A stretch of DNA of 64,000 nucleotides from Candidatus Aminicenantota bacterium (GTDB lineage Bacteria; Acidobacteriota; Aminicenantia; Aminicenantales; Aminicenantaceae), in assembly GCA_011049545.1 (NCBI GenBank), contig DRHQ01000012.1:1-64000 (forward strand), read 5' to 3'. The stretch's first letter is position 1, and each line of letters starts with the position of its first letter. A program made the position numbers and the translations under genes. Shown here piece by piece: positions 1 through 64,000 of the stretch. The notes below the pieces were generated by a model. The model ran no database searches, was not told the DNA's origin, and saw only the letters and a list, made by a program, of their open reading frames with translations.

Positions 1-17
1 ATAATCCCTGAGTTAGA

Positions 18-746
18 ATGCTGAAAAGGAATATCAAGATAAGAGCAGATTCTCCCCTCCTGCTTAAAGAGCTTCTGAAGGTTCAAGAAATCGAGTGGAT
101 TCGCATCCTTTATGGTTATCCCGAAGAAATAAGCGACTCCCTTTTAGGAGTAATGCAGGAGGAGAGAATCTGCTCTTATCTTGATATTCCTTTTCAGCAT
201 TCTAACTCAGGGATTATAAAAAAAATGAAAAGAGGGATGGACGGGAGAAGGGCGCTCAAATTCATCCAAAAATTAAGGGAAAAACTCCCTGATATTGCTC
301 TTCGGACATCTCTTGTGGTCGGATTCCCGGGTGAAGGCGTGAAAGAATTCGAGGACCTGGAAAAATTTATTCAAGAAGCCAGATTTGATCATTTAGGGGT
401 CTTTACTTATTCAAAAGAAGAGGGAACTGATTGTTTCGACCTCGGAGATCCTGTTAAAGAAAGCATGAAGAAGAAAAGAAGAGATAAAATCATGGCAATT
501 CAGTCAGAGATATCTTTCGAGAACAACAAAAAATACTTAAACCAGAGCCTTGACGTCTTGATTGAAGGAATTCCTAAGGAAAATCCCGACATATTGATCG
601 GCCGGGGGAGATTCCAGGCTCCTGAAGTCGACGGCATGATTCTCATCGACGCCCCCAGGAAATGGGAAAAAATGGTTAACACGATTCAAAAGGTTGAAAT
701 CACAGGTGGGGATGTATATGATTTATACGGAAAACTTGCTAAATGA
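18..746 (+). CDS. rimO: Ribosomal protein S12 methylthiotransferase RimO, 3' part
   Basis: This is the C-terminal part of RimO, the radical-SAM enzyme that adds a methylthio group to an aspartate of ribosomal protein S12. The 242 visible residues carry the second half of the radical-SAM barrel (the YLDIPFQH stretch near residue 60, RTSLVVGFPGE near 95-105) and a C-terminal TRAM domain ending in VYDLYGKL. The N-terminal UPF0004 domain and the CxxxCxxC cluster motif lie upstream of the window. The ATG at 18 is not the true start: family alignment expects continuous coding upstream, yet an in-frame TGA sits at 9-11, while frame 1 reads IIPELEC, which resembles the family's QDTTSYG region. A frameshift near 20-30, real or from sequencing, is likely. 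The stop overlaps pgpA by 4 bp. Confidence 0.88.
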   Translation: MLKRNIKIRADSPLLLKELLKVQEIEWIRILYGYPEEISDSLLGVMQEERICSYLDIPFQHSNSGIIKKMKRGMDGRRALKFIQKLREKLPDIALRTSLVVGFPGEGVKEFEDLEKFIQEARFDHLGVFTYSKEEGTDCFDLGDPVKESMKKKRRDKIMAIQSEISFENNKKYLNQSLDVLIEGIPKENPDILIGRGRFQAPEVDGMILIDAPRKWEKMVNTIQKVEITGGDVYDLYGKLAK

Positions 747-1216
747 AATCTTTATCAAAAATCATTGCGACCTTTTTCGGAGTCGGATATTTTCCGGTTG
801 CTCCGGGAACTTTAACAAGCCTGATTGTAGTTCTGCTTTATAAATTCTATCTTCATAGTCTAAGCTGGCCCTTTTACCTCCTGCTGCTCGTCCTTCTGTT
901 TTCAGTAGGAATCTTCACCTCTACAAAATATTCATTAGAGATAAAAAAGCATGATCCTCGAAGGATAGTGATTGATGAAGCATTCGGCCAGCTTCTTGTT
1001 CTCTTCCAGATAGGAGAATCCTGGGGAACAGGCTGGCTTCCGCTTCTATCCTGCTTCCTCCTTTTCCGCATTTTTGATATTATTAAACCCTTTCCCATAA
1101 AAAAAGTTGAGACGCTCCCAGACGGATGGGGAATCGTTATGGATGACCTTGTGGCTGCGGTTTATGCAGGAGTGATCATTAATCTCTACTTGCTTTTAAA
1201 ATTCTACTTTCTTTAA
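743..1216 (+). CDS. pgpA: Phosphatidylglycerophosphatase A
   Basis: PgpA dephosphorylates phosphatidylglycerophosphate to phosphatidylglycerol at the inner membrane. The 157-residue length is normal for the family. Family motifs are visible: GVGYFPVAPGT near residues 13-23, the acidic IVIDEAFGQ motif near 75-83, and DDLVAAVYAGV near the C-terminus. Hydrophobic segments at about 30-60 and 85-110 and at the C-terminus fit the expected multi-pass topology. The ATG overlaps the rimO stop (ATGA), so translation is probably coupled. plsY and gpsA lie in the same operon, so three phospholipid genes share one transcript. Confidence 0.92.
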   Translation: MKSLSKIIATFFGVGYFPVAPGTLTSLIVVLLYKFYLHSLSWPFYLLLLVLLFSVGIFTSTKYSLEIKKHDPRRIVIDEAFGQLLVLFQIGESWGTGWLPLLSCFLLFRIFDIIKPFPIKKVETLPDGWGIVMDDLVAAVYAGVIINLYLLLKFYFL

Positions 1217-1218
1217 AT

Positions 1219-2499
1219 ATGAAACCTAAGAAAAATCTTAAAATCGAGATAATGGCCATAGGATCAGAACTTCTCACCCCATACTTCCAGGACACCAATT
1301 CCCTCTTCCTTACAGAGCGTCTGAACGACCTTGGAATGGAAGTTTCTTATAAAACAATAGTCGGAGATGACTGGGATGATCTCGCCCTCTCTATCAAACA
1401 GGCCCTTTCCCGCACAGATGTCATTATAGCCATAGGTGGCCTTGGTCCGACCCAAGATGATAGAACTCGAGAGGCTTTCGCCACAGTCCTCGAGCGAAAG
1501 CTCATTTTCAACAAAGAACTTCTCCAAAAAATAGAGGGAAGGTTTAAACACCGCGGACTCTCAATGCCGGCAGTAAACAAAAAGCAATCTTATGTCATTG
1601 ACGGAGCAGAAATTCTTGAAAACAGAAACGGCACAGCCCCAGGCCTCTGGCTCGATACAGGATCGAATAAAATAATACTTCTCCCCGGACCTCCCCATGA
1701 ACTCAAACCAATGTTCGATGAGTCAGCCTGTCCGCATCTTCAAGAATTCAAGACAGATTACACGGCTCGCAAAGTCTTGAAAATCACAGGATTGACTGAA
1801 TCCAAGATAGATACCCTCATCCTGGATCTCTATCCTGATAGTCCTTATCTTAGAATGACTATTCTCTCCCATCCAGGCCAGATTGAAATCCATCTTAGCA
1901 GTCATTCTAAAAAAAGTCAGGAACAGGCAGACAAGAGAGTACAAAAATTGGAAACAAATATACTGGAAAGGCTCAAAGAGAATGTCTTCTCGGCTTCCGG
2001 TGAAGAACTCGAAGAAGTTGTTGGAAATCTTTTGCGACTCAATAAAAGAACTCTAGCTGTAGCCGAATCCTGTACCGGAGGTCTTCTTGGTCATCGTTTG
2101 ACAAATGTCCCCGGAAGTTCGGATTATTTTTTACTAGGAGTAGTTGCCTACAGCAATAAAGCAAAAATCAACGCCTTAGGTGTTTCCCCGTCTTTGATAG
2201 AAAAATACGGAGCAGTCAGCTCTCAAGTTGCTGAAGCTATGGCCCAAGGAATAAGGGAAAAAGCACGGTCAAATCTCAGCCTTGCTGTAACCGGGATAGC
2301 AGGTCCCACGGGCGGAACTCCTGAGAAACCAGTAGGCCTTGTCTATATCGCCCTGGCCTGGGATAAAGGATCAAAATTGAAAAAGAATCTCTTTCTAGGA
2401 AATCGGGATAAAATAAAATATCAGTCCAGTCAAAAAGCCCTGGACATGGTGCGAAGGCATCTTGCTAAAAACAAAAAAAAGAAAAGAGCCCTGAAATGA
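1219..2499 (+). CDS. cinA: CinA family protein with nicotinamide-nucleotide amidase domain
   Basis: The 426-residue protein has the full two-domain CinA architecture. An N-terminal molybdopterin-binding-like domain (about 9-180, with GGLGPTQDDRT near 75-85) corresponds to the COG1058 ADP-ribose/NMN pyrophosphatase domain. The C-terminal CinA/PncC domain (about 260-420) carries the AESCTGG motif with the catalytic serine and VTGIAGPTGG. The known role of the family is salvage of NAD breakdown products by deamidating NMN to NaMN. It starts 2 bp after pgpA and overlaps thpR by 4 bp. No strong Shine-Dalgarno precedes it, consistent with coupling to pgpA. Confidence 0.94.
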   Translation: MKPKKNLKIEIMAIGSELLTPYFQDTNSLFLTERLNDLGMEVSYKTIVGDDWDDLALSIKQALSRTDVIIAIGGLGPTQDDRTREAFATVLERKLIFNKELLQKIEGRFKHRGLSMPAVNKKQSYVIDGAEILENRNGTAPGLWLDTGSNKIILLPGPPHELKPMFDESACPHLQEFKTDYTARKVLKITGLTESKIDTLILDLYPDSPYLRMTILSHPGQIEIHLSSHSKKSQEQADKRVQKLETNILERLKENVFSASGEELEEVVGNLLRLNKRTLAVAESCTGGLLGHRLTNVPGSSDYFLLGVVAYSNKAKINALGVSPSLIEKYGAVSSQVAEAMAQGIREKARSNLSLAVTGIAGPTGGTPEKPVGLVYIALAWDKGSKLKKNLFLGNRDKIKYQSSQKALDMVRRHLAKNKKKKRALK

Positions 2500-3053
2500 G
2501 AGCTTTCATCGCCATTAACCTTGATCCGGAGATCAAAAAAGCTCTTTCCCTTCTCACTGAAGAGCTGGATAAAGGACATAAAAATATCAAGTGGGTCAGG
2601 CATGAAGGAATGCATCTCACTTTTAAGTTCTTAGGTGAGATCGGCAGAGAGAAAGTTCCAGAGATTGAAAATGTCTTGACGATGATTTCAAAAAATCATG
2701 AATCTTTTTCCATGAAATTTAAAGGGACAGGCTCCTTCCCCTCAGGGATGAAGAATCCAAGAGTGCTCTGGGTTGGAATCGAAGTAGAAAAAACTCTTAC
2801 TGCTCTTCAATCTAAATTGGAAGGAGAGCTTGAAAAATTGGGTTTTCCAAGAGAGCGGCGAAAATTTCACGCACACCTGACGCTCGGAAGAGTCAAAAGT
2901 TTATTTAACATAAAGGAGACCCTTTCGCTCGTTGAAAAATACAGGGATAGAGATTTTGGAGAAATGAACGCAAAAAAAATCAGCTTTATCCAGAGTACTC
3001 TCAAGCCTACGGGAGCCGAGTACTCTATTCTTTCTGAATTCGAACTTAAATGA
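2496..3053 (+). CDS. thpR: RNA 2',3'-cyclic phosphodiesterase (2H family)
   Basis: This is a 2H phosphoesterase of the ThpR/LigT type, which opens 2',3'-cyclic phosphates on RNA. The two catalytic HxT motifs are both intact: H40-L-T42 (in MHLTFKFLG) and H127-L-T129 (in FHAHLTLGRV). The 185-residue length is typical. Its ATG overlaps the cinA stop and its own stop overlaps the plsY start by 4 bp, so it is embedded in the operon. cinA and thpR are often neighbours in other bacteria. The biological substrate is unknown. Confidence 0.92.
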   Translation: MRAFIAINLDPEIKKALSLLTEELDKGHKNIKWVRHEGMHLTFKFLGEIGREKVPEIENVLTMISKNHESFSMKFKGTGSFPSGMKNPRVLWVGIEVEKTLTALQSKLEGELEKLGFPRERRKFHAHLTLGRVKSLFNIKETLSLVEKYRDRDFGEMNAKKISFIQSTLKPTGAEYSILSEFELK

Positions 3054-3640
3054 AAATAACTTTTGTCATCCTCTCTTATCTTCTCGGATCCATCCCCATG
3101 GGGTATATCTTCTTCTATATCAGTGAAAAAAAAGATATCCGTAACTTTGGAAGTCATAGCACGGGTGCCACAAATTTACTTCGCCTTAAAGGATGGAAGT
3201 TTGCTCTTCCGGTCTTAGTGATAGATTTTCTCAAAGGATTCCTCCCTGTTTTTTTTGCGCTGAAATTTTTTCAGGATAAACAATTTGCCCTGATTTGCGG
3301 ATTTTTAGCGGTTTTAGGCCACTGTTTCCCGGTATATATAAAGTTTAAAGGAGGAAAAGGAGTAGCAACCACGTTCGGTGCCTATTCTATTTTGGCTTTC
3401 AAGCCTTTTCTACTCTGTCTGGTTGTATTTTTAATCGTTAGCAAAACGAGCCGGTATGTTTCCCTGGGCTCCCTTCTTGCTACTCTGAGTTATCCCATCT
3501 TTATATTTCTTTTTAACGTAGAACCTGAAATTGCCTACTTGAGTTTTGCGCTTTTCTTTTTAATCATGTTGATGCACAGGGATAACATTGAAAGACTCGT
3601 TCAAGGGAAAGAAAGGAAATTAGGGGAGAAAATAAAATGA
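3050..3640 (+). CDS. plsY: Acyl-phosphate:glycerol-3-phosphate acyltransferase PlsY
   Basis: PlsY transfers an acyl group from acyl phosphate to glycerol-3-phosphate, the first acylation in phospholipid synthesis. The 196-residue protein is multi-pass and shows the three cytosolic motifs of the family in order: the SIPMGYIF region near residue 14-21, GSHSTGATNLLR (usually GSGNPGATNVLR) near 34-45, and FKGGKGVAT near 98-106. The second motif is divergent, with H-S in place of N-P around the glycine. It overlaps thpR and gpsA by 4 bp on each side. gpsA makes its glycerol-3-phosphate substrate, so the pairing is functional. Confidence 0.93.
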   Translation: MKITFVILSYLLGSIPMGYIFFYISEKKDIRNFGSHSTGATNLLRLKGWKFALPVLVIDFLKGFLPVFFALKFFQDKQFALICGFLAVLGHCFPVYIKFKGGKGVATTFGAYSILAFKPFLLCLVVFLIVSKTSRYVSLGSLLATLSYPIFIFLFNVEPEIAYLSFALFFLIMLMHRDNIERLVQGKERKLGEKIK

Positions 3641-4641
3641 AAGCAAGTGTTATTGGCGGCGGCAGCTGGGGAAGTGCTCTTTCCCTTCATCTTGGCTGCC
3701 TTAACATCAAAACCAAGCTCTGGATAAGAGAGAAAGATGTTTATGAAGAAGCGCTGCAATATAAAGAAAACCGAACTTTTTTGCCCGGATTTGTCTTTCC
3801 TCCTTCAGTTTCCTTTTTCAATGACCTGAAAGAAGCTGTGGCATCTTCAGACATTGTTTTCATCGCCGTCCCATCCAAATTCTGCCGGGGGGTTTATGAG
3901 GAGCTCGCTTCGCATCTCTCTTCCAATCATATGATTATCAGCCTTACAAAAGGGATAGAAGAGAAATCGCTAAAAAGGATGAGCGAAGTGATGGAGGAAG
4001 TATTTTCTCCTTTCTTTGTTCCCAGAATTGCTGTCCTTTCTGGTCCTAGTTTCGCCAGGGAAGTTGCCGCGCATCTTCCCACCGCAGTAGTCTTAGCTTC
4101 AAAAGATCAGGAAATGGCTAAAAAACTCCAGCAGCTTATCTCATCCCACACTTTCCGCACCTATACGTCGGATGATATAATAGGAGTGGAACTTTCCGGA
4201 GCCATTAAGAACGTTATTGCCATAGCAGCTGGAATCTCAGATGCCCTTAAGTTCGGCAGTAATTCAATAGCAGCTTTAATAACAAGAGGGATGGCTGAGG
4301 TGACAAGATTAGGTGTAAAAACAGGAGCTAGGATGGAGACTTTCTCAGGATTAGCCGGCATCGGGGATCTCGTCCTCACTTGTACAGGAAAATTGAGCCG
4401 GAACCGGTATACAGGCCTTGAATTGGGGAAGGGAAAATCTCTCCCAGAGATAGTCTCCACCATGAAAATGGTAGCTGAAGGGATCATCACAACTCTTTGT
4501 GTTCACCAACTGGCGAAAAGGGAAAAAGTGGAAATGCCTATCTGCGAGCAGATTTATCAAGTACTATACAAGAAAAAAGATCCCAGAGCTGCTCTTCAGG
4601 ACCTGATGATGAGAAAACTGAAAAGTGAATATAAGATTTGA
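3637..4641 (+). CDS. gpsA: NAD(P)+-dependent glycerol-3-phosphate dehydrogenase
   Basis: GpsA reduces dihydroxyacetone phosphate to glycerol-3-phosphate, supplying PlsY encoded just upstream. The N-terminal Rossmann motif is GGGSWGSAL (residues 7-15), the catalytic lysine lies in GAIKNVIAIAAGI near residue 190, and the substrate-binding GLAGIGDLVLTCTGKLSRN signature follows near 245. Length (334 residues) matches the family. A GGGGAG Shine-Dalgarno precedes the ATG with about 8 nt spacing. It overlaps plsY by 4 bp and is followed 13 bp later by the TPR gene. Confidence 0.96.
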   Translation: MKASVIGGGSWGSALSLHLGCLNIKTKLWIREKDVYEEALQYKENRTFLPGFVFPPSVSFFNDLKEAVASSDIVFIAVPSKFCRGVYEELASHLSSNHMIISLTKGIEEKSLKRMSEVMEEVFSPFFVPRIAVLSGPSFAREVAAHLPTAVVLASKDQEMAKKLQQLISSHTFRTYTSDDIIGVELSGAIKNVIAIAAGISDALKFGSNSIAALITRGMAEVTRLGVKTGARMETFSGLAGIGDLVLTCTGKLSRNRYTGLELGKGKSLPEIVSTMKMVAEGIITTLCVHQLAKREKVEMPICEQIYQVLYKKKDPRAALQDLMMRKLKSEYKI

Positions 4642-4654
4642 AAGGAGTAAGAAA

Positions 4655-5428
4655 ATGAGATACAAACTAATATTTATCATTTTCATCTGTCTGAATTTTA
4701 TTCTTTGTGCTTCGGCTCAGAAAAAAATTGATGATGCAAGAAATAATGATCTTCAATACCAGTATAATATGGGCCTCTTCTACCTAAACCAGGGTATTGT
4801 TAATGAAGCCATTAAATTTCTTAACAGGGCCCTCGAGCTCAATCCCCGCTATGATCTCGCCTTATATTCTCTTGGCTTATCACACTCAATGAACGGAAAC
4901 CTCGAGGAATCTGTAAAACATCTCCAAAATTGTATTAAGATTAATCCCACCTTAACCGATGCCCGCAACGCCCTCGGAGCTATTTACCAGGAGATGGGCC
5001 TCCTCGATCAAGCTGAAAAAGAGTTCAGGATTGCTATATCAGATGAAAAATATAAATCCAAGGATAACTCCTATTATAACCTGGCAAGAATATACATGGT
5101 GAAGGGCAACCTTAAAGAGGCCTTGAAACATGTTGAATGGGCTCTTGAAATAAACAGGCGCATGGTCATGGCTCAAAACCTTAAGGGCATTATATATGAA
5201 GGCTTAAACGATTTTAAAAAAGCGATTGATAGCTACAGGTTAGCCCTGGATACACTTAGTGAGGACGCAAGAGAAAAGGATGTAGATATCAACTTCAATC
5301 TTGCAGTTACTTATTTCAAAAACAATGAATTCGACAAGGCAAAGGAAATATTTGAAAAGATATCAAAAAGATTCATCGATCCTGCAAAAAGAGCGGAAAT
5401 CGATCAATACCTAAAGCTGATTAAATAA
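4655..5428 (+). CDS. Secreted tetratricopeptide-repeat protein
   Basis: The protein of 257 residues has an N-terminal signal peptide (a basic MRYK start, a hydrophobic stretch of about 15 residues and a likely ASA-Q cleavage site) followed by about six TPR units. Clear examples are YNMGLFYLNQGIVNEAIKFL, a second ending in LGLSHSMNGNLEESVKHL and a third around YYNLARIYMVKGNLKEALKH. I chose the ATG at 4655 because AAAGGAG lies 7 nt upstream. The ATG at 4625 would start inside gpsA and give a signal peptide with a charged extension. It is the last gene of the operon and probably a periplasmic scaffold or assembly protein. The partner is unknown. Confidence 0.85.
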   Translation: MRYKLIFIIFICLNFILCASAQKKIDDARNNDLQYQYNMGLFYLNQGIVNEAIKFLNRALELNPRYDLALYSLGLSHSMNGNLEESVKHLQNCIKINPTLTDARNALGAIYQEMGLLDQAEKEFRIAISDEKYKSKDNSYYNLARIYMVKGNLKEALKHVEWALEINRRMVMAQNLKGIIYEGLNDFKKAIDSYRLALDTLSEDAREKDVDINFNLAVTYFKNNEFDKAKEIFEKISKRFIDPAKRAEIDQYLKLIK

Positions 5429-5441
5429 AATACTTGTGTAG

Positions 5442-5609
5442 GTGTTTGATTTATCAAACACACATTACAATTATTCATATAACTAAAAGGTGGGCTTGAT
5501 GAATCAAGCCCCTACAATTTATCTTCACAATTAAAGGTGTGGGCTTGATGAATCAAGCCCCTACAATTTATCTTCACAATTAAAGGTGTGGGTATTATGA
5601 ATCAAGCCC
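5442..5609. repeat. Cluster of four REP-like palindromes, three in a 49-bp tandem array
   Basis: Perfect copies GGGCTTGAT-GA-ATCAAGCCC lie at 5492-5511 and 5541-5560, a decayed copy at 5590-5609, and a divergent one (GTGTTTGAT-TT-ATCAAACAC) at 5442-5461. Starts at 5492, 5541 and 5590 give an exact 49-bp period. Each is flanked on the GTAG side (CTAC on this strand). The cluster separates the convergent TPR gene and ahcY and could also end transcription. A short hairpin AGGGGT-TG-ACCCCT at 5625-5638 touches the ahcY stop codon. Confidence 0.85.
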
Positions 5610-5637
5610 CTACAAATATTAAATAGGGGTTGACCCC

Positions 5638-6894
5638 TTATGTTCCTTCCTGCCAGCTGGTAAGATATTTCTTCTGTTCAGGAGTGAGTCTATCAATTTT
5701 TGTTCCAAGAGCTTTAAGCTTCAGGCGGGCGATCTCATTATCGATTTTTTCCGGAACCCCATAGACTTCGCTCTGTAAACTTTTCCCTTTTTTATTCAGA
5801 TATAAAACACTGAGCGCCTGGTTGGCAAAACTCATATCCATGACCGTGGCCGGATGCCCCTCTGCCGCAGACAGGTTTATCAACCGTCCTTCAGCCAGGA
5901 GATAAATTTTTCTTCCATTCTTCAAGCTGTACTCTTCGACAAAATCTCTTATTTTTCTCTTTTTTTGTGACATCTTCGCCAAGGTGGGGATGTCGATCTC
6001 GACATTAAAATGGCCAGAATTGGCAACAACAGCTCCATCTTTCATCCTCGAGAAATGAGCTCTATTTATGACATCCCTGTCTCCGGTGGCTGTGACAAAT
6101 ACATCGCCGATCTTAGCTGCCTCTGTTAGAGGCATAACCTGAAAACCATCCATGACAGCTTCTAAGGCTTTAAGAGGATCCACTTCGCAGATAATAACCT
6201 TTGCTCCTTCTCCTTCTGCTCTCATGGCTATTCCGCGGCCGCACCATCCGTAGCCCGCAATTACAAAATTAATTCCTGCTAAGAGAATATTTGTCGCCCG
6301 GAGAATTCCGTCTATTGTACTTTGTCCTGTTCCATACCGGTTGTCAAAGAGATGTTTTGTTTTGGCATCGTTTACCGCGATTATAGGATAACGAAGGACT
6401 TTATCCCTGGCCATGCTTTTAAGGCGAATCACACCTGTAGTTGTTTCCTCTGTTCCTCCGATGACATGTTTAAGAAGGTTTTTTCCTTGGGAATGCAAAG
6501 CAGACACAAGATCAGCCCCATCATCCATGGTTATCTGAGGTTTTTGTCCGAGAGCCTGGTTAATATGCTTGTAATAGCTCTTATTATCCTCTCCCTTTAT
6601 GGCAAAAACAGGAACATTATCATGCTTCACCAGTGATGCAGCGACCTCATCCTGGGTGCTGAGGGGGTTTGATGCGCAAAGGGCTACTTCCGCTCCTCCC
6701 TTTTTTAAAGCTATCATCAGGTTGCCGGTTTCACTGGTCACGTGCAAACAAGCTGAAATCCTGATTCCCTTGAGAGGCTTTTCTTTGGAAAATTTCCCTT
6801 CTATTAAACCAAGAACAGGCATGAATCTTGCCGCCCATTCCATCTTAAGCTTCCCCTTTTCTGCAAGCTTCAAATCTTTAACATCATAATCCAT
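5638..6894 (-). CDS. ahcY: Adenosylhomocysteinase
   Basis: AhcY reversibly hydrolyses S-adenosylhomocysteine to adenosine and homocysteine using bound NAD. Visible signatures include the N-terminal [17 protein letters not shown] substrate region, [25 protein letters not shown] with the catalytic lysine and aspartate, and the NAD-binding GYGWCGRG. The length (about 418 residues) is that of the short form lacking the roughly 40-residue insertion of eukaryotic and proteobacterial enzymes. The ATG at 6894 is preferred because GGAG lies 6 nt upstream. An alternative ATG at 6906 adds four residues without a good ribosome site. It lies about 40 bp downstream of metK, forming a SAM-cycle operon. Confidence 0.96.
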
Positions 6895-6936
6895 TCTCTT
6901 CTCCATTTTTATCTTTTGTCATTCTTTTCTTTTATC

Positions 6937-8103
6937 TTATAGCCCCGCATCTCTCTTTAAAAATTTGGCTTTATCAAGTTTTTCCCAGGTGAATTCTTTC
7001 TCTGTGCGACCAAAGTGCCCGAAACACGCTGTCTTTTTGTAGATAGGCCGGAGCAAATCCAAGGTTTTGATCATCCCTCTTGGAGCAAGATCGAAATGCG
7101 CTAGAATTAATTCTTTTATTTTATCCTCTGAGATTTTTGCTGTGCCAAAAGAGTCCACCATTAACGAGACTGGTTGAGCCACACCGATGGCATAAGCCAT
7201 CTGCACTTCTATCTTATCGGCAATCCCGGCAGAGACCAAATTTTTAGCTACGTATCTCGCCATATAGGAACCAGAGCGATCCACTTTTGTCGGATCCTTT
7301 CCAGAAAAGCATCCTCCTCCGTGGCTTCCGACTCCACCATAGGTATCCACAATAATCTTACGGCCTGTAACTCCTGAATCCGCAAAAGGACCTCCCTGTT
7401 CAAAACGGCCTGTCTCATTAATAAAAACCTTTGTGTTCTTATCAAACATCTCGGGCGGAATGATCTCCTTTATAACAGCAAGCTTGATATCTTCCCTCAA
7501 ATCACTCATTTTGACTTCAGGATTGTGCTGGGCAGCGATCACAACTGCTTCCACTCTTTTGGGAGTGCTGCCTTCGTATTCGACAGTAACCTGAGATTTT
7601 CCATCAGGTCTGAGAAAATCCAATATTTTTTCTCTTCGCACCTGGCTCAGCCTCCTTACGAGTTTATGAGCCAGCATAATAGGCATGGGCATGAGTTCTT
7701 CTGTCTCCCTGCATGCGTATCCGAACATCAGGCCTTGGTCCCCAGCTCCTTGTTTATGGTCCTCTGTCTCATCGACTCCTCTGGCTATGTCAGGAGATTG
7801 TTCATGGATCGTAGAGAGGACGGAGCATGTCTGGTAATCAAAACCGTATTTTGCCCTTGTATATCCTATTTCTTTGATAGCTTTTCTGACGACCTTTTGG
7901 AACTCGCAATAGCCTTCGCTTGTTATTTCACCTGCGATTAGAACAAGGCCAGTTGTTACCAACGTTTCGCAGGCCACACGGCTGTGGGGATCCTGACCTA
8001 TAAGATCGTCGAGTATGGCATCAGAAATCTGATCGCAAACCTTATCCGGATGACCTTCGGTCACAGATTCAGATGAGAATACATGTTTTCCTTCTTTACT
8101 CAT
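6937..8103 (-). CDS. metK: S-adenosylmethionine synthetase
   Basis: MetK makes S-adenosylmethionine from methionine and ATP. All family signatures are present: [21 protein letters not shown] region at residues 9-29, [12 protein letters not shown] near 117-128, the glycine-rich [22 protein letters not shown] segment near 254-275 and [14 protein letters not shown]. At 388 residues the length is normal. A strong GAGGTGA Shine-Dalgarno stands about 5 nt before the ATG. ahcY follows on the same strand, linking SAM synthesis with recycling of its by-product. I see no S-adenosylmethionine riboswitch upstream. Confidence 0.98.
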
Positions 8104-8429
8104 ATATCACCTCATTTGGCTGATAGAAGAATCGAATTGGTTAGCAAAGAAAATTAACACAAAAGACCTTAATTTTCAATTAAAAAAGAAGACGAGTACG
8201 CATTTCCATTTCCATGATTGGAGATGCTTCCAGAGACGAAAAAGTAGCCTACCCCTTTTTTCTTTGGCAAGGGATTGATTCGTCTTGTGTAGATGCTTGA
8301 TTTACTAAACACATATTTTTTCATACAATAAAATCGACAGGCATGATAAATCATGTCCCAATTGTCCAATCTCTGCATTTGAATTTAAGTTAATATTTGT
8401 GTTATTTTTAAGGCCTCCTAATTCGAGCA
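8104..8429. other. Divergent intergenic region between metK and the M16-like gene
   Basis: This 326-bp gap must hold the promoters for metK (leftward) and the M16-like operon (rightward), but no strong sigma70 boxes are evident. It contains three decayed repeat copies: AAAAAGTAGCCTACCCC at about 8247-8263, related to the copies near 41817 and 48357; a GTAG-headed degenerate palindrome at about 8294-8315; and GGCATGATAAATCATGTCC at about 8340-8358. A 69-codon open frame on the minus strand inside it has no family features. Confidence 0.6.
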
Positions 8430-9770
8430 ATGTCTGAAGCCCTTAGATTCAAAAACAAATTACTGATACTCGGCTTATATCTGTTTCTCCTTCTGGGGAA
8501 TTTTCCTGCTCACGGTCAGGATAAGCAACGTCATTCATTCCCTATCAAGCAATATAAATTAGGAAACGGGCTGCAGGTTATTCTCTCTGAAGACTATTCT
8601 TTGCCTGTTGTCTCGGTCGTAGTTGCCTACAATGTGGGTTCCATTAATGAATCGCCAGGAAAGACAGGTTTAGCCTATTTGTTGGAGAACCTGATGTTCC
8701 AGGGTTCACAAAATATAGGACGGATGCAGCACATCAGTTTTATCCGCAGAACCGGAGGGAACCTGAACGCCACAACAACAGAAGACAAAACCATCTTCCA
8801 ACAAACAGTACCTTCTCACCAGCTTGCCCTGGTACTCTGGCTTGAATCTGACCGGATGAAATCTCTTGAGATTACTGCAGCAAACGTAGAACAAGCCAAG
8901 GAGGCACTTATTGAAGAGATTCATCAAAGGAAAGCAACCGAGCTTTATCTTGAAAGCTCCTTGACTTTTGACAGGTTACTCTACCCCAATCTTGCTTACA
9001 GTCATCCTGTTATCGGGAACGAAGCTGACGTGAGGAACCTTACCGTAGAAGACGTTAAGGACTTCTACTCCACATTTTATACACCCAACAATGCTGTGCT
9101 CGCTATTGCCGGAAATATTGATAAAAGGAAAACAGAGGAGGATATCCGAAAGTACTTTTATACTATTCAAGAGGGAAAAGATATCCCTCTTCTGTCTTCT
9201 TTAAAATCATCAGGTAAAAAAACGACTGTAATCTCAAAAGAATCTCTTGCTCCTTTGCCTGGCTTTCATATAGGTTACAGGATCGCTTCTCCCTATTCAC
9301 AGGATTTCTATCCCCTTAAAATTATTGAATATATTCTTTTGCGTGGCGTAACATCTCGTCTATACAAAAAATTGATCAAAAGAATCCGGATTGCCAGATC
9401 TTTAAGCGGAAGTATTGAAAAAAGGAAAGAGCTAGCCACCTTTAAAATATTTGTCTCGAGCAGTAATGAAATAATGGTGGCGAGAAGCAAAAGAGTTATA
9501 TTCTCAGAAATAAACAAACTTAAATCAAGCCTTGTGCCCGAAAAAGAGCTCAGAAAAGCAAAGAATATTTTTAAGATGGACTATCTTAATCAATACGCGA
9601 CTTCAGCAGATAAGGCTGTTTTTCTTGCCGAGGCTTTCCTCTCTAAAAAAAGCCTCGATGATCTTCCCGGCGAGCTAGAAAATTATCTTTCGGTAGATAA
9701 TTATAGTCTCATCAGGATTATGCGGAGATATTTCACCAACGAAATTGTCCTTGATATCACAATAAAATGA
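8430..9770 (+). CDS. M16-family peptidase-like protein, zinc motif lost
   Basis: The protein has a signal peptide (hydrophobic residues about 11-25, cleavage near AHG-Q), then an M16 fold starting with YKLGNGLQVILSEDYSLPVVSVVVAYNVGS. In active M16 peptidases the next segment carries the inverted zinc motif HxxEH. Here it reads Y83-L-L-E86-N87 (in GLAYLLENLMFQGS), so both zinc-binding histidines are replaced. The downstream M16 repeats are conserved, for example YSTFYTPNNAVLAIAGNI. It overlaps the next M16-like gene by 4 bp, the usual arrangement of heterodimeric bacterial M16 pairs. It is expected to act outside the cytoplasm, as a binding or structural subunit rather than a protease. Confidence 0.9.
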   Translation: MSEALRFKNKLLILGLYLFLLLGNFPAHGQDKQRHSFPIKQYKLGNGLQVILSEDYSLPVVSVVVAYNVGSINESPGKTGLAYLLENLMFQGSQNIGRMQHISFIRRTGGNLNATTTEDKTIFQQTVPSHQLALVLWLESDRMKSLEITAANVEQAKEALIEEIHQRKATELYLESSLTFDRLLYPNLAYSHPVIGNEADVRNLTVEDVKDFYSTFYTPNNAVLAIAGNIDKRKTEEDIRKYFYTIQEGKDIPLLSSLKSSGKKTTVISKESLAPLPGFHIGYRIASPYSQDFYPLKIIEYILLRGVTSRLYKKLIKRIRIARSLSGSIEKRKELATFKIFVSSSNEIMVARSKRVIFSEINKLKSSLVPEKELRKAKNIFKMDYLNQYATSADKAVFLAEAFLSKKSLDDLPGELENYLSVDNYSLIRIMRRYFTNEIVLDITIK

Positions 9771-11230
9771 GTAGAGGAAAATACTTAAAGCTCACTCTCA
9801 TTCTCTATCTTTTGACTCTTCTGCTCTGGGAAGCTCCTCTCTTTTCTCAAGAAAGATTTAGAAAATCACCTCCATATCCTGAACCTCTTGCTGAACTTAA
9901 GCTTCCTGAAATAAAACCCTCATTCCTCACTAATGGCCTGGGAGTCGCAGTAATCCACCGAAATGATCTTCCGATTATAAGCCTCAAGGTGATAATATTC
10001 GCTGGAGAAAGCCACTCTCTAAAAGAGCTGCCAGGCATGGCTACTCTTACGGCTAACATGCTCAGACGCGGAGTTTCGTATCTCACGTCTTCACAAATTG
10101 AAGAAATAATAGAATCTGTGGGCGGGAACTTCTCCGTCTATACTTATCCTGATTATTCTGTGTTTTCATTTACCTTTTTGGAAGAGTTTTTAGATACTGC
10201 CCTTGCTCTCATGAGTAAGATGATGCTTCGACCTACATTCTTAAAGCGGGAAATCGAAAATATAAAAAGAATAATGTACTACGACCTGCGAGAGAAAAAT
10301 AAAGATCCAGAATTTGTGGCCGAAAGACAGCTCGGTCGCCTTCTGTTCCGGAACCATCCTTATAAAAAAAACACCTTTAATGAAGATGTTATTAAATATT
10401 TAAACCAAAGAGCTATTGTATCTTTTTATGATAGATATTACAGGCCCAACAATTCTTTGTTTGTACTCACCGGAAATCTCAATCTCCAGACAGCGACGAG
10501 AAAAGTAAGCAGATACTTCTCCACCTGGCGAAGAAAAGAATTGGAACATCCTTCTGTTCCTCCTCTTAAGCCGTACGATAAGAAAAAAATTTGCCTTATC
10601 GATCTTCCAGAAGCCAAAGATTCGACGATTTATTTAGGAAGTATCGTCTCGCCTTTAAGCAGCCAGGATGTCTTCCCTTTTATAGTCCTGAATCAAGTTT
10701 TAGGCGGAACACACACCAGTCGTCTCCTCATGAATCTCAGGGAATCAAAAGGATACGCGTACTACGCCTTCAGTGAATTGGATTTTTTTAAAAACTGTAG
10801 CGTCTTTTTTGTTAAGGCTAAGGTGAGGCCGGAAGTTACTTACTCTTCTATAATGGAAATTCTGCAGGAAATCGATAAGATCACCAAGGAGAAAATACCA
10901 AGTTCCGAGATTGAACAGGCCAAATCCTATTTAATCGGAAATTTCCCCCTTCAAATCCAAACCTTAGATAAGCTCACCTCCAGAGTCTCTGAAATCAAAG
11001 CTTTAGATCTGGGAGAGGAACACTGGAGCAAATACTACGAAAACATTATGCTCGTCAGTTCAGAGAGAGTTTTTGAAACAGCCAGGAAATATCCGCTCCT
11101 TACTCCTGTGGTCGTCATAGTAGGAGACAAAGACATAATCATCGACCACATCCAAGAATTTGAAGAGGTGTTCGTGTACGATAACAAAGGAATTTTACAG
11201 TACACCATCAAAAAAGGAGAAGACGAATAA
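9767..11230 (+). CDS. M16-family peptidase-like protein, second subunit, no zinc motif
   Basis: This 487-residue protein has a signal peptide (hydrophobic residues 9-22) and two M16 halves. The position of the HxxEH motif reads T93-L-T-A96-N97 in GMATLTANMLRRG, so it lacks zinc ligands, as is usual for the non-catalytic partner in M16 pairs. The C-terminal half keeps the R/Y-type motif region SRLLMNLRESKGYAYYAFSE, which binds substrate carbonyls in true pairs. It overlaps the upstream gene by 4 bp and its stop (TAA) overlaps the proposed ATA start of ftcD. Because its partner also lacks the zinc motif, the pair as read has no catalytic subunit. Confidence 0.9.
   Translation: MSRGKYLKLTLILYLLTLLLWEAPLFSQERFRKSPPYPEPLAELKLPEIKPSFLTNGLGVAVIHRNDLPIISLKVIIFAGESHSLKELPGMATLTANMLRRGVSYLTSSQIEEIIESVGGNFSVYTYPDYSVFSFTFLEEFLDTALALMSKMMLRPTFLKREIENIKRIMYYDLREKNKDPEFVAERQLGRLLFRNHPYKKNTFNEDVIKYLNQRAIVSFYDRYYRPNNSLFVLTGNLNLQTATRKVSRYFSTWRRKELEHPSVPPLKPYDKKKICLIDLPEAKDSTIYLGSIVSPLSSQDVFPFIVLNQVLGGTHTSRLLMNLRESKGYAYYAFSELDFFKNCSVFFVKAKVRPEVTYSSIMEILQEIDKITKEKIPSSEIEQAKSYLIGNFPLQIQTLDKLTSRVSEIKALDLGEEHWSKYYENIMLVSSERVFETARKYPLLTPVVVIVGDKDIIIDHIQEFEEVFVYDNKGILQYTIKKGEDE
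11214..11229 (+). promoter_or_regulatory. Ribosome-binding site and ATA start of ftcD
   Basis: AAGGAG at 11214-11219 is followed after 7 nt by ATA at 11227-11229, then by codons for KLVECVPNFSEG, the invariant N-terminus of formiminotransferase. The ATA overlaps the TAA stop of the preceding gene (ATAA). No ATG, GTG, TTG or CTG occurs in frame between here and GTG at 11320, which would remove 31 conserved residues. Confidence 0.7.
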
Positions 11231-12324
11231 AACTTGTTGAATGTGTTCCCAATTTCAGCGAAGGGAGAAACAGAGAAAAAATAAGCGCCATCACTAAAGA
11301 GATTAAATCCACTCCTCAAGTGAAACTCCTTGATGTTGATCCCGGCGAATCAACCAACCGGACAGTCGTCACATTTATAGGCTCTCCCGAAGGAGTAAAA
11401 GAGGCAGCGTTTAAAGCGATAAAAAAAGCATCTGAAGTCTTAGATATGAGCAAGCATAAAGGAGCCCACAGCCGCATCGGGGCCACAGATGTTTGCCCTT
11501 TTGTTCCTGTTTCAGGTGCAACCATGGAAGACTGTATCCAACTTGCCCATGAGTTGGGAGAAAGAGTCGCCAAAGAACTCGGAATCCCTGTCTATCTGTA
11601 TGAAGAAGCTGCCCAGAAGCCAGAAAGAGAGAATCTGGCCAATATCAGGACAGGCGAATACGAAGGTTTGCCTGAGAAATTGAAAGATCCTGAATGGGCT
11701 CCTGATTACGGCAAACCTGTTTTTAACCCAAAAGCAGGGGCTACAGTGATCGGTGCTAGGGAAGTCTTAATCGCCTACAACATAAATTTAAACACCCGGG
11801 ACAGACGTCTTGCCCATGAAATTGCACTCAACCTGAGAGAGAGAGGAAGGACAAAAAGAGATAAGGACGGGAATATAGTGAGAGATGCTGAGGGAAAAGC
11901 CATCAAGATTCCGGGTAAATTTAAAGCTGTTAAAGCAGTTGGATGGTATATAGAAGATTATGAAATTGCTCAAATTTCGATTAACTTTATCAACTATAAG
12001 ATAACCCCACCTCACGTTGTTTTTGATGAAACCATAAAAGAAGCAAGGAAACTGGGATTAAGGGTCACGGGAAGTGAATTAGTGGGCTTAATCCCCAGGG
12101 AAGCTCTTCTCATGGCTGGCAGGCACTATCTTACCAAACAAGGAAAAAATCCTGGAGTGCCCGAGGAAAACCTGATAAAGGCAGCTGTTTCCTCCCTCGG
12201 CTTAGATGATGTAGCGCCCTTCGATCCTCAAAAGAAGATCATCGAATACCAGTTTAAGGAAATTGAAAGCTCTCTCAATATAACGAATTCAAGTCAAAAA
12301 CAAAAAAACAAGCTTCATCCTTGA
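11227..12324 (+). CDS. ftcD: Glutamate formimidoyltransferase, probable ATA start
   Basis: The formiminotransferase moves the formimino group of N-formiminoglutamate (from histidine breakdown) or a formyl group to tetrahydrofolate. The N-terminal KLVECVPNFSEGRNREKI and the central HKGAHSRIGATDVCPFVPVSG motif with its catalytic histidine are clear, as is DVDPGESTNRTVVTFIG. The cyclodeaminase domain of the mammalian bifunctional enzyme is absent, giving a single-function enzyme of about 365 residues. The start must be the ATA at 11227 unless the sequence is wrong. Near the 3' end an A-AAA-AAC run at 12303-12309 could allow a -1 shift that adds 25 lysine-rich residues ending at a TAA at 12384-12386. 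It is coupled to the M16-like pair upstream. Confidence 0.9.
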   Translation: MKLVECVPNFSEGRNREKISAITKEIKSTPQVKLLDVDPGESTNRTVVTFIGSPEGVKEAAFKAIKKASEVLDMSKHKGAHSRIGATDVCPFVPVSGATMEDCIQLAHELGERVAKELGIPVYLYEEAAQKPERENLANIRTGEYEGLPEKLKDPEWAPDYGKPVFNPKAGATVIGAREVLIAYNINLNTRDRRLAHEIALNLRERGRTKRDKDGNIVRDAEGKAIKIPGKFKAVKAVGWYIEDYEIAQISINFINYKITPPHVVFDETIKEARKLGLRVTGSELVGLIPREALLMAGRHYLTKQGKNPGVPEENLIKAAVSSLGLDDVAPFDPQKKIIEYQFKEIESSLNITNSSQKQKNKLHP

Positions 12325-12395
12325 AGAAAAAAGCTGTGAAACCCGGGGATGAGCTGAGAAAAATCATCGAGAAAGAACTGAAGTAAATATTAGGC

Positions 12396-12447
12396 TTTGT
12401 CCCAAAGCTGCGCGTTTGCATGTCATTGCGAGCCTTGCGGAGGCACT
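12396..12447 (+). repeat. Dispersed repeat supplying the ribosome-binding site of the macrodomain gene
   Basis: The segment contains TTGTCCCAAAG, a variable stretch, then CATGTCATTGCGAGC. The same two blocks at the same spacing recur at 47117-47154. Here the end of the element continues into GCGGAGGC, which forms the Shine-Dalgarno 4-5 nt before the ATG at 12448. The repeat is therefore part of the gene's translation start. Confidence 0.7.
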
Positions 12448-12978
12448 ATGAAAGAATTGACTGTAAACAAGAGAAAATTAAAGCTGATCGAGGGGAATAT
12501 TGTCCTCCTTGACGTTGAAGCTTTGGTCAATGCCGCCAACAAATCTTTAGTTCTTGGAGGCGGGGTTGCAGGAGCCATCAGGAGCTACGGCGGCCCTTCT
12601 ATCCAGGAAGAATGTTACAAAATCGGACCCATCCAGGTCGGTGAGGCAGCGCTAACAACTGCCGGCAACCTCAAGGCTAAATACGTCATCCATGCTGCCG
12701 GACCTGTCTCAGGAGAAGGGTCAGAAGAAAAGAAACTTCATAACGCAACCAAGAACAGCCTCAAAATAGCAGAAGAGAGCAAAATAAAAGACATTGCTTT
12801 TCCTGCAATCAGCACCGGTATATTCGGCTTTCCCATCGAAAAATGCAGCGAAATCATGCTCAAGGCAGCAATAGAGTTCATGGAAAAACATGACTATCCT
12901 CAAGAAATAATCTTTTGTCTCTATGGATTAGAAGCCTATTCTGTTTTCGAGAAGACCTTGGGAAAACTGGCCGGATAA
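12448..12978 (+). CDS. Macrodomain protein, O-acetyl-ADP-ribose deacetylase type
   Basis: A stand-alone macrodomain of 176 residues. Family motifs are LIEGNIVLLDVEALVNAANKSL with the conserved asparagines of NAAN, the glycine-rich GGGVAGAIRSYGG that binds ADP-ribose, and AFPAISTGIFGFP, which binds the distal ribose. Known members remove ADP-ribose from proteins or hydrolyse O-acetyl-ADP-ribose in the cytosol. The start at 12448 follows GGAGG. An in-frame ATG at 12397 lies inside the dispersed repeat and would add a cysteine-rich stretch foreign to the family. Its stop is 24 bp from the convergent znuB end. Confidence 0.93.
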   Translation: MKELTVNKRKLKLIEGNIVLLDVEALVNAANKSLVLGGGVAGAIRSYGGPSIQEECYKIGPIQVGEAALTTAGNLKAKYVIHAAGPVSGEGSEEKKLHNATKNSLKIAEESKIKDIAFPAISTGIFGFPIEKCSEIMLKAAIEFMEKHDYPQEIIFCLYGLEAYSVFEKTLGKLAG

Positions 12979-13002
12979 ATCTCTTTTAAAGATTTTCTTC
13001 TT

Positions 13003-13812
13003 TTAATAAATTCTTTTTTTTCTTTTGAATATATAAAATAAACCAAACAACAGAAAGGAAAGGATAACAATAGTCCCCGAAGCTGGAAGGTCTAAATAGA
13101 AAGCCAAGAAAAGCCCCAATAAGACAGAAACAAAAGCGATAAGCGAAGAGAGGATTATAGCCTGTTTGAAATTGGATGACAGCTGAAGTGCTGCCGCAGC
13201 CGGAATAACAACCAGGGCTGAAACCAAAAGGATTCCTACTACCTTCATGCCCAGAACGATTGTCACTGCTGTAAGAATAGTTAAGAGAACATCAAGACGT
13301 CCAACCTTGATTCCTGATGTCTTTGCTGCTTCGCGGTCAAATGTCATATACATGAATTTGTGGTAGTTTAGAATCACGACAAAAACGACTATGGCTGCCA
13401 ATCCGATTGAAAGCCAGACTTCTGATGCTCCAATGGCCAAGATGTCTCCAAAGAGGTAGCTGAAAAGGTCTACGTTAAAGCTGTGGGCTAGAGTAGCCAG
13501 CAATATCCCAAGAGCAAGCCCCACACTGCTGAAAATTGCAATCGCAGTATCTCCATAAACGCCAGCGTTTTCTTTCAGCTTCATGATTCCCAAGGCGGCA
13601 AGAACAGCGATGACAAGGGCCACAGCTAAAGGCATGACATTTAAAAAAAGCCCCAGGGCAACTCCGGCGAAGCTTATGTGGGCTAAGCCATGGCCGATCA
13701 TGGCATCCCGCCTTAGGATTAGAAATACACCTAAAAGCGCACAGGCTATGGCCACAAAGATTCCCGCAAGGAGTGCCCGCTGAAGGAATCCGTAGCTAAG
13801 GAAAGCTTCCAT
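13003..13812 (-). CDS. znuB: Metal ABC transporter permease, ZnuB/ABC-3 family
   Basis: The permease of a zinc/manganese ABC importer, 269 residues, with about eight or nine hydrophobic segments and the family stretch MIGHGLAHISFAGVALGLFL near residues 38-57. A second conserved part reads KVVGILLVSALVVIPAAAA near 190-208. It follows the ATPase gene with 9 bp between them, in order substrate-binding protein, ATPase, permease. Metal specificity (Zn or Mn) cannot be read from sequence alone. Confidence 0.92.
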   Translation of the reverse strand: MEAFLSYGFLQRALLAGIFVAIACALLGVFLILRRDAMIGHGLAHISFAGVALGLFLNVMPLAVALVIAVLAALGIMKLKENAGVYGDTAIAIFSSVGLALGILLATLAHSFNVDLFSYLFGDILAIGASEVWLSIGLAAIVVFVVILNYHKFMYMTFDREAAKTSGIKVGRLDVLLTILTAVTIVLGMKVVGILLVSALVVIPAAAALQLSSNFKQAIILSSLIAFVSVLLGLFLAFYLDLPASGTIVILSFLLFGLFYIFKRKKRIY

Positions 13813-13821
13813 TTTCTTAAT

Positions 13822-14586
13822 TTAATGGCGATGGGAGATTAAGTGGTGTCCAGATAGCATATCTTTAAAAGTGCCTGAGGTACAGAACTCTGCGTGGGTA
13901 CCGTGGTAGACCAATTGTTGGTTGAGGCAGGCAACTTGGTTAACATGCTTATTCACGATTCCGGTGTCATGTGTAATCAGGACAATTGTAATCCCTTCTT
14001 TTTTATTCAAAGTATCCAGCATGTCATAAAAATGTTCTTGAGTTTCAGAATCCACACCGGTTGTTGGCTCATCCAGGAAAAGAATATGAGGATTGTTGAC
14101 AATTGCCCTGGCAATAAAAACCCGCTGCTGCTGACCTCCTGAAAGGCTCCCGATACGCCAATTTTTAAAATATTCCATACCAACCTGTTTCAATGCTTTT
14201 TCTATGTAAAGTTCTTCCTCCCGTTTTGCCAACATTGGTAATTTCTTTTTGGCGAGAAACTCCATGGCCACCACTTCTCTAACTGAAGCCGGAAAGAAAG
14301 GGTCAATATGAGTAACTTGCTGTGGAACATAGCCTATCTTGTGCCAATCATCAAACTCTTCTGCAGGCTTTCCCAGAATCCGGATCTTGCCTTTTGAGGA
14401 TTTCAGCAGCCCCAGAATGATTTTAATCAGGGTTGTTTTACCCGAACCGTTGGGGCCTATAATGGCTAAAAAATCGCCTTGCTGGATGGAAAACGTTACA
14501 TCCTGTAAGACTTTTACAGGGCCGTAGTTGAAGGATATATCTTTGACATCGATAAAAGTCTTCGAATCATTTGCAGTCAAGTCCAT
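13822..14586 (-). CDS. znuC: Metal ABC transporter ATP-binding protein, ZnuC family
   Basis: The ATPase of the metal importer, 254 residues. Walker A is GPNGSGKTT, the ABC signature is LSGGQQQR, Walker B is ILFLDEPTTG, and the switch histidine lies in VLITHDTG. The Q-loop is visible as IGYVPQQ. The C-terminus is histidine-rich (SGHHLISHRH), a feature often seen in metal-transport ATPases. Its start overlaps the end of the binding-protein gene by about 20 bp, so the operon is tightly coupled. Confidence 0.94.
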   Translation of the reverse strand: MDLTANDSKTFIDVKDISFNYGPVKVLQDVTFSIQQGDFLAIIGPNGSGKTTLIKIILGLLKSSKGKIRILGKPAEEFDDWHKIGYVPQQVTHIDPFFPASVREVVAMEFLAKKKLPMLAKREEELYIEKALKQVGMEYFKNWRIGSLSGGQQQRVFIARAIVNNPHILFLDEPTTGVDSETQEHFYDMLDTLNKKEGITIVLITHDTGIVNKHVNQVACLNQQLVYHGTHAEFCTSGTFKDMLSGHHLISHRH

Positions 14587-15538
14587 CTTTTAAATTCTCC
14601 AGATTCGCTTCCATTATATCAAAAAAAGTCTTTCCCGACTTCAATTGTTCTTTTGTCAGGTTTGCACCTGGGTTTAAGACGAGGGTTCTGGCCCCAATTT
14701 CCTCGGCGAGGACCTTTGCCAATTCATCTCTAACACGGATCTCAAAAAAGATGACTTTTATTCTATACTTCTTCGCCAATTCCACAACCTTGATGAGCTT
14801 CTTCGGAGTAGGCCTGGAATCAGGACTCAATCCATAAAGAGAAATCTGGCGCAAATTGTAGCTTCGGGCAATATAGCCAAAAGCACCATGACCGGCAAGA
14901 ATTATGGTCCGGTGAACACAATCCATGAGTCCATCCTTGAATTTTTGGTCTAATATCCGGAGCTTTTCCTTATAAATGAAAGCATTCCTTTTAAAAACCA
15001 AGGAGCCTTCGGGGTCCATTTCTGAGAGGACTGCTGCGATCTTGTCGACGATCCTCTGGTCGTTCTTAAAGTCAAGCCAGATATGGGGATCCTGCACTTC
15101 ATGGTTGCGCTCATGTGCGCTGTGGACGATATCTTCCTCATCAATCAAGGGAATCCCCCGGCTTGCTTCAAGAACTCTAAGATTGGGATTTCTAACGCTT
15201 TTCAGCAGATCGTGTAGCCAAGGTTCCAGGTCCGCGCCGACATAGATAAAGAGCTCAGCAGAAGAAAGCCTGATTATATCACTTGGTCTTGGCCGCCAGG
15301 TATGAATCTCTGCGCCGGGAGGAAGAAGCAGGCTTACCTCTCCCCTTTCCCCTGAAACTGCCCCAGCAAACTCCAAAAGAGGGAAAACGCTGGTTACTAT
15401 GTTAATTTTTTTTGCTGCATCCAAATCCTGGGCCTGGAAGCCGAAAATGACGAGAATAAAAAAAAACCTCAAGAAAAACAGAGAAATCTTTTTTCCAAGC
15501 ACGCTCTGCTGAGTTAGATGAAAGTTCCCTCTGATCAT
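14567..15538 (-). CDS. znuA: Metal ABC transporter substrate-binding protein, ZnuA family
   Basis: The periplasmic metal-binding protein of the importer, about 323 residues. A signal peptide (hydrophobic SLFFLRFFFILVIFGFQA) precedes the mature fold INIVTSVFPLLEFAGAVSG. Cluster A-I metal ligands can be placed: the histidine of GAEIHTWRP, the histidine of DPHIWLD after a short histidine-containing loop (HSAHERNHEVQ), the histidine of LAGHGAFGYIA and an acidic residue near the C-terminus. I preferred the ATG at 15538, with AAGGG 7 nt upstream, over 15580, which adds a cysteine-containing polar extension before the signal peptide. A galactokinase fragment lies just upstream. Confidence 0.91.
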   Translation of the reverse strand: MIRGNFHLTQQSVLGKKISLFFLRFFFILVIFGFQAQDLDAAKKINIVTSVFPLLEFAGAVSGERGEVSLLLPPGAEIHTWRPRPSDIIRLSSAELFIYVGADLEPWLHDLLKSVRNPNLRVLEASRGIPLIDEEDIVHSAHERNHEVQDPHIWLDFKNDQRIVDKIAAVLSEMDPEGSLVFKRNAFIYKEKLRILDQKFKDGLMDCVHRTIILAGHGAFGYIARSYNLRQISLYGLSPDSRPTPKKLIKVVELAKKYRIKVIFFEIRVRDELAKVLAEEIGARTLVLNPGANLTKEQLKSGKTFFDIMEANLENLKDGLDCK

Positions 15539-15576
15539 TCTCCTTCCCTTCTCTTTATTATATAAAAAGCAGCATG

Positions 15577-15801
15577 TCAATAATAAAACTTGCTATTCAA
15601 CCAAGATTTTAATTTCTTTTCTCGCCAAAAAACGAAACAAACTGGTCCATAATTCCTCAGGTCTATCGCTGCTGGTAAGGCATAACCTTGATTATAATCG
15701 GTGTGTCCTCCGATGATGTTAATCCGGCCGCGCGCTGAAGAAGCTACCTCTGGATTCGAATTATGGATTTCTTCAAAAACAAAAGTTACTGATTTTTCCA
15801 T
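15577..15801 (-). pseudogene. galK: Galactokinase N-terminal fragment
   Basis: The 74-codon frame carries the GHMP-kinase galactokinase signature ARGRINIIGGHTDYNQGY followed by ALPAAID. The consensus is (A/S)PGRVNLIGEHTDYNxGxVLPxAID. The match then breaks off into an unrelated stretch and a stop. The glutamate of GEHTDYN is replaced by glycine. Full galactokinases are about 350-400 residues, and no remaining parts are visible nearby. This is a remnant left by deletion, not a functional enzyme. Confidence 0.75.
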
Positions 15802-15826
15802 CCGGAAGTATATGAATTTTAATAAT

Positions 15827-15946
15827 GGGGTACGTTCCCCAAATTGCCACCCTTAAATCATCTATTTCATCAATATCAAGAATTTAACAACAACAGACAA
15901 CTCTAATTCCAATAAAAAAAGGATGGCACTTCAGGGAACGTCCCTA
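15827..15946. repeat. Imperfect inverted repeat of about 28 bp around a 63-bp loop
   Basis: The left arm at 15827-15855 (GGGGTACGTTCCCC, then AAATTGCCACCCTT) pairs with the right arm at 15919-15946 (AAGGATGGCACTTC, then AGGGAACGTCCCTA). Each arm tip holds its own small palindrome centred on ACGT. The shape is that of a small non-autonomous mobile element or a long hairpin. It lies between the galK scrap and pepD. Confidence 0.65.
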
Positions 15947-16044
15947 ATTTTCGTCCCAATTTTTTCTTGAATCGCCAATATTTTTATGTCATTATCTTTC
16001 CTCTTCTTTAAAAAATATCTTTACATATTAATAAGAGGCTTGAA

Positions 16045-17499
16045 ATGTCATCATTTTTTGAAGGACTTAAACCATCTCTTCTTTGGAAGCATTTTGAACA
16101 AATCCTGAAGATCCCTCACTGTTCAGGTAATGAAAAAGCATTAAGCGATTACATCATATCGGTGGCTAAGGATCGGAATTTAGCCTGGAAAAAGGATAAA
16201 GTCGGAAATGTTCTCACTGAAAAAAAAGCATCACCAGGCCATGAAAAGGCTGATACAATTATTTTACAAGGACATATAGACATGGTCGGCGAAAAAAATT
16301 CTGATGTTGAGCATGATTTTAACAAAGACCCTATCAAGGCTGAAATCAAAGGAGAATGGATTCAGGCAATAGGAACCACCCTCGGTTCAGACAACGGGAT
16401 TGGTTTAGCCGCTTCCCTAGCCGTGATGGAGGATGACAGTTTAGAGCATGGTCCTCTTGAATTTCTCTTTACCGTAGATGAGGAGACAGGCCTGACCGGA
16501 GCAACCAAGATAGAATCTGATTTTCTTAAAGGAAGGAAAATCCTTAACCTTGACAGTGAAGATGAAGGAGCTTTCACTATCGGCTGTGCAGGCGGAGCTG
16601 ATTCAGAAATCACCTTATCCCTAAAAAGGAAAAAAAGTAAGGGCGGCGAGCCTTACAGGCTGAAAATTTTCGGCCTTAGAGGAGGACACTCAGGAATTGA
16701 TATCGACCAGGGGCGTGGAAATGCCATAAAATTACTTGCCCGCATGCTCTTGCAGGCCATGAATGAATTTCATTTTGGTCTTGTCCGCATGGAAGGCGGC
16801 AACAAAAGAAACGCTATAGCGCGGGAAGCATGGGCCGATCTTCTCCTTGCTCCGGCTCAGAGTCAAGGTTTATCCTCTTTTTTCCAGAAGGCTTTTGACA
16901 AAATCCAATTCGAATACAAGGCTGTTGAGAAAGATGCAAGTTTTTCTTTCGAAAAATCAGATAAACAAAAAGAAGATCCCTTAACTCTAGAATCCCAGAA
17001 GGATCTCATCAACCTCATTTCCACTCTTCCTCATGGGGTTATAGCCATGCATCCTGAGATGAAAGACCTTGTAGAAACCTCTTCTAATCTGGCTATTATT
17101 AACACTCACAAAGGCAAAGCTCAAATAATCTGCAGCAGCCGAAGTTCTGTAGCCTCAGCCCTGGAGGCCGTACGAAATTCAATCGTAGCCTCGGGCAAAC
17201 TTGTGGGAGCAAAAGTTGCTCAGCCTGAAGGCTATCCAGCCTGGACGCCCAACCTCCAGTCCCCTCTTCTCAAGACTCTAAAAGAAGTTTACCAGAAAAT
17301 GTTTCAAAAAGAGCCAGAGGTTGGCGCTATCCATGCTGGCCTTGAATGTGGGATTATAGGAGAAAAGTTTCCGGGGATGGATATGATTTCCTTTGGCCCG
17401 ACTATTGAGCACCCCCATTCTCCTGAGGAAAGGGTTCATGTAAGCTCTGTAGAAAAATTCTGGAAATTCTTAACCGGTTTGCTCGCTGATCTGGCCTGA
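16045..17499 (+). CDS. pepD: Aminoacyl-histidine dipeptidase, M20C family
   Basis: PepD hydrolyses Xaa-His dipeptides such as carnosine with two zinc ions. Metal-binding motifs of the M20 fold are visible: LQGHIDMVGE near residues 75-84 with the first histidine and aspartate, GSDNGIGLAASLA near 113-125 with the bridging aspartate, VDEETGLTGA near 143-152 with the catalytic glutamate pair, and the C-terminal histidine of IEHPHSPEERV. Length is 484 residues, normal for the family. No signal peptide is present, so it acts in the cytosol. An AGAGG lies upstream of the ATG. It fits a peptide-consuming lifestyle. Confidence 0.95.
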   Translation: MSSFFEGLKPSLLWKHFEQILKIPHCSGNEKALSDYIISVAKDRNLAWKKDKVGNVLTEKKASPGHEKADTIILQGHIDMVGEKNSDVEHDFNKDPIKAEIKGEWIQAIGTTLGSDNGIGLAASLAVMEDDSLEHGPLEFLFTVDEETGLTGATKIESDFLKGRKILNLDSEDEGAFTIGCAGGADSEITLSLKRKKSKGGEPYRLKIFGLRGGHSGIDIDQGRGNAIKLLARMLLQAMNEFHFGLVRMEGGNKRNAIAREAWADLLLAPAQSQGLSSFFQKAFDKIQFEYKAVEKDASFSFEKSDKQKEDPLTLESQKDLINLISTLPHGVIAMHPEMKDLVETSSNLAIINTHKGKAQIICSSRSSVASALEAVRNSIVASGKLVGAKVAQPEGYPAWTPNLQSPLLKTLKEVYQKMFQKEPEVGAIHAGLECGIIGEKFPGMDMISFGPTIEHPHSPEERVHVSSVEKFWKFLTGLLADLA

Positions 17500-17582
17500 T
17501 TAAATCCAGCTCAACTCGCTGAATTGAGGAAAACCAGAGCGGGATATTCCCCAGTAAGCAAAAAGAATTAAACTCAATTGTA

Positions 17583-18092
17583 CTAAGCAGAAATTGGATA
17601 TACCTTTTTCTGCGCGTGGTCTCGTTGGAAAATAGATAACTTAAAGAGAATAAAAGAGATCAATAGAGAATTAAATATCCACTTAAATAAGTTCCTACCT
17701 GCTGACATCGTAGAGATAAACCTCCACCAGCGTTTGAGAATGCTCTTCCACGAATAGAAATATTTATTTATTCTTCCGAAGGCTTCAAAGACTTCATCAG
17801 GAGTAACTCGTTTTGGTTTAAAAACGAGGTGGTCACCCTCATAATGAGAAAGGTTCCTGTCAAATAAGCGCCCTTCTGATTCTACTTGTTCATAGAAAGG
17901 TGTTCCGGGAATGTAGAGGGATATTTTCCCCTCGCCACAACTGTCTTCCCCAGCTTTCTATATTTGTTCGCTACTTCAAATGCATGGGGTGCACAGTAAT
18001 CCATAAGGCTAAAACCGATGAAATCTGCATCTGTGCTGTAATCAGTTGTTAAGAGTTTGTTAAAAAAGGCAGGAATATAATAAAGTGCGGAT
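17583..18092 (-). pseudogene. B12-binding radical SAM protein, internally deleted and frameshifted
   Basis: Reading the minus strand from about 18092, one frame gives a cobalamin-binding-domain piece (DADFIGFSLMDYCAPHAFEV, then ANKYRKLGKTVVARGKYPSTF). About 20 nt later a different frame continues with the C-terminal tail typical of these proteins (YIPGTPFYEQVESEGRLFD, then LSHYEGDHLVFKPKRVTPDE) and stops at 17583. The whole radical-SAM core with its CxxxCxxC motif is missing between the two. The gene is thus a relic with a large internal deletion. It occupies most of a 600-bp stretch that otherwise looks empty. Confidence 0.75.
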
Positions 18093-18111
18093 TACTTTTC
18101 TAATTTTTTCA

Positions 18112-18534
18112 CTATTTTCTATTCTTCCATATAGTAACAATAAGGAAAACTCCTCCACCAAGACACAGCAGATTTATGGAAATATTCAGAATAGCCTCTC
18201 CTATTCCAAGAAGATAGATTCCCTGTTGAGTGTTAAAAGAGACATCCAGAAGCCCTAAAAATATAAGCGACGCTCCTCCCAAAAGAGAAAATAAAACGCC
18301 AAAAGGCATCTTCTTCAATAAACCAATTCCCCCAATAATTAATACTATAGATAGGGATATATCAGCTACAGGAAAAGCTGATTCGAAGGCCATATAGATT
18401 TCCTCTAAGTGCGGATCATCTATGTTCACTAAATCTGCAGAAAAGAAGGCAATCCAAAAGGAAATAATTCCCACAGCTATTGCTAATTCCATAATGGAAG
18501 CAAATTTTACTGTTTTCGTATATTTAATATGCAT
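18112..18534 (-). CDS. Small four-helix membrane protein of unknown function
   Basis: The 140-residue protein has four hydrophobic segments (about 12-32, 56-73, 78-95 and 108-134) with short loops and a basic C-terminus (WKNRK). I do not recognise the family. An acidic loop (DDPHLEEIYMAFES) lies between helices one and two. It lies between the broken radical-SAM gene and an SDR gene on the same strand. The SDR stop is 46 bp upstream, so co-transcription is possible. Confidence 0.65.
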   Translation of the reverse strand: MHIKYTKTVKFASIMELAIAVGIISFWIAFFSADLVNIDDPHLEEIYMAFESAFPVADISLSIVLIIGGIGLLKKMPFGVLFSLLGGASLIFLGLLDVSFNTQQGIYLLGIGEAILNISINLLCLGGGVFLIVTIWKNRK

Positions 18535-18580
18535 TTTCCTTTATTTCCCTGAAGTTTCGTGAATCAGTAATGCATAGACT

Positions 18581-19411
18581 TTATTTGTCAATTTTTTTCT
18601 CCTTTTCCCGTCTTTTTTTTATCGTGCTTCTCCCCATTTTCTCCAGGATCGGGAAAAGAGAGAAGAAAAGCCGGGGAAAAGCTATTCCGATTCTGCATAA
18701 AATCCCCATCCCGGTCGGGATCAGTACTTCTGGCTTTTTTTTACGAACAGCCTTGAGTATTCCTTTCGCGGCTTGTTCAGGCTTTAAGGGCTTTCCTATG
18801 AAAGAGAGAACAGCATCATCGTATAAAAGTTCATAAGCATGTTGTGGAGTATCTACAGAATCGGGGCAAACCACAGCTACTCCAACCGGAGAGCCACGCA
18901 ATTCTGCATGGAGTGAAAGAGAATAGCCTCGAATAGCATATTTTGTGGCGCAATAAACCGCTTCACCTGGCAAAGGGACAATACCCCCTAACGATGCAAC
19001 ATTGACAATCTTGCCAAAATTTTGCGCTTTCATAATATTTAAAGCAGCTCGACATCCATGGATTGTTCCTGAGAGGTTTACTGAAAGCTGGTTTTGGACT
19101 TCATCCAAAGTAATTTTCTCCGCGGCACCAGGTTGAACAATCCCAGCATTATTAATAAGAATATCAATCCTGCTATACTTTTGCCTGACTTTTTCCATGA
19201 GCGATTGCCAGGATTCGGGATCTGTGACATCATGTTCGATGAGCATTGTTTCCGCTCCCGAATCTTTCAAAAGTGATCCCAAATCTTCCAGCCCCTCGTT
19301 GTGAATATCGGTCAAAATTAAAATGGCGCCATGCTTGGCAAAAAGATGCGCTGTAGCTGAGCCGATGCCACCAGCTGCACCAGTGATGATTATTACTTTA
19401 TCCTTGAGCAT
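18581..19411 (-). CDS. Short-chain dehydrogenase/reductase
   Basis: A classical SDR of 276 residues. The cofactor motif TGAAGGIGSA (residues 10-19) is followed by an aspartate at the end of the second strand (LTDIHNE), which favours NAD over NADP. NNAG is intact near residue 88, and the catalytic serine and YxxxK appear as ASLGG and YCATK. The last 50 residues are a hydrophobic then strongly basic tail (KKRREKEKKIDK), suggesting membrane attachment, as in many SDRs acting on lipids. The substrate cannot be named. Confidence 0.9.
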   Translation of the reverse strand: MLKDKVIIITGAAGGIGSATAHLFAKHGAILILTDIHNEGLEDLGSLLKDSGAETMLIEHDVTDPESWQSLMEKVRQKYSRIDILINNAGIVQPGAAEKITLDEVQNQLSVNLSGTIHGCRAALNIMKAQNFGKIVNVASLGGIVPLPGEAVYCATKYAIRGYSLSLHAELRGSPVGVAVVCPDSVDTPQHAYELLYDDAVLSFIGKPLKPEQAAKGILKAVRKKKPEVLIPTGMGILCRIGIAFPRLFFSLFPILEKMGRSTIKKRREKEKKIDK

Positions 19412-19451
19412 GAAATTATCCCTCCGAGTATCTAAAATTCATAAACTAGGA

Positions 19452-19980
19452 TTATCGTATCTCAACCTTTTGGGCAATTTCCAGTAATTTATTTATGTAA
19501 CTTTTTGGATCAGAACCTGTTATCTCTGAGAAATTCCTGATCGAAGCAGTATCAACAGGAACTAAAGGTAAAAGAAGCCCAGTAATAGATGCGCGCTCTT
19601 TCATCTTCTGAGCGGAGTAGGAAAACCAATATAGCGATAATGAAACAGAAAATGCCAATAAGGAGATATATTAAAGGAAAAAAATTCAGTGAATAGTAGT
19701 AAACAAACTTAACTTCTCTTTCCTCTATCTTACCGTCAATTTCGACAAGGAAAGTTGACTGTTCACCGATGGCTTTCTGGCTCAGGATGAATTCTTCGTC
19801 CATTTTTCGTTCAATTCTTATGTCATCTATCTGAATTAGCTTTACATCTTTTTTCTGGATGAGATCTTTTATTTCGGGAGGAAGACCGGGGCGCTGGCGA
19901 AGCAAAGAAAATCCATAGATACTTATGAGGATGATGATAAATCCACAGGTGAGTGAAAGCAAAAACGGGATTTTTCTCAT
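19452..19980 (-). pseudogene. Truncated membrane sensor-like gene
   Basis: The first frame (start 19980, stop 19552) encodes a transmembrane helix at residues 6-26, an extracytoplasmic region of about 75 residues and a second helix near 103-122, then the motif LRSEDERARIYYWAS typical of the start of a multi-helix sensor module before kinase or phosphatase domains. It then stops abruptly. A second overlapping frame continues to a stop at 19452 with a polar tail (NFSEITGSDPKSYINKL). No output domain is present. I read this as an N-terminal remnant plus a frameshifted scrap. A short membrane protein cannot be excluded. Confidence 0.5.
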
Positions 19981-20076
19981 ATTTCGCTGTTCCCAGATGC
20001 TGGCACAAAATGTAGCACCTTGTTGAGGACAATGTCAAACAGAGTTTATTTGAGCTTCAAGACTGACATGAACCGC

Positions 20077-20130
20077 TTGACAAAATGTAGTTACAATAAC
20101 TATTATTCTGATGTAGTCATTGTAATTACA
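20077..20130 (+). promoter_or_regulatory. Promoter and twin operators of the Phd/PIN operon
   Basis: TTGACA at 20077-20082 and TATTAT at 20101-20106 are separated by 18 bp, a strong sigma70 promoter. Two palindromes, TGTAGTTACA (20086-20095) in the spacer and TGTAATTACA (20121-20130) just after the expected start of transcription, lie 35 bp apart. They are good candidates for autoregulatory binding by the antitoxin. Confidence 0.7.
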
Positions 20131-20149
20131 AAAAAAAGGCGAAAAAACA

Positions 20150-20437
20150 ATGCAATCATTACGTGTTGGCATCCGCGAAGCTAAGATAAGCCTTAGCAAA
20201 TTGCTAAAAAATGTCCAAAAAGGCAGGGAAATTATAATAACTGATCGAGGTAACCCAGTGGGCAAGATTGTTCCTATGCCCGCAGATTCTCTCCCTTTAG
20301 CTGAACGCATTCATGAGCTTGAAAGACAGGGCTGGATAGAGCCCCGAAAAAAGAAAACTGTGAAAAAGCTCCTTATTCCCATACCTATTCCTGACGAACT
20401 TGCCCAGAAATTTCTCAAGGAGGATATAAATCTATGA
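20150..20437 (+). CDS. Phd/YefM-type antitoxin
   Basis: The N-terminal half (VGIREAKISLSKLLKNVQKG, then EIIITDRGNPVGKIVP) is the prevent-host-death fold, which dimerises and binds the operon's operator. The C-terminal half (about 50-95), rich in prolines and basic residues, would wrap around the toxin. Length is 95 residues. The stop overlaps the toxin start by 4 bp (ATGA), and AAGGAGG within the last codons may serve the toxin. The promoter with palindromes directly upstream supports autoregulation. Confidence 0.9.
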   Translation: MQSLRVGIREAKISLSKLLKNVQKGREIIITDRGNPVGKIVPMPADSLPLAERIHELERQGWIEPRKKKTVKKLLIPIPIPDELAQKFLKEDINL

Positions 20438-20862
20438 CGAAAAGAGTTCCTGTCGCAGTTTATTGGGACTCTTCCAGTATCCTTTCTGCCCTATTCAAAG
20501 ATGCCCACAGTAAAGAGGCATTGAATTGGTACATGAAAAATGGTGTCCATCTAATCTCAACTCTGAGCTATACCGAGGTTTGTGCAGTGATATCCCGCAT
20601 TAAACGAGAGAAGCTTGTAGCTGACATTCTAATAGATGTCGCTTTTAAGGCACTAAAGACAGGACCATGGAGGTATTTAAATATTTGGCCAGAATGGGAT
20701 AAGCTTGGAGCCTTTTCTAAAAAATGGCCGTTGAAAAGCACACACCTCTGGCACTTAGCCACAGCAAAAACGCTTCAAAAACAGATCCCTGAATTAACTC
20801 TCTTGACTTTTGACAGCAAATTAGGAATTGCCGTAAAGGGAGAAGGCTTGATGGCAAAGTGA
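20434..20862 (+). CDS. PIN-domain toxin (VapC-like)
   Basis: A PIN-domain ribonuclease of 142 residues, the likely toxin partner of the preceding antitoxin. The first acidic residue (YWDSSSILSALF, D12), the second (TLSYTEVCAV, E48) and the last (LTFDSKL) are present. The third position, normally aspartate in a DxxHLA motif, reads H-L-W-H-L-A (in KSTHLWHLATA), so one metal ligand is changed from aspartate to histidine. That could weaken or abolish nuclease activity. Such toxins usually cut tRNA or rRNA. The 4-bp overlap with the antitoxin is standard for these modules. Confidence 0.87.
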   Translation: MTKRVPVAVYWDSSSILSALFKDAHSKEALNWYMKNGVHLISTLSYTEVCAVISRIKREKLVADILIDVAFKALKTGPWRYLNIWPEWDKLGAFSKKWPLKSTHLWHLATAKTLQKQIPELTLLTFDSKLGIAVKGEGLMAK

Positions 20863-20900
20863 ATAGATCCAGCACATAACGCTCTTTATGCCCAGAATTT

Positions 20901-21998
20901 TTATTTCTCTAATAGAGACTTAACCTTGTTCATATCCCGCTTTAGGAATCTGGACAATTTTTCTGCGCTGATTTTTTTCTTCTTATACGCTTCGAGAGCT
21001 AAGTTTTTCAACCGACTGGAGAAAACAACTCCTTTCGCTCCCTTTCTTAACCTATCCTCTTCAGCCAGCTTCCCAAAAAATACTTCCTCATAAGGAGATG
21101 GGTCGAGCTTCTGATACTCCTCAAATTTGGAGCGCGAAAGATATTCTAAGTCCTTAAGTGTTCGAAGCATGGCGAGAGCACTTACGCCGAAGTAGCGCTT
21201 AAGGTAAAGAACATCCGCAAAACTTAGCTTCTTTGAATGAAAATCTTTATCGATGATCTTTTTGATTTTTGCGGGATGTATCAGGAAGCGGACCGCAAAC
21301 GTTTGAGCGAACTGCTCGCGGGGATGGTAGAGAGAAACGTACTCATCGATAAAAATATCCGGATTATCGATTATAGGCCCAGCGTTTCTATCCTTGAGGT
21401 AATGGCAGTATTCGTGGGCTGCAATTAGGGCCTGCTGGCCGACGGTTTGAACGCTATTTATTAAGGCGAAGGCCGCTCCTTCCGCTTCAAAAAAAATAAA
21501 TATGCCTGAGATGTTTGATTTCTCCGGGATGGGCTGTCTTAAAATATGTAATCCATTAAGCTCAAGGAGAGAGAAAATATCCCGGATGGGTTCGTCTCCA
21601 AATCCCATCCTGCGCCTTTCTTCATCCGCCATTCTCTCTGGGGATACATAGGCATAAATAGGACCGGGCTCAAGGTGGCGTCCTGTCAATTCTTCGAGTT
21701 GCATATACTCTTCACAATATATTTTGAACTTTTTTATTTCCGCTCTCGCTTTTTCTTCCAGGCCCTCTGCTCTAAGGATAATTTTAAAAGTCTCCTCTTT
21801 TTCTTTTAAAAAATAGGAGACATCTTTTCTAAAGTAATCGGCAAGAGCGGTTAAAGTTTCAAGGCTTGGCATTCTTTTTCCCAATTCAAGGAGGGAGATG
21901 AATTCGCTGGATAGGCTTACACCCTTAGCCAGGGCATCTTGGGTAATCCCAAGCTCTTCTCTTTCCCTTCGGAGCCTTGTTCCTAGGATTGCAGACAT
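20901..21998 (-). CDS. XRE-family regulator with ImmA/IrrE metallopeptidase domain
   Basis: An N-terminal helix-turn-helix (residues 5-60 of the short form, with the ITQDALAKGVSLSSEFISLL helices) is joined to an ImmA/IrrE-type zinc peptidase containing HEYCH (about 195-199). The length of 365 residues matches HTH-ImmA single-chain regulators found in stress responses and mobile elements. In the IrrE/ImmA family the peptidase cleaves a repressor. Here DNA-binding and peptidase parts are in one chain. The start is placed at ATG 21998 because an upstream TTG at 22031 lies inside the promoter's -10 box. Two matching palindromes upstream suggest autorepression. It is convergent with the PIN toxin gene. 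Confidence 0.91.
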   Translation of the reverse strand: MSAILGTRLRREREELGITQDALAKGVSLSSEFISLLELGKRMPSLETLTALADYFRKDVSYFLKEKEETFKIILRAEGLEEKARAEIKKFKIYCEEYMQLEELTGRHLEPGPIYAYVSPERMADEERRRMGFGDEPIRDIFSLLELNGLHILRQPIPEKSNISGIFIFFEAEGAAFALINSVQTVGQQALIAAHEYCHYLKDRNAGPIIDNPDIFIDEYVSLYHPREQFAQTFAVRFLIHPAKIKKIIDKDFHSKKLSFADVLYLKRYFGVSALAMLRTLKDLEYLSRSKFEEYQKLDPSPYEEVFFGKLAEEDRLRKGAKGVVFSSRLKNLALEAYKKKKISAEKLSRFLKRDMNKVKSLLEK

Positions 21999-22029
21999 TA
22001 TTTGCTCAGGTAAATGGTTATTTTTAGCC

Positions 22030-22088
22030 AATATAACTCTGAGTTATAAAATTGTCAATATTTCCTAATTTTTATTACTCTAAGTAAT
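22030..22088 (-). promoter_or_regulatory. Promoter with two palindromic operators for the XRE-ImmA gene
   Basis: On the minus strand TTGACA (22053-22058) and TATATT (22030-22035) are exactly 17 bp apart. The palindrome ATAACTC-T-GAGTTAT (22033-22047) occupies the spacer and -10 box. A second, ATTACTC-T-AAGTAAT (22074-22088), matches it at 12 of 15 positions and lies 41 bp upstream, centre to centre. This is about four helical turns and suits cooperative binding of two dimers. Confidence 0.75.
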
Positions 22089-22097
22089 TATCATGTT

Positions 22098-23090
22098 TCA
22101 AATATCCACATCAAGACCGAGTCCCATTTCATTGGCCCGGCTCAGCACAAGCTCAGCAACGGATATGTCTTGAACTGCCAGGCCCACTGACTTGAAGAAT
22201 GTCGCCTCCTCTTCTGATTCACGACCAGAAATTTTACCTGCTGCTAATTCTCCTATTTCTCCATGAATATGCTTATCTGAAATTAATCCTCCTTCTATGG
22301 GAATTATTAGATCCCCTGCTTCGGCAAGTGCGGCCTGGCGAGAATCAACGATCACCTTGGATCGAACGACAGTTGCCGCCGGAATTTCCTGCATTTCTGG
22401 CGTATAAGAGCCAACACCGTTTATGTGGACACCTGGCTTAAGGTCAGAGTCGTTGAACACAGGTCGAAAGGAAGTAGTACCTGAACAGATAACATCAGCT
22501 TCACTGACCGCTTGTTCAGGCGATTCAGCGACGAAAATATCTGCAGGAATTGGGTTTCCCTGTTTTGTCATTTCTTTAACATAAGCAATAGCGGCTTTGG
22601 GCATTACATCATAGACCCAGACTTTTTTGATGGATCTGACTGTGCAGATCGCTTCTAATTGCGTTCGGGATTGAATCCCTGCTCCAAAAATAGCAGCTAC
22701 GCAGGCATCTTTCCGGGACAAGAGGTCCGTAGCAACGCCCGAGGCAGCACCTGTGCGCAAAGCTGTAAGATAGGTACCGTCCATAACAGCGGTCGGCCGA
22801 CCTGTCTCTGCATCCACTACAATCACTACGGCATGAACCGTGGGCAGCTTTCTCTCTTGATTATTAGGGAAAACAGAGACAATTTTAGCTCCCATGGCAT
22901 CGCTATCCGCCAGATATGCTGGCATGAAAAGGGTTACTCCCTTTCGCTTTTCCACTGGAACCTGAGTCCTTAATGGCATTTCTGTTTTCCCAGAAGAGAG
23001 TTGAATGAAGGCTTTTTTGACTGTTTCTATGGCTTCGGCCATGTTCACAGCCTTGGCCACTTCGTCTCGAGTAAGTATTTTTAATTTCAT
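22098..23090 (-). CDS. Ornithine cyclodeaminase/mu-crystallin family enzyme
   Basis: The 330-residue protein has the family's N-terminal region (ILTRDEVAKAVNMAEAIETV), the substrate region MPLRTQVPVEKRKGV and the NAD-binding segment VAAIFGAGIQSRTQLEAI. Members include ornithine cyclodeaminase, alanine dehydrogenase and ketimine/pyrroline-2-carboxylate reductases, so the exact reaction is open. The ATG at 23090 follows GGGTGGTG and leaves 4 bp after the stop of the upstream FAD oxidase gene. Longer frames start inside that gene. An imine-producing oxidase followed by an imine-reducing or deaminating enzyme suggests catabolism of proline-like or D-amino acids. Confidence 0.9.
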   Translation of the reverse strand: MKLKILTRDEVAKAVNMAEAIETVKKAFIQLSSGKTEMPLRTQVPVEKRKGVTLFMPAYLADSDAMGAKIVSVFPNNQERKLPTVHAVVIVVDAETGRPTAVMDGTYLTALRTGAASGVATDLLSRKDACVAAIFGAGIQSRTQLEAICTVRSIKKVWVYDVMPKAAIAYVKEMTKQGNPIPADIFVAESPEQAVSEADVICSGTTSFRPVFNDSDLKPGVHINGVGSYTPEMQEIPAATVVRSKVIVDSRQAALAEAGDLIIPIEGGLISDKHIHGEIGELAAGKISGRESEEEATFFKSVGLAVQDISVAELVLSRANEMGLGLDVDI

Positions 23091-23094
23091 AGTA

Positions 23095-24249
23095 TTACAC
23101 CACCCTTTTTTCTCCCTCTTGGTCTTTTTTATCAAACCGGCCATAAGAAAATGGCTTTAAGTCAAAATTGGTTTGACCATCGAGGATGAGTTGGCTCAGG
23201 ATAAGGCCTACTGCTGGTGCTTGTTGAAAACCGTGACCTGAAAAACCGATGGCAGAGAAAAGTCCTTTAACGCCCGGCACTTCACCTATAATCGGATTAT
23301 CATCAGGAGTTATAGTATATAACCCTCCCCACCCCCGCAAGATCTCAGCTTTCTCCAGGACAGGAGCACGGTGGATTGCAACCTCTATAACCTTTTCCAG
23401 AAAATCCCGGTCAACATTTAAATTAAAGCTCGAAGGCTCATCTGGATCGCTCATTCCCATGATAATGCCGGGCTCTTCACTCCTGAAATAAAAGGTGACA
23501 TCCTGATCAATGACCAACGGAACAGGCTTGGGAATGGCATCAAAGGATTTTGTCATGAATACCTGACGCCGGTAAGGTTTTACAGGCAAATCAGATCCGG
23601 CCATTCTGGCAACTTCTCCTCCCCAGGGCCCGGCTACATTAACGACGACCGGCACCGAGATTGAGCCTTTGGCTGTCTCAATCCCCTGAACTCTGCCACC
23701 TTCGATGTTTATGCCAGTCACTTCTGTTTTCTCTTCGATTCGGACACCAAACTTTCTCGCAGAAGTTGCAAAACCCATTGCTGCAAGATAAGGATCTGCA
23801 TAGCCATCTTTCGGACCGAATGTTCCGCCTTTCAGATCATCGATATTCAAGTAGGACCATCTCTGCTTTATATCTTCAGGGGAAAGCACCTCTACAGGAA
23901 CATCATGCTGTCGTTGAGTTTCGACACTGGACAAAAAATCATTCCAGGTATCTTCCTTCCGGGCCAAAAAAATATAGCCTACCTGGCGGAATTTAATATC
24001 TACACCGAATTCTTCCTCGAAGCGCTCATACACTCGAATGGATTCTTGCGATAGGCGAATATTCGCAGGATTGGAGAATTGTTGCCGGATACCCCCGACA
24101 CTCAATCCAGTAGAAGCCTGAGCGAGAAGTTCTTTTTCCAAGACAATTACATCTGATACCCCTCGCCTGGCCAGGTAATAAGCTGCGCTGACTCCCATTA
24201 TGCCGCCGCCAATGATGGCGACTTCAGCTGTTTTTTTCCAGTTTTTCAT
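23095..24249 (-). CDS. FAD-dependent amino-acid oxidase/dehydrogenase (DAO family)
   Basis: A flavoprotein of about 384 residues with the dinucleotide motif VAIIGGGIMGVSAAYYLARRG near the N-terminus (GxGxxG intact), VVNVAGPWGGEVARMAG in the middle, and the C-terminal FAD motif GFSGHGFQQAPAVG near residue 355. It resembles sarcosine oxidase beta-type and D-amino-acid or proline dehydrogenase proteins, all of which oxidise an amine to an imine. The ATG at 24249 overlaps the end of the M48 protease gene by 26 bp, with GGAG upstream. The ornithine-cyclodeaminase-like gene follows 4 bp downstream. Confidence 0.91.
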   Translation of the reverse strand: MKNWKKTAEVAIIGGGIMGVSAAYYLARRGVSDVIVLEKELLAQASTGLSVGGIRQQFSNPANIRLSQESIRVYERFEEEFGVDIKFRQVGYIFLARKEDTWNDFLSSVETQRQHDVPVEVLSPEDIKQRWSYLNIDDLKGGTFGPKDGYADPYLAAMGFATSARKFGVRIEEKTEVTGINIEGGRVQGIETAKGSISVPVVVNVAGPWGGEVARMAGSDLPVKPYRRQVFMTKSFDAIPKPVPLVIDQDVTFYFRSEEPGIIMGMSDPDEPSSFNLNVDRDFLEKVIEVAIHRAPVLEKAEILRGWGGLYTITPDDNPIIGEVPGVKGLFSAIGFSGHGFQQAPAVGLILSQLILDGQTNFDLKPFSYGRFDKKDQEGEKRVV

Positions 24250-25438
24250 TTTTATAATTCTCCGCCATCGCCAGACGCTCTCCAACCGGAGGATGAGAAT
24301 AATAAAGAAGCTTAACCCACCACTCCGGATAGGCGTTTGAAAGATTTCTGTCTGCGAGTCCCGCCATAGCAGTCATAAATGCTTTTTTGTCTTGAATGCT
24401 TTCCAGGGCATATCGATCTGCATTCTTCTCAAAATACCGTGAGATAGCATTGCTGAAAGGGCTAAAAAGAAAGGCTGAAATGCCCCCTGCCATGATAACA
24501 AATACAGGAAAGAGGGTAAGATTCCAACTGGTTGAGGAGAGAAATTGGGGAAATATCGATCTCATTGCCAAGTTTAATATGAAAAAGGCAACCACTCCCT
24601 CCAGAGTTCCGATAATAAGGTTTTTCCAGATATGCCTGTTCTTATAGTGGCCAACCTCATGAGCAATGACTGACTCAATCTCCAGGACAGACATGTTTTC
24701 CATCAAGTTATCCCCCAACACAACCCGCCTTGTTTTGCCCAACCCTGCCAGAAACGCATTTTCCTTCTTTGTCTGCCGGCTCATATCTTCTTTAAAAAAG
24801 CCGCTGCTTTTTAAACCTCCTTCAGATAGGATTCTCCTCAGAGTATCCGTCAGTTCCTTATTCTCTACAGGAGTATATTTGTTGAAAATCGGAAGGATAA
24901 CGACAGGAAATATTATTGCCAGGACAACGCTCACAAAAGCAAAAGCCAGGCCCGCAATCAACCACCAGCTCTGAGGATATACAGCCATGATCCAGAACAA
25001 CAAACCAAGTAAGATGAGCATTAGAATAAGGCCAACTAAGAAGCCTTTAATCTGTTCCCAGAGCCAGCTCCTGACCGTGTGATTCGAGAAATTCCATCTG
25101 TGTTCGTGGACATAACTGCTGTAAAAGCTAAGGGGGAAACCAAAGAATACTGATATCATCTGGAATGACAGCACATAAAGGAGAAAAGTCCAGATTATAG
25201 AGTTTCCGATTTGAAGGTTTGCGAACCAGGCACTTAAACCACTGAAATAAAAGCCGAACAAAATAATAAGCGAGAGAGCCATACTGGCAAGTCCCAGCAG
25301 ACGCTTTTCTTTTTCATAGCGTTTTGCCTGGAGCTGTTTTTCTTTGTCCAGGAGGGGATGAATCATATCCATGATAAATCTGATTTTATGGTTATTCTTA
25401 TGGGACCAGGCCCCATTTTTCTCAAAAGGGTCCCACAA
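24224..25438 (-). CDS. M48-family membrane metallopeptidase (Ste24/CAAX protease 1-like)
   Basis: An integral membrane zinc protease of up to 404 residues. The zinc motif HEVGH is at 260-264 and the third ligand lies in the downstream EKNADRYAL segment. Seven or so hydrophobic segments surround it (about 47-68, 80-105, 130-152, 158-185, 275-295 and 305-330), and the N-terminal region VHEHRWNFSNHTVRSWL is typical of Ste24-like enzymes. Bacterial members act in membrane protein quality control. The start is uncertain: ATGs at 25372 or 25366 (before IHPLLDKEKQ) are as likely as 25438, and none has a clear ribosome site. Confidence 0.91.
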   Translation of the reverse strand: MWDPFEKNGAWSHKNNHKIRFIMDMIHPLLDKEKQLQAKRYEKEKRLLGLASMALSLIILFGFYFSGLSAWFANLQIGNSIIWTFLLYVLSFQMISVFFGFPLSFYSSYVHEHRWNFSNHTVRSWLWEQIKGFLVGLILMLILLGLLFWIMAVYPQSWWLIAGLAFAFVSVVLAIIFPVVILPIFNKYTPVENKELTDTLRRILSEGGLKSSGFFKEDMSRQTKKENAFLAGLGKTRRVVLGDNLMENMSVLEIESVIAHEVGHYKNRHIWKNLIIGTLEGVVAFFILNLAMRSIFPQFLSSTSWNLTLFPVFVIMAGGISAFLFSPFSNAISRYFEKNADRYALESIQDKKAFMTAMAGLADRNLSNAYPEWWVKLLYYSHPPVGERLAMAENYKNEKLEKNS

Positions 25439-25533
25439 AGCTCAATTTCCGCTGCTCAGCTGAAGTTGCTAAATAACTATTGCTCAGTTGCTGTTACTCG
25501 CTAATAAATTATACTGATCTCAGCTAAATTTCT

Positions 25534-26565
25534 TTACCTGATATTCAGTAGTTTTGACAGATTAGCATCAGGATCGATAACTACTTCTATGTTCCCCTCA
25601 CGTGAGGTAAGCAGCGTCGTTACTCCCGGCCCATGGCCTGCCACTGAGCTTCGACTGTGGGTTATCACTCCAACAGAAACAGCACCTTCCTGATAAATTC
25701 GGCCATAAGTATGATCAGCATCTATTATGGCCACGATATCCCCGAAGCGAAGAGTTTCCAGATTATGCTCCTTAACGGTTTTTTTATCGAACAGTTGAAT
25801 ATCGTAATCTCCCCTGTAGACATGAGATCGGCCAAGCCCTGAACCCATTATTTTTGCCGGGATGCTGTGGGTTACTGAAATGCGTAATTTCCCCTTACCG
25901 GTGACACCCATGCCAGCTTTTGTCAAGGCTTCCAAAAGGTGGGGACTCATGTTTATGGCCTTAACTCCCCGGATGTTCTTTAATTCCATCCCCACTCCGA
26001 TAGCATAAACCCGCATCTTATCTTCTATTGCCAGTTTTTTAAAAACTACATCATCAGGAAAATCAACCATGACATGCTCAGCACCACCATGCTTGCCGAC
26101 AACCCTGCCCTCTGCCCCTTTGGCTTCGCCTGTGAGAACCAGAACCTTGTTTCCGATACAAGAGAGTCCGTTTAGCCCTCTGCTTTCATAGCTTGAGCCG
26201 CCACCGTTTCTGCCTGGATTGTAGAGGGATACAGCGGGTTCGATATGGTCACCAGCGATATGAACGGCAGAATCGCCCGTCCGGAAATTATAGGTAATAC
26301 TCCCTATACCTGGGAGCACATGAATTTTCCCCTGGGGGTCGATATCGTAGGGTGGTTCACTGAATCCTGGAGGTGCAATAAAGCCCTGCACAGCCATTAT
26401 CACCAACTGTTTCTGGTTATATTCAACAGGCTTAAGGGAAGCTGACGTGCCTTCCGCTCCTGAAACTACAGCATACATAAAAGAGATAAGACCTATCACC
26501 ATAACCATAACAAAGGTTGAGAGAAACATTTTTCTTAAAGTCTTTTTGTGAGGAGTTTTTTTCAT
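25534..26565 (-). CDS. DUF4438 domain-containing protein with signal sequence
   Basis: This 343-residue protein matches the DUF4438 family, a mostly beta-sheet fold known from thermophiles and anaerobes but without an assigned function. Supporting stretches are VQGFIAPPGFSEPPYDID, GIGSITYNFRTGD, DHIEPAVSLYNP and the glycine-rich SCIGNKVLVLTGEAKGAEG. A basic N-terminus followed by a hydrophobic segment (residues 12-35) indicates a signal peptide or anchor, which most family members lack, so this copy may be exported. It is preceded by a long gap and followed by the M48 operon. A role in amino-acid catabolism is only a guess from the neighbours. Confidence 0.82.
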   Translation of the reverse strand: MKKTPHKKTLRKMFLSTFVMVMVIGLISFMYAVVSGAEGTSASLKPVEYNQKQLVIMAVQGFIAPPGFSEPPYDIDPQGKIHVLPGIGSITYNFRTGDSAVHIAGDHIEPAVSLYNPGRNGGGSSYESRGLNGLSCIGNKVLVLTGEAKGAEGRVVGKHGGAEHVMVDFPDDVVFKKLAIEDKMRVYAIGVGMELKNIRGVKAINMSPHLLEALTKAGMGVTGKGKLRISVTHSIPAKIMGSGLGRSHVYRGDYDIQLFDKKTVKEHNLETLRFGDIVAIIDADHTYGRIYQEGAVSVGVITHSRSSVAGHGPGVTTLLTSREGNIEVVIDPDANLSKLLNIR

Positions 26566-26883
26566 TTTAATCTCCTTAAGTTCTAAATGAAATCAATGAA
26601 TCTTTTTTCTCAGAATTTAAAGTAGCTAATTTTGAAATTCAAAGCCTTCAATTTTTCTCGATCGGCCCAACTTTTCATTATGCATCATGTTGAGAATAAT
26701 GGGGACTCCAAACTTCTTCTGTGGCCTTAAGCATATAGCATATAACACTGGTGAAATTTTATGTCAATCACACGAGGTTACTTGTGATGTCAAATGAGTT
26801 GACTTAGCCGCATCTCTCAGCTATAAGTTTTTTAAGAGGGGAAAAAATTCGAAAATTGAAATCAAAGTCTACAATCCTTTCTC
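26566..26883. other. Gene-free stretch upstream of DUF4438
   Basis: About 320 bp without a credible gene. It holds the leftward promoter region of the DUF4438 gene (no clear -35/-10 pair) and, near 26763-26795, TGTCA and TCACA/TGTGA repeats around CGAGGTTACT that could form a weak hairpin. I see nothing else. Confidence 0.5.
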
Positions 26884-27051
26884 ATGAATCACAATCTTGC
26901 CCTTCTTTATTTCGACGCGGAAGAGATAGAAAAAGCAGTTTCTTACCTTGACAAATATTTGTATTTGGGCGGCAAGAAAGATAAGGATGTGTATTCCTTA
27001 CTGAATTTAATAAAAAAACGAAAAAAAGATAAAAATCTTCCAGCGCATTAA
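26884..27051 (+). pseudogene. TPR-repeat C-terminal remnant
   Basis: A 55-codon frame begins with NLALLYFDAEEIEKAVSYLD, then KYLYLGG, a recognisable TPR helix pair, and ends in a basic tail. The in-frame TGA at 26857 prevents extension upstream. It looks like the last repeat of a deleted TPR protein rather than an independent gene. A REP palindrome follows 28 bp after its stop. Confidence 0.5.
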
Positions 27052-27078
27052 ACCCGTCTTTTGCTCGATCTCTTGTAG

Positions 27079-27098
27079 GGGCTTGATTTATCAAGCCC
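27079..27098 (+). repeat. REP-like palindrome with GTAG
   Basis: GGGCTTGAT-TT-ATCAAGCCC, a perfect 9-bp inverted repeat with a 2-nt loop, preceded directly by GTAG at 27075-27078. A decayed copy follows near 27141. It lies between the TPR remnant and the M20 peptidase stop. Confidence 0.85.
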
Positions 27099-27177
27099 AC
27101 CTTATAGATTTGTATATAAATGAATTAATTTATCTCGGGGATGGACCTGATTCATCAAATCCTCCATTTGCTCCTCT

Positions 27178-28539
27178 TTATTTCTTTTCTTCACAGAAGG
27201 TCCTTACAACATTATAGTAAATACGAACAGCTGCTCGCAGGCTCTTCTCTCTTATTCGTTCGTCATTCCCGTGTATTGCCTGATACTCTTCCATCGTTAC
27301 CGGGCCAGGGAAAAAACCATAGCAGCTCGCGCCTTTCCTCCTGAAAAATCTTGAGTCTGTTCCATAAATGATTAAATGCGGCACAGTAACAGAATCGGGA
27401 AAAACAGCTCTGGTTTCCTCCTCGATAATCTTGAAAAGCTCGGTATCATAAGATGAGACGATCGATTCGATTGGCCTTTCAATATAACTAAATTTCACCC
27501 GGGGATCATTTATGATTTTCTTTAACTTTGAAACGAATTCATCTGGATCCTGATCAGGCAGAAGCCTGCAATCCAGAACAGCCTCAGCTTTTCCCGGGAT
27601 AACGTTTGATTTGGGCGGATCACCCACAAAACCTTTGGTGACAGTAAGTGAAATCGTGTTTCGCTGGAGAGCATTGTTGTAGGGCGTATCAGCCAATTTT
27701 CCCAGCCTCTTTATCATCTCGGCAACCGGAGGAGTGATATTAATCGTAGTTACATACGAAGCAACCCGACTAAGGGCCTGGGCCATGATGAAATTTGCAT
27801 TTTCTTTAAAAGGCATAGAACCATGCCCGCTCGGGCCAGAGGTGGAAAGCCTTAGCCAGAGAACTTTTTTTTCTGCAACCCCCACAGAAAAAATCAGTCT
27901 ATTATCCTTGGTGAAGAAGCCCTGGGTGCCAAAGCCTCCCTCATCCAGGACATATTCAGCGTTGATCTCTTCCCATTTGTTTCTTGCGATCCAGCCTGCG
28001 CCCAGGGCGCCGGAAGTCTCTTCATCAGCCACTGCCAGAAAGATTACATCCCGGTCTAATGCAATATTATTTTTCTTGAGCAGGAGCATTGTCATAAACT
28101 GAACAATCCCGAAATTTTTCATATCCAGAGCTCCCCGTCCGTAAATATAACCGTCCTTTTTTAAAGCTGCGAATGGATCGACACTCCATCCTGACCTATC
28201 AACTGGGACAGTATCCATATGGTTAAGCATCATAAGGGGGCGTTTTTTTTCGCTTCCTTTCAAACGAGCAAGCACATTAACCCTTCCTGTATTTTTATCA
28301 GTCCAGATCAACTCTACTGGTATGCCTTCTTTCTCGAATATTGCCTTGAAGAATTCTGCTGCAGCAGCTACATCTCCAGGTGGATTACAGGTGTTGATGG
28401 CGAGATACTCTTGAAACATCCGAACTGTCCTATCCTCAACTGTTTGCCAATCGATTTTCTGGGAGGAAGTTAGTCCAGGGGAAAAAAATAATAATAGTAA
28501 AACAAATACCGAAACTTTTTGCATACGATTGATTGTCAT
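27178..28539 (-). CDS. Exported M20-family metallopeptidase
   Basis: The protein (about 453 residues) has a signal peptide (VSVFVLLLLFFSPGLTSS) and an M20 ArgE/DapE/carboxypeptidase fold. Metal motifs are LMMLNHMDTVPVD with the first histidine and aspartate, YGRGALDMKNFG with the bridging aspartate, VADEETSGALGAGW with the catalytic glutamate pair and a late histidine in AIHGNDERI. The dimerisation domain begins near GPSGHGSMP. I chose ATG 28539 because GGAAGG lies upstream. The longer frame from 28587 lacks a ribosome site. Export indicates peptide or acylated amino-acid hydrolysis in the periplasm. Confidence 0.93.
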   Translation of the reverse strand: MTINRMQKVSVFVLLLLFFSPGLTSSQKIDWQTVEDRTVRMFQEYLAINTCNPPGDVAAAAEFFKAIFEKEGIPVELIWTDKNTGRVNVLARLKGSEKKRPLMMLNHMDTVPVDRSGWSVDPFAALKKDGYIYGRGALDMKNFGIVQFMTMLLLKKNNIALDRDVIFLAVADEETSGALGAGWIARNKWEEINAEYVLDEGGFGTQGFFTKDNRLIFSVGVAEKKVLWLRLSTSGPSGHGSMPFKENANFIMAQALSRVASYVTTINITPPVAEMIKRLGKLADTPYNNALQRNTISLTVTKGFVGDPPKSNVIPGKAEAVLDCRLLPDQDPDEFVSKLKKIINDPRVKFSYIERPIESIVSSYDTELFKIIEEETRAVFPDSVTVPHLIIYGTDSRFFRRKGASCYGFFPGPVTMEEYQAIHGNDERIREKSLRAAVRIYYNVVRTFCEEKK

Positions 28540-28806
28540 CGCTATCCCTTCCTTGTTATTTGTGAAAGAATAAATCTTAATATACAAAGATAAGAAGGGA
28601 ATAACAACACCAATCTTTACAAAATACTTAGATTATAGCTCTTTCTTCGGCAAGAAATTTCTCTCTTGAAAATTCCTTATCCCTTTTCTGGACTCTTGGG
28701 CCAGGTTTTTATATACTCCCACGTGATTTTTAAGCGGGAAAAGAATTTAGAGCCCAGGGTTAAGAAATATTTTCTTATTATAAATTTTCTCAAAGGAGAG
28801 CTTAAG

Positions 28807-29271
28807 ATGAAAAGAAGAGAAGCTTTGGTCACCTTAAGCTGCATGGCCTTGATAGGCCCAAATTTATTCTCAAAAGAAAGAAGGAGTAATCCCATGAAAA
28901 AAGAAATCAAATCAGCAAACGCACCAAAGGCTATTGGTCCTTACTCCCAGGCAATCGCGACTGACGGATTTGTTTTTACCTCTGGCCAAATTCCAATTGA
29001 TCCCTCGTCAGGAAAGCTAAGCACTGGTAGTATCGAAGAACAGACGCGTCTTGTCTTGAGTAATCTCAAAGCTGTTCTTGAAGCTGCTGGAAGTTCTCTC
29101 GATAAAACTGTGAAATGCACAGTATTCCTCCAAGATATGAACGACTACAGCGAGATGAATGCAGTGTACGGAGAATTCTTTAAAGCTCCATATCCAGCCC
29201 GAGCTGCTGTCCAGGTTGCACGCTTACCCAAAGATGTAAAGGTTGAGATCGAAGCTATTGCAGTTATATAG
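28807..29271 (+). CDS. ridA: RidA family imine/enamine deaminase with N-terminal extension
   Basis: RidA hydrolyses reactive enamine/imine intermediates of amino-acid metabolism. The canonical domain starts with [17 protein letters not shown] and ends with the active-site arginine region [23 protein letters not shown]. Two starts are possible. ATG 28807 (AAAGGAG 8 nt upstream) adds 29 residues with a twin-arginine-like, hydrophobic [17 protein letters not shown] leader. ATG 28894 (AAGGAG 7 nt upstream) gives the normal cytosolic length of about 125 residues. Both have good ribosome sites, so two forms, one possibly exported, may be made. FAD oxidase and PLP-enzyme genes nearby are sources of such imines. 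Confidence 0.9.
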
Positions 29272-29331
29272 ATAACCGTCCGGATTTTTCGCCGGGATTT
29301 GATTTATCTTGATTGGGGATCATGATTGATT

Positions 29332-29430
29332 GGGGGTCAGGTCTTGTTTTTTGCTTTCACTCATATTTGCCATTTGCGGGGTCATTTGCGTTATTTGGGG
29401 GTCAGGTCTTGTTTTTTGCTTTTACTCATA
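29332..29430 (+). repeat. Two direct copies of a GGGGTCAGG repeat
   Basis: GGGGGTCAGGTCTTGTTTTT followed by TGCTTT[C/T]ACTCATA occurs at 29332-29364 and 29397-29430. Related copies are found at 34801-34889 (inverted pair) and 57037-57137. The surrounding 300 bp has no gene. Confidence 0.8.
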
Positions 29431-29474
29431 CAAGCACAATTTATTTGTGGAGTTAGGGCTTGTTTCTTTTGTAG

Positions 29475-29494
29475 GGGCTTGATTTATCAAGCCC
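29475..29494 (+). repeat. REP-like palindrome with GTAG
   Basis: A perfect copy of GGGCTTGAT-TT-ATCAAGCCC preceded by GTAG at 29471-29474 and followed by CACCTTTTTTT, which could give a weak terminator. Confidence 0.85.
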
Positions 29495-29573
29495 ACCTTT
29501 TTTTGTATATAAATAACCTATAAAAACGACATTGATTGTCCTCTTATACAAAATAATATAAAATAATAATCCA

Positions 29574-29792
29574 ATGCCTATTTACGAATTCACCTGCAAA
29601 AAGTGTGAAGAGCACTTTGAATGCCTCGTTTCAATAGGAAAGGAAGAAAACGTCTCCTGTGCTTCATGCGGGAGTAAAGATATACAAAAAGTTTTCTCTT
29701 CCTTCGGAATAGGAGGAGGAGGGAATCGTGTCAGTTCTTCTTCTGCAGCCTGCACAACTTGTTCCGCCACTACATGCGACACCTGTAAATAA
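29574..29792 (+). CDS. FmdB-family zinc-ribbon protein
   Basis: A 72-residue protein of the FmdB/CxxC regulatory type. The N-terminal PIYEFTCKKCEEHFECL carries the first CxxC, and NVSCASCGSKDIQKVFSSFG the second, together forming a zinc ribbon. A serine/glycine linker and a C-terminal cysteine-rich tail (CTTCSATTCDTC) follow, as in many family members. The function of the family is not established and the regulatory name is historical. It stands alone between repeat-filled gaps. Confidence 0.9.
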   Translation: MPIYEFTCKKCEEHFECLVSIGKEENVSCASCGSKDIQKVFSSFGIGGGGNRVSSSSAACTTCSATTCDTCK

Positions 29793-29852
29793 TCCAGGTG
29801 AATTAATTCTCACCTATTATATCCCTAAGTATATCTAAAAAGATCAAAAGGT

Positions 29853-29872
29853 GGGCTTGATAAATCAAGCCC
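29853..29872 (-). repeat. REP-like palindrome with GTAG on the minus strand
   Basis: GGGCTTGAT-AA-ATCAAGCCC followed by CTAC (GTAG on the other strand). Fragments AAAGCCCCTAC and ATCAAACCCCTGC just downstream (29886-29952) look like decayed half copies. Confidence 0.85.
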
Positions 29873-30001
29873 CTACGAAATAAAACAAAGCCCCTACAAG
29901 AACATTGTGATTTGACTAATCAGGCGTTAACAAAATAAATCAAACCCCTGCAATATCTTATCCTTGACTTTGCTCCAGCCTTGAAGATAAATATATCTTT
30001 A

Positions 30002-32002
30002 ATGAAGAAGGAAGTGCGAATTGGAGTTGACACAGGGGGAACATTCACTGACTTTGTTATCTACATCAACGGCAAAATTGAAATAGATAAAATCCCTTCT
30101 ACGCCTAAAGACCCTTCTCTTTCTATCCTTAAGGGAATAAATAAAATCCTGAGAAATAACCTTTCTCCGATGGTTATCCATGGAACAACCGTTGCCACTA
30201 ATTCTCTACTCGAAAGGAAGGGAGGGCGAGTCGCCCTTATCACAACAGAAGGATTCGAGGATATTCTATTTATCGGACGCCAGACGAGGCGCGAGCTCTA
30301 CAGCCTCAGGGGCGAGCGAAGAGTTCCACTTCTTCCTCGCCATCTTTGTTTTGGGCTCGAAGAAAGAACCTCAGCCTCTGGAAAAGTCGAAAAAAAAGTT
30401 TCTTTATCTCGCCTCCGAGAAACACTCAAAAAAATAAAAAAATTGAAGCCAGACGCGGTGGCTGTTTCTCTTATCAATTCCTACGCGAATTCCTTTAACG
30501 AGAAAACCATCTCCAGGGAACTGAAGAAGGAAAAATTCCTAATTTCTGTCTCAAGTGAGATATTACCCGAATATCGTGAATACGAGAGAACAGCTACAAC
30601 TGCTGTAAATGCTTATCTCATGCCTGTTATCAGCCGCTATTTGACAAAACTAGAGAAAAATTTGGAGAAAACAGAGCTTCGAATCATGCAGTCAAATGAA
30701 GGATATATTCCCCCGGCCCAGGCGAAAAAAGAACCCATACGAACAGCTTTCTCAGGACCAGCAGGGGGAGTTGTTGGCGCATTCCACTTGGGAAAAGCAG
30801 CGGGCTTTAGGAATATCATCACTTTTGACATGGGAGGAACCTCCTCTGATGTTTCCTTGGTGGACGGCGAGATTAGGAGGACAAGTGAAAGCGTGATCGG
30901 AGACTTCCCTATTCGAATCCCTATCATTGATATCCATTCAGTCGGAGCCGGGGGTGGCTCTATCGCCTATTTAGATAGGGGTGGCTCTCTGAGAGTTGGC
31001 CCTCAGAGCGCAGGAGCTGATCCCGGTCCAGCTTGTTACGGACGTGGAGATTTGCCGACTGTCACAGATGCCAACCTGGTTTTAGGGCGGCTTGTTCCCG
31101 AGTTTTTCCTCGGAGGCAAAATGGAGCTTTTCCCAGGAAGAAGCCGTGAAGCTTTGGAAAATCTGGCCAAGAAAATCAACAAATCCCTCATAGAAACGGC
31201 TGCGGGTATTGTAGAAATTGCCAACGCAAACATGGAAAAAGCCATTCGAGTGATTTCCATCGAAAGAGGCTTTGATCCAAGAGACTTTGCTCTCTTCTCC
31301 TTTGGAGGAGCTGGAGGAATGCATGCAGTTGATATTGCCTCCCATCTTAAAATGCCCAGGGTGATTGTTCCAAAAAATGCCGGCGTTCTATCATCACTAG
31401 GGCTTCTTATGGCAGATTCTATCAAAGATTACTCTACATCAATCTTGAAAACAGTAGAAAAAACAAGCAAGGAGGAGCTCGAAAACCATTTTAAGAAATT
31501 AATAGAAAAAAGCATCCAGAGCATGAAAGAGGACGGCTTCCGGGAAGATGAAGTCACGATCTTCTCTTTCCTCGACCTCAGGTATCAAGGCCAATCTTAT
31601 GAAATAACCATTCCTTACAGGAATAAAATAACTTCTAATCTTTCTTTTGTTCCCGATTTTCACAAGGCTCACAGAAAACTCTATTCTTATCACCACGAAC
31701 AGAGAGCCGTTGAAATTGTCAATATTCACGTTAAAGCTGTCGGAACGACCAAAAAAATTAAGCTGAAAAGACTTCCTCCTAAAAATACAAATCCCGGAAG
31801 GGCTTTCATGAAAAAACAAACCATCCATTACGAAGGGAAAACATGGCAGGCTTCTGTGTTTAAAAGAGCTCCTCTCGCTACAGGTAATAAAATAAAAGGT
31901 CCTGCCCTTATCGCGGATTCCGAATCAACGGCATTCCTCCCCCCCTTATATAAATTAGAAGTAGATGGCTTTCTGAATTTAATTATTCAAAGGGAAAATT
32001 AA
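30002..32002 (+). CDS. hyuA: Hydantoinase/5-oxoprolinase subunit A (HyuA family)
   Basis: HyuA-family proteins carry the ATP-binding half of ATP-dependent hydantoinases and 5-oxoprolinases. The N-terminal phosphate motif VDTGGTFTDFV (residues 9-19) and a second glycine-rich motif, FDMGGTSSDVSLVDGEI, near 278-294 are intact, as is SVGAGGGSIAYLD. Length is 666 residues. ATG 30002 is preferred since a TTG at 29981 adds residues unlike the family. No clear Shine-Dalgarno is seen; TTGACT at 29965-29970 may be a promoter -35 box. hyuB follows after 4 bp and an NRAMP-like permease overlaps hyuB, so the three form one operon. Confidence 0.93.
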   Translation: MKKEVRIGVDTGGTFTDFVIYINGKIEIDKIPSTPKDPSLSILKGINKILRNNLSPMVIHGTTVATNSLLERKGGRVALITTEGFEDILFIGRQTRRELYSLRGERRVPLLPRHLCFGLEERTSASGKVEKKVSLSRLRETLKKIKKLKPDAVAVSLINSYANSFNEKTISRELKKEKFLISVSSEILPEYREYERTATTAVNAYLMPVISRYLTKLEKNLEKTELRIMQSNEGYIPPAQAKKEPIRTAFSGPAGGVVGAFHLGKAAGFRNIITFDMGGTSSDVSLVDGEIRRTSESVIGDFPIRIPIIDIHSVGAGGGSIAYLDRGGSLRVGPQSAGADPGPACYGRGDLPTVTDANLVLGRLVPEFFLGGKMELFPGRSREALENLAKKINKSLIETAAGIVEIANANMEKAIRVISIERGFDPRDFALFSFGGAGGMHAVDIASHLKMPRVIVPKNAGVLSSLGLLMADSIKDYSTSILKTVEKTSKEELENHFKKLIEKSIQSMKEDGFREDEVTIFSFLDLRYQGQSYEITIPYRNKITSNLSFVPDFHKAHRKLYSYHHEQRAVEIVNIHVKAVGTTKKIKLKRLPPKNTNPGRAFMKKQTIHYEGKTWQASVFKRAPLATGNKIKGPALIADSESTAFLPPLYKLEVDGFLNLIIQREN

Positions 32003-32006
32003 CTCA

Positions 32007-33572
32007 ATGCTTGAATTCGACCCTATTGAGCTCGAGCTTTTCAAGAATATATTTGTATCCATCTCTGAAGAGATGGGTGCTGTCCTGGGACGCACTTCCC
32101 TCTCCCCCAACATCAAAGAAAGAAAAGATTTTTCCTGTGCTCTTTTTAACCAGAAAGGAGAAACATTTGCCCAGGGATCTCATATTCCTGTTCACTTAGG
32201 AGCAATGCCGCTCTCTGTTCAATCCTGCCTTAAAACAATCAACTTTGATGAGGGTGATTTAGTGATCCTCAATGATCCCTACAGGGGAGGAACGCACCTC
32301 CCTGATATCACCTGTATTTCGCCTGTGTTTATCAGCAAAAAGCTGGCTTTTTTTGTTGCCAACCGGGCCCACCACTCTGATGTGGGAGGTATGACTCCTG
32401 GTTCAATGCCTCTCGCCACAGAAATCTATCAAGAAGGTTTGATTATCCCGCCTTTAAAAATAATTCAAAAGGGTAAATTGAACAATTACCTCCTCAATTT
32501 TATCCTGGCCAATGTCAGGACTCCTGATGAGCGAAAAGGAGACCTGCTGGCTCAGATAGCTGCCAACAGCAAGGGAAAACAAAGACTGGAAGAAATAATA
32601 AAAAAATATGGACTAAAAAAGATTCTTCACTATACGCATCTAATCCAGCTCTATTCAGAAAGAATTTTAAGAGAAACAATAAAAGACATTCCTGACGGCA
32701 CATATGCTTTCACAGATTATATGGACGATGATGGGATCAGCGATAAACCAATAAAAATAAGTGTCAAATTGACTGTCAAGAAAGATGAAGTCCTTATTGA
32801 TTTTAGCTCCTCGTCCCCTCAAGTCGAAGGAGGTGTAAACGCCAATTTTGCCGTGACTTATTCCGCAGTTCTTTACGTCTTCCGCTCCCTTATTGAGGAA
32901 GACATCCCTTTTAACACAGGCCTGATGAAGCCGCTAAAAATTAAAGTTCCTCAAGGATCGATTCTCAATGCCCAGCATCCCGCAGCAACAGCAGGAGGAA
33001 ACGTGGAAACATCCCAGAGAATCGTTGATGTTCTCCTGGGTGCCCTCTCCCGGGCTATCCCAAAAAAAATCCCAGCGGCTAGCTCCGGCACTATGAACAA
33101 TGTTACTTTCGGCGGCTATGATCCTTTTAGGAAGAGAACCTTTGCCTATTATGAAACAATCGGGGGAGGAATGGGTGGAAGTTTTGATTCTCCTGGCCTC
33201 AGTGGAGTCCACACCCATATGACAAATTCTCTCAATACTCCCCTGGAAGCTCTTGAAAATTACCTGCCTCTGAAAATAAAGCGTTACTGCCTGCGGCGGG
33301 GTTCTGGCGGAAAAGGGAGAAATAAAGGAGGAGAAGGAATTATCCGTGAATATGAATTTTTTGTACCCGCACAAGCGACTATCATTTCTGAAAGGCGAAA
33401 ATTTTCTCCTTTTGGAGCACAGGGGGGGGAAAACGCAAAAAAGGGAAAAAACACTCTTCTTTCCAAAGGGAAAAAAATAGCCCTGAATTCTAAAGTTAAC
33501 ATAAAAGTCCTGCCTGGGGATGTGCTGCGTATAGAAACGCCAGGAGGAGGAGGTTATGGCAGGAAAAAATAA
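32007..33572 (+). CDS. hyuB: Hydantoinase/5-oxoprolinase subunit B (HyuB family)
   Basis: The second subunit of the ATP-dependent cyclic-amide hydrolase, 521 residues. Family stretches are DPIELELFKNIFVSISEEMG at the start, FAQGSHIPVHLGAMP, ILNDPYRGGTHLPDIT, ANRAHHSDVGGMTPGSMP, which is close to the histidine-rich signature of the family, and the C-terminal TPGGGGYG. Substrate choice (hydantoins, 5-oxoproline, N-methylhydantoin, acetophenone-like) is not determined by these motifs. It starts 4 bp after hyuA and its last 17 bp overlap the permease start, whose GGAGG ribosome site lies inside the hyuB end. Confidence 0.93.
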   Translation: MLEFDPIELELFKNIFVSISEEMGAVLGRTSLSPNIKERKDFSCALFNQKGETFAQGSHIPVHLGAMPLSVQSCLKTINFDEGDLVILNDPYRGGTHLPDITCISPVFISKKLAFFVANRAHHSDVGGMTPGSMPLATEIYQEGLIIPPLKIIQKGKLNNYLLNFILANVRTPDERKGDLLAQIAANSKGKQRLEEIIKKYGLKKILHYTHLIQLYSERILRETIKDIPDGTYAFTDYMDDDGISDKPIKISVKLTVKKDEVLIDFSSSSPQVEGGVNANFAVTYSAVLYVFRSLIEEDIPFNTGLMKPLKIKVPQGSILNAQHPAATAGGNVETSQRIVDVLLGALSRAIPKKIPAASSGTMNNVTFGGYDPFRKRTFAYYETIGGGMGGSFDSPGLSGVHTHMTNSLNTPLEALENYLPLKIKRYCLRRGSGGKGRNKGGEGIIREYEFFVPAQATIISERRKFSPFGAQGGENAKKGKNTLLSKGKKIALNSKVNIKVLPGDVLRIETPGGGGYGRKK

Positions 33573-34776
33573 AAGATCATCTTTTGGCCCTGGCTTCCTG
33601 GTGGCGGCAGCTTTTATCGGCCCTGGAACCGTGGCCTCTTGCTCTATGGCAGGTGCGCAGTTTGGCTATGCATTGATCTTCGCTCTGATCTTCGCTACGG
33701 TAACTACCATTATCCTTCAGCAAATGACCGGAAGGCTCAGTTTAGGCTCAAAACATGATCTCGGCCAGGCCCTCAGAGAATTCCCTCAAAGCCGCCTGAC
33801 AAAGGGCATTTTTGCAACCCTTACTCTTTCTTCTATCACGTTTGGCTGTGCTGCTTATCAAGCCGGGAATATTATCGGCGGTTCTCTTGGTCTTGAGATG
33901 GTCACCTCAGTCTCTCAAAAATACTGGGTTGGTATCATCTCCTTGATAGCTATTTTCATCCTTAGTAGAGGAAAATATAAGTTGGTGGAGAAGTTTTTAA
34001 TTTTTTTAGTTTTCCTGATGAGTATCTCCTTCTTGACCACACTCGTTATAATCAAGCCTAATTTTCTCTTAATCTTAAAAGGAACCATTCCTTCCTTTCC
34101 AAAAAATTCACTCTATCTCGTCCTTGCCCTGGTGGGAACTACGGTCGTTCCCTACAATCTTTTTCTCCACTCCTCAGCAGTCAAGGAAAAATGGAAATCC
34201 ATCGCTCATCTTAAGGAAGTCAAAAAAGACCTGCTTCTTTCTATCACGTTGGGCGGTATAATTTCAGCCTCGATTGTTATCACCTCAGCCGTTGCTTTTT
34301 ATGGGAAAGGAGTTTCCCTGGAGAGCGGAATCCAACTGGGGCAGCAGCTCAAGCCTTTACTTGGTTCCTTCACTAATTTCCTTTTTGGCCTGGGCTTCTT
34401 TGCAGCAGGCATGAGTTCAGCCCTGACAGCTCCTTATGCGGCGGCCTTTGCCTCTTCTGGAGTTCTTGGCTGGAAAGGAGGTCACAATTCAAAGGGATTT
34501 AAAGGAATCTGGCTGGGAGTTATTGTAGCAGGACTTATCATCGCCTACCTGAGAGCTGCTTTCAATATCAATCCTCTCTCAATCATCATATTTGCTCAGG
34601 TGGCTAACGGATTCATTCTGCCGGTAGCTTCTATATTTCTACTTTTTGTGCTCAATAATCGTCAGAAAATGGGAAAATTAGTCAATAACATCAAACAGAA
34701 CATTCTGGGAAGCTTGATTATCCTTATCGTCTCTTTCCTAGGCCTCTGGAATATAATCAAATTGTTTTTAAAGTAA
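33556..34776 (+). CDS. NRAMP-related permease without the metal-binding DPGN motif
   Basis: An 11-helix NRAMP-superfamily transporter of 406 residues. In metal-transporting NRAMPs helix 1 carries DPGN and helix 6 MPHN. Here they read GPGT (in AAFIGPGTVASCSMAG) and VPYN (in TTVVPYNLFLHSSAV), so the metal-coordinating aspartate, asparagine and methionine are gone. The family includes Bacillus subtilis YcsG, encoded next to the 5-oxoprolinase genes pxpABC. The overlap with hyuB here suggests uptake of the hydantoinase/5-oxoprolinase substrate rather than of a metal. That is inference from context. A strong GGAGG precedes the ATG. Confidence 0.88.
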   Translation: MAGKNKRSSFGPGFLVAAAFIGPGTVASCSMAGAQFGYALIFALIFATVTTIILQQMTGRLSLGSKHDLGQALREFPQSRLTKGIFATLTLSSITFGCAAYQAGNIIGGSLGLEMVTSVSQKYWVGIISLIAIFILSRGKYKLVEKFLIFLVFLMSISFLTTLVIIKPNFLLILKGTIPSFPKNSLYLVLALVGTTVVPYNLFLHSSAVKEKWKSIAHLKEVKKDLLLSITLGGIISASIVITSAVAFYGKGVSLESGIQLGQQLKPLLGSFTNFLFGLGFFAAGMSSALTAPYAAAFASSGVLGWKGGHNSKGFKGIWLGVIVAGLIIAYLRAAFNINPLSIIIFAQVANGFILPVASIFLLFVLNNRQKMGKLVNNIKQNILGSLIILIVSFLGLWNIIKLFLK

Positions 34777-34800
34777 GAATAAGAGGGATCAAGAACAAAA

Positions 34801-34889
34801 GGGGTCAGGTCTTTTTTTTTGCCTTTGCTCATTTGCTCACTTTTAAATTGCGCTTGTATGATTAAAGGCAAAAAACAAGACCTGACCCC
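34801..34889. repeat. Inverted pair of GGGGTCAGG repeats
   Basis: GGGGTCAGGTC plus a T-run and GCCTTT at 34801-34826 pairs with AAAGGC, an A-run and GACCTGACCCC at 34864-34889, forming a stem of about 25 bp around a 37-nt loop. It uses the same unit as the direct copies at 29332 and 57037, but here the two face each other. Confidence 0.8.
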
Positions 34890-34891
34890 AC

Positions 34892-34908
34892 AAAAGCATT
34901 GCTTTTTT
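34892..34908 (+). terminator. Possible intrinsic terminator after the hyu operon
   Basis: AAAAGC-ATT-GCTTTT followed by further T residues gives a 6-bp stem with a short T tract. It is weak in GC, so termination may instead rely on the larger inverted repeat just before it. Confidence 0.4.
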
Positions 34909-35051
34909 TATTGAATTTCCCTATAATTTATAAGCGCGCCTCTTTTTTATTTAAATTTTCCCATGAAAAATAAATCAAAATGCAGACACGCACATGAGGT
35001 GCATTCCATCGTTACATTAATTATCCCTATTTTTGAATCTTTTTAAATCCT

Positions 35052-38000
35052 ATGAGCACTAAACCTCAAGACAAAGAACTTCTAAGTCTTTTATACACCG
35101 ACGAGTTAACGCAAATATTCAACCGCCGGTATTTAAAAGAAGTAATCCCAGGATATCTTCTCCAGGCGGAGAAGGAAAAGTTTACCGTAGCCTTCTACAT
35201 GCTCGATATGGACAATTTTAAGGCCATCAACGATAGCTACGGACATAGGGTGGGCGACCGAGCACTGAAGCATTTTTCCAAAATTATTTCAGAAAATATC
35301 CAGGACAAAGGGATTGCGATCCGTTATGCGGGTGATGAGTTCATACTCATTATATCGAAACTGACCAAGAAAAAAGCTAGGGATCTGGGGATGGAGATTC
35401 TGCAAAAAATAGCGGCGGCGCCTCTCAAGGTTAAAGACAAAAAACTCAAGATTAAATACAGTGCAGGCGTTTCCCTCTTTCCTAAAGATGGAAAAACCTT
35501 GAAGACGCTCTTCAGAAAAGCCGATGAGGCCCTCTATACAGCAAAGGACCGAGGGAAAGGAAGAGTTGTTGTCTACCCCGATAAGGGTAAACTTCTAACA
35601 CCTTCTAAACTCGATTCCATCCTTTCTTATCCCCATATCGTGGGCAGGGATGATACGATTAAATTCTTAGACAAACATCTCTCCGGCAAAGAGAATCCCA
35701 TGGTGTTTCCTGTGCTTTTTGGGGATGATGGAACAGGAAAATCAAGACTCATGGAGTACGCCCGAGAGGCCGCTCAACAAAACTTCGCCTTCACCTTATT
35801 CGCCAGGGGCTACCCCTTTTGGCAGATGGATATGTATAGTGGCGTATTATCAGCTTTGGGGATACTTTTCGAGCATGACCAATCCATTTCTGATGAGGTA
35901 TTCTCTAAGCTTGAGGAGAAGTACAAACTTATCCTCAAACCGCATATATCTTTATGGGATACAAAAGAGGTAGAGGAAAAAGAGGAAGTCATCCCATCTG
36001 ACAGGATGATTCTTTTTGAGGCGTTGACTCAGGTTTTCATTGTTCTCCGCGAAATTGGCAATGGCGCTGTCCTGCTTGACAATGCAGACCAAATTGACCA
36101 GCCATCATTGCAGTTTTTCGATTCCCAGTTCGAACAAACAGAGGAGAACAAACTGTTCTTCCTTTCTTCGATCAACAGCCCAGATTTAATTACAGGAGAG
36201 GATAAGCTTTTATTCCTTCTCCACTCGATGCCAGAGGTGGCAGCAAGCAGCGATATCCAAAAATTTCAGCTTGAACCGTTACGCTTAAAACATGTCCATG
36301 AACTCGTTGCCAAGCAGTTTGACGGGAAAACATTGTCTGCTGAATCAGAAGTGGCCCTCTTGCACAACTCTGATGGAAATCCGTTGTTTATCCTTGAGGC
36401 CTTATCGTTCCTTCTTATAAAAGGTAAGATAGAAGCCATAGGAAATGAATGGGATCTCTCCCTGGTCAAGCCTGAGGATATACCATCAAGCCTCAGCGAA
36501 ATGATCAAAGAGAGACTGATGCGCATGAGTGAGGAAGCGGTAAATGTTCTCAAACTGGCCTCACTTCTCGGAGATAAGATCAATGCGCATAAGCTTGCAG
36601 AGTTATCAGAACTCAAACTAGAGCAGGTTACGGACATTCTTCATAACGCTCAAAGACAGCTTTTTATCGAGGAAACACCAAATTCTGATGAGTTCGTCTT
36701 TGCTCACAGGATGGACCGTTCTATTTTTTATTCACTCATGAATGAAGATGAGCGCCAGCAGCTTCATGCTCGTGCAGCAGAGATAGAACAGAAATTTTCT
36801 GCTGGCTCCCTCGAACGTGTCGTTGGAAAACTGGCTTACCATTTCCAGAATACTGGGAATTTGGATAAAGCGGCAAAGATGTTTTCTATTCTTAAAGATA
36901 AAATGGATGCAGTGTTTATTTCAAGAAGTGCCCAAAAAATCCTGAAAAAGAGGATACTTACAGCATCTTTAGCCAAAGAATCTCCCCTCGAACCTGAGGA
37001 CCTCTTAAGCGCCATCGAGGCAGGGAGGGCTTTCAGGACCGCTCTGAATAATATACGCCTCTATCCTAAAGATCATGAGAATGTAAAGAGCTCGGTGGAG
37101 AGGATACTGCAACTTCTGGAACCATTTCTTGCTGAAAAGACGGAAATCCTTTCTATTTCGGTAACCCCGGAGACAGTACTTTTTAACGGCATGCCTCCGC
37201 CAGGGAAAGCGATTGATTCGCAATTGACAGAAGACCTGTACGGAATTCTGAGCAGCTACGGACTGCAAGGAGTGTTATTCGTACGAGGGCTAACCCGGGA
37301 TGAACTGGAGAGATTTTTGAATTTACTCACCAAACCTCCTGAAGAAGTGGCTGGCCAGTGGGATAGGCTTGTGCAGGAACTCGAATTATCACACATATTG
37401 CCTGATCGAAAGATGTTTGTGGCGGTAGGCGAGCGCAAAATAATACTCGACAAACAAGAGCTTCTTGTCCAAGCCCCCTGGCAAGAAGGCCAGAGTGTAC
37501 CATCCTCAACTCCGAAAGATGCCTCACCCATACCCGATGATCAGATGGAGATATTAAGAGATATGTTGGGCCAGTTTTCAAGGGATAAACAAGAGTTGCT
37601 CTCGGCAGTTCAATCTGGACACGCTGGCAAAGAAGAATTCAAACACCTTATAGATCTTCTTCAGCAGACGGACATTTCGGAGGTAACCAAAACTTTGTTG
37701 GAGTCTGAAGGAGTCTCCCCTCGCGGTGAAGGAGTTGAACCTGGAGAAGTTCCTCCTGGAGAAGCACCCGGGCAAGAAGATCCTACCGGGCGATATAAAT
37801 ATGCCGATGTTATTCCAGATGTAAAGCATGTGGAACAAATAGAAAAGGATCTTTCTCTGGCCTTCGAGGACCTTGATGTTGCGGACGCAAGAACTAAAGG
37901 GAGAGCAATGGCTTGGCTGGCAGAACAGGAACCTGAGAAATTAGCCGAGGCCGCCGTGAGGAGAATAACATCTGATATATCGCTCAAAGCTCGACGATTG

Positions 38001-38624
38001 GCTGCAGGAGCTATCCAGAAGGCTGGAAGAAATTCTGTGGAAGCATTTTTTGAAGAAATAAATCCTGATATACCAGTTACACAGCTTATTAAATTGATCA
38101 ATGTCATCGACATGTTTGTCGACCACCCCAAAGTGATCCCCGTGCTGCGCGATATAACTCTTTCAGGACCATCTGAAACAGTGCAACCTGCACTGGATGT
38201 TTTGGAGCAACTTCCTGGGAAAGAAGTCGATTCGGCTCTCCTCGATTTATATGATTTAGCTGCGGGAAGAACAAAAGTACATCTACTCTATTTACTTGCT
38301 AAACGCAAAATTGTAGATGCTGTGCCTGTGCTTTTGGATGTAATAAAGCCGAAGTGGATCTGGGAGAGAGAGACAAGAATTTCGTTTCAATCGAAGGCTT
38401 GCAGAACTCTAGGCCTAATCGGTTCGCCAGAAACAGCAGAAAAACTTATTGCTGTTGCGACAAAGGCCAAACTATGGGCCTTTCAAAAAACAAAGCCTGA
38501 ACCTATAAGAGCGGCTGCAACTTGGGCTTTGAGAAAATTACCAGGTAACGAGAGAATTAATACTGTTCTGGAAGTTCTGAAAAACGACAAGTCTCTCCGG
38601 GTAAGAAAGGCTGCCAGGTCATAA
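35052..38624 (+). CDS. GGDEF-AAA ATPase-HEAT repeat signalling protein
   Basis: A 1190-residue cytosolic protein with an unusual domain order. Residues 10-175 form a diguanylate-cyclase domain (DELTQIFNRRYL at 17-28) whose signature reads AGDEF at 93-97. AGDEF variants can be active in other bacteria. Residues 195-460 form a STAND-like ATPase with Walker A GDDGTGKS (224-231) and Walker B VLLDNAD (340-346), followed by a winged-helix-like region. Helical repeats follow, then a proline/glutamate-rich linker (about 885-920) and a C-terminal HEAT-like part with KARRLAAGAIQKAG and RAAATWALRKLPG. No membrane segments are seen. This layout resembles nucleotide-gated signalling ATPases. Its partner and output are unknown. 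PilZ and HD-GYP genes lie 10-18 kb away. Confidence 0.87.
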   Translation: MSTKPQDKELLSLLYTDELTQIFNRRYLKEVIPGYLLQAEKEKFTVAFYMLDMDNFKAINDSYGHRVGDRALKHFSKIISENIQDKGIAIRYAGDEFILIISKLTKKKARDLGMEILQKIAAAPLKVKDKKLKIKYSAGVSLFPKDGKTLKTLFRKADEALYTAKDRGKGRVVVYPDKGKLLTPSKLDSILSYPHIVGRDDTIKFLDKHLSGKENPMVFPVLFGDDGTGKSRLMEYAREAAQQNFAFTLFARGYPFWQMDMYSGVLSALGILFEHDQSISDEVFSKLEEKYKLILKPHISLWDTKEVEEKEEVIPSDRMILFEALTQVFIVLREIGNGAVLLDNADQIDQPSLQFFDSQFEQTEENKLFFLSSINSPDLITGEDKLLFLLHSMPEVAASSDIQKFQLEPLRLKHVHELVAKQFDGKTLSAESEVALLHNSDGNPLFILEALSFLLIKGKIEAIGNEWDLSLVKPEDIPSSLSEMIKERLMRMSEEAVNVLKLASLLGDKINAHKLAELSELKLEQVTDILHNAQRQLFIEETPNSDEFVFAHRMDRSIFYSLMNEDERQQLHARAAEIEQKFSAGSLERVVGKLAYHFQNTGNLDKAAKMFSILKDKMDAVFISRSAQKILKKRILTASLAKESPLEPEDLLSAIEAGRAFRTALNNIRLYPKDHENVKSSVERILQLLEPFLAEKTEILSISVTPETVLFNGMPPPGKAIDSQLTEDLYGILSSYGLQGVLFVRGLTRDELERFLNLLTKPPEEVAGQWDRLVQELELSHILPDRKMFVAVGERKIILDKQELLVQAPWQEGQSVPSSTPKDASPIPDDQMEILRDMLGQFSRDKQELLSAVQSGHAGKEEFKHLIDLLQQTDISEVTKTLLESEGVSPRGEGVEPGEVPPGEAPGQEDPTGRYKYADVIPDVKHVEQIEKDLSLAFEDLDVADARTKGRAMAWLAEQEPEKLAEAAVRRITSDISLKARRLAAGAIQKAGRNSVEAFFEEINPDIPVTQLIKLINVIDMFVDHPKVIPVLRDITLSGPSETVQPALDVLEQLPGKEVDSALLDLYDLAAGRTKVHLLYLLAKRKIVDAVPVLLDVIKPKWIWERETRISFQSKACRTLGLIGSPETAEKLIAVATKAKLWAFQKTKPEPIRAAATWALRKLPGNERINTVLEVLKNDKSLRVRKAARS

Positions 38625-38655
38625 AAAGCTCCTCAAGGGGAACCCTTGCTTATCT

Positions 38656-40260
38656 TTATTTTTCCAGTCGAATAATAACCAAGGTCAGATCTTTGTGACT
38701 TAATGCTTTCCGGAATGTTCCTTTTAGTGTTGAATCTAAGTCGTTCTGGCCAGAAGTATATACATGTTTCACGCCACAGGCCAGAGCAATCTGTTCAATG
38801 TCTAGAGCTGTCACTTCTTGTCCCATGGCACCTCTCCCTACTCCAAGATTAACCTGGAATCCCGAGGTGGCAGTGGTTTTATTATCCAGGACGACCATCA
38901 GGATTTTGCTTTGGTTATGGACTGCATTACAGATGGCAGGAATAGTCGTATGGAAAAACGAAGAGTCGCCAAATAGAGCCACAACACGTTCATCAACTCC
39001 GGCTTTGCTCATACCATCGGCTGTGCTGACCGCAGAGCCTAAAGCATACTTAGCATCAAGCCGGTCTGCTACCGTCACCAGACAGCCGGGATCTCCGATA
39101 AGCACTGGCCTTTGTCCTAAACTCTCTGCAGCTTCCTCCAGCGTGTCAAGGATTTCATCATAGTTACAGTCTGCACAATAATCCTTCTTTATTGGTTTTT
39201 CTTCATCCTCTTTCTCTTTCAAATATTTTCGCCTGGGGACAAACTCCGGGATAAATTCAGTTAGAGCTCGCTGAATCTGCCAGCGAAATAATTCACCTTC
39301 CCTGCTTAGATGGTTGCTCTGTTTTCCATATATTTTCGCAGGGCAGCCATTATCATGGGCAATAGCCTTGATATGGGTTTCCACATAAGGCTCGATCTCT
39401 TCAACAATCAGGACTTCATCACAATCCCGCAGAAACTCTGTAATGGTCTTTCTGGGTAAAGGATAAAGGACGCCCAGTTTAAAAAGGCGAAGTTTCCCAG
39501 GATGTTCATGGCCCAAAACATCGAGAAGTTTCGCATGAGCAAATCCGGCACCTAGAATTCCTTTTACTCCAGCACCAGTCACCCTGTTAAACGGAGAGCT
39601 GTCAGCCCACTCGCTCATGGCTTCAATTCTTCGATGTAGATCCCTATGCTTTTTCACTGCATTTTTGGGGACAGGAACGAATCTAAAAGGTTCTCTGACT
39701 AAACCGAGATTGACTTCCCGGTAAGGCTCGTCAGAAACAGGGACGGATTCCTTCTGCTGGGTGAAGCTTCGAGTCTCCCGAATTATCACTGCCGTATTGA
39801 ACTCTTCTGATATATTAAAAGCTTCTCGCATCATAGCATAACCTTCAGCCGGACTTGATGGCTCCATCATCGGCATTTCCAGCAAAGTCGCCAGGGATCG
39901 TGAATCCTGGTCATTTTGAGATCCGTATGCACCAGGATCATCCCCTAGAAGAATGACCAGCCCTCCATGGACCGGAGTTAAATTAAGAGCCATGAGCGGA
40001 TCTATCATCGCATTCATGCCCACACTTTTTGTACAGACCAAAGCACGGCACCCTGCTATGGAAGCACCGATACCCATTTCCAAGGACACTTTCTCATTAC
40101 TCGACCATTCCACATAGATTTTATGCTTTTTTGCCAGGCTAACCATTGTCTCAACCGTCCCTGAACTCGGTGAGCCAGGATAACTTGTCACAAGTTTTAC
40201 ACCACTGGACAGGGCCCCAAAAGCCATAGCCTGGTCTCCATTAAGCGTTTTCAAACTCAT
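38656..40260 (-). CDS. iorA: Indolepyruvate ferredoxin oxidoreductase alpha subunit-like, lacking ferredoxin domain
   Basis: IorA oxidatively decarboxylates aryl pyruvates from aromatic amino acids to acyl-CoA, with thiamine diphosphate. The N-terminal pyrimidine-binding domain (GDQAMAFGALSSGVKLVTSYPGSPSS) and the C-terminal thiamine-diphosphate region (ALFGDSSFFHTTIPAICNAV, then VLDNKTTATSGFQ) are clear. The usual CPGCPHR motif reads CADCNYDE. The protein ends at residue 534 with VIIRLEK, so the C-terminal two-cluster 4Fe-4S ferredoxin domain of typical IorA (about 600-640 residues) is missing. No iorB gene is adjacent. Electron transfer must use another protein, or the reaction differs. Confidence 0.88.
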   Translation of the reverse strand: MSLKTLNGDQAMAFGALSSGVKLVTSYPGSPSSGTVETMVSLAKKHKIYVEWSSNEKVSLEMGIGASIAGCRALVCTKSVGMNAMIDPLMALNLTPVHGGLVILLGDDPGAYGSQNDQDSRSLATLLEMPMMEPSSPAEGYAMMREAFNISEEFNTAVIIRETRSFTQQKESVPVSDEPYREVNLGLVREPFRFVPVPKNAVKKHRDLHRRIEAMSEWADSSPFNRVTGAGVKGILGAGFAHAKLLDVLGHEHPGKLRLFKLGVLYPLPRKTITEFLRDCDEVLIVEEIEPYVETHIKAIAHDNGCPAKIYGKQSNHLSREGELFRWQIQRALTEFIPEFVPRRKYLKEKEDEEKPIKKDYCADCNYDEILDTLEEAAESLGQRPVLIGDPGCLVTVADRLDAKYALGSAVSTADGMSKAGVDERVVALFGDSSFFHTTIPAICNAVHNQSKILMVVLDNKTTATSGFQVNLGVGRGAMGQEVTALDIEQIALACGVKHVYTSGQNDLDSTLKGTFRKALSHKDLTLVIIRLEK

Positions 40261-40359
40261 AAGGATCCTCTTAAATTAAGATTTATAGCTGTATATCATT
40301 ATACATCCTAATAGCTCAGTAAATTAGAACAAAAATCACCATATTAATATTGATCAAAT

Positions 40360-41763
40360 TTAAATTTTTATGTCAGAATTACTTTTATCCATCCCGGTGG
40401 CTTTTCCTCTTCTTCGAACCCAGTAGAAGGCAAACGGGATTCCAGTAACGATAAAAATAAGATCGACGGCAGAATTCTGCCATTGATAAACGGTTCTGAG
40501 GACGATCAGGCCTATGATAAACAAGAGAGATAGAAGGGGAAGGAAAGGATAAAGCGGGACGCGGAAGTAGTTTGTGCCTCCTATGTGGTCTCTCCTCATT
40601 TTGAAAAGCGCCAGAGTGGAAAGCCCGTAAAAAATCAGGATCGTAAAGACCAAGCCGGTTGCAATTGCCTCGAATGTCCCGCGGATAATGAGAATGGCTC
40701 CCCCCCAGAGGCAGTGAACGACAATCGCCCGGGAAGGAGTTCGGAATCGGGGATGGATGTGATCCAGCCATTTAAAGAAGAGCCCGTCTCTGGCCATAGC
40801 ATAATAGGCCCGGGTCGCAGTCATCATGGTTCCGTTGATGCTCCCGCTTGCGGAAATTATCACTAGGAGCGCGATGAGCGCACCGCCGACAGGACCGATT
40901 AACACGGTCAGGACATCTGAAGCGACGATCGTGCTCTCCCTTATTCCCTCCATTCCAAGAATCCTATGGTAGGTTAAATTTGTTAAGGCATAAAGCAGGA
41001 TAACTAAACCAATTCCGATCACCAGGCTTAAAGGGATGATACGTCTTGGATTTTTCATTTCTCCGGCTGAGTACCCGATCCGTTCCCAGCCCGTGTGGGA
41101 AAAAATAATAAGCATCAGGACGGCGACGACACTCCCCAAAGGGCTCAACAACCCTTCTGGCGCTGCTCTGGTAGAAAGCAAGTTTTCATGTCCCTTGCTG
41201 AAGACAATGCCGACGATAACGATGGATAACAGAGCCCCCACTTTCAGGATCGTGGAGAGTTTCTGGAAAACACTGGCCCTTTGAATCCCGATATAGTTCA
41301 GGGCGCCTAACAGAAAAATGACGGCGAGTGCGATGATGATCCGGCCGACTCTATCCAAGACAACAAAATAGCCAAAGTAATCCGCTACGATCAGGGCCAG
41401 GCCTGCGGCTGCGCTTGTCCGGATGATGAACAGCTGTGCCCACCCAAACATGAATCCGGCAAAGGGTCCGAAGCATCGGCTTATATATACATATTCTCCT
41501 CCCGTATTAGGCATTCGCGTTCCGAGCTCGGCATAGATCAACCCGCTGGTAAATACAAAAACTCCGACCAGCAGCCAGAGAAGAATGATTGAGTCGAAGG
41601 AGGCGATGTAGCCGGCAATGATCTGCGGTGTGGAATAGATGCCAGCACCTATTGTGATCCCGATTAGGATGGCAATTCCGTCAAAGACACCCAGAGCCTT
41701 ACGGAGAGAAGGCCTTGAAGAGCTGGCCTCATTTGGCATGGTGCGTAACATATAGCACAGCAA
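40360..41763 (-). CDS. APC-superfamily amino acid permease
   Basis: A 12-helix transporter of 467 residues. The first helix carries ILIGITIGAGIYSTPQIIAG with the GxG(I/A) substrate-binding break of the APC fold, and the second conserved part reads MPNTGGEYVYISRCFGPFAGF. Overall it resembles the LAT/AAT group of amino acid exchangers. The start is uncertain: ATGs at 41763, 41748 and 41739 are all in the polar N-terminus and none has a good ribosome site. Located between iorA and an aminotransferase, it plausibly imports amino acids for the same fermentative pathway. Confidence 0.92.
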   Translation of the reverse strand: MLCYMLRTMPNEASSSRPSLRKALGVFDGIAILIGITIGAGIYSTPQIIAGYIASFDSIILLWLLVGVFVFTSGLIYAELGTRMPNTGGEYVYISRCFGPFAGFMFGWAQLFIIRTSAAAGLALIVADYFGYFVVLDRVGRIIIALAVIFLLGALNYIGIQRASVFQKLSTILKVGALLSIVIVGIVFSKGHENLLSTRAAPEGLLSPLGSVVAVLMLIIFSHTGWERIGYSAGEMKNPRRIIPLSLVIGIGLVILLYALTNLTYHRILGMEGIRESTIVASDVLTVLIGPVGGALIALLVIISASGSINGTMMTATRAYYAMARDGLFFKWLDHIHPRFRTPSRAIVVHCLWGGAILIIRGTFEAIATGLVFTILIFYGLSTLALFKMRRDHIGGTNYFRVPLYPFLPLLSLLFIIGLIVLRTVYQWQNSAVDLIFIVTGIPFAFYWVRRRGKATGMDKSNSDIKI

Positions 41764-42100
41764 AATTTAACGGTCAAACGCTTTCCCTCCAGCTCCACGA
41801 AAAATTATCGAATAAAGGGGACAGGCTACTTTTTTTCCCTCCAGTCTTTTCATGCTTATAATAATCATTAAAAACTTGATAAGAATGGCAATTCCTGTAA
41901 TACTTTCCCTTGCTGAAACTATAGATAAGATCTTCATCTATTCTCGATTGATATGGGTAAGAAACGTCGTTTTAATCCTGAGCGGAGCGAGAATAAGCCT
42001 GGACTAACAGAAAGAAGTACTCAGCTGAGGTTCTAAGCCAAGATGAATCATAAAAGTATCATGGGGTATATTAAAAAAAATTTTGTTAGGGGAGGTCACC
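41764..42100. other. Divergent intergenic region with dispersed repeats
   Basis: About 340 bp between the permease and the aminotransferase genes. AAAGGGGACAGGCTACTTTT at about 41814-41833 matches, inverted, a copy at 48357-48378 and a decayed one near 8247. Around 41975-42000 the phrase ATCCTGAGCGGAGCGAG resembles common small dispersed repeats. GGGGAGGT at 42088-42095 is the ribosome site of the aminotransferase. Confidence 0.6.
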
Positions 42101-43228
42101 ATGAAAATTGAAATTTTTGAAATGGAGAGAGCCCAATCTTTATTGGAAAACAGAGTGAAGTATAACCTATCAGAAAGCGGCGTTCACCCTTATACTCTTG
42201 AAGAGTTCCTGAAAAGCGACGAGATTAAAAAATTGTTGTCTATACGGCTTGGTTATGGCCAGACAAACGGCTCTGATGAACTTAGAGAAGCTATAAGCCG
42301 CCTCTACCCAGGAACAGATCTTGATAATGTCCTAGTTACAAACGGCTGTGCAGAAGCAAATTTTATTACCATCTGGCAAAATTTAGAACCAGAGGATGAG
42401 CTTATCCTTATGCTGCCCAACTATATGCAGATCTGGGGACTTGCCCGCTCTTTTGGTATTAAAGTCAGGCCCTTTCATCTAAAAGAAGAGCTTAAGTGGG
42501 GGCCGGACCTTGATGAATTGAAAGGCTTGATATCCCCTCGAACAAAAATGATAGCTGTTTGCAATCCGAACAATCCTACAGGAGCTGTGCTGAGCGAAAG
42601 TGAGATGAAAGAAATTGCTAGCCTCGCCGAAGATGCAGATGCATGGATCTATTCTGATGAGGTATATCGAGGGGCAGAATTAGACGGAGAAGAAACGCCA
42701 ACTTTCTGGGGCCTATGCGATAAAGTGATAATCAGTTGCGGACTCTCAAAAGCTTATGCTCTTCCAGGTTTGAGAATAGGCTGGCTGGTCGGACCCAAGA
42801 AAAAGATTGAAGAGGCCTGGGCTTACCACGATTATACATCCATCTCTTCGGGAATTCTTAGTAATTGGATAGCATCTTTGGTTTTAGAGCCTGAGCGAAG
42901 AAAAAAAGTTTTCGACCGCAACCGGGAAATTCTGAATGAAAATTTGGCTGTGCTTGAAGAGTGGATTCAAAAACACAAACCTCTTTTTGAGCTAATCCCT
43001 CCTCGAGCTGGTGGATTGGCTTTTCTCAGGTATAACATGGAAATCAACTCAACAGAACTTGCCGATAAGTTCATAAAAGAGAAGAGTGTTTTTGTCGTTG
43101 CCGGCGATTTTTTCGGAATGGATCACTATATACGTATTGGGATTGGCGCAGAAAAGGATTACTTTAAAGCAGGATTAAAACTTATTGATGAAGCATTAGA
43201 GGAAATCAGCGGAAATTCCTCTGTTTAA
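42101..43228 (+). CDS. Class I/II PLP-dependent aminotransferase
   Basis: A fold-type I aminotransferase of 375 residues. The cofactor-binding ILVTNG-type region appears as NVLVTNGCAEANF, NPNNPTG is intact, YSDEVYRG holds the PLP aspartate/tyrosine, and the Schiff-base lysine is in SCGLSKAYALPGLRIGW. The C-terminal arginine that holds the substrate carboxylate is in YIRIGIG. I chose ATG 42101, which follows GGGGAGGT by 5 nt. A frame from 42083 begins inside the ribosome site region. Substrate is not determined. The neighbouring APC permease and iorA suggest amino-acid fermentation. Confidence 0.92.
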   Translation: MKIEIFEMERAQSLLENRVKYNLSESGVHPYTLEEFLKSDEIKKLLSIRLGYGQTNGSDELREAISRLYPGTDLDNVLVTNGCAEANFITIWQNLEPEDELILMLPNYMQIWGLARSFGIKVRPFHLKEELKWGPDLDELKGLISPRTKMIAVCNPNNPTGAVLSESEMKEIASLAEDADAWIYSDEVYRGAELDGEETPTFWGLCDKVIISCGLSKAYALPGLRIGWLVGPKKKIEEAWAYHDYTSISSGILSNWIASLVLEPERRKKVFDRNREILNENLAVLEEWIQKHKPLFELIPPRAGGLAFLRYNMEINSTELADKFIKEKSVFVVAGDFFGMDHYIRIGIGAEKDYFKAGLKLIDEALEEISGNSSV

Positions 43229-43283
43229 AGGATAATTTGGATATTTTTTCTAAACCTCCTATTTATAAACAGAACTAAAAGGT

Positions 43284-43486
43284 GGACTTGATAAATCAAG
43301 CCCCTGCACAAGACGAATCAAATCCATGAACAATGGGGCCTGGCCCTATTTTTTCCATTAGGGATAATGCAGGGGAAGGACAGTCGGAGCAGGGTGCACG
43401 GTCCTTTTAAAAGGTGAACTTGATAAATCAAGCCCCTACAAATCTATCCTTACAAAATAAATCGGTGGGCTTGATAAATCATTCCC
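43284..43486 (-). repeat. Three REP-like palindrome copies, partly decayed
   Basis: Copies lie at 43284-43303 (one mismatch in the stem, GCAG in place of GTAG), 43416-43435 (GTAG intact, left arm AACTTGAT) and 43467-43486 (right arm decayed to ATCATTCCC). Between them 43335-43366 holds GGGGCCTGGCCCTATTTTTT, a small GC-rich palindrome and T-run. They fill the gap between the convergent aminotransferase and glmS genes. Confidence 0.8.
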
Positions 43487-43547
43487 GTTTAATAAAGGAG
43501 CTCTCAATTAACTCACTTATTTATAAATAGAGCTAACTTGTTTACAA

Positions 43548-45362
43548 TCAATCCACAGTTAGGGTCTTGCTGATATTGCGGGGTTGATCAGGATTGATTC
43601 CTTTTTCCTGACTCACGTAATAGGAAAGCAGCTGCGAAACAATAACACCGAGGAGAGGAACAACGAAATAATTTTTAGAAGGCAGAGAAATGAGTTCATC
43701 TGAATTGAGAGAAAGAGAATCATCGGGAGGAGCTATGGTACAAATTTTTCCCAAACGGCAACTTACTTCGTTTATATGGGAGAGAGTCATGTGCACATCC
43801 TCAAGGGTGGAGAGAAACAAAACCCAATCATTCTTCTTGATTATTGCCAGCGGGCCATGTTTGAACTCAGAAGAATACATCCCTTCACACGGAATATATG
43901 TAATCTCCTTCATTTTCAAAGCTCCTTCCAGGCATGCTCCGATACTTATCCCAAAGCCAAGGTAATAGAGGTATTCTTTTTTCGCCAAAAACCGGGCAAC
44001 CTGCTGGCACTTCTCTGAAGCCAGGGATATTGTTTTCTCGATGAGAGAAGGCAATTTTTCGAATTCTTCTTTTAAATCAGCGTTTTTCTTGCCTTTGATT
44101 TCCTCTAATCTCAGTGCTAAATAAAGAAAGATAATCACTTGATTGGTGAACGTCTTGGTAGCAGGCACACTGATTTCTATATTTGAAAGAAGAGGTAAAT
44201 AATTTTTAACTCTAAGCTGCAGAGAAGAACCGAGAACATTCACTAGAGCAAAAATTTTCTTCGCCTTTTTCTCTTCCAAATAATTCAAAACACTCACAAC
44301 ATCCTTTGTCTCTCCACTCTGAGAAACAAGGATATATGTTCCTTGAGAGAAGTCTCCATGACCTAAGAACTCTTTGAACTCCCCAGCAACTACAGGGACT
44401 GCCTCTATTCCTGAAATTTTATTCAGATAATACGCGCCAAGAACACAGGCGTTATAAGATGAACCTGAACCAATAAGATATATCCTGCTTTCATTCTTCA
44501 ATTCACGGCAGAATTCATCCATTTTGCCTGGCTCTTTCAAAAAGTTGATCAAGGCTTGAGCTCTGTCTGGCTGTTCATGAATCTCCTTAAGCATAAAATG
44601 AGGAAACTTTCCTTTTTGAGCCTCTTCAATATCAAGAGAACATCTGTAAGGTTTTCTATCGACCTCCTCACCTGAAGAGAGTTTTCTGATGCGATAGTGA
44701 TTCCAGGTATATTCAATATACTCCCCATCATATATTGGAACGATTGAATCTGTGAATTGAATGATTGATGGCAAATCAGAAGAACAACAGATGAAGTCAC
44801 TGCCTATTCCAAGAAAAAGAGAAGAGTATTTCTTGACACAGTACATTTTATTGGATTTATTCTGGGCTATAACGTAGGCATAATCGCCTTTAAGAATGGT
44901 ATCTGCCTCCTGGATGGAAGCATTCATATTCTTTTTTTGTTTGTATCCTTCCTCAACAGCATGGACCACAACTTCTCCGTCGTTTTCACCTCGGAATGCA
45001 TGTCCTTTTTTCTCATAATGCCTAATTAGTTCTTTGGTGTTAATTATGTTTCCGTTGTGAGCCCCGGCTAAGTTCTTTGTGCAATCAAAGTGAGGTTGAG
45101 AATTTTGCTTGGAGGGAGGACCAAAAGTTGCCCACCGAAGTTGGACTATTCCTTTGTATCCATGGAGTTTTTTAAAATTGTATTTATTATTGACTTTTTC
45201 AATGTCACCAACATCCTTTTTTAATTCTATAGAATTTTGGCTAAAAGCTGCCATCCCGACAGAATCATAACCCCTATATGTAAGCTTTCTGCCTGCCTGA
45301 AGAAGGATCTTTCCTAAATCTTCTCTAAAATCTTTGAAAACGATGCCAAATATTCCGCACAT
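43548..45362 (-). CDS. glmS: Glutamine-fructose-6-phosphate aminotransferase
   Basis: GlmS makes glucosamine-6-phosphate from fructose-6-phosphate and glutamine, the entry step to amino sugars. The N-terminal glutaminase nucleophile is the cysteine of MCGIFGI, with LTYRGYDSVGMA and AHNGNIINTKEL typical of the domain. Two SIS domains follow (SGSSYNACVLGAYY near 297 and YLGFGISIGACLEGALKMKE near 467). The C-terminus reads QPRNISKTLTVD, matching the family's DQPRNLAKSVTVE. No glmS ribozyme-like region is apparent. It lies 21 bp after a DegT aminotransferase in a short operon headed by a NusG paralogue, suggesting amino-sugar supply for a surface polysaccharide. Confidence 0.95.
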   Translation of the reverse strand: MCGIFGIVFKDFREDLGKILLQAGRKLTYRGYDSVGMAAFSQNSIELKKDVGDIEKVNNKYNFKKLHGYKGIVQLRWATFGPPSKQNSQPHFDCTKNLAGAHNGNIINTKELIRHYEKKGHAFRGENDGEVVVHAVEEGYKQKKNMNASIQEADTILKGDYAYVIAQNKSNKMYCVKKYSSLFLGIGSDFICCSSDLPSIIQFTDSIVPIYDGEYIEYTWNHYRIRKLSSGEEVDRKPYRCSLDIEEAQKGKFPHFMLKEIHEQPDRAQALINFLKEPGKMDEFCRELKNESRIYLIGSGSSYNACVLGAYYLNKISGIEAVPVVAGEFKEFLGHGDFSQGTYILVSQSGETKDVVSVLNYLEEKKAKKIFALVNVLGSSLQLRVKNYLPLLSNIEISVPATKTFTNQVIIFLYLALRLEEIKGKKNADLKEEFEKLPSLIEKTISLASEKCQQVARFLAKKEYLYYLGFGISIGACLEGALKMKEITYIPCEGMYSSEFKHGPLAIIKKNDWVLFLSTLEDVHMTLSHINEVSCRLGKICTIAPPDDSLSLNSDELISLPSKNYFVVPLLGVIVSQLLSYYVSQEKGINPDQPRNISKTLTVD

Positions 45363-45383
45363 TTTATATTAAAGAAGATTCGT

Positions 45384-46556
45384 TCATCCTTTATAAAAGC
45401 TCTGGATGGATGAAACGATGAAATCTTGCTGGTCTGATGTTAATTCTGGGTAGATGGGCAAGGCCAGAACCTCTCGTGCTGCTTCTTCAGCCACAGGAAA
45501 ATCTCCCTCCTTATAGCCGAGATAAGAAAAGCATTTCTGAAGGTGGAGCGGCAAAGGATAATAGATAGCAGTAGGGACATTCTTTTCCTGCAAGAACTCC
45601 TTTAATTTATCCCTTTTTTCCGCTCTTATGACATATTGATGATAGACATGGTAATTCTTAACGCCTTTATCTTTGTACAGGGATTCAGGGATTTTTATCA
45701 GCCTTTCTTGCTCTAAGCCTGATTCCTTGAATATCCTGTCATAGTAGGAAGCTTTTTCTATCCTCTTATTCTGCCAGGTCTCTAAATATTTGAGCTTGAC
45801 ACTGAGTATAGCAGCCTGGAGCGCATCGAGGCGGAAATTGCCGCCGAGTATTTCATAAAAATATTTATCTCTGGATCCGTGCACTCTTAACACCTTAAGC
45901 TTCCGGGCTAGACTTTCATCATTCGTCAGAACCATTCCTCCATCACCAAACGCACCTAAATTTTTCGAAGGGAAAAAGGATAGGGCGCCAAAATCGCCCA
46001 TGGCACAGGCTTTCTTTATCCCGGAAGGCGACGGATATTCCGCACCGATTGCCTGAGCTGCATCTTCGATCACGGATAATTCATACTTACTGGCAAGATT
46101 CATGATTGGAGTCATATCAGCGCACTGCCCGTAAAGATGGACGGGAATAATTGCCTTTATTTTTAGACTCCGATGTTCTTTTAATTGATTTTCGAGCAAT
46201 TCTTCAAGCTTCTCCGGGCTTATGTTACAGCTCGTCTTATCAATATCACAGAAAACCGGCCTCGCTTTAAGCCTGGCAATCGCGCCAGCAGTGGCAAAGA
46301 AAGTGAAAGGAGTGGTGATGACAGCATCTCCCTCCCCTGCATCAAGAGCCATTAGAGAAACAAGAAGCGCGTCAGATCCAGAAGAAACTCCTGTAGCGAA
46401 TCTCGTTTCGCAGAAAGCAGCTATTTCTTTCTCCAGGTTTTCAACCTCAGAACCTAAAATGAACTTTTGGGATGAGGCCACTTCTAAAATCTTTTGATTG
46501 ATTTCCTCTTGAATGCTCCGGTATTGAGCCTTCAAATCTAAAAACGGAATATTCAT
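45384..46556 (-). CDS. DegT/DnrJ/EryC1/StrS-family sugar aminotransferase
   Basis: A PLP-dependent aminotransferase of 390 residues acting on nucleotide-linked keto sugars. NIPFLDLKAQYRSIQEEI is the standard N-terminus. SSGSDALLVSLMAL binds PLP phosphate, VIEDAAQAIGAEY carries the PLP aspartate, and SFFPSKNLGAFGDGG the Schiff-base lysine. The C-terminal part (PLHLQKCF, ALPIYPELT) is typical. Such enzymes make amino sugars for lipopolysaccharide, capsule or glycoprotein. It sits between the NusG-like gene and glmS on the same strand, with gaps of 47 and 21 bp. Confidence 0.94.
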   Translation of the reverse strand: MNIPFLDLKAQYRSIQEEINQKILEVASSQKFILGSEVENLEKEIAAFCETRFATGVSSGSDALLVSLMALDAGEGDAVITTPFTFFATAGAIARLKARPVFCDIDKTSCNISPEKLEELLENQLKEHRSLKIKAIIPVHLYGQCADMTPIMNLASKYELSVIEDAAQAIGAEYPSPSGIKKACAMGDFGALSFFPSKNLGAFGDGGMVLTNDESLARKLKVLRVHGSRDKYFYEILGGNFRLDALQAAILSVKLKYLETWQNKRIEKASYYDRIFKESGLEQERLIKIPESLYKDKGVKNYHVYHQYVIRAEKRDKLKEFLQEKNVPTAIYYPLPLHLQKCFSYLGYKEGDFPVAEEAAREVLALPIYPELTSDQQDFIVSSIQSFYKG

Positions 46557-46603
46557 CTTTTACTTCACCTTTTTCCTTTTAACCTTGTGCCCATTGGAAA
46601 ATA

Positions 46604-47086
46604 TTATTTAAGAACCTTTTTCAATTTTTCCTTTTCAATTATCAATTGGCCTTGATAAGTTACATAACTGAGAAGAATGATTACTCTTTCTTTTGCAGTG
46701 AGTTCTTTTTTAAACATTCCTCTTAAACCTTTCAGAGGGCCTTCCATAACTTCAATCTCATCGCCGACTTCAGGTTCTTCTCCGTATTTATAAAGCTCAA
46801 TAAGGCCGTCTATTTCCCTGGATTTGATCTCACGGATTACTTCTTCAGGAATAGTGGTGGGAGCTTCCCTGCTTCCGACCACTCTTTTTACTCCTCTTGT
46901 GTATTTCACAAGCTGGTATTGTGCGGGAAAATCAAAATAGACAAATCCGTAGCCAGCAAAAAAAGGCTTTATTTTATTCTCATCCATGTATTTGGGATTG
47001 TAAACCTCGATTCCCCCCTCAGTAAACAATTTTTCTACTTGAAATTCCTTTTTAGGCTTCGTATTAATGACAAACCAGTTTTTCAT
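46604..47086 (-). CDS. Specialised NusG paralogue (RfaH/UpxY/LoaP-like antiterminator)
   Basis: The 160-residue protein has the N-terminal NGN domain (KNWFVINTKPKKEFQVEKLF, then GYGFVYFDF) and a C-terminal KOW domain (VGDEIEVMEGPLKGLRGMFKKEL). Housekeeping NusG sits with secE and ribosomal genes, whereas this copy heads a sugar-aminotransferase/glmS operon, as do RfaH, UpxY and LoaP paralogues. These bind RNA polymerase and prevent early termination of polysaccharide operons. The operon visible here is only three genes long. Its leader (47087-47226) is occupied by a dispersed repeat. Confidence 0.9.
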   Translation of the reverse strand: MKNWFVINTKPKKEFQVEKLFTEGGIEVYNPKYMDENKIKPFFAGYGFVYFDFPAQYQLVKYTRGVKRVVGSREAPTTIPEEVIREIKSREIDGLIELYKYGEEPEVGDEIEVMEGPLKGLRGMFKKELTAKERVIILLSYVTYQGQLIIEKEKLKKVLK

Positions 47087-47102
47087 CTCTTCCTCATCTC
47101 TA

Positions 47103-47178
47103 TTTATAATTTAGCATTGTCCCAAAGTTGCTTGACCCCATGTCATTGCGAGCGACCATAGGGAGCATGGCAATCTCA
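47103..47178. repeat. Dispersed repeat; left arm of an inverted pair around the hydrolase gene
   Basis: TTTATAATTTAGCATTGTCC at 47103-47122 recurs in inverted orientation at 48400-48419 (one base missing). It runs into TTGTCCCAAAG and CATGTCATTGCGAGC, shared with 12396-12435, and ends with a short GAGCATGGCAATCTC stretch. Confidence 0.7.
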
Positions 47179-47226
47179 CTCAATAAAAGCTTCTTTAAGA
47201 AAACACATTCTACATTCTTTGTTAAA

Positions 47227-48051
47227 TTAATCAAGCAAGTCAAAAACACGGTAGAAATCAGGGCGCCTATCCTGGAGGAAGTGTTTTTTGGCTTGAGACT
47301 GGGGTATCTGCTGAAAATCGCAGTCTGCATACAGGATATGATCCTCTTCCTTCGGGGCCTGGGCAATAACACGCCCATGAGGATCGACAACAAAAGATTC
47401 TCCTGCGAAATGAATAACATCTTCTTTTCCGACGCGATTGACAAGGGCAGTGTAATATCCATTCTGAAAAGCGGCAACCTGAAGTTCCGCTTCAAAAATT
47501 CCTTCGGTCCATTCTCCTAGAGCTCCTGCCTGAGGAATAACAACAATTTCTGCTTCTTTAAGACCCAAACACCGCATATATTCGGGAAAATGACGGTCAT
47601 AACAAATAGCTATTCCGACTCGTCCTACCTTTGTTTTATATACAAAATTTATATTCTCTCCGGGAGCATAATACCCCTTCTCATAAAATCCAGGCCCTTC
47701 CATGATATGGACCATGCGCGTTACTCCCAGGAGTTTTCCATCTGCATCAATCACCGGAGAAGCATCATAGGTTCTCTCCCCGTCTCTTTCAAAAAGATTC
47801 AAAACAACAACAACGCCATATTTTTTGGCAAGCTTGGAAAATTGTTCTGTTGTTGGACCAGGAATGGGCTCGGCCATTGCTAAATATTCTTGATTTGAGG
47901 GGATTTGGGGTAAAAACGTAGAAAAAGCTAATTCAGCAAAGGCAACTAATTCTGCTCCAGAGCTTGCAGCCTGATGGAAAGAGTCGATTCCCCGATTGAT
48001 ATTTTCCTCATAATCTTTCGTCGCATGCTGTTGGATTAAAGCAATTTTCAT
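47227..48051 (-). CDS. Carbon-nitrogen hydrolase (nitrilase superfamily)
   Basis: A nitrilase-superfamily amidohydrolase of 274 residues, nearest in look to N-carbamoylputrescine/beta-ureidopropionase-type amidases. The catalytic glutamate lies in LVAFAELAFSTF, the nucleophile cysteine in IAICYDRHFPEYM, and the second conserved glutamate in PGFYEKGYY. The position usually held by the catalytic lysine (RKxH) reads R-M-V-H, although related members I recall share RMVH, so this may be a distinct subgroup. It acts in the cytosol. The gene is bracketed by inverted repeats at 47103 and 48400. No operon partner is evident. Confidence 0.9.
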   Translation of the reverse strand: MKIALIQQHATKDYEENINRGIDSFHQAASSGAELVAFAELAFSTFLPQIPSNQEYLAMAEPIPGPTTEQFSKLAKKYGVVVVLNLFERDGERTYDASPVIDADGKLLGVTRMVHIMEGPGFYEKGYYAPGENINFVYKTKVGRVGIAICYDRHFPEYMRCLGLKEAEIVVIPQAGALGEWTEGIFEAELQVAAFQNGYYTALVNRVGKEDVIHFAGESFVVDPHGRVIAQAPKEEDHILYADCDFQQIPQSQAKKHFLQDRRPDFYRVFDLLD

Positions 48052-48519
48052 TGAATTCTCCTTTTCTCTACTGTTTTCCGGCTAAAATCAGAGCTTTGAT
48101 TATTTTAAAAACATCCGCATTCTTATCTTGCGATTATGTTCTCATTCCTGATTATATTATTAAATTTCCCAGATATTTTCAAATAATCTTCATCAAAAAA
48201 AAGTATTTCTTATTTTTCCTTTTTGTGGGCTTGATAAATCAAGCCCCTACATGGAATGTTTTCTGCATTTCTCCCTCAAGAATAGCACCAGTCCTTTTTC
48301 TACTTTTTCAATTAGTCCGCGTGGTAAAGAGGAAAAGAACTATCCTCCATATTCAGAGAAAGTAGCCTGTCCCCTTTTAAGTTTCTATCGAGTCGCTTCG
48401 GGACAATGCTAATTATAAAATCTATATTTATGGATACAAATTAAGTTCTTGGCAACGAGGAGTTGTTTGGAGGGAAACTGCCAGCATTTTAGGAGCCATC
48501 GAAATCCAGAACATTCTAC
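48052..48519. other. Repeat-filled gap between hydrolase and PilZ genes
   Basis: Contains, in order, the leftward promoter region of the hydrolase, a REP-like palindrome (48227-48246), AAAGTAGCCTGTCCCCTTTT (about 48358-48377, the inverse of the 41814 copy) and GGGACAATGCTAATTATAAA (48400-48419, the inverse of 47103-47123). No gene is credible here. Confidence 0.65.
48227..48246 (-). repeat. REP-like palindrome with GTAG on the minus strand
   Basis: Perfect GGGCTTGAT-AA-ATCAAGCCC followed by CTAC, the GTAG tetranucleotide of the other strand. Confidence 0.85.
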
Positions 48520-48885
48520 TCATTCAGAAGACTCCTCCCTCTCCGTTTTATCGAAATGTTCTTTGAGTGCTTTGATTATATTAATAGACGTGTCCACAAA
48601 TTCTATGCCCAATTCGAACAATTCGTCAGCGTAAACGCTTTTGGCCCACCGAACTTTTGCATAGGCACTGATCATTCGCGGCGGGTCCATTAATGAAAGA
48701 TCGATTTTCAGAAAGGATCCAACTGGCAAAAATGCGTTGGTGTGGATTCTTGCGCCTGTTAAAGAAATATCTTCAGTCGTATGATGAATAATTTTCGGGT
48801 GGGTTTCTGTTGTATCCTTAGAAATCAGAGTAATCGTGAATAAAGCTTGCTCTCTTACTCGTCTTTCTCTTCTTTTCTCTGACAT
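48520..48885 (-). CDS. PilZ-domain protein
   Basis: A 121-residue single-domain PilZ protein, a c-di-GMP receptor. The arginine-rich N-terminus (KRRERRVRE, residues 4-12) supplies the RxxxR motif and EDISLTGARI (38-47) the D/NxSxxG motif, so ligand binding is expected. The rest (SFLKIDLSLMDPP, then AYAKVRWA) is the normal beta-barrel. Together with the GGDEF-type protein at 35 kb and HD-GYP at 53 kb it points to c-di-GMP signalling in this organism. Confidence 0.9.
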   Translation of the reverse strand: MSEKRRERRVREQALFTITLISKDTTETHPKIIHHTTEDISLTGARIHTNAFLPVGSFLKIDLSLMDPPRMISAYAKVRWAKSVYADELFELGIEFVDTSINIIKALKEHFDKTEREESSE

Positions 48886-49217
48886 GGATCTGGCGCCTTT
48901 CTCTTTCTATTCTATTTCCTGAAGATTCGTTCTCTTCTGGCAATGATCATTACCTTTCATCATTACATGAATCTGTTTTCTTACTAATCAACAATTTTCC
49001 ATGGCTCTTTCTCAGACCTTCCTGAGCAGGTCAACGGAGAGGACTTACATCTTCCTCGTCCAAAACATATAACATAGCATAGATTTGTTGTCAAAATTAA
49101 TAAAACATTTGCACGGACAGCTAGAATTCATCTGAGAGTCTATGGTCTGCTATGTGATTGCTGATAACAAAAAAGCTCAGACTTCAAAGACTTGACTCAT
49201 CTTTTTTTATCAACTAT
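48886..49217. other. Gene-free region flanking the structured element
   Basis: No credible gene. Its right end (49187-49217) reads AAAGACTTGACTCATC, a T-run and ATCAACTAT, matching 53036-53068. See the element entries. Confidence 0.55.
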
Positions 49218-49470
49218 CCTGGATTATTCACGAGTCGACATTGCTGCAGATGCAAGGCGTCAGCCCATGAAGCTGTGGTCCTCCACTGCGAATGGGCTGC
49301 AACGAAGCAGATGCGGTGAGATCGACTCGCCACCAGGGAAAAAATGCCGATTATTATAGATAGCTTCTTTTCGAATAAGTGTTTATCAGGATCTACAGCA
49401 ATATCAGGATATCTTTTTGATATTGCTGTAATTGCAGAAAGTATCGGCATTTTTTATGAATAATTCAGGT
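49218..49470. mobile_element. Structured 253-bp element with nested inverted repeats, MITE-like or structured RNA
   Basis: Outer ends CCTGGATTATTCA (49218-49230) and TGAATAATTCAGG (49457-49469) pair at 12 of 13 positions. Directly inside lies a first arm, CGAGTCGA/TCGACTCG (49231-49238/49322-49329), containing CAGCCCAT/ATGGGCTG (49261-49268/49292-49299) and a GTGG-TCCT-CCAC tip. A 9-nt junction follows, then a second arm AAAAAATGCCGAT/ATCGGCATTTTTT (49339-49351/49443-49455, 13 of 13) that contains CAGCAATATCA/TGATATTGCTG (49396-49406/49418-49428, 11 of 11). The whole can fold as a three-way junction with almost no unpaired bases at the junction. A 78-codon minus-strand frame across it has no family look. 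The first arm is more GC-rich than the surroundings. Confidence 0.65.
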
Positions 49471-49568
49471 TATTTATAAAGAGAAATAATGCTGAATTTT
49501 CATTTTTTCCTTAACTGAGGTAAAAAAATGAGAACTGCCCCCTTTTTCCGTAGTCCAAAGAGTTTCCG

Positions 49569-51161
49569 ATGACAGGAGAAGATATACGGGCTGATCAAAA
49601 AAAGTTTTTAGTTGTATTCTCTCACCCAAAAGAAAACAGCCTTGCTTACGCCATCAGAGAAGCTGTTATAAAAGGATTGAAAAAAATCCGCGCAGAAGTA
49701 AGAGTTCAAGATCTCTACAGAGAAAAATTCAATCCTCTCCTTTACGACATAGACGAAAATGAAAAAGATCAAGTAACCGTGAAGATGAAAGAAGATGTTG
49801 TCTGGGCAGACGGGATTGTCTTTATCGCGCCGCTCTGGTGGGCCAGCATTCCTGCCATGCTGAAAGGGTATTTCGATAGAATATTTACAGAACATTTCGC
49901 CTTTCAATACAATCAGGCTGGCATACCGGTAGGCCTGCTAAAAAATAAAAAAGCGGTTTTGATCGGGACCTGTGACACACCCCCTTTATTGGCCAAATTT
50001 TCCAAAACCTCTCTGGGTTTTAAATCTGTAATCAGGGGAGTCCTAAAGTTAAGCGGAATCAAAGATTCTAAGTTTATACTCTTTGGATCTGTGATGAATT
50101 CGACGGAGAAAAAAAGAAAAAAGTGGATTAAAAGAGCAATAGCAATAGGTGAAAAATTTGCCCGCCCAGACTCCTTAATTAGAAAAATGAACAAAAGAAT
50201 ATTCCTGTTGATTAGAGCCATAAGGCTGCCTCTTTATTCATTTGTTTTCACTTCCATCTTGTTGGGTAGTGCAATTGGCGCCTCGGTTGCCCATAATTTC
50301 AGCTGGAGAGGATTTGGGCTAGCAATTTTCTTGGGCCTTCTATGTCATACGGCTGTTTCCTACTCCAACGAAGTCGCCGATGAGCATGCCGATAAGATCA
50401 ATATTAACCGTACGATCTTCAATGGAGGGACTGGGCTCATGGCTGAAGGGTTGATAACAAAAAGAACCCTGAACTGGGGATGGGTCATCACTTCTTTGCT
50501 CAGTCTGTTCATAGCTTCACTGATGGTTCTTCGGTTTAACTATCACTGGCTCCTTTTTATGGGGATAGCCGTTGGTCTCTTTTTGGGCCTTCAATACAGT
50601 TTTTATCCGCTCCGGTTTTCGAGGCTCGGATTGGGTGAGATAGCAGCCTTTATTGGCTATGGAGTTCCCATGATGTTAGTTGGACTGGCTCTTCAGGTTG
50701 AGAATCCCACTATGAGTCAGGTTACATCAGGATTCCGGTTCTTTCTCTTATCACTGCCAATTTCGCTGTCCGTTTTTGTAACTCTGTGCTTAACCCAGAT
50801 ACCAGATACGGATGCGGACAAAGAAACAGGGAAAAGATCAATCTCTGTGTTACTAAAACCTAAAAATGTCATGATTCTTTCTGCCATTGTTCTGTTCCTT
50901 TGTATATTTTTCTGTTTTGGTCTTGCCCTGCTAGACATCCTGCCCTTAAAATATTCCATTATTATTTCTATCCTCCCTTTATTAACAGGAGTAGTGATAA
51001 TAAAGAACCTCAATACTTACAAGATACCCGCAGGGATGAAAATGATCAACATCATGGGGATGTCTGCAACAACTACTGTGCTTTGTGGAATTGTTCCCGC
51101 AGTATATTTTTTCAACAATGCTGTAGAGGTTAACCTTTTAAAACAGCTCTTCTCAAACTAA
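49569..51161 (+). CDS. Fusion of flavodoxin-like quinone reductase and UbiA prenyltransferase
   Basis: Residues 10-200 form a flavodoxin_2 NAD(P)H:quinone oxidoreductase domain: VVFSHPKENSLAYAI binds FMN phosphate, and GIVFIAPLWWASIPAMLKGYFDRIF is the family signature near 82-106. Residues 215-525 form a UbiA-type membrane prenyltransferase with the first aspartate-rich motif as N267-E-V-A-D271-E-H-A-D275 and the second as PDTDADKETGKRS near 412, plus about eight helices. Linking a flavin quinone reductase with a prenyltransferase would couple redox and prenylation of an aromatic or quinone substrate at the membrane. Convergent with a gene pair that includes a second UbiA. Confidence 0.88.
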   Translation: MTGEDIRADQKKFLVVFSHPKENSLAYAIREAVIKGLKKIRAEVRVQDLYREKFNPLLYDIDENEKDQVTVKMKEDVVWADGIVFIAPLWWASIPAMLKGYFDRIFTEHFAFQYNQAGIPVGLLKNKKAVLIGTCDTPPLLAKFSKTSLGFKSVIRGVLKLSGIKDSKFILFGSVMNSTEKKRKKWIKRAIAIGEKFARPDSLIRKMNKRIFLLIRAIRLPLYSFVFTSILLGSAIGASVAHNFSWRGFGLAIFLGLLCHTAVSYSNEVADEHADKININRTIFNGGTGLMAEGLITKRTLNWGWVITSLLSLFIASLMVLRFNYHWLLFMGIAVGLFLGLQYSFYPLRFSRLGLGEIAAFIGYGVPMMLVGLALQVENPTMSQVTSGFRFFLLSLPISLSVFVTLCLTQIPDTDADKETGKRSISVLLKPKNVMILSAIVLFLCIFFCFGLALLDILPLKYSIIISILPLLTGVVIIKNLNTYKIPAGMKMINIMGMSATTTVLCGIVPAVYFFNNAVEVNLLKQLFSN

Positions 51162-51919
51162 TCTATCGATACCAATTGGGTGATGTAGGTCTTGGTAAAA
51201 GGTCCGATCTTTCCCCGATGCTTCACCAGAAAATGGGGCTCCATCTTCGTGATCCAGTAGGTAATCTTGGGACGGAAGACAAAAGCATGAATAATGACTT
51301 CCATGCGGTAACATTCAAACTCGCCAGCTTTCACTCGAATAGTCTCAACTCCTGCCTGGCGGACGATCCCGGAAACAGAACGCAGCGAAAAATCTATCAA
51401 GAATAGCTTCCATTCCCTGTTTTGATCAAACGGAAACGATCTGAGCAGAAGAAGAAGACTGCCGTCAACAGCAAGGCTTTTATTCTCTGGGAGATCAAAT
51501 TCTCGGGTTTTCTGCCCCCTTCCTGAACGTCGCTTGGCATACACAGTCTTTTGCTTTTTCCACATGGAGCCTTCAAACTTGGATTTTCCGGAAGAACGTG
51601 TAACATTTTTGGCACCCGAGGCAAAATTGCCGTCCGCATCCAACTCAATTGTTATGTATTCCACTTCTTTGTCAGAAATCGATTTCATGGTGAAAATCGT
51701 CTGAGAATCAGCATAGTCGATGTTCATCTCGATAGACTTACTTTGTGATGCATCTCGATTTTTGACCGGTAATGCCTCATAACGATATCCTTCTCTCTTT
51801 TTTGAGCTTTTTTCAGCATATCCAGTCGATTGGCCAGAAAGCATGCATTCAGAGAGAATATAAAGAAGAAAGCAGAGGAAAATCACAGGATACTTTATAT
51901 ATTTCACTTTACCCTTCAT
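51158..51919 (-). CDS. Exported DUF3108-like protein
   Basis: A 253-residue protein with a signal peptide (YPVIFLCFLLYILSECMLSG) and a beta-rich body resembling DUF3108 proteins: repeated charged strands, WKLFLIDFSLRSVSG, and the late conserved stretch VKAGEFECYRMEV, then YWITKMEPHFLVKHRGK. DUF3108 proteins are periplasmic and of unknown function, often lipid-related. The ATG at 51919 overlaps the stop of the upstream UbiA gene (TGATG), which decides the start; a frame from 51958 begins within that gene. Its 3' end overlaps the convergent fusion gene by 4 bp. Confidence 0.72.
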   Translation of the reverse strand: MKGKVKYIKYPVIFLCFLLYILSECMLSGQSTGYAEKSSKKREGYRYEALPVKNRDASQSKSIEMNIDYADSQTIFTMKSISDKEVEYITIELDADGNFASGAKNVTRSSGKSKFEGSMWKKQKTVYAKRRSGRGQKTREFDLPENKSLAVDGSLLLLLRSFPFDQNREWKLFLIDFSLRSVSGIVRQAGVETIRVKAGEFECYRMEVIIHAFVFRPKITYWITKMEPHFLVKHRGKIGPFTKTYITQLVSID

Positions 51920-52944
51920 CACAACACCAATGAAAGTAACGGAATCAAACAAAACCATAACATGTATGACAAGGTCAGCACCATCACCCTGTTTATTTTT
52001 CTATCGAAATGAGCGGAACGCATAAGCTTGAACAGAACGGTTAAGAGAACCAAAGCATGCAGCAGCACAACGAAGATAAGAATAACTGACCACCCTTTCA
52101 GTATATCGAAATAATAAAGTACTATCCAAGAGAGTGCAGCAACGGAGATGCAAATACCTGACAGCATTATGGCCACGCGTGGCCCGAAAATGACAGCGAT
52201 TGTTCTTTTTTTAGCAGCCCGGTCCGCCTGGAAATCAGGAACACCTGAAATCGTAATGGCAGAAAAGATGGCAAATAACAAAGGGATGCTGATGTGCCAT
52301 GGAAAAGCATCTTTCCATACTCCACTCTGAAACACATAACCGCAGAGAATAAGATATGGACTGAAGGTGATAGCCACAACGATTTCACCAATTCCATGAT
52401 AGGAGAACTTAAGAGGTGGAAGAGTATAGCCTAATCCTAAGAATAGGCCGGTGCATAGGAACGACACCATTAAAACGGGCTTAACATCTGATGATATTTT
52501 CAGCAGAACATATCCCGTCCCTAATATTAAAAGGAGAAGAATAGCTATAGCTGTTCTTACTTCTTTGAATACAAGCCTGTTCTCCACAAGCACCCTCGAG
52601 CCTCCGTTAAAAAAACCCGGGTTCTTATTTTGCCGATCCGTTTTAAAATCAAAATATTCGTTTGTAAGGACAGAGCATAATTCAACCAAAAAAAGGAAGA
52701 CATATCCCAGCACATAAATGCTCAGGCTAAATTTCCGGTACATGCTGTATGCTGCCGCAGTTCCCAGGCTGTATGCTATCCATGGCACGGGGTAAAAATG
52801 CAGTCGAGATATCTTAATCCAGGACCAAGCTTTTGCACTGAATTTCTTGAAAAGCATCTGTGAATTCACCATCAAATTAATCTCGAACTCACCCTTAACG
52901 ACGGAATTATAATCATCTAAGGTAGCAGAATATCTTTTCTCCAT
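51919..52944 (-). CDS. UbiA-family prenyltransferase
   Basis: A membrane prenyltransferase of up to 341 residues with about eight or nine helices. The first aspartate-rich motif is NEYFDFKTDRQNKN and the second VPDFQADRAAKKRT, both needed for Mg2+-diphosphate binding. Spacing resembles MenA-like enzymes that attach a polyprenyl chain to an aromatic acid, but the acceptor is unknown. The first 35 residues are polar and the real start may be internal (ATG at 52872 or 52857). It is translationally coupled to the exported DUF3108-like protein and faces the flavodoxin-UbiA fusion. Confidence 0.9.
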   Translation of the reverse strand: MEKRYSATLDDYNSVVKGEFEINLMVNSQMLFKKFSAKAWSWIKISRLHFYPVPWIAYSLGTAAAYSMYRKFSLSIYVLGYVFLFLVELCSVLTNEYFDFKTDRQNKNPGFFNGGSRVLVENRLVFKEVRTAIAILLLLILGTGYVLLKISSDVKPVLMVSFLCTGLFLGLGYTLPPLKFSYHGIGEIVVAITFSPYLILCGYVFQSGVWKDAFPWHISIPLLFAIFSAITISGVPDFQADRAAKKRTIAVIFGPRVAIMLSGICISVAALSWIVLYYFDILKGWSVILIFVVLLHALVLLTVLFKLMRSAHFDRKINRVMVLTLSYMLWFCLIPLLSLVL

Positions 52945-53035
52945 TATCTTTGCAATCTATAGTGAGTTGCAGCATCCAGTGCGGGCCAACGATATAAGTA
53001 ACACTTTGCCATATCCCCTGAAAAGTTCACCCATT

Positions 53036-53085
53036 AAAGACTTGACTCTTTTCCTTTAATCAACTATTTATAAACAGAACTATGT
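53036..53085. repeat. Uninterrupted relative of the sequence flanking the 49218-49470 element
   Basis: AAAGACTTGACTC, a pyrimidine-rich stretch, then ATCAACTAT and TTATAAACAGAACTA are contiguous here. At 49187-49217 the first two blocks occur, then the structured element, then TATTTATAAAGAGAAATA at 49471-49488. The TATTTATAAACAGAACTA block also occurs at 43260-43277. Confidence 0.55.
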
Positions 53086-53119
53086 CAGCATTTTTATTAA
53101 TCCTTTATAGAGGCATAAT

Positions 53120-54076
53120 ATGGAAAAAATAAAGGAATATACTTTTAAGCATTTCGAAAAGATTATCGTAGTATCCATCTTACTTGGCATTGTGTTAATA
53201 ACCTATTTTACTCCTTATAAAATGGGCTTCTTGAACTTTTTTTATCTCCCAATAATCGCTGCTGGTTATTTCTTGGGCAAGAGAATGGCAGTCCTTACTG
53301 CTGTTTCCTGCATTCTGATAGTAGCTTTTTTTTTACTGCTTTTTCCTTCTTCTTTTTTCACTGCTGGAACAAACAAAACCTATATAATTGTGAGCCTCGC
53401 TGCCTGGAGTTCCTTCCTGATTTTAACAAGTGCTGCCATAGGATACTTGTACGAAGAGAAAGAAAAGAAAATAAAAGAATTAAGGTCCGCGTATATGGGA
53501 ATTTTAGAGATTCTTTCAAAATACCTTGAATCAGCAGACAGATATACTCAAGGACATTCAGTGCGGGTTGCTCATTTATCAGAAGACATAGCTCGCACCA
53601 TGGGATTATCGCCAGTAGAGGTAGAAAATGTAAGAGCAGCCGCGCTCCTCCATGACATAGGAAAAATTGAAATAAGTCTCGATGTCCTTCACAAAGCAGC
53701 CGCTCTTACAGATGAGGAAAAAGAACTAATGGATTCGCATTCAGAAAAAGGAGCAAGAATCATATCTCTTGTGGGGGGAGTCTTAAAAGAGGCGGTTCCG
53801 ATTGTTTCAGCCCATCATAAATACTTTTTTGAAACCGAGAAACCTCCTTCCGAGAATGGAACGGAGCATACGAGAAAAGAAGTTCCTCTGGGAGCAGCCA
53901 TAATAGCTGTTGCTGATGCCTATGATGCCATGGTAACAGACAGACCTTATCGGGCAGGAATGCAACCCTGGCAGGCCTTTGAGGAAGTAGAAAAAGGAAC
54001 GGGGAAACAATTCCATCCAGGAGCAGTAAAAGCTTTTAAAAAAGTCCTTTCGACTCAGCACAAATATAGAAAATAA
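53120..54076 (+). CDS. Membrane HD-GYP-like phosphodiesterase
   Basis: Residues 1-112 hold four or five hydrophobic segments, and 125-315 an HD-GYP-like domain. The HD motif is H178-D179-I-G-K (ALLHDIGKIE), further metal ligands H232-H233 follow, and ADAYDAMVTDRPYRAG (265-280) is canonical. The GYP part, normally HHExxDGxGYP, reads HHKYFFETEKPPSENG, so the loop that names the family is absent. Related domains degrade c-di-GMP or other cyclic dinucleotides. With the loop altered, substrate or activity may differ. The ribosome site is weak (AGAGG 15 nt upstream). Confidence 0.88.
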   Translation: MEKIKEYTFKHFEKIIVVSILLGIVLITYFTPYKMGFLNFFYLPIIAAGYFLGKRMAVLTAVSCILIVAFFLLLFPSSFFTAGTNKTYIIVSLAAWSSFLILTSAAIGYLYEEKEKKIKELRSAYMGILEILSKYLESADRYTQGHSVRVAHLSEDIARTMGLSPVEVENVRAAALLHDIGKIEISLDVLHKAAALTDEEKELMDSHSEKGARIISLVGGVLKEAVPIVSAHHKYFFETEKPPSENGTEHTRKEVPLGAAIIAVADAYDAMVTDRPYRAGMQPWQAFEEVEKGTGKQFHPGAVKAFKKVLSTQHKYRK

Positions 54077-54290
54077 GAAGCAGGCTTGCTTGGGGCCAAG
54101 CGATTGCCAGCATAAAAAAATATGCATTTATTGTGTGGTTACCGAGTTCAAAATACAAACCAGCAAAAATAATCGATGATATTGAATATCATGATGAACG
54201 AAGCCTAAGAAAAGAGAATCCCCAAGCAGATCTATACGTTGCCATCAAAGAAAAAACTGGAACCAAGTAAATTAGTATACTATCCCCGAA

Positions 54291-56915
54291 TTAAAATGAG
54301 GATGATTTACGTTCTATGATGGTCAGCTCGCCTTTCAAGTTGATTCCTTCTCCAACGATCTGAATCTCATATACCCCGGGCGCGGCGAAATTGGCATAAT
54401 GAATAAAATAAGGTCGCTGACTATCCACTTTCTCAGTAACAAGATCCCATCTGATCTGATTGAAACCCTTCTTGCCCATTAGAGTGCTGGACCAGATTGC
54501 CTTGCCTTTCTCGTCATTCACTTGAATCTCGACCTCAGCTTCTTTCATAAGATAGAAAGTTATAGGGACTCTTTCCAATGTGCTGTACTTCGGTTCGCGA
54601 TGAGTGTCATTAATCCAGGGCCGACGAGCGACAGGTGTTTCAAAAAGAACATCTGCCTCTGGAACGCCCTTTTTAAAGGCTTGCTGAATCGGCCGGACAT
54701 TCATTTTGTATATACCTCTCCCATGTGTCCCTACCACAAGGTCCATCTCTTTTTTCTGGATGGCTAGATCGGATATGCTTGTGGCTGCCATATCAGGACC
54801 CAACAAAGACCATCTCTTTCCCCTATCCACTGATATATAAACTCCTCTGTACAGACCTGCATACAGAATATCCTTATTCACTGGGTCTTCCAGGATAACA
54901 TAGGCGACTTCATCGGGAAGGTTAGAAACAATCGACGTCCAGGTTTTCCCAAAATTCTCCGAGACATAAAGGTGATTTCCAAGGTCGTCATAATTGATGC
55001 CTGTGACAGATACATAGACTCGGGACTTGCTGGAATTCGACGGGCATATACTCCGGATATACCCATTCGACAGCCCTTCGGAATGTTCTGTCCAATCTGT
55101 GCCGTCGTTATGGGTCACCCAGAAAGCTCCTCTATCAGTTCCTGCAAATAGAACTCCTGGCTCTAGAGGAGACTCGGCAATGGCACCAATAGCTTCAGAT
55201 TTCCTCTCCTTGTGGGCTGATACGGATAGGTCCGGGCTGATCAATTTCCAGGAATCTCCTCTATCCAGACTTTTAAAGACGTAGTTTCCAGCATGATACA
55301 AAGTTAAATGATTATGGGAAGAAATGATGTAGGGGGCAACAAAATTGTAGGCAAGCTTGCCAGAATGCCCTTTGGGCAACCGGGGCCGTATCCGCCAGGA
55401 ACGGTCTGCCCGCATATCTTTTCTTCTTATTCCTCCGTTCTGGCTAGAAAAATAGACTATGTTCGGGTCTACCGGGTCCGCCATCGTGTAACATCCATCT
55501 CCTCCTGACCAGGCATCGAGCCAGACATATTGCCATCCATCTGCGTACTTGGAATTCCACTCCTTTGCCGGTCCATACACGGATGAATCATCCTGAACCC
55601 CACCATACACATAATAGGGATCTTGATTATCGACGGAAATGTCATAAAACTCTCCGGCAGGGATGTTGTTGTAATGCATCCAGGATTTTCCCTTATCATA
55701 GCTGACATAGAAGCCTCCATCATTGCCGAGCGCCATATGGTTAGGATTTTCAGGATTGATCCACATCTCGCAGTGATCAAGATGGAGGGTTTCAGACGGG
55801 TTGGGAAAAAGGTGGAACACATCCCCGCCTATCAGTTCGAAAGTCTTGCCGCCGTCCACACTGTGCGCAGCCCTAACACCAAGCGCGAAGATCTCCTCAT
55901 CGTCCTGAGGATTCACATAGCAATCGGCAAAATACCAGCCAATGCCGGGAAAGATGTAGAGATCATCTTTATGGGTCCTTGCCCAGATTTTTCCTCCATC
56001 CAGGGTGAGGTAGACTTCGGCAGCAAGGTCTCGTTTTTTATTCAGGTTGTCCACCAGGGCATAGACCTTATCCGGATTGGACCAGGAAACAGCCAGGCCA
56101 ATCCTTCCTGTTTTTGGCCCTTCAGGCAGACCGCCTCCCAGCCTCTTCCATGTTTTTCCTCTATCTATACTCTTATAAACCCCACTCTCTTTCCCGTATA
56201 TGCCAGGATAATTTTCCCACATGGAGACATATATAACATCCGGATTGGAGGGAGAGATAACGACATCGTTAGCCCCTGTCCGCTCGTTAACATAAAGAAC
56301 ATGCTCCCAGGTCTTCCCCCCATCTATTGTCCTGTAAAGACCTCGATTTTTGTTGGTCGACCAGAAATGGCCCAGCACAGCCACAAACACAAAGTCTGGA
56401 TTTTTGGGATGAACGGCAATCTCCCCGATATGATAGGAATCCGGGAGTCCCATGTTCTGCCATGTCTCTCCGCCATTATCAGAGCGAAACACCCCGGTGC
56501 CCGGCATGGTGAAATTCCTCGCCTTTTTGAGGCTCTCACCTGAGCCAAGCCAGATGATATTGGGGTTTGACGGAGCCAGGGCTATGTCGCCGATACCGAG
56601 GGCTGATTGGTTTTCAAAAATCGGTTTCCAGGTCAGAGCATGGTTAGTTGTCTTCCAGAGATTTCCCGAACCAAAAGCTACATACATCGTTCCTGGATTT
56701 GCCGGATCACACTGAACAGCTTCAACCCTCGCTGAATTCATAACGGGTCCCAAGGAAATCCATTCAAGATTGAACTTAGAATTTTGCTTCAGCTTGAGGT
56801 ACCGTTCCCATGAATCAAGAAGAGGGCTCCTCTTTTCCTGGTCTCCCGCAATTATATAAGTCCCTATAATGATTAATATTAATAATAAGAAGAAAATTAG
56901 ACTTTTCGCTCTCAT
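54291..56915 (-). CDS. Exported BNR/sortilin-type beta-propeller protein
   Basis: An 874-residue protein with a signal anchor (SLIFFLLLILIIIGTYIIAG) and a beta-propeller region made of BNR/Asp-box repeats, for example SDNGGETW, TIDGGKTW, SIDRGKTW, SYDKGKSW, SLDRGDSW and SVDRGKRW. Such propellers are found in sortilin/VPS10 proteins, xyloglucanases and photosynthesis-assembly factors. Most bacterial copies of this type are annotated as glycosyl hydrolases without proof. A C-terminal beta domain (about 780-870, QIRWDLVTEK, GVYEIQIVGEG) is probably a carbohydrate- or protein-binding module. ATG 56915 follows GGGAGG. A 306-codon frame on the opposite strand is a shadow. Confidence 0.88.
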   Translation of the reverse strand: MRAKSLIFFLLLILIIIGTYIIAGDQEKRSPLLDSWERYLKLKQNSKFNLEWISLGPVMNSARVEAVQCDPANPGTMYVAFGSGNLWKTTNHALTWKPIFENQSALGIGDIALAPSNPNIIWLGSGESLKKARNFTMPGTGVFRSDNGGETWQNMGLPDSYHIGEIAVHPKNPDFVFVAVLGHFWSTNKNRGLYRTIDGGKTWEHVLYVNERTGANDVVISPSNPDVIYVSMWENYPGIYGKESGVYKSIDRGKTWKRLGGGLPEGPKTGRIGLAVSWSNPDKVYALVDNLNKKRDLAAEVYLTLDGGKIWARTHKDDLYIFPGIGWYFADCYVNPQDDEEIFALGVRAAHSVDGGKTFELIGGDVFHLFPNPSETLHLDHCEMWINPENPNHMALGNDGGFYVSYDKGKSWMHYNNIPAGEFYDISVDNQDPYYVYGGVQDDSSVYGPAKEWNSKYADGWQYVWLDAWSGGDGCYTMADPVDPNIVYFSSQNGGIRRKDMRADRSWRIRPRLPKGHSGKLAYNFVAPYIISSHNHLTLYHAGNYVFKSLDRGDSWKLISPDLSVSAHKERKSEAIGAIAESPLEPGVLFAGTDRGAFWVTHNDGTDWTEHSEGLSNGYIRSICPSNSSKSRVYVSVTGINYDDLGNHLYVSENFGKTWTSIVSNLPDEVAYVILEDPVNKDILYAGLYRGVYISVDRGKRWSLLGPDMAATSISDLAIQKKEMDLVVGTHGRGIYKMNVRPIQQAFKKGVPEADVLFETPVARRPWINDTHREPKYSTLERVPITFYLMKEAEVEIQVNDEKGKAIWSSTLMGKKGFNQIRWDLVTEKVDSQRPYFIHYANFAAPGVYEIQIVGEGINLKGELTIIERKSSSF

Positions 56916-57036
56916 GAGCCAAAACCTCCCTAAAAAATAAAACAATTATCCATGAATCTGTGCTTCCAGATCTAAGGGCCAAAATAGCATACATCCCCAG
57001 GAGGTGTCAAAAAATTACTCAAGGAATGTATGACGA

Positions 57037-57137
57037 GGCAAAAAGCAAAACCTGACCCCTATTTGGGATCGAAAGGACAAGAAAGACGATATAAGATCAA
57101 TAATCAGAAGGCAAAAAGCAAAACCTGACCCCTATTT
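57037..57137 (-). repeat. Two direct copies of the GGGGTCAGG repeat
   Basis: A 28-bp unit, GGCAAAAAGCAAAACC plus TGACCCCTATTT, occurs at 57037-57064 and 57110-57137, 73 bp apart. It is the reverse orientation of the copies at 29332 and 34801. Confidence 0.8.
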
Positions 57138-57139
57138 AC

Positions 57140-58357
57140 TTATTTTATTGAATCGAGAACTCGCTTTACTATTCCGTCCAAATCGCCGGTCCAGCGGACA
57201 ACAATGACCAGATCATGTTCATTATCCACAACTATATAGTTCCCTCCGAATCCTACCGCAAAATAGAGGGATTCAGGCGCACTCGGAATCCGCTGCTTTT
57301 TTGTGTTCAACCACCACATGTAGCCGTATACCGGAACAACCGGTGTCGGAACTTGAATCATTCTTACCCACTTTTGGGAAATAAGCTGCTTGCCTCTCCA
57401 GTTTCCCTTGCGGAGGAAAAGAAGACCAAACCGGGCTTGATCCCTTGTGCTGATGAACATGCCGCCGCCCCAGTGTCCGCCGCCACTGACCGACTGTACT
57501 TTCACCCCATCTATTAGAACCCATGAATTTTTGTAACCGTGCCAGCGCCAAGTCGAGGAAGCATCAATGCGATCCATTATTTTCTCCCGGAGAATTACAG
57601 GCAGCGGCAGGCGCCAAACCTGAAGGAGCGAATACGCGAGCAGATTGACCCTGACATCATTGTATTTAAAGTTTGTGCCTGGCTCATTAAGTTCGCGGTT
57701 TCGGATTTTATCCCATGTGGCATCTCTGGGAGGCCTATCTGCCCAGTCCTGTCTATCCCAGAGAGTTCCGGACCAGTCGGATGTCTGGGTCAGCAGGTGG
57801 TGCCAGGTTATCTTCGCATTGTGTTCCGAATCGAATTTGCCGTCTTTGACATATTTTTTTACGTGCTCCTGGACATCACCAATCAAGCCAGCGTCCAGAG
57901 CCAGGCCTGCTACTGTGGAAAGATAGCTTTTTGTGACACTGAAGGTCATGTCCACACGTTTGGTATCACCCCATTCCGCTACGATGTAACCATTTTTAAT
58001 GACGATGCCATTTGTCTCACCGCGTTCTTTCGTGGGTCCGAGTATCGAGAAGAAAGGTTCCCGTGAAGAGCTGCGCTCAATGGCTTTTTTCAAATCTTTA
58101 GGGTCTTTAGATGGATTTTCCCTCGCGAATTCAACCGCCTCCTGCAAGAGTTTTGAGTTCATACCCAGGTCTTCGGGTTTGCGCTTTTCCCAGGCATCAC
58201 CCTTTGAAGGAAAGTAGAGGGATTGCTTGGATATGCCTTCAACAGGCGAAAAAGAAAGAGAGAAAATCAAAAAGAGGAAAAGCAGGCTGGAAAGGGCTTT
58301 GAAAAACCTGAGATTATTGAACTTAGTTAGGATAAAGGGAGTTCTTTTTAAGGTCAT
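57140..58357 (-). CDS. Exported serine hydrolase, beta-lactamase/penicillin-binding-protein C fold
   Basis: The 405-residue protein has a signal peptide (ALSSLLFLFLIFSLSFSPVEG) and a class C beta-lactamase-like fold. The catalytic SxxK is S140-V-T-K143 in MTFSVTKSYLS. The YxN-type tyrosine lies in KYNDVRVNLLAY near 229, and the third motif region is probably SGGGHWGGGMF (in place of KTG/HxG). Such proteins are usually esterases or peptidases rather than antibiotic-resistance enzymes, and nothing here indicates beta-lactam hydrolysis. It is preceded by pyrI and followed by direct repeats. Confidence 0.9.
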   Translation of the reverse strand: MTLKRTPFILTKFNNLRFFKALSSLLFLFLIFSLSFSPVEGISKQSLYFPSKGDAWEKRKPEDLGMNSKLLQEAVEFARENPSKDPKDLKKAIERSSSREPFFSILGPTKERGETNGIVIKNGYIVAEWGDTKRVDMTFSVTKSYLSTVAGLALDAGLIGDVQEHVKKYVKDGKFDSEHNAKITWHHLLTQTSDWSGTLWDRQDWADRPPRDATWDKIRNRELNEPGTNFKYNDVRVNLLAYSLLQVWRLPLPVILREKIMDRIDASSTWRWHGYKNSWVLIDGVKVQSVSGGGHWGGGMFISTRDQARFGLLFLRKGNWRGKQLISQKWVRMIQVPTPVVPVYGYMWWLNTKKQRIPSAPESLYFAVGFGGNYIVVDNEHDLVIVVRWTGDLDGIVKRVLDSIK

Positions 58358-58497
58358 AATTCAATCTCCTTCAAAAAGACCAATGTTATCATGGCCTTAT
58401 CATGAAACACTATAACAGTTTAGACGAAGCAGAAAATAGAGTTCATACGATAAAAGCAGCTATAAGGGCCACTTTAGGAAGTTAAAGAGATTCAATT

Positions 58498-58953
58498 TCA
58501 TTTTCCCTTTATCTCCACTTCATCCTTTCCATAGACTCTCTCACAGTAATGACATTTAACCTCAAGAGGTTTTTCTCTGAGAACTTTGAATTTTGATATG
58601 ATTACTTCTTTGCTTGTTATGCAAACAGGGTTTGTACAGTTTAATACACCTACTAATTCTTCAGGTAGTTTTACCTGTATTTTTTCTGTCGTCTTGTAGT
58701 TTTTTATAATACTTACGGTGGCGTTAGGAGCAAGAATGGCGATTTTATTGACTTCACTCTGGGTTAAAAACCTGCTATCGATCTTGATCACGCCTTTACT
58801 GCCTATTTTCTTGCTGTTCAAATTTAAAGCCAAATTTATCGGGTGCTTGAACTCTTGAGGGTTTAATATCCTAATTATCCTGAAAGTATCTCTGCTCGGT
58901 AGATGGTCTATGACTGTGCCGTCCTTTATTGCAGGAATCCTTCTTTCTTTCAT
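58498..58953 (-). CDS. pyrI: Aspartate carbamoyltransferase regulatory subunit
   Basis: PyrI binds CTP/ATP and controls the PyrB catalytic trimers. The N-terminal nucleotide-binding domain (IKDGTVIDHLPSRDTFRI) and the C-terminal zinc domain with four cysteines (CTNPVC, then CHYC) are intact. Length (151 residues) equals that of E. coli PyrI. It starts 1 nt after the pyrB stop, so the two subunits are produced together and the holoenzyme is probably feedback-regulated. Confidence 0.96.
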   Translation of the reverse strand: MKERRIPAIKDGTVIDHLPSRDTFRIIRILNPQEFKHPINLALNLNSKKIGSKGVIKIDSRFLTQSEVNKIAILAPNATVSIIKNYKTTEKIQVKLPEELVGVLNCTNPVCITSKEVIISKFKVLREKPLEVKCHYCERVYGKDEVEIKGK

Positions 58954-58954
58954 T

Positions 58955-60051
<1,097 letters not shown>

Positions 60052-60117
60052 ACCAAAAAATGGATCAATTCTCTTTAACCAAAAACTGTTCATTACGCTC
60101 TGTTGACCTGCCGCCCA

Positions 60118-60307
60118 TCAATGTACCATCTGTAAAGTTAAATTCGCAGTCTCAAAAGCCTCTGAAGCCGGTGGTCTGTATCCCAAAGAGCTATGAGGCC
60201 GGGTACCTGTTATATTCCCTGCGCCAGCACTCTGTGAGCACCGTGGCTTCTAATAGCGTATCAAAGATTTCTCCATTCAGCAACTTGTCCCTGAGCTTCC
60301 CGATGGA
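60118..60307 (-). mobile_element. IS3-family transposase (OrfB) C-terminal remnant, frameshifted
   Basis: Minus-strand translation gives GKLRDKLLNGEIFDTLLEA, then VLTECWRREYN, in one frame and RPHSSLGYRPPASEAFETAN, then LTLQMVH and a stop, in another. Together they are the end of an IS3-family integrase-type transposase, consensus WRxxYNxxRPHSSLGYRPPA. The stop at 60118 is followed by GGCGGCAGGTCA (60104-60115 on the other strand), resembling an IS3 terminal inverted repeat. The catalytic DDE residues are missing. The arcC remnant adjoins directly. Confidence 0.75.
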
Positions 60308-60477
60308 GGAAACCCTCAGCTTGCGATAAACTGCGGATGATGAAAGCGGCCGGCATGATTGAATGTCCAGAACTCCATCTCTTTGTTTTTCCGTGTTGTG
60401 TATGTTATTCGCAAGATCTGAAAATCTTGATATTAATAATTTGATTCTTGCATTATTTGCCATTAAACTGGAACGCT

Positions 60478-61803
60478 ATGATCCCTAAAAAAGAGTCTCT
60501 TACTTATAAGAAAATATTCTTCTTCTGGATCCCCTTAGCAGCCACATGGCTGATGATGGCCACAGAAGGGCCTTTCCTTGCAGCCATCATTGCCAGGCTT
60601 GCAAACCCTAAATTTAACCTCGCTGCCTTCGGCGTGGCTTTCTCTTTTGCTGTGTTCATCGAAGCTCCGGTCATCATGCTCATGAGCGCATCCACAGCTC
60701 TGGCGAAAGACAGGGATTCATACATCAAATTAAGAAACTTCACTTTTGTATTAAGCGGCATTACCACACTCGTCTTGATTACTTTTATAATTCCGCCCAT
60801 CTTTTACTTCATCACCCAACGTCTTATTGGATTACCTGAAAATGTTGCCAAATTGACCCATCATGCCTTTATCGTCCTCATTCCCTGGCCGGGAGCGATC
60901 GGTTATCGACGATTCTACCAAGGCATCCTTATCCGTAGCAATCTAACCCGCCGGGTGGCATACGGGACAATAACCCGTTTGATGGCAATAGTTATGACCT
61001 CTCTGACGTGCTATCTGTTCTTCGATCTGAATGGCGCTATCATAGGTACTTTGTCTCTCGCTGTTGCCGTCTCTGCCGAAGCCGTCACCAGCAGGATAAT
61101 GGCTCATACTTCAGTACGACATTTATTGTTAAAAGAAAAAGAATCGGAGAGATCAGAAGAAACTCCTATAAGCTACAGGTACATCAAAAAATTCTATTAT
61201 CCCCTGGCTCTGACTTCTGTCCTCAGCATAGGTGTCCATCCGATGGTGACATTCTTCATGGGACAGAGCCGGATGCCGATTGAATCTTTAGCCGTTCTTC
61301 CTGTGATCCTTTCTCTGGTTTTTGTTTTCAGGAGTATAGGTCTTTCCTTCCAAGAAGTAGGCATAGCTCTTTTAGGAAAAAACAACCAAACTTTTAAGCC
61401 TCTGCGTAATTTTGCATTTGGGCTAGGGATCGTCCTTGTTTGTCTTCTATCCTTCATAACTCTCACTCCGTTTTCCTACATCTGGTTTCATAAGATATCG
61501 GGACTTTCTATGGAATTGACAATTTTTGCAGAATTTCCGGCCCAGCTAGCAATTTTACTTCCAGGGCTAACAGTGCTCATTTCCCTCCAAAGAGCCTTAC
61601 TGATAAATAACAAAAAGACAAAACCGATCACCATCGCCTCCTCCATCGAGGTTATTAGTATATTCATCGTGCTCCTTGTCACCATTGTGACATTTAACTT
61701 GATAGGAGCGATCGCTGCTGTTGCGGCCCTGGTCGTAGGGCGCCTGTTAGCCAACGGGTATCTCGTTTGGCCCTGTCTGAAGGTTTTGAAAAGAAAGGCT
61801 TGA
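60478..61803 (+). CDS. MATE-like multidrug/lipid flippase-type exporter
   Basis: A 441-residue membrane protein with 12 hydrophobic segments in two similar halves, resembling the MATE/MOP exporter superfamily. Characteristic stretches are FFFWIPLAATWLMMATEGPF near the N-terminus and RRFYQGILIRSNLTRRVAYG in helix-loop 4-5. The charged cytosolic loop between halves (KEKESERSEETPISYRYIKK) is visible. ATG 60478 is chosen over 60448, whose extra residues are unlike a helix-1 leader; ribosome site is weak for both. Substrate unknown. It lies downstream of the IS scar with no obvious partner. Confidence 0.85.
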   Translation: MIPKKESLTYKKIFFFWIPLAATWLMMATEGPFLAAIIARLANPKFNLAAFGVAFSFAVFIEAPVIMLMSASTALAKDRDSYIKLRNFTFVLSGITTLVLITFIIPPIFYFITQRLIGLPENVAKLTHHAFIVLIPWPGAIGYRRFYQGILIRSNLTRRVAYGTITRLMAIVMTSLTCYLFFDLNGAIIGTLSLAVAVSAEAVTSRIMAHTSVRHLLLKEKESERSEETPISYRYIKKFYYPLALTSVLSIGVHPMVTFFMGQSRMPIESLAVLPVILSLVFVFRSIGLSFQEVGIALLGKNNQTFKPLRNFAFGLGIVLVCLLSFITLTPFSYIWFHKISGLSMELTIFAEFPAQLAILLPGLTVLISLQRALLINNKKTKPITIASSIEVISIFIVLLVTIVTFNLIGAIAAVAALVVGRLLANGYLVWPCLKVLKRKA

Positions 61804-61885
61804 AACGGATATAGAATATCCTATCTTATTTATTCCCTATTCCAACAATACAGTACTCTTTGATAGGCTTTATGTGGACCACTCC

Positions 61886-63001
61886 TTACTTGTTCAATAC
61901 TTCTTTCAGAGCGGTCAACACACGGGTGACATTTTCCTTTCTCGCTGTATGCCCCATCAGCCCGATCCGCCATATCTTACCTGCTAGAGGCCCCAATCCC
62001 GCTCCGATTTCTATTTTATGGTTAGAGCGAAGCTTACTCCTCACTTCGGCATCATCGACTCCCTCAGGAATATGGATCGAATTCAGCATGGGAAGTCGAA
62101 AATCAGGCGAAACAAGCATATTAATTCCTAAATCATCAAGGCCTCGGACCAACATGTTGTGACATTCGAGATGTCGACGAAAAACATTTTCCAATCCTTC
62201 CTCAACGCTAAGAAAAAGCGATTGATACAAAGCGTAGTTCATATTGATCGGGGCTGTATGATGATAGACCCGCGTTTCCCCTCCCCAATACTTTGTCAGC
62301 ATGCTGACATCCAGATACCAATTGGGGACTTTCGTCTTTCGCCCAAGAATAACATCCAATGCTCTATCAGAAACGGAGACAGGGGCCAAACCCGGAGGAC
62401 AAGAAAGGCACTTTTGGGTGCCACTGTAAAGAACATCAATTCCCCAAGCATCCATAGCCACTTCAATCCCTCCAAGACTGGTGACTGTATCCACCAGGTA
62501 AAGAGTTTCCTTACCACGCAATAAATCTCCGATCTCTTCAACGGGATTTCTTACACCAGTCGATGTTTCTGCATGGACAACCGCCACTATCTTATAGTTT
62601 TTCTTTTCCAGCATATCTTCCACTTTTTCAGGAATAACGGGTGTTCCCCATTCAAACTCAAGACTATCCACATCGGCGCCAAGGCGAGTGGCCACATCCT
62701 GCATGCGCTGACCGAAGACACCGTTGATCAGGATCAACACAGGATCATCACGTTCAATCAGATTCACGAAGCAAGTTTCCATCCCCGCAGATCCAGTGCC
62801 AGAAATAGGTATCGTCATACGGTTGTGGGTTTTCATGACCGTCTGAAGGAGCTTTTTAATTTCGTCCATAATATCGATGAAGTATGGATCCATATGACCC
62901 AGGGTCTTCAGTCCAAGGGCTTCATAAACAGAATCATGAATGCAAGAAGGTCCAGGCCCCATTAAAAGTATTTCTTCAACGCCGTCCAGTTTGTTTTTCA
63001 T
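61886..63001 (-). CDS. Class V aminotransferase (alanine-glyoxylate/serine-pyruvate type)
   Basis: A PLP enzyme of 371 residues. MGPGPSCIHDSVYEALG is the standard N-terminus for this class. SGTGSAGMETCFVNL binds the PLP phosphate, YLVDTVTSLGGIEV carries the PLP aspartate, and the Schiff-base lysine is in YSGTQKCLSCPPG. Known members transaminate alanine, serine, aspartate or phosphonates with glyoxylate or pyruvate, so the substrate is open. The gene lies between the MATE-like gene (convergent) and the ThiS-ThiF fusion on the same strand, 270 bp apart. Confidence 0.93.
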   Translation of the reverse strand: MKNKLDGVEEILLMGPGPSCIHDSVYEALGLKTLGHMDPYFIDIMDEIKKLLQTVMKTHNRMTIPISGTGSAGMETCFVNLIERDDPVLILINGVFGQRMQDVATRLGADVDSLEFEWGTPVIPEKVEDMLEKKNYKIVAVVHAETSTGVRNPVEEIGDLLRGKETLYLVDTVTSLGGIEVAMDAWGIDVLYSGTQKCLSCPPGLAPVSVSDRALDVILGRKTKVPNWYLDVSMLTKYWGGETRVYHHTAPINMNYALYQSLFLSVEEGLENVFRRHLECHNMLVRGLDDLGINMLVSPDFRLPMLNSIHIPEGVDDAEVRSKLRSNHKIEIGAGLGPLAGKIWRIGLMGHTARKENVTRVLTALKEVLNK

Positions 63002-63270
63002 TGTTTTGTGATTCTCCTTTTTCCTTTTGTGGATTCAAAATAATATCAACTTCTTTATTTCAAAGCAAAGGAATTCTCCTAACAAAATCATGGTTTTTGT
63101 AATGTTTTCACAGCTATACTAGAATTGCGATGATAAGTTATAATCTACTTCAAGGAATAATCAAGATTGGACTCGCTTCGCGAAGGCTGTATGGTGAAAA
63201 AACCGTGAGCGACGAAAGCACTCAAGACCAAAGACTAAGAAGCGACCCTCAACAAAAACATTCCTGCTAT
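63002..63270. other. Intergenic region between class V aminotransferase and ThiF
   Basis: About 270 bp with a GGAGAAT ribosome site for the aminotransferase near 63004-63014 on the minus strand. A GCTTCGCGAAGG palindrome at 63175-63186 is the only notable structure. No gene is credible. Confidence 0.5.
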
Positions 63271-64000
63271 CTACTCAATCATATCAGGGATTTTAGAGAT
63301 AGCCCCATCAGGATCTACGAGAAGGCTAACTACTAAGTTGGCTTGATGATGAGCGGCTATACCCACCCGAGGCGCCATCAAACCCAGGCCAGGGCCAGCA
63401 GCCTTTATCATATCTCCTACGATGAAAACTCTATTCCCTAAACGCCAGGTTTTTATGCTGTTGCTGTCCCCATACCCCGCCAGTCCAGATGCACCCACAA
63501 CATAAGCCTTGGGTAACGATTCAGCAGCAGATTCTAGGATCATGACTTTCTCTTCAGCACGATCGAAACATTCGACGATGACATTGGCTGTATGGAATAC
63601 TTTTGGAATATTTTTTCTGTTCAACTCGATTTTATGGATTACAATTTTTATGAAGGGATTGATGCTAGCCAAAATTATTGATAAGGCCTGCGTCTTAGGC
63701 ATTCCAATTTGATCGATGGAATATTGCTGGCGGTTAAGATTGCTCGGCTCTACCACATCGAAATCGACAAGAATCAGCGTTCCTATCCCCATTCTGGCTA
63801 AGGCGATGGAAACGGCAGACCCTAATCCCCCCAAACCGGCAATCCCGACTGTAGCTCTTTTCACACGCTCATGAACACCGGGAGAATGACGGGCAACCAT
63901 AAGAGCCTCCAGCTCAGCCATCTGAGGAATCTCACCCTTGCGAATAAGAACGACCTGGTCACCTTCTTTCAGAATATAATCTTCGATGCAAGGGTAGCCG
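63271..64000 (-). CDS. thiF: ThiS-ThiF fusion: sulfur carrier and adenylyltransferase, 5' end outside window
   Basis: The main part (about 216 residues) is a ThiF/MoeB/E1-type adenylyltransferase with the nucleotide motif GIAGLGGLGSAVSIALARMG, the aspartate in VDFDVVEPSNLNRQQY and the arginine NRQQY motif. The frame stays open through an ATG at 63921 to the window edge and reads PCIEDYILKEGDQVVLIRKG, which matches the C-terminal half of a ThiS-like ubiquitin fold. In thiamine synthesis ThiF adenylates the ThiS C-terminus. The fused carrier part here does not end in the free GG tail, so it may act as a structural domain. Nothing further of the pathway is visible. Confidence 0.87.
   Translation of the reverse strand, partial: GYPCIEDYILKEGDQVVLIRKGEIPQMAELEALMVARHSPGVHERVKRATVGIAGLGGLGSAVSIALARMGIGTLILVDFDVVEPSNLNRQQYSIDQIGMPKTQALSIILASINPFIKIVIHKIELNRKNIPKVFHTANVIVECFDRAEEKVMILESAAESLPKAYVVGASGLAGYGDSNSIKTWRLGNRVFIVGDMIKAAGPGLGLMAPRVGIAAHHQANLVVSLLVDPDGAISKIPDMIE

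What the first reader, a model, noticed from the sequence alone, without database searches (positions are those of the whole stretch)
49218..49470. Nested-cruciform element of about 250 bp that folds as a near-perfect three-way junction
Three long inverted repeats are exactly nested: outer ends of 13 bp (12 match), then two side-by-side arms, one with 8+8 bp plus a tip hairpin and one with 13 perfect plus 11 perfect bp. The left arm starts at the base after the outer repeat and the right arm ends 1 nt before the other outer repeat. Five independent complementary segments in this order are very unlikely by chance. It may be a MITE with terminal repeats CCTGGATTATTCA, or a structured RNA whose 3' stem ends in a T-run.
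Basis: seen in the sequence. Interest (0 to 1): 0.75.

Follow-up and report, generated by a model that had tools for sequence, protein, structure and literature searches.

The report
Mobile repeat carrying conserved structured RNA
The 252-base element is one copy of a small transposon-like repeat that hops with borrowed enzymes, and its left half is a previously uncatalogued RNA fold that has been kept by natural selection in such repeats across the bacterial phylum Acidobacteriota.

Summary
Window 49218-49469 folds as a three-way junction (-110 kcal/mol, z -8.9). It is not a single-copy curiosity. It is a MITE: inverted ends CCTGRATTATTCA, a 4-bp YTAR target duplication, dozens of copies in the Candidatus Aminicenantes order, and precisely empty sites in two sister genomes. 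Its ends match those of a full IS1380-family insertion sequence found in the same family.

The surprise is the left arm. In 99 diverged copies, 26 of 36 base pairs show compensatory changes. Mismatches are G-U rather than A-C by 9:1, so selection acts on the + strand as RNA, or less likely as single-stranded DNA. Strand-biased mutation is excluded as the cause, because the unpaired bases lean the other way. The same core (UGCRAGGCG...CAACGMAGCA) sits in multi-copy inverted-repeat elements with unrelated ends across Acidobacteriota: 80 of 396 genomes, 50 genera. It is absent from Rfam.

So a conserved RNA domain rides in several different MITE families. Tested and rejected: coding capacity of the right arm, an autonomous copy carrying the RNA, viral carriage. 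The RNA's function and the true mobilising transposase are inferred, not shown.

The parts
49214..49217 (.). left copy of the target-site duplication (CTAT)
   Evidence: aligned empty sites in G001 and G004 read CAACTATTTATAA
49218..49230 (+). left terminal inverted repeat CCTGGATTATTCA
   Evidence: pairs with 49457-49469; shared by the full-length copies
49231..49330 (+). left arm: conserved structured RNA module; core 49240-49322 contains UGCRAGGCG...CAACGMAGCA
   Evidence: covariation in 99 copies; CM R1 133 bits and R2 87 bits at this place
49331..49339 (+). mini-hairpin CCACCAGGG (consensus CCYGAARGG) between the two arms
   Evidence: helix 5 of A1, 3 of 3 pairs with double changes
49339..49351 (+). 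right arm, outer stem 5' strand AAAAAATGCCGAT
   Evidence: perfect 13-bp inverted repeat with 49443-49455
49352..49442 (+). right arm interior: lineage-variable, with an inner 13-bp hairpin 49394-49406/49418-49430
   Evidence: diverges between subfamilies; reading frame not conserved
49443..49455 (+). right arm, outer stem 3' strand ATCGGCATTTTTT
49457..49469 (-). right terminal inverted repeat TGAATAATTCAGG
49470..49473 (.). right copy of the target-site duplication (TTAT, one change from CTAT)

Best explanation
The element is a MITE: a non-autonomous DNA transposon moved in trans by a DDE transposase. In Aminicenantes this is most likely an IS1380-family enzyme that cuts at YTAR and leaves a 4-bp duplication. 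Its + strand folds into a three-way junction: the terminal repeats form the closing stem, the left arm is a conserved RNA domain, and the right arm is a variable hairpin. Shown: mobility, copy number, ends, target duplication, compensatory evolution and strand-specific pairing. Inferred: the transcript itself is what selection sees. It would present the conserved internal loop (UGCRAGGCG / CAACGMAGCA, flanked by GA/GA) to a host or transposase-associated factor, and so raise the element's spread or its tolerance by the host. Because the same domain occurs in MITEs with unrelated ends, the benefit probably does not depend on which transposase moves the element.
For: 38 matches in the own genome and copies in dozens of genomes of the order (61 copies in G068). 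Of 124 complete copies, 40 have an exact 4-bp duplication, against 6 at 3 bp, 3 at 5 bp and 3 in a shifted control; the consensus is YTAR. Precise empty sites in G001 and G004. IS1380 transposase (NF033539, 399 bits) in L058 with ends CCTGAATAATTCATAAA and CCTGATTTATTCATAAATT, the latter 19/19 identical to a MITE end in the window's genome. Covariation: 26 of 36 pairs, 405 double-change cells against 115 in shuffles, 0 of 500 shuffles as high; slid controls collapse from 96.6% to 28-45% paired. G.U 420 against A.C 48; parsimony events 133 to G.U, 33 to A.C, 102 double compensations; unpaired sites show the opposite bias, G>A 183 against C>T 83. Even the terminal repeats pair as G.U 167 against A.C 15. 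Core model R2: 80 of 396 Acidobacteriota genomes, 50 of 210 genera. Same core in elements with different inverted ends; phylum-wide covariation 13 of 16 pairs.
Against: No transcription data. No IS1380 with these ends was found in the own (draft, 90% complete) genome, and the complete genome G016 has only a 67-aa fragment, so the mobiliser is inferred. Orientation relative to neighbouring genes is nearly random, so read-through transcription alone does not explain one-strand selection. G.T pairs are also tolerated in single-stranded DNA. A2 members outside Aminicenantes were partly chosen by a motif pattern, so conservation of that motif in A2 is partly built in (its stems are not).
Confidence: 0.8

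Rival explanations
1. The fold acts as single-stranded DNA, not RNA: one strand forms the hairpins during replication or transposition and is bound by a protein.
For: One-strand selection despite random gene orientation; the terminal repeats share the asymmetry.
Against: Inverted ends, a 4-bp duplication and DDE-type IS1380 ends are not those of single-strand (HUH) transposons as generally understood; near-fixed G-U pairs at set places (A1 columns 28-107, 20-116) are typical of RNA.
Confidence: 0.2
2. No selection on a molecule: hairpin-templated repair (quasi-palindrome correction) makes arms match, so covariation is a mutational by-product.
For: MITE arms are palindromic, and 15-67 bp fused-end remnants show that hairpins rearrange.
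Against: It predicts no G.U over A.C asymmetry; 9:1 is seen, against the mutational bias of unpaired sites. It also does not explain invariant internal-loop bases kept across genera and in 26 sequences from several Acidobacteriota lineages.
Confidence: 0.06
3. The element is a non-autonomous retron-like ncRNA (outer a1/a2 stem, conserved msr-like arm, variable msd-like hairpin) served by a reverse transcriptase in trans.
For: Architecture of one outer stem, a conserved arm and a variable long hairpin.
Against: Terminal repeats match IS1380 ends up to 19/19 and leave a 4-bp duplication; no Rfam match. Presence of a partner RT in these genomes was not searched.
Confidence: 0.04
4. An ordinary MITE whose hairpins are only tolerated in transcripts (insulator or terminator-like), with no specific partner for the RNA.
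For: Intergenic placement (1 of 125 inside an ORF) and strong hairpins, as in ERIC, Correia and similar elements reviewed in PMC2229807 and PMC10969869.
Against: Does not explain invariant internal loops, occurrence of the same core in MITEs with unrelated ends, or one-strand selection.
Confidence: 0.2

Closest known systems
IS1380-family insertion sequences and MITEs derived from insertion sequences in general
   Same: Same terminal sequence as an IS1380-family element of the same bacterial family, small size, no ORF, short target duplication, intergenic.
   Different: The IS itself does not contain the left arm; the MITE is not a simple internal deletion of it, whereas L071 carries a 361-bp piece that is.
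ERIC, Correia/NEMIS, RUP, BOX and QMITE elements (reviews PMC2229807, PMC10969869)
   Same: Small palindromic mobile repeats whose transcripts can fold; modular.
   Different: Those reviews describe fold and mRNA effects; phylum-wide covariation of an RNA core shared by MITEs with unrelated ends was not found described in the papers searched.
Chunjie MITE of Geobacter uraniireducens (as described in PMC10969869)
   Same: Similar size (178-235 bp), intergenic, high copy, size variants.
   Different: Sequence not available here (original paper not held), so relatedness is untested.
Retron ncRNA, IS110 bridge/seekRNA and TnpB/IscB guide RNAs (from general knowledge)
   Same: Mobile DNA with a structured RNA.
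   Different: No RT, recombinase or nuclease gene in the element; inverted ends with a 4-bp duplication; no Rfam match.

Membership tests
MITE (non-autonomous TIR element) | terminal inverted repeats | tested here: met
   13-nt ends, shared by copies
MITE (non-autonomous TIR element) | short target-site duplication | tested here: met
   4 bp, 40 of 124 exact and 76 of 124 within one change, control 3; empty site
MITE (non-autonomous TIR element) | multiple dispersed copies, small, no coding capacity | tested here: met
   frame classes 46/44/37; no larger copy with a transposase
MITE (non-autonomous TIR element) | mobilised in trans by a related autonomous element | not testable with these tools
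   candidate IS1380 partner found; transposition not testable
MITE of the IS1380 family | ends match an IS1380-family element in the lineage | tested here: met
   19/19 and 21/23 identity with the ends of L058; present in G036, G024 and G028, not found intact in G000
Conserved structured RNA | covariation beyond phylogeny, strand-specific | tested here: met
Conserved structured RNA | transcribed in cells | not tested
   no RNA-seq available
Known Rfam family | score at or above a gathering cut-off | tested here: not met
   no match in the window; nothing relevant at E up to 10; related loci
Protein-coding element | conserved reading frame | tested here: not met
   right-arm ORF of 39 codons in the window is not kept
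Retron | linked reverse transcriptase | not tested
   neighbours of the window copy are PilZ, CN_hydrolase and UbiA/flavodoxin genes; trans RT not searched

The most novel reading that the evidence does not exclude
A single RNA domain, conserved across the phylum Acidobacteriota, is a functional part that different DNA-transposon MITE families have acquired or kept, and that promotes their spread (for example by docking a host factor or the transposase to its own transcript): an RNA-dependent aid to DDE transposition.
Probability: 0.25. Interest if true: 0.92.

Novelty: new variant of a known kind. Interest (0 to 1): 0.7.

Why it matters
MITEs are usually seen as passive leftovers of insertion sequences whose middles drift. 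Here the middle of the element is its most conserved part, and it evolves like a functional RNA on one strand. It is shared by elements with different ends across a phylum. That makes a concrete question testable: do some DNA transposons depend on an RNA? It also gives a ready covariance model for a large RNA family that Rfam lacks and that recurs at repeat-broken contig ends in environmental genomes.

Tried and rejected
Right arm as a small gene: the window has a 39-codon ORF with an SD-like stretch ending in the right TIR, but frames among copies are 46/44/37 and stops vary. An autonomous version carrying both RNA and transposase: none; the long 'elements' were false pairings. Viral carriage: the strict pattern found nothing, and the five relaxed hits look like chance matches without the fold or inverted ends. 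Plasmids: no match. Known Rfam family: none. Strand-biased deamination: the bias of unpaired sites is opposite. Gene-orientation bias: weak, left gene + in 65 of 121, right gene + in 72 of 121 with p 0.045 uncorrected. Simple terminator: no terminator-like site by pattern.

Full report
WHAT IS THERE. The + strand folds at -110.4 kcal/mol against -64.7 +/- 5.1 for shuffles, and the - strand is weaker. It lies between a PilZ gene and a flavodoxin-UbiA gene. Rfam has no match.

IT IS A MOBILE REPEAT. The own genome, a draft of 3.24 Mb, holds 38 BLAST matches and 14 covariance-model hits to the left arm. All 80 named loci listed for a core pattern are Candidatus Aminicenantes. Copies occur in most genomes of the family and in parts of two other families of the order, with 61 in G068 and 25 (the cap) in many others. 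Ends are CCTGRATTATTCA. Among 124 complete copies the flanking 4 bp are identical in 40 and within one change in 76; 3-bp and 5-bp identity and a shifted control give 6, 3 and 3. The duplicated site is YTAR. In sister genomes G001 and G004 the locus is empty, and the aligned sequence shows a 4-bp duplication (CTAT, one copy now TTAT) at this insertion. Lengths cluster at 252-256 bp, but the family includes copies lacking the left arm (145 bp), copies with an extra nested hairpin (302-306 bp) and minimal fused ends of 15-67 bp.

WHO MOVES IT. A full IS1380-family insertion sequence (transposase NF033539, E 2e-119) in L058 (genome G036, same family) has ends CCTGAATAATTCATAAAAAAAGC and CCTGATTTATTCATAAATT. 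The second is 19/19 identical to the end of a MITE subfamily in the window's genome. Relatives or deletion derivatives of this IS occur in G024 and G028. No intact copy was found in the own genome, so the mobiliser is inferred.

THE LEFT ARM EVOLVES AS A STRUCTURED NUCLEIC ACID ON ONE STRAND. In 99 left arms (none above 93% identity to another by the clustering used) the consensus has 36 pairs, 26 of them with changes on both sides. Cells paired are 96.6%, against 86.7% in shuffles and 28-45% in slid controls; 0 of 500 shuffles reach the observed values. Mismatched cells are G.U 420 against A.C 48. On a tree, changes from Watson-Crick go to G.U 133 times and to A.C 33 times, and 102 changes are double compensations. 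Unpaired sites show more G>A than C>T, which is the opposite of what mutation would need to produce this asymmetry. The terminal repeats (167 against 15) and the right outer stem (35 against 13) lean the same way. An RNA made from the + strand is the simplest reading; single-stranded DNA is not excluded.

THE SAME DOMAIN IN OTHER MITES. The left-arm model gave weak but multi-copy hits in other Acidobacteriota classes. Several of these are large elements with their own inverted ends and the same core, UGCRAGGCG...CAACGMAGCA, followed in many by a CCC-GAA-GGG-like mini-hairpin. Their ends are unrelated in sequence to CCTGRATTATTCA, e.g. GGGCTCGCGCAGAAATAA, CAGGCCGTGGTGGAAGTG, TGTCCTGTCCCATCTAAAAC. 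Their target duplications look like CTAG or CTWAG by inspection of few copies; this was not counted systematically. Across 26 such cores 13 of 16 pairs have double changes, covariation score 0.575 against 0.183, 0 of 500 shuffles. Phyla other than Acidobacteriota could not be searched, apart from a virus collection and two plasmid searches, where no credible copy was found.

HOW IT MAY WORK. Shown: mobility, structure, strand asymmetry, spread of the core. Inferred: a + strand transcript folds with the terminal repeats as its closing stem and displays a conserved internal loop to a partner. Since gene orientation is nearly random while selection is one-stranded, the transcript should be element-driven rather than read-through; no good internal promoter was found, so this step is open. 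Candidate benefits are recruitment of a factor that helps transposition, or protection of the host transcript.

STATUS. MITE membership is met on every feature that could be tested. As an RNA family it is new to Rfam. The combination, one RNA domain in MITEs with unrelated ends, was not found described in the papers searched, though that library omits most subscription journals.

Noticed in passing
L040 1263-1564, L050 881-1186, L051 1008-1313, L053 910-1215: A second hairpin repeat (GATTGCCACGCTCCGCTCGCAACGACG...CGTCGTCG) is inserted at the same point of the left arm in several copies: a repeat nested in the MITE.
   Followed up: partly
L236, L240, L241, L242, L249, L250, L251 (genome G016); L208 1499-1513: Minimal palindromes of 15-67 bp consisting of little more than the two fused terminal repeats, still at YTAR-like sites; likely collapse products of the MITE.
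   Followed up: partly
L071 1369-1729: A 361-bp deletion derivative of the IS1380 element itself: a conventional MITE beside the RNA-bearing one.
   Followed up: no
Acidobacteriota genus g75 (G201, G262, G291, G298, G312, G326, G353, G476): Nearly all give a single weak hit to the core model (1e-6 to 6e-5; G201 gives two). This could be a conserved single-copy host locus or a chance match in a conserved gene; coordinates were not listed.
   Followed up: no
L343 189-234 and 335-380: Two Acido-Lenti-1 RNA matches (Rfam RF01687), inverted to each other, a few hundred bases from an RNA-bearing element.
   Followed up: no
window 29786-29798: A lone terminal-repeat-like 13-mer (1 mismatch) with no partner element seen beside it; about what chance gives.
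   Followed up: yes
G007:C137:68185-68505; G068:C3:136589-137040: Left arms in tandem, 150-200 bp apart (two and three copies), from adjacent or compound elements.
   Followed up: no
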